From positions 1-43,954 of the forward strand of contig PAHI01000060.1 in the NCBI GenBank assembly GCA_002705575.1: a stretch of DNA of 43,954 nucleotides. Direction: 5' to 3'. The number at the start of each line of letters is the position of its first letter. Positions within the stretch are counted from its first letter, which is position 1. This stretch comes from Fidelibacterota bacterium. GTDB lineage: Bacteria; Marinisomatota; Marinisomatia; SCGC-AAA003-L08; GCA-002719095. The notes under the pieces are model-generated. The model searched no databases, was not told the origin of the DNA, and worked only from the letters and a program-made list of their open reading frames with translations. A program made the position numbers and the translations under genes. This document shows, one piece after another, positions 1-43,954 of the stretch.

Positions 1-1
1 T

Positions 2-157
2 AAATCAGATGAGCCTGAAGCATCATCAACAGAGGATGTTAAATCAGATGAGCCTGAAGCATCATCAACAGAGGATGTTAAATCAGATGAGCCTGAAGCA
101 TCATCAACAGAGGATGTTAAATCAGATGAGCTTGAAGCATCATCAGAAGATGAAAAC
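2..157 (+). repeat. 39-bp in-frame tandem repeat (3 exact copies plus a diverged fourth)
   Basis: Units at 2-40, 41-79 and 80-118 are identical base for base. The fourth, from 119, starts the same but has one substitution (cct to ctt) and then diverges after about 27 bases. The period of 39 is a multiple of three, so it encodes a 13-residue acidic repeat and also leaves a second frame open, which produces a spurious long ORF read-through into rpsR. The array may extend upstream of the window. Confidence 0.95.
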
Positions 158-175
158 AACAAAAAGGAGATATAA
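2..175 (+). CDS. C-terminal tail of a truncated gene, probably ribosomal protein S6
   Basis: Only the 3' end of this gene lies in the window; the frame is open from the first base and stops at TAA 173-175. The visible 57 residues are a low-complexity acidic tail of 13-residue units ([13 protein letters not shown]), three identical and a fourth diverged, ending in ENNKKEI. There is no catalytic or binding motif. Its position two bases before rpsR and upstream of rplI matches the common bacterial order rpsF-rpsR-rplI, so S6 with an acidic C-terminal extension is most likely. A single-strand binding protein is the alternative, since ssb often sits here, but the tail lacks the usual hydrophobic tip (DDIPF type). 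The identity is inferred from position only. The rpsR ribosome binding site AAGGAG lies inside the last codons, so the two are probably translationally coupled. Confidence 0.6.
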
Positions 176-176
176 T

Positions 177-410
177 ATGAGCTTAATAAACAATAAAAAG
201 ATTTGTCCTTTTAAAGAAGATCCTAAATTGATATCAAAAATAAATTATAAAGAATATATGTTTTTGAAAAAGTTTATTACTGAGCAAGGAAAAATTATTC
301 CTAGTTATGTAACAGGGGTATCCGCTAAATATCAAAGAAGATTAGCAAAAGAAATTAAAAAGGCGCGCAATATTGCATTGTTGCCTTATACAAACCTTAT
401 TAGCAAGTAA
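177..410 (+). CDS. rpsR: 30S ribosomal protein S18
   Basis: The 77-residue product is a component of the platform of the small ribosomal subunit, where S18 pairs with S6. The body carries the family signature around [18 protein letters not shown] followed by the basic helix [20 protein letters not shown]. Length is typical. I start it at ATG 177 because a strong AAGGAG lies just upstream (164-169) and the protein then begins like other S18s ([15 protein letters not shown]). The frame is open further upstream only because the 39-bp repeats of the preceding gene happen to be free of stops. The gene lies two bases after the preceding stop and 15 bases before rplI, in one operon. Confidence 0.96.
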
Positions 411-425
411 TTAAAAGGAGTTAAA

Positions 426-878
426 ATGAAAGTTATACTAATTCAAGATGTTGATAATTTGGGCAAAATGGGAGACAGTGTAAATGTCAAAGATGGATAT
501 GCAAGAAATTTTTTAATTCCAAGAAATTTAGCATTATTTGCAAGTAAGGAAAACAAGACATCTATTGATCAAATATTAAAACAAAAAGAGCTGAAATATG
601 CAAAAGAAAGAAGCAATTTAGAGGCACTATTTAATGTTTTAAATAAACTAACATTAAAGTTTTCACTACAAGCGGGAGAAGAAGGAAAATTATTTGGCTC
701 TGTGACTTCTCAAATGATTAGCGATGAGCTTATAAGTCAAAATCTTAAGGTTGACAAAAAAGAGATTGAATTAGACGAACCAATTAAGTCTGTGGGCAGC
801 CATAAAGTTAGTGTTAATTTAGGAGAAGATTTGGTGGCGTCAATAAAAATAAAAGTAAATGAAAAGTCAAGTTCGTAG
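426..878 (+). CDS. rplI: 50S ribosomal protein L9
   Basis: The 150-residue product is ribosomal protein L9, which binds 23S rRNA near the base of the L1 stalk. It shows the classic N-terminal domain (MKVILIQDVDNLGKMGD, then VKDGYARNFLIPRNLA), a long connecting helix rich in Lys and Glu, and a C-terminal domain with GKLFGSVTSQMI. Length matches the family. Start ATG 426 follows AAGGAG at 415-420. It is the third gene of the ribosomal operon and ends 30 bases before priA, which may be co-transcribed. Confidence 0.97.
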   Translation: MKVILIQDVDNLGKMGDSVNVKDGYARNFLIPRNLALFASKENKTSIDQILKQKELKYAKERSNLEALFNVLNKLTLKFSLQAGEEGKLFGSVTSQMISDELISQNLKVDKKEIELDEPIKSVGSHKVSVNLGEDLVASIKIKVNEKSSS

Positions 879-908
879 AATTAATAAAGTGTAGAAAATA
901 GTTAAGAT

Positions 909-3113
909 ATGTATGCAGAGGTCTATCTACCAATAGCTGTTAACCATACATTTTCCTATCTAATCCCTGAAAAATTAGAAAAAGATATTAAAAAAGGTAC
1001 TCTTGTGGGGCTTCCCTTTGGTCGAAGAACTGCAATTGGTTACGTTAATAATATTGTTCAAAACAAAGAATACTTGGGAAAAATAAAGTCTATTGACGCT
1101 ATTTTCTCAAACAGTATTAAAGAAAACCAAGATATCATAGAATTAATTGACTGGATGAGTCGTTATTATTTAACCTCTAAGGGCTTGGTTGTTAAAAGCA
1201 TATTTCCATTTTTGTTTTCCAGAGATTTTAAAAACCTTAAAAAAGAGAAAGAATTTATTATAACAAATTTGGGTAAAAAAACATTAGAGGCTAAGCAGGT
1301 AAAAGGTCTATCTAGAAAACGTATTTTAGAATCTATTAAATTAGAAGAAAGTTTTATTAGTTTGAAAAAATTAAAAGATAAAATTCAGACATCTAATGAT
1401 AGTATCAAGACATTATTAAGAGACAAATATATATCTGTTAAAGAAAGCTCAATTACTTATGATCCGCTTTTAGAGGTTAGAGTTCCTAACAGAGTTCCAC
1501 AGCTTAAATTATCTAAAGAACAGGATAAAATATTTAAAGAGCTAGAAACCAAAATTAATAATGATTGTTTCTCTGTCAACTTAATCCATGGTGTTACTGG
1601 TAGTGGAAAAACAGAAATATATATAAAGTTAGTAGAAAAATTATTAAAACAAAATAAGACAGCTTTAATTTTAGTTCCTGAAATTGTACTTACACCTGAG
1701 ACAGCAAAAAGATTTAAGCTATATTTTCGTAGTCAGGTTGGAATATGGAATAGCGGAATGACAAATTCCGAAAAAAAATGGACGTGGAATAATTTAAAGA
1801 ATCAAAATCTTAAAATTATTATTGGTACTAGAAGCTCAGTATTTTTGCCTATTAAAAACTTGTCGTTAATAATTGTTGATGAAGAGCATGATGCCTCATA
1901 TAAGCAAGCTGAGGGTATGCCGGCGTATAATGCTCGTGATATTGCTATTATTAGATCTAAGAACTTAAATATTCCTGCAATATTAGGTAGCGCAACACCA
2001 AGTATTGAATCCTATTATAATAGTTCTAAAGGTAAATATAATTTATTTGAATTAATGGAACGCTATGGTTCGGCAACATATCCATCTGTTGAATTAGTTA
2101 ATATGTTTGATGAAGAAAATAAAGATCAGATTTTCAGTCAGAAACTTTTAGATAGCATTAATAGTCGACTGAGAAAGAAAGAGCAGATAATTTTGCTTCA
2201 TAATAGACGAGGATATGCGTCGATGCTGTATTGCTCGGAATGTGGGTATGTTTTTACTTCTTCTAAGACAAGCGTGCCTTTAACTTATCACAAAACATAC
2301 AACCAGCTAGTGTGTCATCATACCGATGAAAGATATTCTATTCCTGAAAAATGCATAGATTGTGGTAGTAATAAATTATTATTTAAAGGGATTGGAACTG
2401 AACAGATTGAAGCTGAACTTAGCAAGTTTTTCCCCAGTGCAAGAATTTCAAGATTTGATGCGGATAGCACATCTAAAAAAAATGCATATAAGCAAATATT
2501 AAAAGATTTTGATGATTATAAATCAGATATATTAATTGGGACCCAAATGGTTTCTAAGGGCTTTGATTTTCATAATGTAACCTTAGTAGGAGTACTTAAT
2601 GCTGACATAGGATTATTTTCACCAGATTTTAGATCTAGTGAAAGAATTTTTCAGCTATTATATCAAGTGTGTGGTAGATCAGGAAGAGGAGAAAAAAAAG
2701 GTAAAGCCATTATTCAAAGTTATAATACAAACGATCCATATATAATGAGTTCTTCAATTATGGATACTAAAAAATATTACAATATACTTATGGCAGACCG
2801 GTTAGAGTTGGACTATCCTCCATTTTCAAAAATTATTAGAATATTGTTAAAAGGTAAAAATATCAAAGATCTTGAAAAGACAATGAACCCAATAATTAAT
2901 TTTTTAAATGAAAATAAATTTACTGTTCTGGGTCCTACTTTAGCTCCTATAGAAAAAATTAACAATTTATATCGCTATCATATTATAGTAAAAAGCGATA
3001 AACCATTAAGATTGCAAGATGCTTATTTAAAAAACAAAAAATTAAACGATTATTTATCTAAATTAAAAAGAGTTCGATATCAATTTGATATTGACCCGTT
3101 ATCATTGTTATAA
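909..3113 (+). CDS. priA: Primosomal protein N' (replication restart helicase PriA), one zinc site apparently lost
   Basis: PriA recognises stalled replication forks and reloads the replicative helicase. The 734-residue protein has the N-terminal 3'-DNA-binding domain, Walker A GVTGSGKTE near residue 230, the DEEH box in VDEEHDASYK near 322, GSATPS, and the C-terminal helicase motifs around GTQMVSKGFDF and QVCGRSGRG. The inserted zinc region normally holds eight cysteines. Here C442/C445 and C482/C485 are present, C469 remains, but the positions of the third, fourth and sixth cysteines are S451, T454 and T472. In known PriA structures the outer four cysteines bind one zinc and the inner four the other, so one site should persist and the other should be lost. 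No good ribosome binding site is visible; the ATG start gives the usual MYAEVYLPIAV N-terminus. Confidence 0.95.
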   Translation: MYAEVYLPIAVNHTFSYLIPEKLEKDIKKGTLVGLPFGRRTAIGYVNNIVQNKEYLGKIKSIDAIFSNSIKENQDIIELIDWMSRYYLTSKGLVVKSIFPFLFSRDFKNLKKEKEFIITNLGKKTLEAKQVKGLSRKRILESIKLEESFISLKKLKDKIQTSNDSIKTLLRDKYISVKESSITYDPLLEVRVPNRVPQLKLSKEQDKIFKELETKINNDCFSVNLIHGVTGSGKTEIYIKLVEKLLKQNKTALILVPEIVLTPETAKRFKLYFRSQVGIWNSGMTNSEKKWTWNNLKNQNLKIIIGTRSSVFLPIKNLSLIIVDEEHDASYKQAEGMPAYNARDIAIIRSKNLNIPAILGSATPSIESYYNSSKGKYNLFELMERYGSATYPSVELVNMFDEENKDQIFSQKLLDSINSRLRKKEQIILLHNRRGYASMLYCSECGYVFTSSKTSVPLTYHKTYNQLVCHHTDERYSIPEKCIDCGSNKLLFKGIGTEQIEAELSKFFPSARISRFDADSTSKKNAYKQILKDFDDYKSDILIGTQMVSKGFDFHNVTLVGVLNADIGLFSPDFRSSERIFQLLYQVCGRSGRGEKKGKAIIQSYNTNDPYIMSSSIMDTKKYYNILMADRLELDYPPFSKIIRILLKGKNIKDLEKTMNPIINFLNENKFTVLGPTLAPIEKINNLYRYHIIVKSDKPLRLQDAYLKNKKLNDYLSKLKRVRYQFDIDPLSLL

Positions 3114-3149
3114 TTTTTGTATATTTTAATGCAAACAAAAGAGAGAGTT

Positions 3150-3641
3150 ATGAAGAAGATTGTTTTAATGTGTTTATTTGGCTTGATGTTCGCAGATACT
3201 GTTTATTATCAAGATACCCCAAATTCAAAAATTTTAAAAATTGAAGAAGTAATAATTGAAAAAAAAGATGAGTATAATATTTATTATAAAAAGATAAATC
3301 AAGAAAAAAGCAGCTTTATTGCCATTGATAAAGTAAACAGAATTGAAGACGAAAATGGAGATATCATAACACAAATCAGCTTTAATAGTATTAGTAGTAA
3401 TGCTCATATTAGACCTAATTCAGGAACACATTTAAAAAAAACAGCTGATTATTTTGGTTTTTCAAGGATATCTCAATTTTGTTCTTTAGCATTCCTGAGT
3501 GGAGGAACTAATACTTTAGAGTTAGCTGTTTTTTTTAGTTTATTATCAATGGGATTTGATGCAGTTGCAATCTCAGAACTGAAAGCAGCTGGCGTTTTAC
3601 TTGAAATTGAGCAACAAGAAAACAAGCCGAATAATGAATAA
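3150..3641 (+). CDS. Exported protein of unknown function
   Basis: I do not recognise this family. From ATG 3150, preceded by GAGAGAG, the 163-residue product begins with a signal peptide (MKKIVLMCLFGLMFA, probable cleavage before DTVYYQD). The mature part has a charged, beta-strand-like region with many Lys and Glu, resembling short secreted proteins that describe 'cell-envelope' modules, and then a hydrophobic segment near residues 125-150 (LAFLSGGTNTLELAVFFSLL) that could be a membrane helix. The frame is open 33 bases further upstream, but that would put extra residues before the signal peptide. It overlaps the next gene by 8 bases, so the two are probably an envelope-related pair. Follows priA by 36 bases. 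Confidence 0.6.
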   Translation: MKKIVLMCLFGLMFADTVYYQDTPNSKILKIEEVIIEKKDEYNIYYKKINQEKSSFIAIDKVNRIEDENGDIITQISFNSISSNAHIRPNSGTHLKKTADYFGFSRISQFCSLAFLSGGTNTLELAVFFSLLSMGFDAVAISELKAAGVLLEIEQQENKPNNE

Positions 3642-4479
3642 ACTCTTTCCCATATTGGCTTTATCTTTTGTTTTATCGCAGGGTAATTATCAGATTCTTT
3701 CTACATGTACAAATTTTAATAATATATTTAAGGTTCCAGAGTTTTATGAAAGCAAAGAATATATGATTTTTAATTCTTCTTTACCTGCAGGTGTTAATAT
3801 ATTTTCTGTTACTGCCTCATCAGGCCTACTAAAAAAACTATCCCTGAAAAATTTATATTTTTTAACTTTGAAAAACATCAATTATGGAAGATTAAGAGAT
3901 AATATAACGAACTATAGTTTTGGAGCAAAAGAGTCTCTTATAGAGATAAGTCTATTAAAAAAGAAAGTTCAAAAACAAACAGATATTATGTTTAGTATGG
4001 GATATTTAAAGAGCTCAATAGATATATTTGACTCTGAAGCTATTTATATTAGTCTGAAAAGTAGGTCTGAAGTTTTCAAAGATGATGTTATTACATTTAG
4101 CTTAGATAACTTTGGGAAAGTTATTAACAATTATCATAATGATAATATTGGTCTTCCAGAAACTATAAATATATCATATACAATAAATGATAAATCTCCT
4201 TTTTCGACTTTTTTGAGTTATAAAAAACGTCTAGACTTTGAAAGTGAGATATTGCATGGAACTATTAATATAAAAGTTAATCAAAAATTAGATGTTTACA
4301 TTTCTACGCATAGCAATAGATCTGATTTGTTTTATGGCGACTATATCCAAAAAATAATTGCTGGAACAAGTATAGGTTTTGGATATTATAGCGGTAGTAA
4401 TTTATTTAATTTAGCGATTCAGGATTTAGGTGCGGCAGGTCAATCCACTTCTATTTCTTTCTCGAAAGTTATTTTATGA
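3634..4479 (+). CDS. Exported protein of unknown function, possibly an outer-membrane barrel
   Basis: Unrecognised. From ATG 3634 the product is 281 residues, starting with a signal peptide (MNKLFPILALSFVLSQG). The rest consists of alternating hydrophobic and polar stretches with many aromatic residues and short turns (for example YGDYIQKIIAGTSIGFGYYSG near the C-terminus), and it ends SISFSKVIL. This pattern resembles an outer-membrane beta-barrel or a PorV/UPF0164-like protein, but I cannot confirm that. The start overlaps the stop of the preceding exported gene by 8 bases, indicating coupling. The last 11 bases overlap the 3' end of kbl on the other strand. Confidence 0.6.
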   Translation: MNKLFPILALSFVLSQGNYQILSTCTNFNNIFKVPEFYESKEYMIFNSSLPAGVNIFSVTASSGLLKKLSLKNLYFLTLKNINYGRLRDNITNYSFGAKESLIEISLLKKKVQKQTDIMFSMGYLKSSIDIFDSEAIYISLKSRSEVFKDDVITFSLDNFGKVINNYHNDNIGLPETINISYTINDKSPFSTFLSYKKRLDFESEILHGTINIKVNQKLDVYISTHSNRSDLFYGDYIQKIIAGTSIGFGYYSGSNLFNLAIQDLGAAGQSTSISFSKVIL

Positions 4480-5638
4480 TACCTAGTTCTTTTCCTGACT
4501 TTGCAAATGCTTCAATAGCATAGTTAAGATTATCTTTAGAATGTGATGCACTTATTTGTACCCGTATTCTTGCCTGATCTTTTGGTACAACTGGATATGA
4601 AAAGCTAATCACATAGATTCCTTGATTTAGTAAACTTTCTGATAATTTTTTAGCTAGCTGTGCATCATAAAGCATTATGGGAGTTATAGGATGTACTCCA
4701 TCTTTAATATCATACCCCAATAGTTTGATCTCTTTTCTAAAGAATAATGTGTTTTGCTCAAGTGTGTCTCTCATTTCTGTTGATTTTTCTAAAATATCAA
4801 GAACCGCAATTGATGCAGAAACAATAGAAGGAGCAACTGAATTACTAAAAAGATAAGGCCTTGATTTTTGTCTGAGCATATCAATAACATCAGCTTTTGC
4901 AGAAGTAAAACCTCCTGAGGCACCTCCGAGAGCTTTTCCTAAGGTCGAAGTTATAATATCAACATCGTTAATAACATTGCAGTATTCAATGGAACCTCGT
5001 CCTGTTGGACCAAAAAACCCAGTTGCATGAGAATCATCTACATGCACCAGTGCGTTATACTTTCTGGCAAGATTACAAATTTCTTCTAATTTAGCTACGT
5101 AACCATCCATAGAAAAAACACCATCAGTTGTAATTAACCGATGATTATAGTTTTGTGTTTCTCTTAAAATTGATTCTAATTCTTTCATGTTTGAATGTTT
5201 ATAACGATAGCGCTTTGCCTTGCAAAGCCTCACTCCATCTATTATGCTGGCATGATTTAATTCATCGGAAATAATTACGTCATGATCATTTAACAAAGTT
5301 TCAAAAAGGCCTCCATTTGCATCAAAACAGGAAGTATATAAAATAGTATCTTCCTTTTTTAAAAATGATGAAATTTTATTTTCCAATTTTTTGTGGATTG
5401 ATTGTGTTCCACATATAAATCGTACAGAACTTAACCCAAATCCCCATTTTTCAATTCCATTAATTGCAGCTTTAATTACTGCTGGATGATTAGATAGCCC
5501 AAGGTAATTATTTGCACAAAAATTAAGAACTTTTTTTCCATTTACTTGAATAGTTGAGCTTTGAGGAGAATCTATAACTCTTTCATCTTTGTAAAGTCCC
5601 TGATTTTTGATATCATCTAAATCATTCTTTAAATACAT
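4469..5638 (-). CDS. kbl: Glycine C-acetyltransferase (2-amino-3-ketobutyrate CoA ligase)
   Basis: This PLP enzyme cleaves 2-amino-3-oxobutyrate with CoA to glycine and acetyl-CoA, the second step of threonine breakdown. The 389-residue protein belongs to the alpha-oxoamine synthase family. Visible marks are NFCANNYLGLSNHP near the N-terminus, SSVRFICGTQ, the cofactor-binding DDSHATGFFG, and the PLP lysine in STLGKALGGASGG. Length is as expected (about 395-400). It lies two bases after the threonine dehydrogenase gene, so both are clearly one operon. Its 3' end overlaps the facing unknown gene by 11 bases. 8-amino-7-oxononanoate synthase is a paralogous alternative, but the neighbour decides for Kbl. 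Confidence 0.95.
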   Translation of the reverse strand: MYLKNDLDDIKNQGLYKDERVIDSPQSSTIQVNGKKVLNFCANNYLGLSNHPAVIKAAINGIEKWGFGLSSVRFICGTQSIHKKLENKISSFLKKEDTILYTSCFDANGGLFETLLNDHDVIISDELNHASIIDGVRLCKAKRYRYKHSNMKELESILRETQNYNHRLITTDGVFSMDGYVAKLEEICNLARKYNALVHVDDSHATGFFGPTGRGSIEYCNVINDVDIITSTLGKALGGASGGFTSAKADVIDMLRQKSRPYLFSNSVAPSIVSASIAVLDILEKSTEMRDTLEQNTLFFRKEIKLLGYDIKDGVHPITPIMLYDAQLAKKLSESLLNQGIYVISFSYPVVPKDQARIRVQISASHSKDNLNYAIEAFAKSGKELGIIK

Positions 5639-5640
5639 TG

Positions 5641-6654
5641 TTATATCTCAATTATTTTTTTTGATTTAAGGTGAGGAATGAAATATTCACTAAAAGCTGT
5701 ATCTAAATTATATTTAGGCTTCCAATCCCAATCATAAAGAGCCTTTGAACAATCAACAGTAGAAGGCCAACCGTCAATCATATTCTGTCTTTTTTCATTA
5801 ATATCGTATGTTATTTTAAAATCTTTATAATAAATTTTGATTTTAGCAAGAAATTCAGCAACCGTTGGACTAAAAGCAGAAATATTATAAATGTAGTTTT
5901 TTAAATTTTTTCTCTCAGTCTTCATTAATTTTATAGTTGCTTCGATTGCATCGGACATTACCATAAAAGGTAGCTGTGATTCTGAATTAACAAAACAAGA
6001 ATAGGTTTTATTTTTAGCTGCTGCATGTAACATATCAGGTAGATAGTCACTTGTACCACCACTTGGATTTGTTGAAATACTAATTAAACCCGGAAATCGA
6101 ATTGATCTAAAATCAAGCATCCCAGGATGATAGTCTTTTGATAGGCGGTGATAATTTTTTGAGAAATATACACCTAATTGCTCACAATATAATTTATTGA
6201 TTCCATAAATCGTTTTTGGATTTAAAAACTCTTCTTCTTTAATAGGTTGGTTATAACCACGGTTAATTCCACCATAAATAGCAATTGAGCTTGGGAAAAA
6301 AAACTTAACAGGTTTTGCTGACATTACTGCCTGATCAATTGCAAGTTTAATTAAATTTACTGTTCCGTTTACATTAACATCATTTGCTATTATAGGAGAG
6401 AATTCAGCCTTTGTACTTAGTATTGCAGCTAAATGATAAATTTCATCAATTTCGTAGTCCGCATTAATATTTTCTAAAAGTTCTTTATCTAAAATACTTC
6501 CAGTAATATGATTAAAAACTTTATTTTGATTATTAGTGGGCTGTAAATCAAGAGAAACAATTGCTTTATCTTGATGTTTTGCAAAGCAATCAATTAGATT
6601 TTTTCCAATCTCTCCATTTGAACCAGTAATTAAAATGACCTTTTTGCGCGACAT
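5641..6654 (-). CDS. tdh: L-threonine 3-dehydrogenase, SDR (epimerase-like) type
   Basis: Oxidises L-threonine to 2-amino-3-oxobutyrate with NAD+. The 337-residue protein is an extended short-chain dehydrogenase with the nucleotide-binding GSNGEIG near residues 11-17 and the catalytic YxxxK in IYGINK. The sequence following it, with RFPGLIS and the C-terminal WPSTVDCSKALYDWDWKP, is typical of the SDR-type threonine dehydrogenases, which are unrelated to the zinc-dependent E. coli enzyme. Assignment beyond the generic epimerase family rests on these marks and on the directly following kbl. Start ATG 6654; the 44 bases to the divergent gene must hold both promoters. Confidence 0.9.
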   Translation of the reverse strand: MSRKKVILITGSNGEIGKNLIDCFAKHQDKAIVSLDLQPTNNQNKVFNHITGSILDKELLENINADYEIDEIYHLAAILSTKAEFSPIIANDVNVNGTVNLIKLAIDQAVMSAKPVKFFFPSSIAIYGGINRGYNQPIKEEEFLNPKTIYGINKLYCEQLGVYFSKNYHRLSKDYHPGMLDFRSIRFPGLISISTNPSGGTSDYLPDMLHAAAKNKTYSCFVNSESQLPFMVMSDAIEATIKLMKTERKNLKNYIYNISAFSPTVAEFLAKIKIYYKDFKITYDINEKRQNMIDGWPSTVDCSKALYDWDWKPKYNLDTAFSEYFIPHLKSKKIIEI

Positions 6655-6698
6655 ATATATATATTAAATTAGATTAACGTTTAAACTAAGATAATTCT

Positions 6699-7574
6699 AT
6701 GTCTAAAATTATATTGAAAACAATATTTTTATTTTTTTTGTCATCTTGCGCAGATGATACTATTCAATCTAATCCAACAGGTGGATCAAATAATATAAAT
6801 AATTTAGATGTTATAACTTGGAATCTTCAAAATTTTCCTAAAAACTCACAAACGAAATCGCAGCTTATAGCGTTAATTAATCAATTAGAGGGAATTGATA
6901 TAATTGCATTGCAAGAAATAGAGAGCTCTATACATCTAAATTCAATTGCATCCTTTCTAGGCCAAAATTGGATTGCATATAGATATGAAAATAGTGACTA
7001 TGGAGAGCTCTCATATTTAATTAATATTGATACTGTTGATTTTCAAAGCCCCTATTCAATTCTTAATGGACAAGAATACTTTTTTGCATACAGACCACCA
7101 TATGTTTTGGAAATTACTTTTAATAATGAGCTCTTTGTTATAATCAATATACATTTTAAGTGTTGCGATGATAGCAATCAAGACTCTTATCGTAGAGAGC
7201 AGGCATCAATATTGTTACATAATTATATTCAAAATAATTTTAATAATGATAATGTTATAGTTGTAGGAGATTTCAACGATGATTTAATCGACAGCAATAA
7301 TGTTTTTGAGGTTTTTTTAAATGATTCAGAAAATTACCTTTTTGCTGACTTTCCAATGGCAGAACAATCGGCTTATTGGGACTACTGGTCTTTTCCAACC
7401 TGGCCGAGTCATTTGGATCATATTTTGATTACGAGTGAACTTTTTGATGAATACAACATAGATGATTCTTATTGCAGAACATTATTGATGGATGATTATT
7501 TTTTAGATTGGGATCAGTATGATTTATATATTTCAGATCATCGTCCTGTAATATTGTCAATTAATATTAATTAG
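6699..7574 (+). CDS. Lipoprotein of the endonuclease/exonuclease/phosphatase family
   Basis: The 291-residue protein begins with a lipoprotein signal (FLFFLSSC; lipobox cysteine near residue 17), so it is probably anchored in the outer or inner membrane facing the periplasm. The rest is the metal-dependent EEP fold: VITWNLQNFP, DIIALQEIES with the metal-binding Glu, VVGDFNDD with the catalytic Asp/Asn pair, and the C-terminal SDHRPVI with the catalytic Asp-His. The substrate cannot be told from sequence; DNA, RNA, nucleotides or phospholipid head groups are all used by relatives. The gene is alone on its strand, divergent from tdh, and its last 8 bases overlap coaBC tail to tail. Confidence 0.88.
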   Translation: MSKIILKTIFLFFLSSCADDTIQSNPTGGSNNINNLDVITWNLQNFPKNSQTKSQLIALINQLEGIDIIALQEIESSIHLNSIASFLGQNWIAYRYENSDYGELSYLINIDTVDFQSPYSILNGQEYFFAYRPPYVLEITFNNELFVIINIHFKCCDDSNQDSYRREQASILLHNYIQNNFNNDNVIVVGDFNDDLIDSNNVFEVFLNDSENYLFADFPMAEQSAYWDYWSFPTWPSHLDHILITSELFDEYNIDDSYCRTLLMDDYFLDWDQYDLYISDHRPVILSININ

Positions 7575-8751
7575 TAATTGATTTCCATATAAAATCTGCA
7601 ATTCTAATTTTTGTATCAACTTCAGACTTCATTTTTTGTCCAGATGATGAAAAAATGGTGACCTGATTAGTATCTACATCAAATCCCTTATCAATGTTAT
7701 TAGCAGTATTTAGAACAATAAAATCTAACCCTTTTTCTTTCATTTTATTAAGTGCATTTTTTTCTTTGTTTTCTAATTCTAGTGCAAAACCAATTATAGA
7801 TGCAGATGTTTTAGGTGTTATTTCTTTTAGAATATCAATGGTTGGGACTAGTTCAATTTTCAAAACTTCTGATGTTTTTTTTAATTTTCCTTTATACGAT
7901 TTATTTAACTTATAATCTCCAACTGCAGCATTCATAACAAGATAGTCAACTTCGAGCTTTTTATTTATTTCATTTAACATCTCATCGGCAGTTTTAATAT
8001 TAATAGTTTTAATTCCAGAAAGGGTTTTTAATCTTGTTGGACCTGTAATAAGAGTCACTTCCCCACCTAAATTACGGGCAGATTCAGCAATTGCAAATCC
8101 CATTTTACCACTAGATCTATTTGATATAAAGCGAACACTATCCAAGGGTTCTTGAGTGGGCCCAGCTGTTACTAAAATCTTTTTATTTTTTAGTGGTAGC
8201 TTAATGTTAAAAGCTTCTCTTATAACATTTAAAATTAATGAATTATTTGGCAGCCTGCCTCTACCTTCATGAAGGCTGGCCAACTTACCCTCTTCAGGCT
8301 CAACAACAATTTTGTTTCTGTCTCGCAAATTTTTAACAGACCCTATAATAGCTTTATTCCTCCACATTTTATAATTCATTGCAGGAAAAAAAATAGTAGG
8401 TTGTTCACATATTGAAAGTGAAAGAGACAGTGCATCATCCGCAATACCATTAGAGGCTTTCGATAAAATATTGGCAGTTGCAGGAAGAACTAAAACAAGA
8501 TCTACCTTAAAGGCTAAGTTGATATGCTCTAATCCCGGGTTTGGATTTTTATCAAAAATACTATCTATAATAGGATTATTGGTAAGTGCTGCAATTGTAG
8601 TTTTTCCTATAAATTCCAATGCAGATTCTGTCATAATTGCTTGTACATTAGCTCCTTCTTTGCGAAGTATTCGAATTATATCACATACTTTATAAGCGGC
8701 AATTGAGCCTGTAATTCCAATTAAAATATTTTTATTCTTTAGCTCTTTCAT
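7567..8751 (-). CDS. coaBC: Bifunctional phosphopantothenoylcysteine decarboxylase / phosphopantothenate-cysteine ligase
   Basis: Carries out two successive steps of coenzyme A synthesis. The N-terminal half is the flavoprotein decarboxylase (CoaC): ITGSIAAYK, the active-site His in LEHINLAF, ATANILSKASNGIADD and PAMNYKMW. The position of the classic catalytic Cys of the substrate clamp (ACGxxGxGR) reads LASLHEGRGRL, i.e. Ser, as I recall from Bacteroidota homologues. The C-terminal half is the ligase (CoaB): TAGPTQEPLDSVRFIS, NRSSGKMG and MNAAVGDYK. The 394-residue length is typical. It is the last gene of the grx-methyltransferase-coaBC operon, with a 4-base overlap to the methyltransferase, and 8 bases of convergent overlap with the lipoprotein gene. 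Confidence 0.95.
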   Translation of the reverse strand: MKELKNKNILIGITGSIAAYKVCDIIRILRKEGANVQAIMTESALEFIGKTTIAALTNNPIIDSIFDKNPNPGLEHINLAFKVDLVLVLPATANILSKASNGIADDALSLSLSICEQPTIFFPAMNYKMWRNKAIIGSVKNLRDRNKIVVEPEEGKLASLHEGRGRLPNNSLILNVIREAFNIKLPLKNKKILVTAGPTQEPLDSVRFISNRSSGKMGFAIAESARNLGGEVTLITGPTRLKTLSGIKTINIKTADEMLNEINKKLEVDYLVMNAAVGDYKLNKSYKGKLKKTSEVLKIELVPTIDILKEITPKTSASIIGFALELENKEKNALNKMKEKGLDFIVLNTANNIDKGFDVDTNQVTIFSSSGQKMKSEVDTKIRIADFIWKSITN

Positions 8752-9380
8752 TTCTTATAACATACCATCAAGCCATCACGAATAGGCAAAAGAGTATTAA
8801 AAACCCGTGAATCTTTTTGTATATATTGTGCAGTTTTATTCAATATTTTAGAATTAGCATCTTTTGGATTAATAACTTCTCCACTCCAAAGCATGTTATC
8901 TAAAATAATAACCCCTGATTTTTTAACTAGCATAACAACTCTTTTGTAGTATTCTAAATAATTTATTTTATCTGCGTCAATAAAAGCAAAATCAAAAGAA
9001 TTCACCTTAAAACCTTCTATTGTATCTATAGCAGCACCACAATGAACAAATATATTGTTTTCAAGCGATGCCGTTTTTATAAATTTTTTTGCAGTTTTTG
9101 CGTGATCTTTTGCAATTTCACATGTATGAATTTCGCAATTAGGATTATCCATTGCCATGTTAATAGCAGAATAACCTGTAAAAGTACCGATTTCTAATAT
9201 TTTCTTTGCATTTATAGATTTTAGTATTAATTGAATAAAATTACTAACAATAGAGCCTGAAATCATTTGAGGTATTTTTTCATTATTAAATGTATATTGA
9301 TAAATTTCATTTAAAATCTTTGATTCTTGGTTAGAATGTTTAGTACAATATTCTTCAATTTTTTTATCAATAAACTTCAT
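8748..9380 (-). CDS. O-methyltransferase, class I SAM-dependent (caffeoyl-CoA OMT-like)
   Basis: The 210-residue protein is a methyltransferase of the family-3 O-methyltransferases. SAM-binding motif I is ILEIGTFTGYSAI, the acidic motif is CEIAKDH, and the metal/substrate motif is FIDADKINY followed by DNMLWSGEV, as in the divalent-metal-dependent catechol and caffeoyl-CoA methyltransferases. Substrate unknown; bacterial members often act on small phenolics or nucleotides. The gene overlaps both neighbours by 4 bases, indicating translational coupling within an operon. Confidence 0.88.
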   Translation of the reverse strand: MKFIDKKIEEYCTKHSNQESKILNEIYQYTFNNEKIPQMISGSIVSNFIQLILKSINAKKILEIGTFTGYSAINMAMDNPNCEIHTCEIAKDHAKTAKKFIKTASLENNIFVHCGAAIDTIEGFKVNSFDFAFIDADKINYLEYYKRVVMLVKKSGVIILDNMLWSGEVINPKDANSKILNKTAQYIQKDSRVFNTLLPIRDGLMVCYKK

Positions 9381-9634
9381 TTTTCTAGTAGTGTTTTCAA
9401 TTTCCCACTTTGATTTAGCTCAACAAGGCTATCAAACCCTCCAATTGATTTTCCATCGATAATAATTTGAGGAACGGTCATTCCACCTGTTATATCTCGT
9501 AGTTTTTTTCTACTTATACCTTCTTTTTCAATATCAATTTCTTCGTATTTTTGATTTAATTGTGTGAGTAGGTTTTTAGCTAGAGTACATGGATGACACC
9601 AGCTAGCACTATAGATTTTAATTATTTTACTCAT
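9377..9634 (-). CDS. Glutaredoxin (dithiol type)
   Basis: An 85-residue thioredoxin-fold protein. The redox motif is CHPC in SASWCHPCTLAKNLL near residues 13-16, the cis-proline is in GGMTVPQIIIDG and the glutathione-binding tail is IGGFDSLVEL. Length fits a GrxC-like glutaredoxin. It leads a three-gene operon with 4-base overlaps and is divergent from the selenocysteine-type peroxiredoxin, 76 bases away. It is therefore a natural candidate reductant for that enzyme, though this is inference from neighbourhood. Confidence 0.9.
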   Translation of the reverse strand: MSKIIKIYSASWCHPCTLAKNLLTQLNQKYEEIDIEKEGISRKKLRDITGGMTVPQIIIDGKSIGGFDSLVELNQSGKLKTLLEK

Positions 9635-9683
9635 ATTATTGTAAAGCTTTTCATTGAAATAAATTATAAAGAATATAAATTAG

Positions 9684-9689
9684 TATAAT
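9684..9689 (+). promoter_or_regulatory. Probable -10 box for the peroxiredoxin gene
   Basis: TATAAT, an exact sigma-70 -10 hexamer, lies 21 bases before the start ATG at 9711, in the 76-base divergent spacer with the glutaredoxin gene. No convincing -35 hexamer is visible at 16-18 bases upstream (AAATTA there), and the nearest TTGAAA is too far away. A ribosome binding site TAAGGA lies at 9698-9703, seven bases before the ATG. Confidence 0.5.
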
Positions 9690-9710
9690 CAAATATGTAA
9701 GGATTTAATT

Positions 9711-10166
9711 ATGTTATTAAAAGTTGGAGATAAAGCACCAGAATTCTGTTTGTCTGACTCAGACAACAGTAATATCTCATTATCAGATTTTGAAGGAAAA
9801 AAGGTAGTTCTATGGTTTTTCCCTAAAGCAAATACTCCAGGATGAGTTGTTGAAGGAAAGGGATTCCGTGATGAATTTGAAAAATTTAAAGAAAAAAATA
9901 TGATAATTGTTGGATGTTCTGCAGACCCCCCGTCTAAACAAAAAGTTTTTTGTGAAAAGCAAGATTTACCATACACAATGCTATGTGATGAGGATCATTC
10001 TATGTTAGAGGATTATGGTGTTTGGGGACTGAAGAAGTTTATGGGAAGAGAGTATATGGGCATTTCTCGTGTTACATATATTATATCTGAGGATGGAATA
10101 ATTGAAAAAGTGTATCCTAAAGTCAAAACATCAAATCACGCTCAAGAAATTTTAAATGATTATTAG
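9711..10166 (+). CDS. PrxQ/BCP-type peroxiredoxin with in-frame UGA, probable selenoprotein
   Basis: Reads as a complete 151-residue PrxQ (bacterioferritin comigratory protein) if TGA 9843-9845, codon 45, is decoded. The first part is MLLKVGDKAPEFCLSDSD and FFPKANTPG; the UGA replaces the peroxidatic Cys of the TPGC motif; then VVEGKGFRDEF continues in frame, followed by IIVGCSADPP, GVWGLKKFMGREYMGISR and the family C-terminus. The rest of the frame is undamaged. PrxQ proteins use a second cysteine either five residues on (here Lys50) or about 36 residues on; Cys81 sits at the second position. UGA is used as a normal stop elsewhere (nrdJ, for example), so this is not a reassigned code. A conventional gene caller would report only the fragment from ATG 9900. 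A nonsense mutation or sequencing error is the alternative but would have to hit exactly the catalytic codon. Requires SelA/B/C/D elsewhere in the genome. Confidence 0.85.
9843..9886 (+). promoter_or_regulatory. Candidate bacterial SECIS region after the UGA
   Basis: Bacterial selenocysteine insertion needs an mRNA hairpin just 3' of the UGA. By eye one can pair GGAA (9855-9858) with TTCC (9864-9867) around the loop AGGGA, and, below a small internal loop, TTGTTG (9847-9852) with TGATGA (9869-9874), mostly through G-U and A-U pairs. The loop begins 13 bases after the UGA, slightly nearer than the usual 16 or more. A second AU-only hairpin (AATTT 9874-9878 with AAATT 9882-9886, loop GAA) starts its loop 33 bases after the UGA. 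Neither was computed; bacterial SECIS elements are poorly conserved. Confidence 0.45.
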
Positions 10167-10186
10167 CAAATAAAGGAAAATTATAA

Positions 10187-13105
10187 ATGAATCAAGAGTC
10201 TTTAATGAAGAAATATAAAAATGTACTAGCAGCAGTAGTTGTTGTAGTTATAATTATAGTAGGTTTTAATAGAAATCAGAAAAATAATAAACAAGACCCT
10301 CTAAAAGTTCAAACTTATATATTGGATAACGGATTAACCGTTTATTTAAATGAAGATCATAATACAACGAGTGTTTTTGGTGCAATTGCTGTAAGAGGAG
10401 GAAGCAAAAGAGATCCTAAAGATGCAACTGGAATAGCTCATTATTTAGAACATCTTTTATTTAAGGGCACAGAACAGATGGGAACTATCGATTTTGAGTC
10501 TGAGAAGATTTTTTTAGATAGCATTGAATTCAAATATGAAGAATTAGGACAAACATCTAACGAAAAGCAAAGGTTAAAAATTCAATCAGATATAAACAAA
10601 TTATCATTAAAAGCATCAGAATATGCTATACCTAATGAATTTGACCGAATTATGGAAAGCATCGGTGGAAGCTGGGTCAACGCTTATACTACTCCAGATG
10701 CTATTGTATATCTTAATAAATTTCCAGGGGATCAAATAAATAAATGGCTTGAAATATATAGTCATCGTTTTGTAAATCCAGTATTTCGACTTTTTCAATC
10801 AGAGCTTGAAACTGTTTATGAAGAAAAAAATCGAAGTCTAGATAGTTTTTTTAGACAGCTTTTTGAAGCTTATTTTGATAAGTTTTTTAAAAATCACCCA
10901 TACGGTCAACAAACCACACTAGGATCAGTTGAACATTTAAAAAATCCATCGCTTAGTAAAATGAAACAATATTTTGATGATTATTATGTAGCTAATAATA
11001 TGGCGTTAATTATTACAGGAGATATTGATGTTGACAAAGTATTGCCCATTATTAAAGAAAAGTTTGGAGGTTGGAAAAGGGGTAAAAATCAATCACCAGT
11101 AAATATTAAAGAAGAAGATTTTAAGGGACGAGAATTTATTTCAAAAAACATGACCCCTATCAAAATAGGAACTTTAGGATTTAGAACTGCTCCTGCTGCT
11201 CACAAAGATAATTTAATTCTAGAGGTTTGTTCGGGTCTATTAACGAATGAATCAAGGACAGGTTTGATAGATGAATTAGTTATAAATGGAAAAATTCAGG
11301 ATGCTGGAATTTACAATATGGACTTTGTCGATCATGGTGGCACTATGTTTTATTTTGTTCCAACACAAGGAGGTCAATCTTTAGGAGATGCTGAAGCTTT
11401 ATTAATGTCACAAGTTGAAAAGCTTAAAAGGGGAGATTTTAGTGATCAAAGCTTCAATGCTTTAAAGCTATCTATGATTCGCCAATATGAAGAAGCATTA
11501 GAAAACATGGAAGGCAGATTATTTAGTCTAATTGATACATATATTAAAGACTACAGTTGGAAAGATGTAATTGATTGGCCAAAAAAATTAGATAAAGTTT
11601 CTAAAAAAAATGTAGTTGAAATTGCTAATAAATATTTCAATGATAATTATTTAGTTATGCATTCAAACGAAGGCTCAATTGATAAATATAAATTAGAAAA
11701 GCCACCATTTAAACCTGTTATTCCTAAAAATTCAGAAGCTTCATCTCAGTTTGCAAAAGACCTAAAGCTAATATCAGAGGGAGAACTAAACTTACAGTTT
11801 ATAGAATTTGATAAAGATATTAAATTTAAAGATATTAAAAAAAATGTTCATCTTTATCATACCTACAACCCAATTAATAGTATATTTAATCTTACTTTTC
11901 AATATGGTGTTGGAACCTTAGAAAATCCAATGTTAGATCAAACAGCTGATTTGCTTAATATGTTAGGTACAAGTACGTATAAATTTGATGATTTTAAAAA
12001 AGAGCTTCAGGAAATTGGAACGGCAATTTCTTTTAGTACAAGCAAAGATTATTTCAACATTAATATTAAAGGATTTGATAAAAATATTGTTAAATCATTA
12101 GAGTATCTATCTGAATTTATCAAAAATGTTAAAGGAGATGATGAAAAAATTAAAATTTTAGCTGATAATGCTAAAACAGAGCGGAAAGTTGAAAATGAAG
12201 AGCCATCAACAATTGGAGAAGCTTTAAGTGATTTTGTGATGTGGGGAGATCAGTCATATTATTTGAGGAGGCTAAATATTGGTGAGGTTGAGAACTCAGA
12301 ATCTTCAGATTATATAGATGCTTTTAATAATGCCATGAAATATGAGCTAGATATTTTATATACTGGTCAAATAGATTTAGATACTTTATCATCACATATT
12401 TCTAGAATTTTAGTATTACCGGAAGATTCCTTCAAATCTAATTCTCCAGTAGATCTAATTCCTAGCAATATAAATAAAAACGTAGTGTATGTAATACATG
12501 ATGGTAATGCTGTTCAAAGTCAAATATATTTTGGAATGGTTAGTAATCCAGTTAATCAAAAATTACGTAATCAAAGTAAAGCTTATAATAAATATTTTAG
12601 TGGTGGAATGAGTAGTATTGTATTTCAAGAAATTAGAGAGTTTAGGTCGCTCGCGTATAGTTCTTGGGGATATTTTAGAAGGCCATGGAGAAACAGTAAT
12701 CCTGGTGTATTTATAGGTTATGTAGGCTGCCAGACAGACAAAACATTAGAATCTATTTCTACCTTTAAAGAAATTTTAATAAATATGCCTCAGAAACCAG
12801 AACGCATTGAACAAGTTCAGTCTAGCCTTATTAAGAGTATTAATTCAGAGAGACCTAATTTTAGAGCCTATCCTAGTATTGTATCTAATTGGAAAAAGAT
12901 GGGTTACATTAATGATCCAAGAAAAAATCAAGTTGAATATTTTAAAAATATGTCTTTTTCTGAAATCGTTGATTTTCAAAAAAATCAAATTGCAGTCAAG
13001 CCCTTAGTGATAAGCATATTAACAGATACAAATCGTGTTAGTATGAAGGGCTTAAAACAATATGGTGAAATGATAATTCTGAATAAAAAAGATATTCTTA
13101 ATTAG
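10187..13105 (+). CDS. M16-family zinc metallopeptidase, membrane-anchored, full-length
   Basis: The 972-residue protein is a two-domain pitrilysin-like peptidase. A hydrophobic segment near residues 14-27 (LAAVVVVVIIIVGF) is a signal anchor, placing the enzyme in the periplasm. The inverted zinc motif HxxEH is HYLEH at residues 85-89 and the third ligand lies in ELETVYEEKNR; between them is an insertion rich in charged residues. The C-terminal half is the inactive partner domain with the conserved FREIREFRSLAYS-type motif (FQEIREFRSLAYSSWG). Start ATG 10187 has AAAGGA nearby; a second in-frame ATG six codons later is possible. It follows the peroxiredoxin by 20 bases and may share its transcript. 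The 3' end overlaps glyS by 4 bases tail to tail. Confidence 0.93.
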   Translation: MNQESLMKKYKNVLAAVVVVVIIIVGFNRNQKNNKQDPLKVQTYILDNGLTVYLNEDHNTTSVFGAIAVRGGSKRDPKDATGIAHYLEHLLFKGTEQMGTIDFESEKIFLDSIEFKYEELGQTSNEKQRLKIQSDINKLSLKASEYAIPNEFDRIMESIGGSWVNAYTTPDAIVYLNKFPGDQINKWLEIYSHRFVNPVFRLFQSELETVYEEKNRSLDSFFRQLFEAYFDKFFKNHPYGQQTTLGSVEHLKNPSLSKMKQYFDDYYVANNMALIITGDIDVDKVLPIIKEKFGGWKRGKNQSPVNIKEEDFKGREFISKNMTPIKIGTLGFRTAPAAHKDNLILEVCSGLLTNESRTGLIDELVINGKIQDAGIYNMDFVDHGGTMFYFVPTQGGQSLGDAEALLMSQVEKLKRGDFSDQSFNALKLSMIRQYEEALENMEGRLFSLIDTYIKDYSWKDVIDWPKKLDKVSKKNVVEIANKYFNDNYLVMHSNEGSIDKYKLEKPPFKPVIPKNSEASSQFAKDLKLISEGELNLQFIEFDKDIKFKDIKKNVHLYHTYNPINSIFNLTFQYGVGTLENPMLDQTADLLNMLGTSTYKFDDFKKELQEIGTAISFSTSKDYFNINIKGFDKNIVKSLEYLSEFIKNVKGDDEKIKILADNAKTERKVENEEPSTIGEALSDFVMWGDQSYYLRRLNIGEVENSESSDYIDAFNNAMKYELDILYTGQIDLDTLSSHISRILVLPEDSFKSNSPVDLIPSNINKNVVYVIHDGNAVQSQIYFGMVSNPVNQKLRNQSKAYNKYFSGGMSSIVFQEIREFRSLAYSSWGYFRRPWRNSNPGVFIGYVGCQTDKTLESISTFKEILINMPQKPERIEQVQSSLIKSINSERPNFRAYPSIVSNWKKMGYINDPRKNQVEYFKNMSFSEIVDFQKNQIAVKPLVISILTDTNRVSMKGLKQYGEMIILNKKDILN

Positions 13106-14568
13106 GTAATAAAATCATTAATTACATCTTTTATTTTCTCTATGGAAACTCTAGATTGCTCCATAGTGTCTCTATTACGTAAAGTAACAGTGTTTTCCGA
13201 TATTGTATCGTGATCAATTGTTATCCCAAGAGGAGTGCCTGCTTCATCTTGTCTGCGATAGCGCTTTCCTATTGAGCCCCCAGAGTCATAAAAAACACGG
13301 AAACTATTTTTTAAATCAGATGTTAGTTTTTGTGCAATCTCAGGCATCCCTTGCTTATTCATTAAAGGAAAAATTGCTACGTTAATTGGTGCAATTTTAG
13401 GTGATAATTTTAATACTGTTCTCTTGTCTCCATTTACTTCCTCTTCTTTATAAGCATCTGCAAGGACAGTTAATATAGCACGATCTACACCAGCAGATGT
13501 CTCTACAACAGCAGGCACAAAATGATTGTTATTGACTGTATCAAAGTAGGTTAATTTTTTACTGCTATGCTCCATGTGTTGGTCTAAATCATAGGTTCCT
13601 CTATCTGCTATTCCTTCTAGCTCTGACCACCCAAAATCAAATTTATACTCAACATCAAAACAGGCAGATGAATAATGTGCAAGCTCATCATCTGCATGTG
13701 CTCGTAAGCGAAGTTTTTCTTCTGCGATACCTAGTTTTTTAAACCAGGTCAAACGTTCTTCAGACCAATACTTTAACCATTTTTTAGTATCATCTTTATG
13801 GCAGAAAAACTCCATTTCCATTTGCTCAAATTCTCGTGTTCTAAAAATAAAATTACCTGTAGTTATTTCATTTCTAAATGCTTTTCCAATTTGAGCAATT
13901 CCAAATGGAAGTTTTTGTCGTGCAGTTGACTGTATATTTAAATAATTTACAAAAATACCTTGAGCAGTTTCGGGTCTCATATAAATCTCAGAACCGGATT
14001 CTTGAACCGGCCCCATATGTGTTTTAAACATTAGATTAAATTGTCTTAGATCTGTCCAATCGCCGATTTTTTTATTAAAAGGATCAACAACGCCGCAATT
14101 CTTCATAATGGCACCACTATTTTCTGAAGCCATTAGCTGTACGATAATTGCTTGATAAAGCTCATCTCTATTTTCATAATTATTATTTAGTTTAAAGTTT
14201 GTTAGTAAGGCTTCAATAATAGATACTTCCTGTTCATTTAATAGATGATCAACACGATATCGTTTTTTAGTTTCTTTATTGTCAATTAAAGGATCATGAA
14301 AATTTTCAACATGGCCACTTGCTTCCCATACTTTAGGGTGCATTAATATAGCAGAGTCCATTCCTACAACATTCTCATTTGCTGTAACAATTGACTTCCA
14401 CCAAAGATCTTTAATATTTCTTTTTAACTCTACGCCTAGAGGTCCGTAGTCCCATGTTGATGCAAGCCCCCCATATATTTCACTGCTTTGAAATATAAAT
14501 CCACGTCTTTTTGAAAGTGAGGTTAAAATATCTATAATTTTGTTGTTAGATTTAGGCATATTAATCAC
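13102..14568 (-). CDS. glyS: Glycine--tRNA ligase, single-chain (alpha2) type
   Basis: Charges tRNA-Gly. The 488-residue class II synthetase belongs to the homodimeric type (also found in eukaryotes), not the alpha2-beta2 type of E. coli. Marks are the N-terminal RRGFIFQSSEIYGGLASTW and DYGPLG, MRPETAQGIFVNY, the motif 2 region around FGIAQIGKAFRNEI, and the motif 3 AGVDRAILTVL, with an anticodon-binding domain at the end. It overlaps the topA stop by 4 bases at a GTG start (14566-14568); an ATG three codons later (14557-14559) is the other plausible start, giving MPKSNNK. No strong ribosome binding site marks either. Same operon as topA. Confidence 0.94.
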   Translation of the reverse strand: MINMPKSNNKIIDILTSLSKRRGFIFQSSEIYGGLASTWDYGPLGVELKRNIKDLWWKSIVTANENVVGMDSAILMHPKVWEASGHVENFHDPLIDNKETKKRYRVDHLLNEQEVSIIEALLTNFKLNNNYENRDELYQAIIVQLMASENSGAIMKNCGVVDPFNKKIGDWTDLRQFNLMFKTHMGPVQESGSEIYMRPETAQGIFVNYLNIQSTARQKLPFGIAQIGKAFRNEITTGNFIFRTREFEQMEMEFFCHKDDTKKWLKYWSEERLTWFKKLGIAEEKLRLRAHADDELAHYSSACFDVEYKFDFGWSELEGIADRGTYDLDQHMEHSSKKLTYFDTVNNNHFVPAVVETSAGVDRAILTVLADAYKEEEVNGDKRTVLKLSPKIAPINVAIFPLMNKQGMPEIAQKLTSDLKNSFRVFYDSGGSIGKRYRRQDEAGTPLGITIDHDTISENTVTLRNRDTMEQSRVSIEKIKDVINDFIT

Positions 14569-17033
14569 TTTTTCTTTTTTCTTTTAAATTTTGTGGGGCC
14601 TTTTGCTTTCTTTGCAGCTATAATTTCTTGGGCTGTATTAAGATCCATGGATTCAATTTCTTTATCTTTAGGGAAAGGTGCATTAATTTTTTGATTTGTT
14701 ATATATGGCCCGTATCGACCTTTTTTAATTTCTATTTTATTGCCATCCTCATCCTTACCTAAATCCTTTATTACCTGAGGAGATTTGTTTTTTCTATTTT
14801 TTAGTAATTCAAGCGCTGTATTAAGATCCATATCAAGAAAGGTCGAATGCTCATAAACACTAGCATTAATCTTTCCGGCTTTAATGTATGGTCCATATCT
14901 TCCAATATCTAGAGTTATTATATCGTCAGTTTCATCCCATTTTCCTATTTCTTTAGGAAGACCCATAATTTTTTGTGCAATTTCAGGAGTCACATCTGAT
15001 ATTGCTTGTCCTGGCAGCAAAGATTTCATTTTTTTTTGACATTTTAAATAAGGGCCATATCGTCCAACTTTAAGAAAAATAGGTTCATTAGATTGAATAT
15101 CTAAAGCAATAGGAACCTCACTTTTTTCAGATTCAGAGAATAATTCTAAAACTTTATCATTATTTAATTGATCTGGCGCAATATCATCATATACATTTGT
15201 TGTTTTTCCATTATTATCTATATATACGCCAAATTTTCCGATTTTTAATTCATATGTATCATCATTAATAGAGTACCGCTTAATTAGCTTTGATGTATTA
15301 ATATCGATATCACGGTTTAAAAGATTATTAAGCCCTTTAACATTATCATCTCCAAACCAAAAACCATTTAAAAAATTAATATAATCTAACTTATTATTTG
15401 ATATTTGGTCAAGGTTATCTTCAAGGCTCGCTGTATATTGCAAGTCTACTAGATCTTCAAAGTTAGACTCTAAGAATTGAACTACAGCATATGCAGAAAA
15501 GTTTGGAACCATTGCTCCATTTATTTTATTAATATATTTTAGTTGAATCTTATCCATAATTGTTGCATATGTTGATGGTCTTCCTATTCCTAGCGCCTCT
15601 AACTCTTTTACTAAAGATGCTTCAGTAAAGCGTCCAATTGGTTTTGTGAAGTGTTGTTTTCCATCAACAGATTTCATATTAAGACTGTCGTTTTTGTTTA
15701 AAATGGGAAGCGCTTTATCTTCTTCTTTTTTTGAATCGGTTGACTCATTATAGATAGATAAAAATCCAGGGAATTCAATAGTCTTGCCTCTTGCTTCAAA
15801 TAGGCAATCACTTGCACTAATTGAAACAACAGTATTTATAATTTTTGCAGATTTCATTTGTGATGCAACCGTTCTTTTCCAAATCAAATCATATAATTTC
15901 CATTCTTTCTCATCTAATTTTGATTTAAGATGCTTGGGGTGAATAATATTTCCTGCAGGTCGTATTGCTTCGTGGGCTTCTTGAGCATTTTTTACTTTAT
16001 TTTTGTATGTACGAGGCTTATTAGGAAGATTAGAAGGATTATCTTTTTTAATAATATTGCGTATTTGTTCAACAGCCTGATTTGCGATATTAATTGAGTC
16101 TGTTCTCATATACGTAATATACCCCGCCTGATATAGGTTTTGTGCTAAGCGCATAACATTTTTAGAGCTTGTATGCAGTTTTCGTATTCCATCTTGTTGC
16201 AAAGTAGAAGTTATAAATGGAGGATAGGGGTTTTGAGTATAAGGTTTCTTCTGAACATCAAGTACTTTCCAGTATGAGTTTTTAAGTTTTTCAATTATAC
16301 TATTTGACAAGGTATTATCTAAAAGCATTTTGTCTTTTGTTGTTAGCTCTCCATTTTTTTTGTTGAAGTCTTTTCCTGTTGCGAGATTCTTGTTATTGCT
16401 TTTAAGTAATTTTGCCTCAAATTCAATATTGCTTTTTATAAGTTTTGCTGATATACTCCAATACTCACTTTTAACAAACCCTGAACGTTCTTTTTCTCTA
16501 TCAACAACGATTTTAATAGCAGGGCTTTGTACTCGACCTGCCGATAAACCTGAAGCCACATTTTTCCAGAGTTTGTTTGAAACGGGAAAACCTAGCAACC
16601 TATCGATAACTCGTCGAGTTTCCTGAGCATTTACTAGTGAGACATCTATTTCCCGAGTATTATTAAATGAATCCAAGATTGCATCTTTGGTGATTTCATT
16701 AAACACTAATCTTTTTATAGGTATTGAAGGTTTTAATGCTTCAACAAGGTGCCAAGCAATTGCTTCTCCCTCTCTATCTGGATCAGTTGCAAGATATAGT
16801 TCACTTGCTTTATTTAGACAGGACTTTAAGTTTTTCAGATTTGCCCTAGATATTGTTTCTACATATGTAGTTTTAAAATTCTTATCAGGATCAATTCCTA
16901 AATCACTTTTAGGTAAATCTCGGATATGCCCTACTGATGCTTCAACGAGATAATTGTCACCCAAAAACTTTTTCAGAGTTTTTGCTTTGGATGGAGATTC
17001 AACAATAATTAAATGATAATCTTTTGCTGTCAT
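14565..17033 (-). CDS. topA: DNA topoisomerase I (type IA) with C-terminal GRYGPY repeats
   Basis: Relaxes negatively supercoiled DNA through a transient 5'-phosphotyrosyl link. The 822-residue protein has the toprim domain (IVESPSKAKTLKKFLG, TDPDREGEAIAWH), the active-site tyrosine in YITYMRTDSI, and the QEAHEAIRPA motif. Instead of zinc ribbons the C-terminus has four topoisomerase C-terminal repeats with the core G(R/K)(Y/F)G(P/V)Y: KIGKFGVYI, KVGRYGPYLK, DIGRYGPYIKAG and KKGRYGPYIT, followed by a basic KKKK tail. This form is usual in Bacteroidota and related lineages. First gene of the topA-glyS operon, divergent from the DUF2797 gene. Confidence 0.96.
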   Translation of the reverse strand: MTAKDYHLIIVESPSKAKTLKKFLGDNYLVEASVGHIRDLPKSDLGIDPDKNFKTTYVETISRANLKNLKSCLNKASELYLATDPDREGEAIAWHLVEALKPSIPIKRLVFNEITKDAILDSFNNTREIDVSLVNAQETRRVIDRLLGFPVSNKLWKNVASGLSAGRVQSPAIKIVVDREKERSGFVKSEYWSISAKLIKSNIEFEAKLLKSNNKNLATGKDFNKKNGELTTKDKMLLDNTLSNSIIEKLKNSYWKVLDVQKKPYTQNPYPPFITSTLQQDGIRKLHTSSKNVMRLAQNLYQAGYITYMRTDSINIANQAVEQIRNIIKKDNPSNLPNKPRTYKNKVKNAQEAHEAIRPAGNIIHPKHLKSKLDEKEWKLYDLIWKRTVASQMKSAKIINTVVSISASDCLFEARGKTIEFPGFLSIYNESTDSKKEEDKALPILNKNDSLNMKSVDGKQHFTKPIGRFTEASLVKELEALGIGRPSTYATIMDKIQLKYINKINGAMVPNFSAYAVVQFLESNFEDLVDLQYTASLEDNLDQISNNKLDYINFLNGFWFGDDNVKGLNNLLNRDIDINTSKLIKRYSINDDTYELKIGKFGVYIDNNGKTTNVYDDIAPDQLNNDKVLELFSESEKSEVPIALDIQSNEPIFLKVGRYGPYLKCQKKMKSLLPGQAISDVTPEIAQKIMGLPKEIGKWDETDDIITLDIGRYGPYIKAGKINASVYEHSTFLDMDLNTALELLKNRKNKSPQVIKDLGKDEDGNKIEIKKGRYGPYITNQKINAPFPKDKEIESMDLNTAQEIIAAKKAKGPTKFKRKKKK

Positions 17034-17100
17034 ATATATAAAAATTTATTAATCTTTAGGTGTAATCTCGCAAGGAATTCTTTTAAAGAGCAAAAAAAAT

Positions 17101-17904
17101 ATGATCAAATTAGAAGGAAATGTAAAAAAAATGAAAGCTGAAAATAAAGATGTAATTCAGTATTATTTTGTTTTATCTGGCCAAATTACACCTATAAATG
17201 AATACATTGGAGCAACAATTTCATTAAAATGGAATGGAATAATTAATTGTGTTAAATGTGGAAATAAAACCAAGAAATCTTTTTTTCAAGGATTTTGTTA
17301 TCCGTGTTTTATAAACGCTCCAGAATCTTCAGAGTGCATATTAAGGCCAGAGCTTTGCCAAGCACATAAAGGAATTAGTCGTGATATGGAATGGTCTAAG
17401 CGTTATTGTCTAAGCAATCATTATGTATACTTATCGTTAACATCAGGAATTAAAGTAGGGGTTACACGATACTCCCAAATTCCTACTAGATGGATTGATC
17501 AAGGTGCGATTAAAGCATTAAAAATTGCTCGGACACCAAATCGGTATCTTGCAGGAGCTATAGAAGTAAAACTTAAAGATTTTGTTTCAGATAGGACATC
17601 ATGGCAAAAAATGCTTAAAAACGATGTAGACAAGGAAACAGATTTATATCAATATCGTGAAACCTTAAAAAATAATTTATCGGCTGATTTAAAAGAATAT
17701 ATTTTAGATGTAGAAAATGAGCAATCTTTAAACTATCCTGTTGCCCAATATCCAGAAAAAATAAAAAGTATTAACTTTGATAAAGTTGAAAAGTACGAGG
17801 GGATATTAACGGGGATTAAAGGCCAGTATATATATCTAGATAATCAATATGTAGTTAATATGAGAAAATATTCAGGCTATTATTTTCAAATTAATTTATT
17901 ATAA
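17101..17904 (+). CDS. DUF2797 family protein
   Basis: The 267-residue protein matches what I know of DUF2797: a zinc-ribbon-like CVKCGNKTKKSFFQGFCYPC near residues 58-77, a cysteine pair around SSECILRPELCQAH, then a GIY-YIG/T5orf172-like segment VYLSLTSGIKVGVTRYSQI with TRWIDQGA. No function is established for the family; the nuclease-like core suggests nucleic acid binding, which is inference. It is alone on the plus strand, divergent from topA by 67 bases, and its last 19 bases overlap the convergent amidohydrolase, the longest such overlap in the window. Confidence 0.8.
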   Translation: MIKLEGNVKKMKAENKDVIQYYFVLSGQITPINEYIGATISLKWNGIINCVKCGNKTKKSFFQGFCYPCFINAPESSECILRPELCQAHKGISRDMEWSKRYCLSNHYVYLSLTSGIKVGVTRYSQIPTRWIDQGAIKALKIARTPNRYLAGAIEVKLKDFVSDRTSWQKMLKNDVDKETDLYQYRETLKNNLSADLKEYILDVENEQSLNYPVAQYPEKIKSINFDKVEKYEGILTGIKGQYIYLDNQYVVNMRKYSGYYFQINLL

Positions 17905-19439
17905 ACAAAATTTCCACCGATTATTGTTCCCAATATGTCTGTTTTTAAAATTATATTGGGATCAATTTTTGTTATATCATTAGATAAAATTGTTAGGTCT
18001 GCTTTGTATCCTGGAATAATCTTGCCTTTTTCTTTTTCTTTAAATTCAGCATTAGCTCCCCAAGTTGTGAGCATTTTTAAGGCCTCAATTGGAGCAACTT
18101 TCTCGTGTCTTTGGAACCCTCGAGTAGGATACCCTTCATGATTTTGTCTTGTAATTGCAGCATAGAATTCAAATAGAGGGTTGCCTTCTTCTATTGGACA
18201 ATCGGAGCCTCCAGCAACTTTTGCTCCTTTATTAATAAAAGATTTCCATCGTGATATGCGATGTAATCGGTGTTTTCCTATTCTTTCAGGTAGCCATTTC
18301 ATATCACTAGTACAGTGACTAGGCTGCATAGATGGTATAATATGATTATCTACGACACGCCCTAAGTCATCAGAAGTAACCATTTGTGCATGCTCTATTC
18401 TCCATCGAGTATCACAGTTTTTAGTATATGGAGAATAGGTGTTAATTACAATGTTGTTGCCCTTGTCTCCAATAGCATGTGTGTTGAGTTGATAATTGTA
18501 CTGATTACATCTTTTTGCTAGATCTTTAAACTCATTATGACTGATTAGAATCAGTCCACAATTATGAATATCATCAGTATAGGGTTCAAGTAGAGCTGCT
18601 CCACGGCTTCCAAGGGCACCATCAATAAATGCTTTAACTGACCGAATCGTATATTTATCAGATTCTAAGAAGCCATTTTTAAAAAATCTATCACATAGGT
18701 TGTAATCAGAACCATCTATCATTCCGTAGCATCTTATTGGAAACTTTTCTTCGGCAATTAATTCATTTATTGCATCTATAATTGTTTGGTTTTGCCATGC
18801 ATCATGTACTGAGCAAATCCCTCTTTTTATAACAATATCTGCCGCTTCTTTAATCCACCTTTTTACATTTTCAAGAGTATTTTCCTGGTTTAGATGGCTA
18901 GTAATAGACATAGCATTATCAATAAGAATACAATTATTAATAATTTTTCCACCATCAGGAATTCCTTGTTCAGATGAATATCCAGCATCATCCAAGCATT
19001 TTTTATTAACCCACGTAGCGTGACCATCAATGCGTGTAAAAATAATTGGATTATTTGGAGCAATATCATTTAAAACATCCTCATTCGGAAAATCTTTGGA
19101 ATCCCAAAGGTTTTGATCCCAGCCAAATCCAAAAATAATATCACCAGGCTTTTTATTTTCACACTCAGCAATCACACGTTTTTTTATTTCCTCTAAAGAG
19201 CACAATCCTTTTAATTGTACCATATCTAGGCGCTTTCCAAGATTACGTAAGTGAAAGTGAGAATCAATAAATCCTGGGATAATAGTCGCACCACCTGTAT
19301 CAATTGTTTCAGCTCTATTGTTTGGATTATTAATAGAATATATGAGGCCATCTTTAATAGTGATTGAAGTTCCTAATGGAAATTCTTGGCTAAGGGTTAT
19401 AACATTAGCATTGATAAGATTAAAAAAGTTTGAATACAT
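17886..19439 (-). CDS. Amidohydrolase of the YtcJ-like (amidohydrolase 3) family
   Basis: A 517-residue metal-dependent hydrolase with a TIM-barrel core. The metal-binding motif is DSHFHLRNLG after GATIIPGF, the mid-barrel region has VKAFIDGALGSRGAALLEPY, further His ligands are in THAIGDKGN and RIEHAQMV, and the catalytic Asp is in AGGSDCPIEEGNP. The C-terminus returns to the small beta-domain (GKIIPGYKADLTILS). No signal peptide, so cytoplasmic. The substrate cannot be predicted; relatives act on N-substituted formamides and other amides. Start ATG 19439 is 48 bases from the divergent ltaE. Confidence 0.9.
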   Translation of the reverse strand: MYSNFFNLINANVITLSQEFPLGTSITIKDGLIYSINNPNNRAETIDTGGATIIPGFIDSHFHLRNLGKRLDMVQLKGLCSLEEIKKRVIAECENKKPGDIIFGFGWDQNLWDSKDFPNEDVLNDIAPNNPIIFTRIDGHATWVNKKCLDDAGYSSEQGIPDGGKIINNCILIDNAMSITSHLNQENTLENVKRWIKEAADIVIKRGICSVHDAWQNQTIIDAINELIAEEKFPIRCYGMIDGSDYNLCDRFFKNGFLESDKYTIRSVKAFIDGALGSRGAALLEPYTDDIHNCGLILISHNEFKDLAKRCNQYNYQLNTHAIGDKGNNIVINTYSPYTKNCDTRWRIEHAQMVTSDDLGRVVDNHIIPSMQPSHCTSDMKWLPERIGKHRLHRISRWKSFINKGAKVAGGSDCPIEEGNPLFEFYAAITRQNHEGYPTRGFQRHEKVAPIEALKMLTTWGANAEFKEKEKGKIIPGYKADLTILSNDITKIDPNIILKTDILGTIIGGNFVYNKLI

Positions 19440-19487
19440 TATATAAAATATAATCTTAAAGTCTCAAAATTATCAGTAGATTTTAAT

Positions 19488-20534
19488 ATGAATTTAATTT
19501 CTCAAAAAATAGATTTAAGAAGCGATACTGTTACATTACCATCACCTGAAATGTTGGATGCTGTAGCTTCAACAAAACTTGGAGATGATGTTTTTTTAGA
19601 AGACCCTACCGTTAACAATTTACAGAATAAAGCAGCTAAAATACTTGGTAAAGAAGAGGCTTTATTTGTTCCTAGCGGGACAATGGGTAATTTAGTATCT
19701 ATTTTAGTTCACTGTTCACGAGGAGATGAGGTGGTTTTAGGTAATCAGGCTCATACATTTTTATATGAAGCAGGAGGAATTTCTGCTTTTGGGGGGATTC
19801 ATTCTAGGCAGCTTAGGAATCAAGATGATGGGACAATTGATATTAGCGATATTAAAGAAGCTATTCGTGAAGTAAATGTTCATTTTCCACCAACGACATT
19901 GATTTGTCTTGAAAATACGCACAACCGCTGTTTTGGAGCGCCCATTGCTGCAGATTATATGAAAGAAGTTAGAAATATTGCACAAGATAATAGCTGTAAA
20001 GTTCATCTTGATGGTGCAAGAATTTTTAATGCAGCCGTTGCGCTTGGACTAGATGTTAAAGATTTAACTAAAGATGTTGATTCGGTTACATTTTGTTTAT
20101 CTAAAGGATTGTCTGCTCCAGTTGGATCTATTATATGTGGAACTGCAGATTTTATTAATAAAGCGCGTCATGTTCGTAAAGCTCTTGGTGGAGGAATGCG
20201 TCAGGCTGGTATTCTTGCAAGATTTGGAGAGATTTCTCTAAATTCTATGATATCACAGATTAAAATAGATCATAAAAATGCACAAAATCTTGCAAAAGGT
20301 TTAAGTAATATAAAAAGTGTTAATATAGAATTAGAAAAAGTACATTCAAATATCATTTATTTTAGATTAAATCAAAACAAAATTCATCTATCTGAGAACT
20401 TGGTTAAGATCATGGAAGATAAAGGAATAGTTTTTTTTGAAGTTAGTCCAAATCGTTATAGATTAGTAACACATTATGGAATTGATTCTGAACACATTAA
20501 AAAAGTTGTAAAGACTTTTGAAGAAACACTATGA
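19488..20534 (+). CDS. ltaE: L-threonine aldolase (low specificity)
   Basis: PLP enzyme splitting threonine or allo-threonine into glycine and acetaldehyde. The 348-residue protein has the family N-terminus DLRSDTVTLPSPEM, GDDVFLEDPTVNNL, FVPSGTMGNL, the substrate loop ENTHNRCFG, the cofactor motif VHLDGARIFNAAV, and the PLP lysine in FCLSKGLSAPVGS. Length is typical. It overlaps proS by 4 bases, beginning a run of proS, recO and an esterase. Together with tdh-kbl it gives this organism two routes from threonine to glycine. Confidence 0.95.
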   Translation: MNLISQKIDLRSDTVTLPSPEMLDAVASTKLGDDVFLEDPTVNNLQNKAAKILGKEEALFVPSGTMGNLVSILVHCSRGDEVVLGNQAHTFLYEAGGISAFGGIHSRQLRNQDDGTIDISDIKEAIREVNVHFPPTTLICLENTHNRCFGAPIAADYMKEVRNIAQDNSCKVHLDGARIFNAAVALGLDVKDLTKDVDSVTFCLSKGLSAPVGSIICGTADFINKARHVRKALGGGMRQAGILARFGEISLNSMISQIKIDHKNAQNLAKGLSNIKSVNIELEKVHSNIIYFRLNQNKIHLSENLVKIMEDKGIVFFEVSPNRYRLVTHYGIDSEHIKKVVKTFEETL

Positions 20535-22003
20535 AAGAAAGAATAACCCCTAAAAGTAAAGATTATAATAAATGGTATACTGACATTATAACTAAAGCAG
20601 AGCTTGCTGATTATGGGCCTGTTAAAGGTACAATGGTTATACGGCCGTATGGATTTGAAATTTGGGATATATTGAAAAGTTCATTTGACAAACGCTTTAA
20701 AGAAACAGGTCACAAAAATGCTTATTTTCCATTATTTATCCCAAAATCTTTTTTAGCAAAAGAAGCAGAGCATGTTGAAGGGTTTGCAAAGGAATGTGCT
20801 GTTGTTACCCATTCTAGATTGAAGAATAATGAATCAGGAGACGGCTTAATTGTTGATCCAGACTCTAAATTACAAGAAGAAATTATTGTTAGACCTACAT
20901 CTGAAACCGTCATATGGTCAATGTATAAAAAATGGATTCATTCATATAGAGATTTACCAATTTTAATTAATCAATGGGCAAATGTAGTTAGGTGGGAAAT
21001 GAGAACTCGTTTATTTTTAAGAACAAGTGAGTTTTTATGGCAAGAGGGACATACTGCACATGAAACAGAGCAAGAAGCTTTAAAAGAAGCAAAAGATATG
21101 TTGAATATATATAAAGAAGTGGTTCAAAATCAAATGGCAATTCCTGTACTAACTGGGACTAAATCAAATTTAGAAAAATTTGCAGGAGCAGAAGAAACAT
21201 ACTGCATCGAAGCAATGATGGGAGATAAAAAAGCTTTGCAGGCAGGGACATCACATTATTTAGGTCAAAATTTTTCTAAAGCATTTGATGTAAGATTTCA
21301 AACTAAAGATAATAAAGAAGATTTTGTATATGCAACTAGTTGGGGGGTTAGTACTCGTCTAATAGGTGCACTTATAATGGTTCATGGAGATGATAAAGGC
21401 TTAAGATTACCTCCTAATATCGCTCCAATTCAAGTAGTTATCGTGCCTGTAATAAACAAAGACTATAATCAAGATACATTTGATTCTTATAAGAGAAATC
21501 TTATATCAAAACTAGAGTCTAATAAAATTAGATATTATGTAGATGATAGAGAACAATATACACCAGGTTATAAATTTAATGAATGGGAAATGAAAGGAGT
21601 TCCTATTAGAATTGAGATTGGTCCAAGAGATATGAATAATAACGAGGTTGTTCTAGTAAGAAGAGATCAAAATAAAAAAGAAATTTTACCAATTAATAAC
21701 TTATTTGATAAAATCGAATTATACTTAAATCAAATTCAAAAAAGCTTGTTTAATCAGGCTCAAGAATTTCAAGAAAACCACACATTTGTTGTTTCTAATT
21801 ATGAGGAATTTAAAAATCAAATTGAAATTGGTGGTTTTATAAAATGTGGCTGGGGTGGATCTGATTTAACTGAGAAAAAAATAAAAGAAGAAACCAAGGC
21901 AACTATTCGATGTATTTTATCAAACCAAACGCATTCAGAAAATTTATGCATATATTCTAATAAGCCAGCTAAATATGAAGTTATTTTTTCAAAGTCTTAT
22001 TAA
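20531..22003 (+). CDS. proS: Proline--tRNA ligase, type 3 (archaeal/eukaryote-like)
   Basis: Charges tRNA-Pro. The 490-residue enzyme is the short form without the editing insertion: N-terminal DYNKWYTDIITKAELADYGP and KGTMVIRPYGFEIW, class II motif 2 near VVRWEMRTRLFLRTSEF followed by WQEGHTAH, and the AGTSHYLGQNFS segment. After the anticodon-binding domain the extra C-terminal domain has CGWGG and ends in a terminal tyrosine (KYEVIFSKSY), as in this type, although some of the usual zinc cysteines are not obvious. Start ATG overlaps the ltaE stop by 4 bases. Confidence 0.95.
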   Translation: MKERITPKSKDYNKWYTDIITKAELADYGPVKGTMVIRPYGFEIWDILKSSFDKRFKETGHKNAYFPLFIPKSFLAKEAEHVEGFAKECAVVTHSRLKNNESGDGLIVDPDSKLQEEIIVRPTSETVIWSMYKKWIHSYRDLPILINQWANVVRWEMRTRLFLRTSEFLWQEGHTAHETEQEALKEAKDMLNIYKEVVQNQMAIPVLTGTKSNLEKFAGAEETYCIEAMMGDKKALQAGTSHYLGQNFSKAFDVRFQTKDNKEDFVYATSWGVSTRLIGALIMVHGDDKGLRLPPNIAPIQVVIVPVINKDYNQDTFDSYKRNLISKLESNKIRYYVDDREQYTPGYKFNEWEMKGVPIRIEIGPRDMNNNEVVLVRRDQNKKEILPINNLFDKIELYLNQIQKSLFNQAQEFQENHTFVVSNYEEFKNQIEIGGFIKCGWGGSDLTEKKIKEETKATIRCILSNQTHSENLCIYSNKPAKYEVIFSKSY

Positions 22004-22651
22004 GTGATTATAAAGTCTAACGCAATTGTTATTAATTCTTTTTCATATGGCGAATCAAGCATAATAAGTAGATTGATTTTAGATAATGGAGAAAAAATAT
22101 CAATAATAATAAAAGGTGCAAAAAACATAAAATCAGGAAAAGTTGCACTATTTCAATCTATGAATTTAATTAATATTGATTATTATCATAAAAATACAAG
22201 AGATATTCAGTTGTTTAAAGAAGGAAGTTTAGTTAATGGCTTTCTAAATATAAAAAAACACTTTGAATCAATTAAATATGGACTTTGTATAATTGATTTC
22301 ATTAATAAAGCCTTGCCTAAACAATATAAAGATAAATTAATGTTTGATATTGTATCAAATTCTTTATCAAGGATAAATAAAAGCCAAGACTCTAAAATAG
22401 TTTTTATTCTTTTTCTTATCGCATTTAGTCATTATAATGGATATAGCATCAATAACTTTAAATTTAATCAATTAAGCTCTGATGAAGCGCTTGAACTATT
22501 TATTAATAATCATGAAAAAAATAGCTATTTAATAATAAAAAATTGTATGATTAATGTTGATTTAAATAAAGTAATTGAAAGGTTGTTATCCATTATTAAA
22601 TTACATATTCCAGAAATGAAAAATGTAAAATCATTAAAATTTATTAATTAA
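22004..22651 (+). CDS. recO: DNA repair protein RecO
   Basis: RecO works with RecR to load RecA at gaps. The 215-residue protein has the N-terminal OB-fold (SNAIVINSFSYGESSIISRLI, then SIIIKGAKN), the conserved region around LFKEGSLVNGF, and a helical C-terminus; the central zinc finger of many RecO proteins is not visible. It is a little shorter than the usual 240 residues. It begins with GTG immediately after the proS TAA, with no separate ribosome binding site, so it depends on coupled translation. The esterase gene follows after two bases. Confidence 0.85.
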   Translation: MIIKSNAIVINSFSYGESSIISRLILDNGEKISIIIKGAKNIKSGKVALFQSMNLINIDYYHKNTRDIQLFKEGSLVNGFLNIKKHFESIKYGLCIIDFINKALPKQYKDKLMFDIVSNSLSRINKSQDSKIVFILFLIAFSHYNGYSINNFKFNQLSSDEALELFINNHEKNSYLIIKNCMINVDLNKVIERLLSIIKLHIPEMKNVKSLKFIN

Positions 22652-22653
22652 AC

Positions 22654-23403
22654 ATGGGTATTACTCCAAACTTTGATTCAAATAATTATGAATTAAATCA
22701 AGATTCTAAAGTAGGCGTTATGCTTATACATGGGTTTGCAAGCACAACATTTGAAATGAGTTCTTTAAGAAATTTTTTAGCTCAAAAAGGTTTAAGGGTC
22801 TCTGCCAGAAATTTACCAGGTCATGGTACAACAGTTGATAATTGTAATGCCACCAAATATGAGGAATGGCTAACTGCAACAGAACAAAATTTAGCTGAGC
22901 TATCTAATGATTGTGAAAAATTGTATGTTGTTGGTTTTAGTATGGGCGCGATTTTAGCATTAAACTTAGCAACATTATTTCCAATTGAAAAATTAGTCGT
23001 TGCCTGTCCTGTAATGAGCTTTAAAAATTCATTTGAGGTTAATGTTCTGGTTCGACTTTTTAATAAAATAATTGTTAAAAAGGACAAAAAAAAACACCAT
23101 TCTGAATATAAAAATATTAAAAATTATAGTGGGTATGATCAATACCCTTTAATTGCTTTGAATGAATTTAGAAAATTAAATAATTTTGTTTTTAAAAAAT
23201 TAAATAAAGTTAAATGTCCATTATTGTATATACATAGCAAGAAAGATAGGTTGTCACTATCAAAAAACATTGATTTGATTATGAATAATGTAAAATCAAA
23301 AGACAAACAAAAACTTATACTTAATAATACCACTCATCATATATTTTATGATAATCCAGAAAGAGAATTGTTGTTAAGTACAATTTATAAATTCATTTCT
23401 TAA
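22654..23403 (+). CDS. Alpha/beta hydrolase (carboxylesterase or monoacylglycerol lipase type)
   Basis: The 249-residue protein has the oxyanion-hole motif LIHGFAS, the RNLPGHGTT segment, the nucleophile elbow GFSMGA with catalytic Ser, the acid in HSKKDRLS, and the His in NTTHHIFYD. This set and the length resemble the Est30-type carboxylesterases. The lid is short. Last gene of the ltaE-proS-recO run, four bases from the facing peptidyl-prolyl isomerase. Confidence 0.88.
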   Translation: MGITPNFDSNNYELNQDSKVGVMLIHGFASTTFEMSSLRNFLAQKGLRVSARNLPGHGTTVDNCNATKYEEWLTATEQNLAELSNDCEKLYVVGFSMGAILALNLATLFPIEKLVVACPVMSFKNSFEVNVLVRLFNKIIVKKDKKKHHSEYKNIKNYSGYDQYPLIALNEFRKLNNFVFKKLNKVKCPLLYIHSKKDRLSLSKNIDLIMNNVKSKDKQKLILNNTTHHIFYDNPERELLLSTIYKFIS

Positions 23404-23407
23404 GCCA

Positions 23408-24385
23408 CTATTTTACTGAAATTAATTCAACATCAAAAATCAATGTAGCATTGGGAGGAATTACGCCTCCTGCGCCTTGAGCTCCGTATCCTAGATTTGG
23501 TGGAATAATTAGTTTTGCTTTTGTCCCTACATTAAGTAGCATAATTCCCTCATCCCAACCTTTTATTACTCTTCCAGATCCAATTGGAAAGTCAATTGGT
23601 TGATTTCTATCATAAGATGAGTCAAACTTTTGTCCATTAATAAGATAGCCAGCATAGTGAACAGAAACTGTTTGGCCTGATTTTGGTTTTGAACCATTAC
23701 CTTGCTTTATAATTTTATACATTAATCCGCTATCAGTTTTTTTAGCATCTTTAGTTAAATCTGCTAATTCTTTTTCTTTTTTTTCTTTTTTTTCTTTTTC
23801 TCTAATAGCTGCTTTTTTCTTCTCTTCTGAAAAAACTAAAGGAGCATCAAAAGAAGTAGCCTTCTTTCCATTTCTAATAATTTTAACAGTTTCTATAACG
23901 TCATTTTGTTCAATAGAGTCAACAACATCTTGTCCAGAAATCACATGCCCAAAAACAGTGTGTTTCCCATCTAGCCATGGTGTTTCTTTATGTGTAATAA
24001 AAAATTGACTTCCATTGGTGCCTGGACCAGAATTTGCCATTGAAAGAATACCTGGACTAGAATGGGTTAATTCTGGGTCAATTTCATCTTCAAACTTATA
24101 GCCTGGCCCACCTCTACCTGTTCCATCGGGGTCACCGCCTTGAATCATGAAGTCAGATATGACTCTGTGAAATTTTATTCCATCGTAAAAAGGCTCTCCT
24201 AAAGGTTTTGCTGTATTTTCAATTTTACCTTCTGCAAGACCAACAAAATTTGCCACTGTCATTGGCGTCTTTTCAAATTCTAATTTTAAAAGAATAGTGC
24301 CCTTGCTTGTTTTTAACTCAGCTTGCATTGAATCTCCTTTGCTTATGTTTAAAAATAATAATAAAATAACGATTAATTTTTTCAT
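23408..24385 (-). CDS. Secreted cyclophilin-FKBP fusion peptidyl-prolyl isomerase
   Basis: Catalyses cis-trans isomerisation of prolyl bonds, probably in the periplasm. A signal peptide ([17 protein letters not shown]) precedes two isomerase domains in one 325-residue chain. Residues about 20-185 are a cyclophilin ([41 protein letters not shown]). A Lys/Glu-rich linker that is probably a helix follows (about 190-215). The C-terminal part is an FKBP domain ([45 protein letters not shown]). Such dual-family immunophilins are known but uncommon. It follows endonuclease I with no gap, so the two exported proteins form an operon. Confidence 0.95.
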
Positions 24386-25339
24386 TTAGACCTCCTCAAC
24401 AATTGTTTGTACAAACAGCACTATATCAGATATGTTAAAGTCATTATCATTATTAGAGTCAATGATATAAAGCTGTTCATATGTTGGCGCTGTTTGACTA
24501 AAAATCAAATCTACCATTAGAACAATATCAATAATATTTAAACTGTTATCGACATTTAGATCTCCAGCCAGTATTTGGTTCCAAAAATAGATTCTGCTTA
24601 CTAATGTTGGATCAATAACAAAGGGGTTTAGATTTCCTTGTATATTAGCAATTAGGTTACTTCTGGTTATTTCGAAATCATCTGGAGGGTCATAGTTATT
24701 CCAATCTAATAAGATGTTTTTTTGTATTGAAAAAAAACTATCACCACCACTTTCTATTACTATTTCTTCATCAGAATATAAAGTATAAAAATAAAACATT
24801 CCTCTTGCAATATCTCCTTTAACATCTTCACGAGGTTCAAAAATTTGAGCAGTTGTGTTACGTTCACTGTATTGATCTATTTGTGAGTTTGGGATATTTG
24901 TAGATTCTACGTTTTGCCAATACCATTTATAGGTTTGATTATCGTTTGATTCTCCAAAAGGCATGTTCCCTCGAGCAGAATTTACATTTGATTTACAGGG
25001 CCTTAAGTGATGCATATCGCTTTTCTGAGGTTCTGAGATTGCTCCAAAACTTTGTGGCCAAGTATGTTCGCAGTTCATTCCATTATTATATAGGTGTGTG
25101 CTAGCATCAACTCCATTGGGAAGGTTAACTGAATAATTTGTATAAATTCCTTTTACAGAACCATTAATTCTATCAACGTTAGCATACATTACATCTCTAG
25201 CTTGATTATAGCCTAATGTTGTGTTTGGGGTGTAGTTGTTGATTATTAATGATTTTAAATCATCGCCAAAAACACCTTGAAACAAGATTTCAGAATGTAT
25301 AATAGATACAATAATAAATAAAATAATTTTAGATTTCAT
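24386..25339 (-). CDS. Secreted endonuclease I with C-terminal dockerin-like repeats
   Basis: A 317-residue exported nuclease. The signal peptide (MKSKIILFIIVSIIHS) is followed by the endonuclease I/NucM fold: NCEHTWPQSFGA with the catalytic His, DMHHLRPC, and NSARGNMPFG with metal-binding Asn. The last 60 residues have two calcium-loop repeats, DLNVDNSLNIIDIVLMV and DSNNDNDFNISDIVLFV, which look like dockerin type I repeats (Asp/Asn ladder plus hydrophobic helix). In marine bacteria such modules occur at the C-termini of secreted proteins without cohesins. Probably degrades extracellular DNA as a nutrient. First gene of the operon with the isomerase. Confidence 0.92.
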   Translation of the reverse strand: MKSKIILFIIVSIIHSEILFQGVFGDDLKSLIINNYTPNTTLGYNQARDVMYANVDRINGSVKGIYTNYSVNLPNGVDASTHLYNNGMNCEHTWPQSFGAISEPQKSDMHHLRPCKSNVNSARGNMPFGESNDNQTYKWYWQNVESTNIPNSQIDQYSERNTTAQIFEPREDVKGDIARGMFYFYTLYSDEEIVIESGGDSFFSIQKNILLDWNNYDPPDDFEITRSNLIANIQGNLNPFVIDPTLVSRIYFWNQILAGDLNVDNSLNIIDIVLMVDLIFSQTAPTYEQLYIIDSNNDNDFNISDIVLFVQTIVEEV

Positions 25340-25397
25340 GATAATAATAATTTAATTAATTATTTGTTATATTACTCTAAACTAATCTAAATAAAAA

Positions 25398-26327
25398 ATG
25401 GAAATTAGACGTTCAAAAATAATCAATAGGTTTCCTTGGCTTAAGCAAAAAAATTGCAAGTATATCATTTCATCTAGTTATGAAGGGTTAATTTGTTCTT
25501 CTTTTTTAAATCATTTTTTAGACTGGAAGCTTGTAGGATATTATGATTTAGAAAAATTGTGGATTTCTGAAGAAGCTAAAAAAAATAAAAAAAATATCAT
25601 TTGGGTAGATTTAAATATTCTTCCAATACAAGGTCGTGCTATTGGAGGACACATTGTTGCGCTTGATAACGAAATTCCTGGAGGTTTTAAAAGTTCTTGC
25701 AATCCAAATATATTAGTTCGATTATCATCAAATGATTTTAAATATAAATATCCATTTTCCACAATCATGTTTTTATTATGGCTGCATAATAAAAAGATAT
25801 TAGATAGCGATGAATCCCGATTTGCTTTATTGCATGCAGATGACACGTGGTTAAAATATCAAAAATATAATTCAAATTGTAAGCTTTGGATTAATACTTT
25901 AAATGATTATAATTGGGGTTCAATTTTTGATAAAGCAAACAACAAATCATTTGAAAAAAAGATTAGCACGAAATATTACCCATATTTTCAATCAAAAAAC
26001 TTTTTCAATCAAAAGGGGAAAATTAAAAGTCAGTTTTATAGTATAATAAGTAAACAACTTTGGTTTAATCCTGATTGGGATGAAGATATTATATTAAATA
26101 TTTTGTCATATTTTGCAAAAAATCTTGAGTGGACCCCTCCTGTAATACCTACTATATCTGATCGAATTGATGGATTAAAGTCTAAAATGGACTTAAAAGA
26201 AATAAAGGCAGAAGGAATTAGCAATTTTGTTAAGACTAACAAGGTTTTTTCATATGCCATTCCTTCTAAAAAAACATTTAGTTACACTGTTTTTAATAAA
26301 ATGAACCAAAATCCTATATATGAATGA
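25398..26327 (+). CDS. Unknown protein translationally coupled to pabB
   Basis: I do not recognise this 309-residue protein. It has no signal peptide or membrane segment. The N-terminal half has YIISSSYEGLICSSFLNHFL, IIWVDLNILP and GRAIGGHIVALDNE; the spacing is reminiscent of a DHH-type phosphoesterase core with substituted residues, but I would not rely on that. Further motifs are LLHADDTWLKY and many aromatic residues. The C-terminus is basic and serine-rich. No clear ribosome binding site precedes ATG 25398. The last 8 bases overlap the start of pabB, and the gene heads the pabB-pabC-cysteine synthase-ligA run, so it is expressed with p-aminobenzoate synthesis. Codon use is like its neighbours. 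Confidence 0.55.
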   Translation: MEIRRSKIINRFPWLKQKNCKYIISSSYEGLICSSFLNHFLDWKLVGYYDLEKLWISEEAKKNKKNIIWVDLNILPIQGRAIGGHIVALDNEIPGGFKSSCNPNILVRLSSNDFKYKYPFSTIMFLLWLHNKKILDSDESRFALLHADDTWLKYQKYNSNCKLWINTLNDYNWGSIFDKANNKSFEKKISTKYYPYFQSKNFFNQKGKIKSQFYSIISKQLWFNPDWDEDIILNILSYFAKNLEWTPPVIPTISDRIDGLKSKMDLKEIKAEGISNFVKTNKVFSYAIPSKKTFSYTVFNKMNQNPIYE

Positions 26328-27525
26328 TTTATTAAATATTATCAAAAAATATGGTAGTCCAAAGGCTATTATTGACTATCCCAATAAAAATAATTTAAAA
26401 AAAATAATTTTAGATTTTTCTGATATCGTATGTATTAATGCAGACAACGTTTTTTTAATTAACAATGAAAAGAAAAAAGGAGATTGCTTAAAACTATGGC
26501 AAGAATATATTGATATTTGGAAAGCAGATACTAAATCAGACGATATTGCTGCTATTGGATTTTTTTCTTATGATTTCAAGAATTTAATTTATCCTGGTAA
26601 AAAATTTAAAAAATATAAATCAAGACAGGTTCCTTATTTGTGGTTTGCTAAGCCTAAAAATATTATTGAAATTGAAGACTATTCTTATAATAGCTGTAAT
26701 CAAAAAATGATATTAAAAAAGGATATTAAGAATATTATTGATTTTGAAAAAATTATAAATAAAATAAAAGACTATCTATATTTAGGAGACACATATCAAA
26801 TTAATTATACACAGCCAATTTCTTTTGATTTTTTTGGAGATCCTCTTTCTTTATATATGAAAATAAAAGAAACAGCCAATCCTAAATACGGAGTATACTT
26901 AGATGTTAATAGGTTTCAATTTTTAAGTTTTTCACCAGAAAAATTTTTTATTAAAAATAAAACATCCATTGAAACCTATCCTATAAAAGGCACAATATCT
27001 AAATCCAATATTGAAAAAGATGATAAAATTCAAATTAAAAAGTTATTTAACAGTGAAAAAGATAGAGCTGAGCATTTAATGATTGTTGATTTACTTAGAA
27101 ATGATATTGGTAAAATATCAAAGTTTGGAACAGTTAAAGTGGAGAAATTATTTTCGATAGAAACATTTGAAACAATTCATCATATGGTTTCAAAAATTGT
27201 TGGTAATATTAGAGATGAAGTAACTGAAATTGATATTATTAAAGCATTATTCCCTGGAGGGTCTATAACTGGAGCACCTAAGTTTAAATCTGTCCAGATT
27301 ATAGATGACATAGAGGAATATAATAGAGGAATATATACAGGCTCTATTGGTACAATTAATGGAAATGGAGATATGGATTTTAATATATGTATAAGAACAA
27401 TGACAATTAATAATAATAGAGCTATATATCCTGTAGGTGGTGGTATTGTTTGGGACTCTGAACCTCAGTCTGAATACTCAGAGGCCAAGAATAAAGCAAA
27501 TATTTTAGAATATTATAATGAATAA
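26320..27525 (+). CDS. pabB: Aminodeoxychorismate synthase component I
   Basis: Converts chorismate to 4-amino-4-deoxychorismate, the first committed step of p-aminobenzoate and folate synthesis. The 401-residue protein is of the TrpE/PabB family: GDTYQINYTQPI, the SFSPEKFF strand, ETYPIKGTIS, RAEHLMIVDLLRNDIG, FPGGSITGAPK, and GGGIVWDSEP. The lysine in PIKGT is diagnostic for PabB, as anthranilate synthases usually have Ala (PIAGT). No PabA amidotransferase is visible in the window; carA supplies a different one. Overlaps the unknown gene before it by 8 bases and pabC after it by 8. Confidence 0.95.
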   Translation: MNDLLNIIKKYGSPKAIIDYPNKNNLKKIILDFSDIVCINADNVFLINNEKKKGDCLKLWQEYIDIWKADTKSDDIAAIGFFSYDFKNLIYPGKKFKKYKSRQVPYLWFAKPKNIIEIEDYSYNSCNQKMILKKDIKNIIDFEKIINKIKDYLYLGDTYQINYTQPISFDFFGDPLSLYMKIKETANPKYGVYLDVNRFQFLSFSPEKFFIKNKTSIETYPIKGTISKSNIEKDDKIQIKKLFNSEKDRAEHLMIVDLLRNDIGKISKFGTVKVEKLFSIETFETIHHMVSKIVGNIRDEVTEIDIIKALFPGGSITGAPKFKSVQIIDDIEEYNRGIYTGSIGTINGNGDMDFNICIRTMTINNNRAIYPVGGGIVWDSEPQSEYSEAKNKANILEYYNE

Positions 27526-28348
27526 TTATATCTACTATATTAATGGCCAATTTGTAAAATCGATAGATGCAAAAATATCATTTAGTGATGGAGCTTTTCA
27601 AAGAGGAAATGCGATTTTTGAAACCATTCGATTTAATAAGGATTGTTTATTCAACATTGATAATCACATTAAAAGGTTAAATAATGGGTTGAAATATCTT
27701 GAGTTTAATATAAAAGAAACTGATGCTTCTTTAATTAATCTTATTAAAAAAGTTATTGCAAAGAATGAATTAGCTTATGGCGCAATCAATATAATAATTA
27801 GCAAAGACTTTGATATTAATAATCCTTTTGCTACAAACACGAATCTTTATATTTCTATTAGGCCTATTAAAGATTTAGAGCATGGTCCAGTTAAGGTAAT
27901 TTTTTTAAACGAGTGGGAATTCCCAATAATTAGATTTAAATCCCCCATTAAAACAAACAATTATGTTGGAAATATCAAGGCATTAATGGTTGCTAAAAAA
28001 AACAATGTTTTTGATGCGGTTTTTATAAATAAAAAAAATCAAATAACGGAATCAACCATGAGGAATATATTTTTTATTAAAGATAATGTTTTGATCACTC
28101 CATGTATATCGTTGGGTATCTTGCCTGGGACAACTAGACAATTAGTAATTAATTTAGCTCATGAACTTGGCTATGATTGCAAAGAAAAAATAATTAAATT
28201 TGATGACATTCAGAATATGGATGAAGCTTTTTTAACATCAAGCAGTTACGGTGTAATATCTTGTTTCTGGAGTGGCTGGAATAGTAATTTTAAATTAACA
28301 AATAAAATAAGAGAATCATTAAAACAGAAATTATTTAAAGGATTCTAA
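27518..28348 (+). CDS. pabC: Aminodeoxychorismate lyase (class IV aminotransferase fold)
   Basis: Removes pyruvate from aminodeoxychorismate to give p-aminobenzoate. The 276-residue PLP protein has the class IV marks: GQFVKSIDAKISFSDGAFQR at the start, FETIRF, the probable PLP lysine in KTNNYVGNIKAL, ITESTMRNIFFI, GILPGTTRQLV, and FLTSSSYG near the end. Branched-chain or D-amino acid aminotransferases share these, so the name rests on the 8-base overlap with pabB. Confidence 0.85.
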   Translation: MNNYIYYINGQFVKSIDAKISFSDGAFQRGNAIFETIRFNKDCLFNIDNHIKRLNNGLKYLEFNIKETDASLINLIKKVIAKNELAYGAINIIISKDFDINNPFATNTNLYISIRPIKDLEHGPVKVIFLNEWEFPIIRFKSPIKTNNYVGNIKALMVAKKNNVFDAVFINKKNQITESTMRNIFFIKDNVLITPCISLGILPGTTRQLVINLAHELGYDCKEKIIKFDDIQNMDEAFLTSSSYGVISCFWSGWNSNFKLTNKIRESLKQKLFKGF

Positions 28349-28349
28349 G

Positions 28350-31294
<2,945 letters not shown>

Positions 31295-31408
31295 TTAAAA
31301 TCACATATTTGAAATAGTATGAAATCTATTATATTAATTGTAGAATATTTTTTGTAATTTGTTTGTGTATGCAAATAGAACACATAAATCTTATCACGTT
31401 AGTTTTTG

Positions 31409-31431
31409 ACAACAATTCTATTAATTGTTGT
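31409..31431 (+). repeat. Perfect 9-bp inverted repeat
   Basis: ACAACAATT and its complement AATTGTTGT are separated by CTATT. TTGACA (31406-31411) overlaps the left arm. It could be an RNA hairpin at the 5' end of the candidate transcript or an operator; the sequence alone does not decide. Confidence 0.8.
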
Positions 31432-31482
31432 TGTGGAGGAGGTTTGTAGCCTAACGATTAGGATTCTGTGTTGTTAAAAATT

Positions 31483-31516
31483 CCCCTTTTCGTTAGTTCG
31501 GAAAGGGGTTTTTTTT
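31483..31516 (+). terminator. Rho-independent terminator of the candidate RNA
   Basis: A 10-bp stem, CCCCTTTTCG (31483-31492) with CGGAAAGGGG (31499-31508), containing one G-T pair, with a six-base loop, is followed by eight T (31509-31516). It is the strongest plus-strand terminator seen and serves either ligA read-through or a separate small RNA. Confidence 0.92.
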
Positions 31517-31559
31517 ATTTATAGAAGATACCTCCTTGAATAAAAAGAAACCTCCTAAT

Positions 31560-31589
31560 AAAAAAGCGCTTTTAATAAAGCGCTTTTTT
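31560..31589. terminator. Bidirectional terminator between ligA/RNA locus and folA
   Basis: A perfect inverted repeat, AAAAAGCGCTTT (31561-31572) with AAAGCGCTTTTT (31577-31588), with a TAAT loop. A and T tracts flank the GCGC core on both sides, so it can end transcription of folA (whose stop is at 31597 on the minus strand) and of anything coming from the plus strand. Confidence 0.9.
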
Positions 31590-31596
31590 ATTTTCA

Positions 31597-32076
31597 TTAT
31601 TTCCTCGCCCATTTTGTATAGATTGCATCATCAGATAATTTCTGAGTCTTTATTTTTGTGAAGTCTTTTTTTATTTGTTTCATAGATATCGATAAAAAGG
31701 TGTCAATCCCATCTTCTTTAAGATGTATAATTGTTATGTGAAGGTAAGAGGCTTTTGAATAAAAATTATTATAAAGACTACGTCCTCCAATCACAAAAAG
31801 TGTATCAATTTTATCAGCTTTTAAAGCATTTAGACAATTCTCAATATTAGTATATGTTTCTACGTTATTGTTTTTTTTGCTTGATAAAATGATGTTGCGT
31901 CGTTTTGGAAGCGGTTTAAAAGGAAGTGAATCCCACGTTTTACGCCCCATAATAATTACAGAATTAAGAGTTATTTTTTTGAAATTTTGTAAATCTTCTG
32001 ATATATGCCAAGGTAGCTTGCCCTCTTTGCCTATTCCTCCATTTTCATCTTGTGCCCATATGAGTTCAACATTCAT
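31597..32076 (-). CDS. folA: Dihydrofolate reductase
   Basis: Reduces dihydrofolate with NADPH. From the ATG at 32074-32076 the product is 159 residues and begins MNVELIWAQDENGGIGKEG, with LPWHISEDLQNFKKIT, IIMGRKTWDSLPF, the cofactor-binding NIILSSKK and FVIGGRSLY. I place the start two bases after the thyA stop; the frame stays open a few codons upstream but those lack homology. This enzyme regenerates the tetrahydrofolate that ThyA consumes. Last gene of gltA-thyA-folA. Confidence 0.95.
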   Translation of the reverse strand: MNVELIWAQDENGGIGKEGKLPWHISEDLQNFKKITLNSVIIMGRKTWDSLPFKPLPKRRNIILSSKKNNNVETYTNIENCLNALKADKIDTLFVIGGRSLYNNFYSKASYLHITIIHLKEDGIDTFLSISMKQIKKDFTKIKTQKLSDDAIYTKWARK

Positions 32077-32077
32077 A

Positions 32078-32893
32078 TTAAACAGCAACAGGAAACTTTA
32101 TAACTGGATGGTGTTTATAATTTATTAGTTCAAAGTCTTCAAACTTTAAATCCCAAAAAGGTTTGTTTTTAATTTTAAGGGTTGGTAATTCGTAGGGATT
32201 TCTTTTAACTTGTTTTTTTAATCCATCAATATGATTTTGGTATATATGAGCATCATTAATATAGTGAGAAAATTCACCAAGCTTAAGATTGGTTTCTTGA
32301 GCTATCATTTGAGTAAGAGTTGCATAACACGCAAGATTAAAAGGAATGCCAAGAGCTATATCTCCACTTCTTTGCGTAAGATGACAGTTTAATTTTCCAT
32401 TACAAACATTAAAAATAAAAAAAGCATGGCAGCTTGGAAGGGCAATTTCATCTAAAACCGATGGATTCCATGCAGTGACAACCATTCTTCTTGAATCCGG
32501 ACTATTTTTAATCAGATTAATAACTTCCTTAATTTGATTTATATGTGTTTTTTTTATTGAGCCATCTTTTTTTTGTTTTATTTTTTCCCAATTAACCCAT
32601 TGATAGCCATACATTTTTCCTATTTCCCAGTTTTTTTCTTTAGATGTCCAAGCATCCCATATTTTTGTATGTTTGCGAAGATTGCGGATATGCGTTTCTC
32701 CTTTTAAATACCATAAAAGCTCATGTATGATTGAATTAAAAAAGACTTTTTTTGTGGTAATCAATGGAAAGCCTTTTGATAAATTAACTTTATAGTGGAA
32801 TCCAAAATACATTAATGTATTTGTTCCCGTTCTATTTGTTTTTAATTGACCTTTTTCTAAAACTGTGTTAACTAAATCAATATATTGTTTCAT
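32078..32893 (-). CDS. thyA: Thymidylate synthase
   Basis: Makes dTMP from dUMP using methylene-tetrahydrofolate. The 271-residue protein has RTGTNTLMYFGFHYKVNL, FPLITTKKVFF, IIHELLWYLKG, the catalytic cysteine in ALPSCHAFFIF, QRSGDIALGIPFNLA, and the C-terminal LINYKHHPVIKFPVAV. Length matches the classical ThyA (E. coli 264). The gene lies four bases after gltA and two before folA. A classical ThyA, together with DHFR, makes the flavin-dependent ThyX unnecessary. Confidence 0.97.
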   Translation of the reverse strand: MKQYIDLVNTVLEKGQLKTNRTGTNTLMYFGFHYKVNLSKGFPLITTKKVFFNSIIHELLWYLKGETHIRNLRKHTKIWDAWTSKEKNWEIGKMYGYQWVNWEKIKQKKDGSIKKTHINQIKEVINLIKNSPDSRRMVVTAWNPSVLDEIALPSCHAFFIFNVCNGKLNCHLTQRSGDIALGIPFNLACYATLTQMIAQETNLKLGEFSHYINDAHIYQNHIDGLKKQVKRNPYELPTLKIKNKPFWDLKFEDFELINYKHHPVIKFPVAV

Positions 32894-32897
32894 TTAT

Positions 32898-34157
32898 TTA
32901 TGCTTTATCAGCAGGCCCAGAGTAGATTTGCCTTGGACGATTAATTTTAGTTTTTGAATCGACAATCATTTCTCTCCAGTGAGCTAGCCAGCCGGGCAAT
33001 CTGCCAAGTGCGAACATTACTGTAAACATATTGGTAGGTATTCCCATTGCTCTGTATATTATTCCAGAATAAAAATCAACATTAGGGTATAATTTTCTAA
33101 CTATAAAGTATTCATCGTTTAAAGCAACACGTTCAAGTTCTTTGGCAATTTCTAATAGAGGATCTTGTATTTTTAATTGATTTAAAACTGAAGAAGTAGC
33201 CTCTTTTAATATACGTGCACGCGGGTCATAGTTTTTATATACTCTATGTCCGAATCCCATTAATCTAAAATCACTATTTTTATCTTTGGCCATACTGACA
33301 TATTTTTTATAATCGTCTCCATCTTTATGTATTTTTTCTAGCATTTCTATTACTGCTTGGTTAGCTCCACCATGTCTTGGGCCCCATAATGCAGATATTC
33401 CTGCTGATATTGTTGCAAATAAATCAGCGTAGCTGCTTCCAGCCATTCTTACTGTTGATGTTGAGCAATTTTGTTCATGGTCAGCATGCAATATTAATAG
33501 TAAATTAAGAGCATCTGCCATAACGCTATTATTGTGAGAGTCTAATTCTGAATCTGAAAACATCATGTGTAAGAAATTCTCAACATATGAAAAGTTTGCA
33601 TCAGGATATATAAAAGAGAGGCCATGTGATTTCCTGTATGAGTATGCTGCAATGGTTTTAACTTTTGCTAGTAATTTAACAATGTTTTCATCAATTTTTT
33701 CTAGCTCATGACTATCGCTATTTGGATGAAATACAGAAAGAGCTGTAACCATAGACGATAAAATAGCCATAGGATGAGCGCTTGATGGGAACCCATCAAA
33801 AAATCTTTTCATATCTTCTGGAATTGTGGCATGTTTTCTTATAGATAAACGGAACTTTTCTTTTTCTTCTTTTGATTTGGAGTCGCCATAAATCAAAAGG
33901 TGAGAAACGTCAACAAAATTTGAGTTTTTGCAAAGCCAATCGATAGGGTAACCTCTATAATTAAGAATTCCTTTTTCTCCATCTATAAAGGTTATTTTAC
34001 TAATACAAGAGCCTGTGTTTGCATATCCAGGGTCCATAGTAATATATCCAGTTTCAGATCTTAGTTTTTCAATATTAATTGCTTTTTCTTGCTGTGTACC
34101 CTCGATTATATCTAAATCAACTTCTTTTTTTCCAATAATTAGTCTTGCTTTTGACAT
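32898..34157 (-). CDS. gltA: Citrate synthase
   Basis: Condenses oxaloacetate and acetyl-CoA, entering the TCA cycle. From ATG 34155-34157 the protein is 419 residues, hexameric type-like, with the N-terminal MSKARLIIGKKEVDLDIIEG, GILNYRGYPI, HADHEQNCSTSTVRM with the active His, GPRHGGANQAVIEM, GFGHRVYKNYDPRA, FYSGIIYRAMGIP and the C-terminal PRQIYSGP. The ATG three codons further upstream lies inside the ribosome binding site AAAGGA, so the downstream ATG (eight bases after it) is preferred. First of gltA-thyA-folA. Promoters for it and for nrdJ share the 344-base spacer. Confidence 0.96.
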   Translation of the reverse strand: MSKARLIIGKKEVDLDIIEGTQQEKAINIEKLRSETGYITMDPGYANTGSCISKITFIDGEKGILNYRGYPIDWLCKNSNFVDVSHLLIYGDSKSKEEKEKFRLSIRKHATIPEDMKRFFDGFPSSAHPMAILSSMVTALSVFHPNSDSHELEKIDENIVKLLAKVKTIAAYSYRKSHGLSFIYPDANFSYVENFLHMMFSDSELDSHNNSVMADALNLLLILHADHEQNCSTSTVRMAGSSYADLFATISAGISALWGPRHGGANQAVIEMLEKIHKDGDDYKKYVSMAKDKNSDFRLMGFGHRVYKNYDPRARILKEATSSVLNQLKIQDPLLEIAKELERVALNDEYFIVRKLYPNVDFYSGIIYRAMGIPTNMFTVMFALGRLPGWLAHWREMIVDSKTKINRPRQIYSGPADKA

Positions 34158-34279
34158 TGTTTCCATCCTTTAGTGAACCATTCATTAAAACTGATTTAAA
34201 TTTAATGTTTTTTAGGATTAATAGTTACATTTTTATCGGTTAAATTAAAAAATTTCATGAGAGGTGTTGAAAAAACCAG

Positions 34280-34309
34280 TTGACAAAATAACACAACATA
34301 AAGTATATT
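34280..34309 (+). promoter_or_regulatory. Sigma-70-like promoter of the nrdJ operon
   Basis: A -35 box TTGACA (34280-34285) and a -10 box TATATT (34304-34309) are separated by 18 bases, a good sigma-70 pair. The transcript would start near 34316, leaving a leader of about 185 bases before the nrdJ ATG. The first NrdR-like box overlaps the spacer and the -10 region. Confidence 0.75.
34291..34306 (+). promoter_or_regulatory. NrdR-like box 1, overlapping the nrdJ promoter
   Basis: ACACAACATAAAGTAT matches the NrdR consensus acaCwAtATaTwGtgt at 13 of 16 positions. It sits across the promoter spacer and -10 box, where NrdR, an ATP/dATP-sensing repressor of ribonucleotide reductase genes, would block polymerase. 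Confidence 0.7.
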
Positions 34310-34321
34310 TTTAGTGCAAGT

Positions 34322-34337
34322 TTAGCATATCTTGTGT
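34322..34337 (+). promoter_or_regulatory. NrdR-like box 2
   Basis: TTAGCATATCTTGTGT matches the consensus at 11 of 16 positions, strong in the 3' half. It starts 31 bases after box 1, three helical turns, which is the spacing typical of paired NrdR boxes. The spacing raises the confidence in both. Confidence 0.6.
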
Positions 34338-34501
34338 CTTTTAAGATTTTCTTTTCGACGAGGAATTCTTCTTAAAAAAAAAAATTTCCAGAGTTGTTTT
34401 TGGAATTTATCTTTCTTTTTTGGTAGGCGTGTTCTATCCAGATTAGTTTGAGGTACATATATTAGCAAAGTTGTTTTATATTTTTATAAAGGGGAAAAAC
34501 A
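34338..34501 (+). other. Long untranslated leader of nrdJ
   Basis: No ORF. An imperfect hairpin (TTTTAAGA 34339-34346 with TCTTAAAA 34370-34377) and a run of 11 A are visible, then a weak hairpin (TTCCA/TGGAA). I do not see a cobalamin riboswitch signature despite the B12-dependent product. A purine-rich AAAGGGG lies a few bases before the ATG at 34502 as ribosome binding site. The part of the spacer from 34158 to 34279 belongs to gltA's promoter side and holds nothing else I can name. Confidence 0.5.
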
Positions 34502-37030
34502 ATGTCAGATTTTTTAAGTATGTTTGACTACCAGGGAAAGACAGCTAGAATTCTTGGGAGGCAAAAGATTAATACGTATCAGAGTATATATAATTTTCTT
34601 TCTGACCAACAAAAAAACAAGAGCATACCTACTCATGATGATTATTTGGGCGATAATGAACTAGCTTGTAATATTTATAAAGAAAAATATTATTTAAAAG
34701 ATTTGGAAAATGAATTAATAGAAAAATGCCCAGAAGATGTTTTCAAACGGTTAGCTTCCTTTTTATCATCCGTAGAGTCTGGAAAGTCTAAGCAAAGACA
34801 GTGGGCTGAAAAATTTTATAAAGAATTATACCATGGCCATTTTGTTCCAGGGGGGCGTGTTTTAGCTGGAGCTGGTGATATTTATAGGATAAAAACGCTT
34901 GCTAACTGCTTTGTTACACAAATACAAGAAGATGATATTGATTCTATATATAAAGCTGCTTTTGAATGTGCTAGGACATATTCTTATGGCGGAGGCATAG
35001 GTGTCGATATATCGAGTTTAAGACCTAAAGATTCAGTTGTTCATAATGCTGCAGACAGCTCTACAGGTGCTGTTTCGTTTATGGAGTTATATTCTCTAAC
35101 TACAGGTTTAATTGGCCAAAGTGGAAGAAGAGGTGCTTTAATGTTAACTATTGATGTTAAGCATCCAGATGTGAAACATTTTATAAAAGTCAAGAAAATT
35201 CCTAATTGGGTTACAAAACAAATTGTTGAACAATGTAGTTGGTCAGGATTATTTAATCAAAATGAGTTAAGTGTTATTAAAAAGCAAGTCATGGAAAACA
35301 CACAGGTCAGATTTGCTAATATTTCTATAAAAGTGACAGATGAATTTATGCACGCTGTTGATGAAGAAAGAAAATATGGGAAAGGTGAGTATATAGTTTA
35401 TAAAAAATTGAATAATAAGTTAGTTAAAGAAGCAAAACAGAGTGAAAATACCCATTATTCAATAGGTATTCCATCTAAAGATATAGCTGAATATGAAGCT
35501 CTGAAAACTTTTTCATCTTTTTCAAAAATGCAGTCTTGGGTTTCTTCAAATTACAATACTAAAATTACAAAAAAAGATTTTAAAAATCCCAAAAATAGAG
35601 ATGTTTTTGGTGATTATATTATTAGAGACAAAGATGAAAATCATTTAGCTGTTAGGCAGTCAGGCGATTTTTTGCTTTATTTTGATAGTGAAAACACTAA
35701 TGAAGTAAGGGAGTTAATTAAAGCTAGAGAAATATGGGATCAGTTTATTGAAGGTAATTATAAAACAGCTGAACCGGGATTAATTTTTTGGTCAACTATG
35801 TCTAAGTATTCTCCATCGAATTATGTTGACAAGCCAATTATATGTACGAATCCATGTGGAGAAGTGCCTTTAGAAGATGGCGGTGCTTGTAATTTAGGGT
35901 CACTTAATTTATCTAGGTTTGTTGATAATGGATATGATGAAAATGCTACAATAAATTGGGATAAGCTTGCAGAATCAACATCTATTTTAACTCGATTTCT
36001 TGATAATGTTGTAAGTTGGAATGAAACACTTAATGCTTTGGAGAAGCAAAAGAAAGCTGCTTCAGAAACTCGTCGCCTTGGTCTAGGTGTAATGGGAGTT
36101 GCAGACATGCTAAATCAACTAGGTGTTGGGTATGATAGTGATGAAGCTGTACAAATTATGTTAAAAGTTATGGATTTTATAACAAATGCTAGCTACCAGG
36201 CTTCCGCTTCGTTAGCAAGTGAAAAGGGAGCCTCTCCTGTTTTTAATGAAAAAAAATACATGAAATGTCCATTTGTAGTAGAATCACTAAATATTAATAC
36301 TCAAGAAGCAATCAAAAAAAATGGTCTACGTAATATTGCTATAATGTCTATTGCTCCAACCGGGACTATTTCTAATATTGTACTTTCATATAAATCTAAT
36401 GATAAAAATTATATTGGTGTTTCAGGAGGGGTAGAGCCTATTTTTGCTACATTTTATAATAGAAGATCCGAATCTTTTAAAAATAAAACATTTAAAGTTT
36501 TTCATTCAACGATTCAGGCATATATAGATAAGAATGGTTTGAATAAAGAAATTGATAAATGTGAAACTGTTGAACAAATTGAAAGATACCTTCCAGAATT
36601 TTTAACAAGAACATCTCATAAGATAGACTCTAATAATAGAGTTGTGCTTCAGGGTGCAATTCAGAAATATATTGACCACAGCATATCTTCAACTATTAAT
36701 TTACCTGAAGATGTAGAGCCCGAAGTTATATCAGACATTTATTTTGATGCCTGGCAAGAAAAATTAAAAGGTGTTACTATTTATAGAGAAGGGAGTAGAT
36801 TTCCTATATTAAGTACCGTTGGAGAAATGACAGATTTTCAGCGTTTCCAAGAAAACAAATATACTTTATATGGTGAAGGCGATGAAAAGGGACAAGAAGT
36901 TAAAAGTGATGATATTATTAAATTGCCAAATGGTAAATTAACCACAGTTTATCATCATTTAAATCTTGCAAACGATAAAAAGGTAGATAAACAAAATTTA
37001 GTATCTAGTAAGGAATTAAAGTATGATTGA
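34502..37030 (+). CDS. nrdJ: Adenosylcobalamin-dependent (class II) ribonucleotide reductase, catalytic part
   Basis: Reduces ribonucleotides to deoxyribonucleotides using a B12 radical. The 842-residue protein has the first redox Cys in LANCFVT (C136), SYGGGIGVDISSLRP, the thiyl-radical Cys in NPCGE (C452), the second redox Cys in GGACNLGSLNLS (C463), and the phosphate-binding SIAPTGTISN. These define NrdJ. The usual C-terminal cysteine tail is missing: it is carried by the next gene, which overlaps by 8 bases, so the enzyme is split as in the NrdJa/NrdJb pairs of some bacteria. The operon has NrdR-like boxes. Oxygen-independent, but it needs cobalamin. Confidence 0.95.
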   Translation: MSDFLSMFDYQGKTARILGRQKINTYQSIYNFLSDQQKNKSIPTHDDYLGDNELACNIYKEKYYLKDLENELIEKCPEDVFKRLASFLSSVESGKSKQRQWAEKFYKELYHGHFVPGGRVLAGAGDIYRIKTLANCFVTQIQEDDIDSIYKAAFECARTYSYGGGIGVDISSLRPKDSVVHNAADSSTGAVSFMELYSLTTGLIGQSGRRGALMLTIDVKHPDVKHFIKVKKIPNWVTKQIVEQCSWSGLFNQNELSVIKKQVMENTQVRFANISIKVTDEFMHAVDEERKYGKGEYIVYKKLNNKLVKEAKQSENTHYSIGIPSKDIAEYEALKTFSSFSKMQSWVSSNYNTKITKKDFKNPKNRDVFGDYIIRDKDENHLAVRQSGDFLLYFDSENTNEVRELIKAREIWDQFIEGNYKTAEPGLIFWSTMSKYSPSNYVDKPIICTNPCGEVPLEDGGACNLGSLNLSRFVDNGYDENATINWDKLAESTSILTRFLDNVVSWNETLNALEKQKKAASETRRLGLGVMGVADMLNQLGVGYDSDEAVQIMLKVMDFITNASYQASASLASEKGASPVFNEKKYMKCPFVVESLNINTQEAIKKNGLRNIAIMSIAPTGTISNIVLSYKSNDKNYIGVSGGVEPIFATFYNRRSESFKNKTFKVFHSTIQAYIDKNGLNKEIDKCETVEQIERYLPEFLTRTSHKIDSNNRVVLQGAIQKYIDHSISSTINLPEDVEPEVISDIYFDAWQEKLKGVTIYREGSRFPILSTVGEMTDFQRFQENKYTLYGEGDEKGQEVKSDDIIKLPNGKLTTVYHHLNLANDKKVDKQNLVSSKELKYD

Positions 37031-37640
37031 ATTAAATAAATCTAATTTTAAGATTGAAAGAAATAAGACTGTTGATAAAAATCAAAAAGATTCAGGAGTT
37101 AAATTTCAGAAATTAGAAGTAATTAATAGGCCAAAGGTAGTAGATGCTAAGGTTTATAAATTAAAAAGTGCTTTTGTTAAAAATTCAGTTTTTGTGACTT
37201 TAAGCTATATGTCTGATAATGGAGTTATACGCCCTGTTGAGATATTTATTAATTCTAAAGATTTATCAAGATCCCACGAATATGTAATATTAACTCGTTT
37301 GATATCTGCTGTTTTTAGAAGAGGGTCTGATGTTATGTTTATTCTTGAAGAGTTACAAGGGATTTTAGATGCTGAAGGAGGTAGATATAAAGAAGGTAAT
37401 TATTATCACTCTTTATATGGAGAAATAGCAGAAGTAATACAAGGTTTCTTTTATGATGTGGGAATACTAGATAAACCAAAACAAAGAGTTGTAAGTAATG
37501 ATGGCTTAATAGACGATTCTCAAGATTTTTCTGCCAATTTAAATTTCAAAATATGTCCATCTTGTAATTCAAGAACATTGAAAGTTGAAAATGGATGCGA
37601 TGTTTGTGTGCAATGTGGCTATAGCAAATGTGATAAATAA
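37023..37640 (+). CDS. Ribonucleotide reductase small C-terminal subunit with TSCPD domain and cysteine tail
   Basis: A 205-residue protein corresponding to the C-terminal part of single-chain class II reductases. The TSCPD-type region is around ILTRLISAVFRRGSDVMFIL; the end has a CPSC motif and GCDVCVQCGYSKCDK, giving the zinc-binding and redox-active cysteines that re-reduce the active site. The first about 35 residues are a basic, poorly conserved linker. Overlaps the end of nrdJ by 8 bases, so it is coupled. It corresponds to NrdJb of split enzymes. Confidence 0.9.
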   Translation: MIELNKSNFKIERNKTVDKNQKDSGVKFQKLEVINRPKVVDAKVYKLKSAFVKNSVFVTLSYMSDNGVIRPVEIFINSKDLSRSHEYVILTRLISAVFRRGSDVMFILEELQGILDAEGGRYKEGNYYHSLYGEIAEVIQGFFYDVGILDKPKQRVVSNDGLIDDSQDFSANLNFKICPSCNSRTLKVENGCDVCVQCGYSKCDK

Positions 37641-38199
37641 ATTTTTTAAGAAGCATTCTTATATTCGCTATTTTTATTTTTTTTTCTTCTTTGGATTATT
37701 AATTAGTCAAGGTAGACTAAATTCACCTGTTAATAAAGATATAACACTTTTAATTAATCAAACTATGTTTAATGATTTATTTTCAAAAACGGGTGTTTTT
37801 GAAAAAAAAATTAATAATTTCAATATTAAGGTATCAAGTCCAATTTTTCTGTTCAATCAGGATAGTGGTAATATTAGTATTGATTTTCAGGTTGAAGGTA
37901 AAAATAAAATAATCAAATTTAAAAAAACCGTTAAATTTGATGTTACTCTAAAGTATAATTTGGACGATAATATTATAATTTTAAATGTGGAAAGAGCAAA
38001 AATAAATTTTGGTAACTTAATTGGAGATATTGATTTTTATAAATTGGTACCCAAAGATAGTTATACGTTCTCAGTACCAGAATTTAAGAGTGAATCAATT
38101 AATGTGAACGGTGTTTTTATAAAGCCTGAAGTAATTTATGCTGAAGCAGTCTTTATTAGTGATGCAATTAAAATCGCTTATGATATTGAGTATAGATAA
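37630..38199 (+). CDS. Exported protein of unknown function downstream of split nrdJ
   Basis: I cannot name this family. A GTG at 37630 overlapping the end of the previous gene gives a product of 189 residues with a long hydrophobic signal or anchor (FYFFFFFGLLISQG). The frame is open from 37585, inside the previous gene, but that start would put extra residues ahead of the signal. The mature part is a beta-rich, lysine-rich domain with alternating strands and no cysteines, reminiscent of the YceB-like lipid-binding lipoproteins, without a lipobox. The start codon choice is uncertain since no ribosome binding site is evident. Confidence 0.6.
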   Translation: MINKFFKKHSYIRYFYFFFFFGLLISQGRLNSPVNKDITLLINQTMFNDLFSKTGVFEKKINNFNIKVSSPIFLFNQDSGNISIDFQVEGKNKIIKFKKTVKFDVTLKYNLDDNIIILNVERAKINFGNLIGDIDFYKLVPKDSYTFSVPEFKSESINVNGVFIKPEVIYAEAVFISDAIKIAYDIEYR

Positions 38200-38206
38200 A
38201 TTTTAT

Positions 38207-39145
38207 TTAAATTGTATCTGTTATTTCAATTAATTTTTTTCGAATTCCATCTTCTAGCATAGAATGTCCTGAGTCTTGTATAATATGAAAGCCCGCATCT
38301 GGTAGTTTTTTATGCAGTTCCCAAGCAGAAATCATAGGACAAACAACATCATACCTTCCTTGAACAATTTCAATTTTTTTATCTTTTATTTTGTAAAGAT
38401 TTTTAAAAATCCAATCTTCTGATTTGAAGAAACCTTTGTTTATAAAATAGTGGCATTCTATCCTTGCAAAGGCTTCAGCAACATTATCGTCATTGAATGA
38501 ATGTAGCGCTTTAGTAGTTTGAATTAATTTGCTTGTTGATGCCTCCCATATAGACCAGGCTTTAGCAGCTGTAATTCTTTTTAATTTATTGTTTGAGGTG
38601 AGCCTTTTATAGTAAGCTTTAACCATATTGATTCTTTCTATTTTAGGGATTGGTTCAATATATTTTTCCCAAGCATCAGGATAAATTAAACTACAACCTT
38701 CTTGGTAAAACCAATCAATTTCTTTTTTTCGTAGTAAAAAAATACCACGTAGAATAATTTCAGTACATTTGTTTGGATGCATAATTGAATATGCTAATGA
38801 TAGTGTTGACCCCCAGCTACCACCAAACACAGTCCAAGCTTTGATTTTTAGAAATTTTCGTATTTTTTCAATATCATTAACAAGATCCCATGTAGTGTTT
38901 TCTAATAGTTCTGCATGAGGAGTACTGTTACCGCATCCTCTTTGATCAAAAATAATAATTCTCCATTTTTTGGGATTAAAATATTGTCTGTAAATTGGCT
39001 CTATACCACCACCAGGCCCTCCATGTAAGAATATAACTGGCTTACCATTAGGATTACCAGATTCTTCTACAAATATTTCATGTATATTGGATACCTTCAA
39101 ATTAAAAGTATTATAGGGCTTTATTTTTTTGTATAGTTCATACAT
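38207..39145 (-). CDS. pip: Prolyl iminopeptidase (S33 family alpha/beta hydrolase)
   Basis: Releases N-terminal proline from peptides. The 312-residue protein has the oxyanion-hole motif HGGPGGG, FDQRGCGNSTPH, the nucleophile in GGSWGSTLSLAY, the acid in GRYDVVCP, and the His in DSGHSM. Length equals that of bacterial Pip. No signal peptide, so cytoplasmic. Lies downstream of carB by 15 bases on the same strand and is probably the last gene of the carAB transcript, an unrelated function. Seven bases separate its stop from the facing gene. Confidence 0.94.
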   Translation of the reverse strand: MYELYKKIKPYNTFNLKVSNIHEIFVEESGNPNGKPVIFLHGGPGGGIEPIYRQYFNPKKWRIIIFDQRGCGNSTPHAELLENTTWDLVNDIEKIRKFLKIKAWTVFGGSWGSTLSLAYSIMHPNKCTEIILRGIFLLRKKEIDWFYQEGCSLIYPDAWEKYIEPIPKIERINMVKAYYKRLTSNNKLKRITAAKAWSIWEASTSKLIQTTKALHSFNDDNVAEAFARIECHYFINKGFFKSEDWIFKNLYKIKDKKIEIVQGRYDVVCPMISAWELHKKLPDAGFHIIQDSGHSMLEDGIRKKLIEITDTI

Positions 39146-39160
39146 ATTTATAGATAAAAT

Positions 39161-42100
39161 TTAGTTAAATATTTCTTGTAAACTCCTATATTTAAATTTG
39201 TTAAGCTTAATTGTTTGAATTGCTCTAACAGCAACTTTTGCACCTGAAATTGTAGTAAAAACTGGAACTTTATATCTAATAGCAGCGCGCCCTATTTCAT
39301 ATTCATCTTCTCTAGCAGAACCACCAAATGGTGTATTAACAATAAGGCAAATTGCATTATTTTTTAATTCATCAACAATATTTGGCCTATCTTCTCCTAC
39401 TTTAAATATATTCTTTGAAAAAACCCCATTGTTGTTGAGTATTGTAGAGGTGCCTTTTGTTGCAACAATTTCAAAGCCTAAATCTTCAAAATCTCTAGCA
39501 ATAGAAATAGCTTTCATTTTATCACTATCATTAACTGATATAAAAACTGTTCCTTTAGTTGGAAGATTAGAACCAGCACTAAATTCAGCTTTAGCAAAAG
39601 CAGAGCCAAGTTTGTTATCAAAACCAATAGCCTCTCCAGTAGATTTCATTTCAGGAGATAGAAATATATTTTGTTGAGGAAACTTGTTAAATGGAAAAAC
39701 AGGTTTTTTTACTGCAACGAGCTTTCTTGATACTTTTTTTATTCTTAAAAGGTCTATTTTTTTACCTACAGATATTTGAGCAGCATATTTTGCAAGAGGC
39801 ACATCTGTCACTTTGCTAATAAAAGGAATAGTTCTGCTTGACCGAGGATTAACTTCAAGCGTATATACTGTATTATTTTTTATTGCAAATTGAATATTAA
39901 TAAGTCCTTTTATATTTAATTTAAGTGCAAGATTTTTAGTGTATAGCTTTATTTTTTTACGTAAGTCACTTGTAAGAGAATAAGCAGGTATAACACAGGA
40001 AGAATCTCCCGAATGAACCCCCGCTTCTTCAATGTGTTGCATAATACCACCTATTACAACATCATTCCCATCTGATAGCGCATCAACATCAAATTCAAAA
40101 GCATTTTCTAGAAATCTATCTATAAGAATAGGATGTTTGCCAGATATATCAGATGCTTTTTTTATAAAATCAATTAATGCAGAGTCATTATATACAATTT
40201 TCATACCTCTTCCACCTAAAACATAAGAAGGTCTAACTAAAACAGGATATCCTATATTATTTGCAATTTTCAAAGCACTTTTAATGGAATTAGCAGACCC
40301 AAAATCTGGAGCAGCTATATTAAGTTCTTTTAGTATTTTACCAAATTTTTTTCTATCTTCAGCGATATCAATTTTATCAGGGTCTGTTCCTAGTATTGTC
40401 ACACCTTCTTTTTTTAATTTCTGGGCTATATTAAGTGGAGTTTGTCCTCCAAATTGAACTAAAACACCATCAGGCTTTTCAAGATCTATAATATTCATAA
40501 CATCTTCAAATGTTAGAGGTTCAAAGTATAGCCTATCAGAAATATCAAAATCAGTGGAAACAGTTTCAGGGTTACAATTTATCATAATAGTTTTATAGCC
40601 AATTTCTTTTAACCCAAGTGAGGCCTGAACACAACAGTAATCAAATTCTATTCCTTGTCCAATTCTATTAGGTCCTCCACCCAAAATAATTATTTTTTTC
40701 CCGTCTAAAGGAACAATTTCATTTTCAGCTTCATATGAAGAATAGCAGTAAGGTGTTTTAGCCTCAAATTCAGCCGCACATGTGTCTACAGTTTTGTAGG
40801 TTGGTATAATATTATTTTTCTTTCTAATAGAACGTACCTTAGTAGTATTTGTATTTGTTAACCCCCCGATTTGATTATCTGAAAAACCATTATTTTTAAG
40901 ATATTTTATTCTATCTATATTATTTATGTTGAATTGTTTATATAATTTAGAAATAATTTTTATATGATTTAAAAACCAAGGATCAATTTTTGTTTGTTCG
41001 TGTACTTCATCAACTTCTGCCCCCATATCAAACGCTTGTTTTATTTTCAACAACCTAAAAGAAGTTGCAAAACGTATTTTAGATATATCTAAGCTTCTAT
41101 GTTCTGGTTTTTTAGGGTGTAAACCATTTAAGCCAACCTCTAGAGACCTAAAAGCTTTTTGTAAAGATTCTCTAAATGTTCTTCCTATAGACATAACTTC
41201 ACCTACAGATTGCATCTGAACACCTAATATTCCATCAGCTGCTGGAAATTTTTCAAAATCAAATCTAGGTATTTTTGTAACTATATAATCAATTGATGGT
41301 TCAAATGCTACAAAAGTTTCACCTGTTATTTCATTTTTAATTTCATCTAATCGATAACCAATTGCTAATTTAGCAGCAATTTTTGCAATAGGAAAGCCAG
41401 TTGCTTTTGATGCTAATGCTGATGATCTGCTCACTCTAGGGTTCATTTCAATTATTATCATTTTTCCAGTTTTTGGATTCACTGCAAATTGAACATTGGA
41501 GCCTCCTGTATCAACTCCAATTTGTTTTAAGCATCTAATTGAGTAGTTTCTCATTTTTTGATACTCTTTATCAGATAAAGTTTGAATAGGGGCAACTGTT
41601 ATTGAATCGCCAGTATGTACACCCATTGGATCGATGTTTTCAATTGAACAAACAATTATTGCATTATTTGCACTATCTCTGATTACTTCCATTTCAAATT
41701 CTTTCCATCCAATTAAGGATTGTTCAATGAGAATTTCATTTATAGGGCTAGCTGTTAATCCTTTATGAACTAATTCTTTAAAATCTTCAGCATTGTATGC
41801 AATAGATCCTCCAGTGCCCCCCATTGTGAATGAAGGTCTAATAATAACAGGGAATCCGATTCTTTCAATTTTTTTTAAAGCTTCTTTGTAGCTATTTACA
41901 AAACTACCTTTTGCGGTTGGGATATTTGCTGCATTCATTTTTTCTTTAAATAATTCTCTGTTTTCAGCACTTTCAATAGCTTCAACATTAGCTCCTATTA
42001 GTTCTACCTTATATTTAGATAGTGTTCCTTTTTTATATAATTTAATAGCAGCGTCTAATCCTGTTTGTCCACCTACTGTTGGCAATATTGCATTTGGTCT

Positions 42101-42343
42101 CTCTTTTTTAATAATTTCTTTGAGTGAATTAAAAGTAATAGGTTCAAGATAGGTTGAATCTGCTAAATTTTTATCTGTCATAATTGTTGCAGGGTTAGAA
42201 TTAACTAAAATAACTCTATATCCTTCTTGTTTTAATGCTTTACATGCTTGTGTGCCGGAGTAATCAAACTCACATGCCTGCCCGATAATTATTGGACCTG
42301 CTCCAATAATTAAAATTGAATCTATATCTGTTCTTTTAGGCAT
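39161..42343 (-). CDS. carB: Carbamoyl-phosphate synthase large subunit
   Basis: Synthesises carbamoyl phosphate from glutamine-derived ammonia, bicarbonate and 2 ATP, for pyrimidines and arginine. The 1060-residue protein has two homologous ATP-grasp halves: [20 protein letters not shown] and [20 protein letters not shown] open each half, with [17 protein letters not shown] and [15 protein letters not shown] as metal-binding segments. The C-terminal allosteric MGS domain ([10 protein letters not shown] to the end) is present, so nucleotide or ornithine regulation is expected. Length is typical. Overlaps carA by 8 bases. Confidence 0.98.
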
Positions 42344-43421
42344 TTTTTTTAATCAGTTTAATAAAGTCTTTAAATAAATAGTTAGCATCATGAGGTCCAG
42401 GGCTTGATTCAGGGTGATGTTGTACTGAAAAAGCGGAATGTTTTTTTGATATAATACCCTCTATTGTATTATCATTTAAATTAATATGTGTAATTTCTAC
42501 ATCCTTGGGCAAGTTTTTTTCACTGATAGAAAATCCATGATTTTGGCTTGTAATTTCTATGGTTTGTTTTTTTAAGTTTTTTACAGGATGATTGCACCCA
42601 CGATGACCAAATTTCATTTTAAAAGTTTTTGCACCAAGGGCTAATGCAAGAATTTGATGGCCTAGGCAAATTCCAAAAATAGGCTTAATTCCAAGGAGGC
42701 TTTTAACAGTTTTAATAGCTTTATAACATGCAGAAGGATCGCCTGGCCCATTAGAAAGAAATATTCCGTCTGGGTTATATTCAAGAATTTCTTTTTTAGA
42801 TGTATTCGCTGGGAATACTTTAACTTTACAATTATAATCAGATAATATTCTCAAGATATTAGTTTTAATTCCAAAATCTAGTGCAGCAATTTTATACTTT
42901 TCAATTTTAGGGCTATCAAAAAAATATGCTTTTTTACAGGAAACCAAGCTAGCTAAGTCTAAGCCTTTCATTTTAGGAGTTTTAATTAAACAATTAAATA
43001 ATTCTTTTTTATCGATATAGTTAGAACTAATTATAGCATTCATTGCTCCTTTACATCTTATTATTTTTGTGATCATTCTTGTATCTATGTTTTGTATAGC
43101 AACTATTTTATTTTTTTTTAAGTATTCATTAATTGATATTTCTGATTTATAATTTGATGGAAATTCACAAGCATCTTTAGCTATAAATCCAGAACAGTAA
43201 ATGTTATTACTTTCAATATTTTCTTTGTTGATTCCATAATTACCAATATGAGGATATGTCATATTAATGATTTGTCCTTTATAGGATGGGTCTGTAAGAA
43301 TTTCTTGGTAACCAGTCATACCTGTATTAAAGCATAGCTCGCCACCAACTGTTCCAATGTGACCTAAAGCTATTCCTTTCAAATATGTTCCATCTTCTAA
43401 TAATATAGCAGCAGGTTTAAT
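42336..43421 (-). CDS. carA: Carbamoyl-phosphate synthase small (glutaminase) subunit, probable ATT start
   Basis: Hydrolyses glutamine to feed ammonia to CarB. The amidotransferase Cys is in [16 protein letters not shown], the His in HHPESSPGP, and the N-terminal domain has [17 protein letters not shown] and [10 protein letters not shown]. An ordinary gene caller would begin at TTG 43382, but the frame continues upstream through [15 protein letters not shown], the conserved first strand of CarA. The in-frame stop lies at 43468-43470 or so, and no ATG, GTG or TTG falls between; the best spaced start is ATT 43419-43421, seven bases after AAAAGGA. ATT starts are rare. Full product is about 361 residues, closer to the normal 360-380. 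Confidence 0.9.
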
Positions 43422-43434
43422 CTTTATATCCTTT

Positions 43435-43497
43435 TTATAAAAAAAAGCTCCGCTTAATGGAGCTTAAAATGGTTATTTTTTTTGTTATTGTTTGCAT
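43435..43497 (-). CDS. Putative carAB leader peptide (20 residues)
   Basis: A small ORF, MQTITKKITILSSIKRSFFL, begins at ATG 43495-43497 and runs right through the terminator hairpin and its T-tract, stopping at TAA 43435-43437 just before the carA ribosome binding site. This resembles the pyrBI leader of enteric bacteria, where translation of the leader into the attenuator is tied to UTP level. No good ribosome binding site precedes this ATG, so it may be chance; treat as a hypothesis. Confidence 0.35.
   Translation of the reverse strand: MQTITKKITILSSIKRSFFL
43439..43465 (-). terminator. Terminator or attenuator directly before carA
   Basis: On the minus strand AAGCTCC (43459-43465) pairs with GGAGCTT (43445-43451), a seven-base loop between, then a run of T to 43439. 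The T-tract ends about ten bases before the carA ribosome binding site. It could terminate the hydrolase gene upstream, or attenuate carAB if the promoter is the TATAAA-containing stretch at 43516-43521. Confidence 0.85.
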
Positions 43498-43515
43498 TAG
43501 TGTAACTTAAAAATT

Positions 43516-43521
43516 TTTATA
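43516..43521 (-). promoter_or_regulatory. Possible carAB -10 box
   Basis: TATAAA on the minus strand lies about 95 bases before the carA start. The -35 region 17 bases upstream is poor (ACCTGT). A start of transcription near 43509 would give a leader containing the small ORF and the hairpin. Weak evidence. Confidence 0.3.
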
Positions 43522-43548
43522 CCTTCATTCAAAGCATAACAGGTGTAA

Positions 43549-43954
43549 TTAAATATTTTTTAAAATCAAACTAGCTGTTTTATTAGGGTTTTCAATAGGA
43601 AATAAATGTGTTGAGTTTTTAATGTATAAATTGTTAAACAAACTATTTTTATCTGATAGTTTTGCCCCATAATGAAAATTTCCGTATTGGTTATGTTCAG
43701 GTAATAAGACAAAAGATGGGATAGATATATGGTGTATTTTTTTCCATATTTTAATATCATGCATGGAACCATTTCGATATATGGTGTTTTCCCATTTTAT
43801 AGGAATTCTGATGTTTATACCTTGCTGAGTTTCCTTGATTATTGAGTCTATGTAATAATTTAAATTTTCATCATTAACTTTTGAGAATATTTTTTTTTGT
43901 CGATAGCTTTCATATAGTTCTTTTTTATTATTATAAAACATTTTTTTTTTATTA
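43549..43954 (-). CDS. Alpha/beta hydrolase, C-terminal fragment (5' end beyond window)
   Basis: The frame enters from the right edge of the window without a stop, so the first Met at 43941 is probably internal. The 135 visible residues end in a hydrolase-like C-terminus: a strand-turn SIPSFVLLPEHNQYG with the putative catalytic acid region, then YIKNSTHLFPIENPNKTASLIL, where His is the last member of the triad and PIENP is typical of alpha/beta hydrolases that close on 'H.p..e.P'. The nucleophile lies outside the window. Substrate unknown. It is upstream of carAB on the same strand. Confidence 0.7.
   Translation of the reverse strand, partial: NKKKMFYNNKKELYESYRQKKIFSKVNDENLNYYIDSIIKETQQGINIRIPIKWENTIYRNGSMHDIKIWKKIHHISIPSFVLLPEHNQYGNFHYGAKLSDKNSLFNNLYIKNSTHLFPIENPNKTASLILKNI

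What the first reader, a model, noticed from the sequence alone, without database searches (positions are those of the whole stretch)
9711..10166. PrxQ peroxiredoxin with in-frame UGA exactly at the peroxidatic residue: probable selenoprotein
Seen: one TGA at codon 45 in an otherwise intact 151-codon frame with TATAAT and TAAGGA upstream; homology to PrxQ continues smoothly on both sides (TPG before, VVEGKGFRDEF after). Known: Sec replaces the catalytic Cys in several Prx-like proteins. UGA is used as an ordinary stop in other genes here, so the code is not reassigned. A random nonsense mutation hitting this one codon is improbable. Standard annotation would split this into a pseudogene or an 88-residue stub. 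It implies a Sec-decoding apparatus in this organism.
Basis: partly seen in the sequence, partly recalled or inferred. Interest (0 to 1): 0.88.

Follow-up and report, generated by a model that had tools for sequence, protein, structure and literature searches.

The report
Selenocysteine peroxiredoxin Q in marine Marinimicrobia
This gene from an uncultured ocean bacterium most likely reads a UGA "stop" codon as the rare amino acid selenocysteine at the working centre of a peroxide-destroying enzyme; the kind is already known, but the closest catalogue entries seen here hold it mistranslated or cut short.

Summary
Confirmed. Window 9711-10166 (+) is an intact 151-codon prxQ/bcp frame with one in-frame TGA at codon 45, the peroxidatic position (PKANTPG-U). 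The window is syntenic with Marinimicrobia (SAR406) contigs. The 120 listed catalogue homologues all show Trp there, which first looked fatal. DNA of relatives removes this: in the best 80 genome loci the codon is TGA in 30, TGT/TGC in 50, TGG in none. The "W" is best explained by gene callers reading TGA as Trp on short contigs; elsewhere the gene appears as an 88-109 aa stub. All 31 UGA sequences share a 6-bp hairpin 21 nt after the UGA (186 of 186 cells paired, double substitutions), a bacterial SECIS layout; 2 of 50 Cys loci keep it. Of 22 relatives' genomes (19 UGA, 3 Cys) tRNA-Sec is over cut-off in 20, selA 21, selB 20, selD 20. Cys81 at U+36 is a candidate resolving residue, as in Xanthomonas PrxQ. 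Sec-Prx of the Bcp type (TxxU) is an established selenoprotein family, so this is a new member of a known kind. Not tested: the window's own genome. Against: its own hairpin is thermodynamically weak.

The parts
9711..10166 (+). Sec-containing peroxiredoxin Q (Bcp) gene, 151 codons, stop TAG 10164-10166
9843..9845 (+). in-frame UGA, codon 45, peroxidatic Sec (at Xanthomonas PrxQ Cys48, taking the equally long matched stretches as ungapped, offset 3)
   Evidence: query 14-148 to chain 17-151; that alignment was not printed; PDB titles name C48S and C84S
9861..9878 (+). SECIS-type hairpin: 5' arm 9861-9866, loop 9867-9872 (CGUGAU), 3' arm 9873-9878; 21 nt between UGA and loop
   Evidence: the isolated hairpin is only -1.5 kcal/mol in the window
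9951..9953 (+). codon of Cys81 (UGA position +36), candidate resolving Cys, at Xanthomonas PrxQ Cys84 by the same offset
9684..9703 (+). TATAAT box 9684-9689 and TAAGGA ribosome-binding-like site 9698-9703
   Evidence: seen; not tested for function
9377..9634 (-). glutaredoxin-like gene (85 aa, CHPC), divergent neighbour; possible reductant
   Evidence: TIGR02181 72.7 bits, below its cut-off of 90; neighbour in 7 of 30 UGA loci and 13 of 29 UGA loci (partly the same genomes)

Best explanation
The gene encodes a selenoprotein: a PrxQ/Bcp-class peroxiredoxin of a Marinimicrobia bacterium in which UGA45 is decoded as selenocysteine by SelB and tRNA-Sec, directed by the hairpin 21 nt downstream. 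Sec45 attacks the peroxide and becomes a selenenic acid. In this protein Cys81 probably resolves it as an intramolecular selenenylsulfide, as the corresponding cysteine (Cys84) is taken to do in Xanthomonas PrxQ (recalled), and thioredoxin or the neighbouring glutaredoxin then reduces it. The UGA at the active site, its conservation and swap with Cys, the covarying hairpin and the Sec machinery in relatives are shown here. Decoding in this organism, catalysis, the Sec45-Cys81 bond and the reductant are inferred.
For: Codon 45 in the best 80 genome loci: TGA 30, Cys codon 50, TGG 0 (its 83 rows include 3 second paralogues, all Cys). Within the phylum, 245 genomes searched, 232 with a match, 150 matches listed: 102 hold one TGA and 48 none (hand tally checked; the TGA's place was read only in fetched loci). 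Hairpin: 186 of 186 cells paired in 31 UGA rows against a shuffle mean of 93.1% (0 of 500 reach it), 18 cells changed on both sides, RNAalifold gives the same 6 bp. 30 of 30 UGA loci have 6 of 6 pairs and a loop CG[UG]GA[UC], against 2 of 50 Cys loci with 6 of 6 pairs; 28 of 29 UGA loci have 6 of 6. The third base of Glu55 follows the first base of codon 52 (columns 22-33: UA 24, CG 7, none broken). Machinery in 22 genomes (19 UGA, 3 Cys): tRNA-Sec 20, selB 20, selA 21, selD 20 over cut-off; in the 19 UGA genomes 17, 17, 18 and 17. The 12 best tRNA loci, fetched, are all tRNA-SeC with anticodon UCA. selA with E under 1e-50 is in 88 of 102 UGA genomes and 28 of 48 Cys genomes (Fisher p 2.8e-4, kinship not corrected). 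The nearest genome, G164, has UGA, Cys81 and selA. Fold: AlphaFold2 pLDDT 95.4; best PDB matches are BCP/PrxQ-type.
Against: The window's own hairpin is weak: -1.5 kcal/mol, and 125 of 200 shuffles fold as well; the 50-nt fold prefers another pairing. The published bacterial model asks for -7.5 or lower (PMC13188914), which none of the five isolated hairpins folded here reaches (-1.5 to -7.3). No whole genome is held for the window. 14 of 102 UGA genomes show no strong selA; G011 and G013 carry the UGA but no tRNA-Sec over cut-off, G016 lacks selA and selB over cut-off, G012 has selB only in two pieces under the cut-off, G002 and G020 lack selD over cut-off; incomplete assemblies are the likely reason, not tested. 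The three Cys genomes keep the machinery too, so machinery and UGA are not strictly linked. The tRNA-Sec model also passes its cut-off in 5 of 14 control genomes (which ones is not told), and G019 and G021 pass it only just (48-49 bits against 47). All 120 listed homologues read W and one further one R (P0143).
Confidence: 0.96

Rival explanations
1. UGA encodes Trp here (table 4 reassignment, or a lineage of PrxQ with Trp at this site), so the residue is W and the enzyme is inactive.
For: All 120 listed homologues (of 6321) carry W at this position.
Against: No TGG in 80 genome loci, 50 of which read TGT/TGC. Nine of 37 window ORFs stop at TGA and 137 Trp codons are TGG. The 120 W proteins sit on contigs of at most 2604 bases, whereas relatives on longer contigs are listed as stubs (P0125 567 kb, P0155 20 kb, P0147 and P0150 10 kb, P0126 6 kb). 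Trp cannot do peroxidatic chemistry (established knowledge), while P38, T42 and R120 are invariant in 27 rows.
Confidence: 0.02
2. Pseudogene or sequencing error: a single nonsense change in an ordinary prxQ.
For: A single TGA is all that separates it from an ordinary frame.
Against: The same TGA is in 30 of 80 loci from many assemblies, and one TGA is in 102 of 150 listed phylum matches; the hairpin is kept in UGA forms and in only 2 of 50 Cys loci; the rest of the frame is intact.
Confidence: 0.01
3. Two proteins: UGA terminates, and an 88-aa stub starts at ATG 9900.
For: Standard calling gives it, and such stubs are in databases.
Against: The first 44 residues carry the conserved PxxxT motif and align with the family; a protein cut there would have no peroxidatic residue; the hairpin conservation would be unexplained.
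Confidence: 0.01

Closest known systems
Selenoprotein family 'Peroxiredoxin (Prx)', TxxU: COG1225 (Bcp) in PMC9312934, pfam00578 in PMC2398784 and PMC13188914 (tables seen as passages)
   Same: Same domain family, same TxxU motif (TPGU here); PMC2398784 reports 253 such sequences in 34 GOS samples.
   Different: Nothing found that would take it out of the family; I could not compare it with the example record WP_011365628.1 itself.
Xanthomonas campestris PrxQ (PDB 5iiz, 5ima; C48S and C84S entries)
   Same: Fold (TM 0.89 by the query's length); U45 falls at Cys48 and C81 at Cys84 by an offset of 3.
   Different: Sec in place of the peroxidatic Cys; 29% identity.
PrxU of Eubacterium acidaminophilum (paper seen only as a reference; that NF040737 stands for it is recalled)
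   Same: A Sec peroxiredoxin.
   Different: The NF040737 (PrxU) model scores 42 bits here, far under its cut-off of 270.
Cys-form PrxQ L010, L027, L031 (L027 and L031 Marinimicrobia, L010 an unnamed bacterium)
   Same: Nested in the UGA clade; L027 and L031 keep the 6-bp hairpin (sequences, count).
   Different: Cys codon at 45; likely Sec-to-Cys changes.

Membership tests
Bacterial selenoprotein | In-frame UGA with homology on both sides | tested here: met
Bacterial selenoprotein | UGA aligned with Cys in homologues | tested here: met
   30 TGA, 50 TGT/TGC, 0 TGG in 80 loci
Bacterial selenoprotein | SECIS hairpin: 3-9 nt loop, 4-16 bp stem, G in first two loop positions, 16-37 nt spacing (PMC13188914) | tested here: met
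   6-nt loop, 6 bp, G at position 2, 21 nt; covariation in 31 rows
Bacterial selenoprotein | SECIS free energy -7.5 kcal/mol or lower (same model) | tested here: not met
   -1.5 in the window and -3.8 to -7.3 in four relatives, 22-23 nt hairpins only; the review itself says that a subset of elements fails the model
Bacterial selenoprotein | selA, selB, selC, selD in the same genome | tested here: inconclusive
   own genome not held; each over cut-off in 20 or 21 of 22 relatives
Bacterial selenoprotein | Selenium in the protein | not testable with these tools
   needs 75Se labelling or mass spectrometry
PrxQ/Bcp | Curated BCP model over cut-off | tested here: met
   NF006960 179 bits against 140
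PrxQ/Bcp | PxxxTxxC/U motif | tested here: met
   P38-KAN-T42-PG-U45; motif as in PMC13188914
PrxQ/Bcp | Resolving Cys at +5 or in α3 (+36), or none; class description recalled | tested here: met
   K50, C81 in the window; of 30 UGA loci 15 have C81, 1 has C50, 14 neither
PrxU (NF040737) | Model over cut-off | tested here: not met
   42.4 bits against 270

The most novel reading that the evidence does not exclude
In part of the Marinimicrobia, Sec-PrxQ and a divergently transcribed glutaredoxin form a conserved redox pair, and Sec allowed repeated loss or relocation of the resolving cysteine (C81, C50 or none), giving a glutaredoxin-reduced, partly one-Sec peroxidase that may be a main peroxide sink of SAR406 bacteria.
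Probability: 0.25. Interest if true: 0.45.

Novelty: new member of a known kind. Interest (0 to 1): 0.33.

Why it matters
It is a solid selenoprotein call in an uncultured marine phylum, and it shows how such a gene is lost to annotation: each of the 120 listed catalogue proteins carries Trp at the catalytic site, and others are stubs. A user of such catalogues could conclude that the enzyme is dead or absent. The set of Sec, Cys and resolving-Cys variants can be used to study why Sec is kept or lost.

Tried and rejected
Trp reassignment was taken seriously after and rejected by the DNA of relatives. Folding of the window alone suggested a GGAA/UUCC hairpin 13 nt after the UGA; it is not the conserved one and was dropped. 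Viral contigs: no relative confirmed. Rfam on the window at gathering scores: no match; no tRNA in the window. A scan for other in-frame TGAs in the window listed many frames; by eye those other than prxQ look like antisense or other frames of genes, and none of them was tested against a family library. Only 32 of the 50 Cys loci went into the alignment; all 50 were counted. Paper searches for PrxQ with selenoprotein, and for table 4 with selenoprotein, gave nothing that I used; some searches gave the reviews cited and otherwise nothing that I used.

Full report
Observation. The frame at 9711-10166 is as described: ATG, one TGA at codon 45 (9843-9845), TAG at 10164-10166, with TATAAT and TAAGGA upstream. 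The read-through product is a PrxQ/Bcp peroxiredoxin by Pfam, NCBIfam (BCP model NF006960, 179 bits against a cut-off of 140) and predicted fold (pLDDT 95.4; best PDB matches a BCP, a Burkholderia alkyl hydroperoxide reductase and Xanthomonas PrxQ). TGA is used as a stop elsewhere in the window (9 of 37 ORFs taken) and Trp is TGG (137 codons).

Where it comes from. No whole genome is held for the window. Window ORFs from both sides of the gene lie in the same order in the Neomarinimicrobiota locus L009 (without the M16 peptidase gene that follows here), and parts of that order are in L001, L002, L003, L008, L015, L016 and L019 (L016 has one gene displaced). The tree puts the protein among Marinimicrobia UGA forms, next to L002 with modest support (86/71). 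The nearest of 245 genomes of the phylum is 69% identical (G164); the nearest catalogue protein is 79%.

A result that first spoke against Sec. All 120 listed homologues (of 6321) have Trp at position 45, and all are on contigs of at most 2604 bases. A search with the downstream stub finds, beside these, proteins of 88-109 aa that begin after the UGA, some on longer contigs (P0125, 567 kb; P0155, 20 kb; P0126, 6 kb); P0122 is the window's own stub, listed on 3 contigs of up to 116 kb. The DNA settles it: of the best 80 genome loci (562 were confirmed), 30 have TGA, 50 have TGT or TGC, none TGG. I infer that gene callers using a TGA=Trp code on short contigs made the W; the DNA of those very contigs was not read. 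One further catalogue protein, P0143, shows Arg there.

SECIS. In the 31 UGA sequences (window and 30 loci) a 6-bp stem (alignment columns 19-24 with 31-36) encloses the loop CG[UG]GA[UC]; UGA to loop is 21 nt. 186 of 186 cells pair (shuffles 93.1 +/- 0.9%), 4 of 6 pairs show double changes (18 cells), slid versions reach at most 61.8%, and RNAalifold finds the same pairs. In 32 of the 50 Cys loci 44.3% of cells pair. Counted per locus, 30 of 30 UGA loci have all six pairs and 2 of 50 Cys loci do: L027 and L031 (sequences), Marinimicrobia nested among UGA forms. In the 29 UGA loci (some from the same genomes) 28 have six pairs and one (L106) five; the Cys locus L124 has four. The synonymous third base of Glu55 follows the first base of codon 52, which protein-level selection would not require. 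Against this, the window's own hairpin is only -1.5 kcal/mol and four relatives' hairpins are -3.8 to -7.3; the published model asks for -7.5 or lower (PMC13188914, section 5 read in full).

Machinery. I searched 22 genomes holding these loci, 19 with UGA and 3 with Cys. tRNA-Sec is over cut-off in 20 (G019 and G021 only just), selB in 20, selA in 21, selD in 20; in the 19 UGA genomes 17, 17, 18 and 17. In the 14 control genomes the models pass their cut-offs in 5, 2, 1 and 2. Of the 21 selD matches over cut-off 20 contain a TGA themselves. The 12 best tRNA loci are tRNA-SeC with anticodon UCA. The three Cys genomes keep all four genes. In the phylum, selA with E under 1e-50 is found in 88 of 102 UGA genomes and 28 of 48 Cys genomes among the 150 listed matches (typed lists and test; kinship not corrected).

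Mechanism. Sec45 occupies the peroxidatic site (PxxxTxxU). The usual +5 resolving Cys is a Lys here; Cys81 is at +36, the place of Cys84 in Xanthomonas PrxQ, with which the protein aligns over equally long stretches at an offset of three (residue names from the PDB titles). Cys81 is in 110 of 120 catalogue relatives, but among 30 UGA genome loci 15 have Cys81, 1 has Cys50 and 14 neither. So an intramolecular selenenylsulfide is likely in the window's protein and not general. A divergent glutaredoxin-like gene lies next door in the window, in 7 of 30 UGA loci (some loci have little upstream DNA) and in 13 of 29 UGA loci (partly the same genomes), and beside none of the 50 Cys loci, most of which are from other phyla and so a poor control. 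This suggests, but does not show, a redox partnership.

Place among known things. PMC9312934 (passages) lists Peroxiredoxin, COG1225 (Bcp), TxxU as a known selenoprotein; PMC2398784 (passages) gives 253 Prx TxxU selenoproteins in 34 GOS samples; PMC9402790 (passages) gives Prx as 7.1% of marine selenoprotein genes. It is not PrxU by its NCBIfam model. Searches for selenocysteine with Marinimicrobia, selenocysteine with Neomarinimicrobiota, and selenoprotein with SAR406 returned 4, 0 and 2 papers, of which I read only passages of PMC5029168. The finding is right, well supported and of a known kind.

Noticed in passing
P0002-P0121, P0122-P0168: Listed catalogue proteins of this selenoprotein carry Trp (once Arg) at the Sec site or start after it: mistranslation or truncation on metagenome contigs.
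   Followed up: partly
selD of genomes G001-G022: selD itself holds one TGA in 20 of 21 matches over cut-off; the other, in G018, is a second copy in a 748-aa open frame without TGA.
   Followed up: no
PMC5029168 Table 1 (passages): Three SAR406 genomes are listed as 'orphan SelD' without Sec traits, whereas selA is over cut-off in 175 of 245 genomes of this phylum; incomplete assemblies may explain the listing.
   Followed up: partly
G056-G079: Of these 24 small genomes (0.4-1.0 Mb) 13 are listed with the Cys form and none with one TGA, and none has selA with E under 1e-50, as if the Sec trait was lost with genome reduction.
   Followed up: no
window 1-180: Tandem repeat of about 39 bases at the contig start, just before what look by eye like small ribosomal protein genes; possibly an acidic C-terminal repeat of the preceding gene.
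   Followed up: no
L026, L042: Two Myxococcales Cys-form PrxQ with Cys at +5 fall inside the Marinimicrobia UGA clade, suggesting gene transfer with a Sec-to-Cys change.
   Followed up: no
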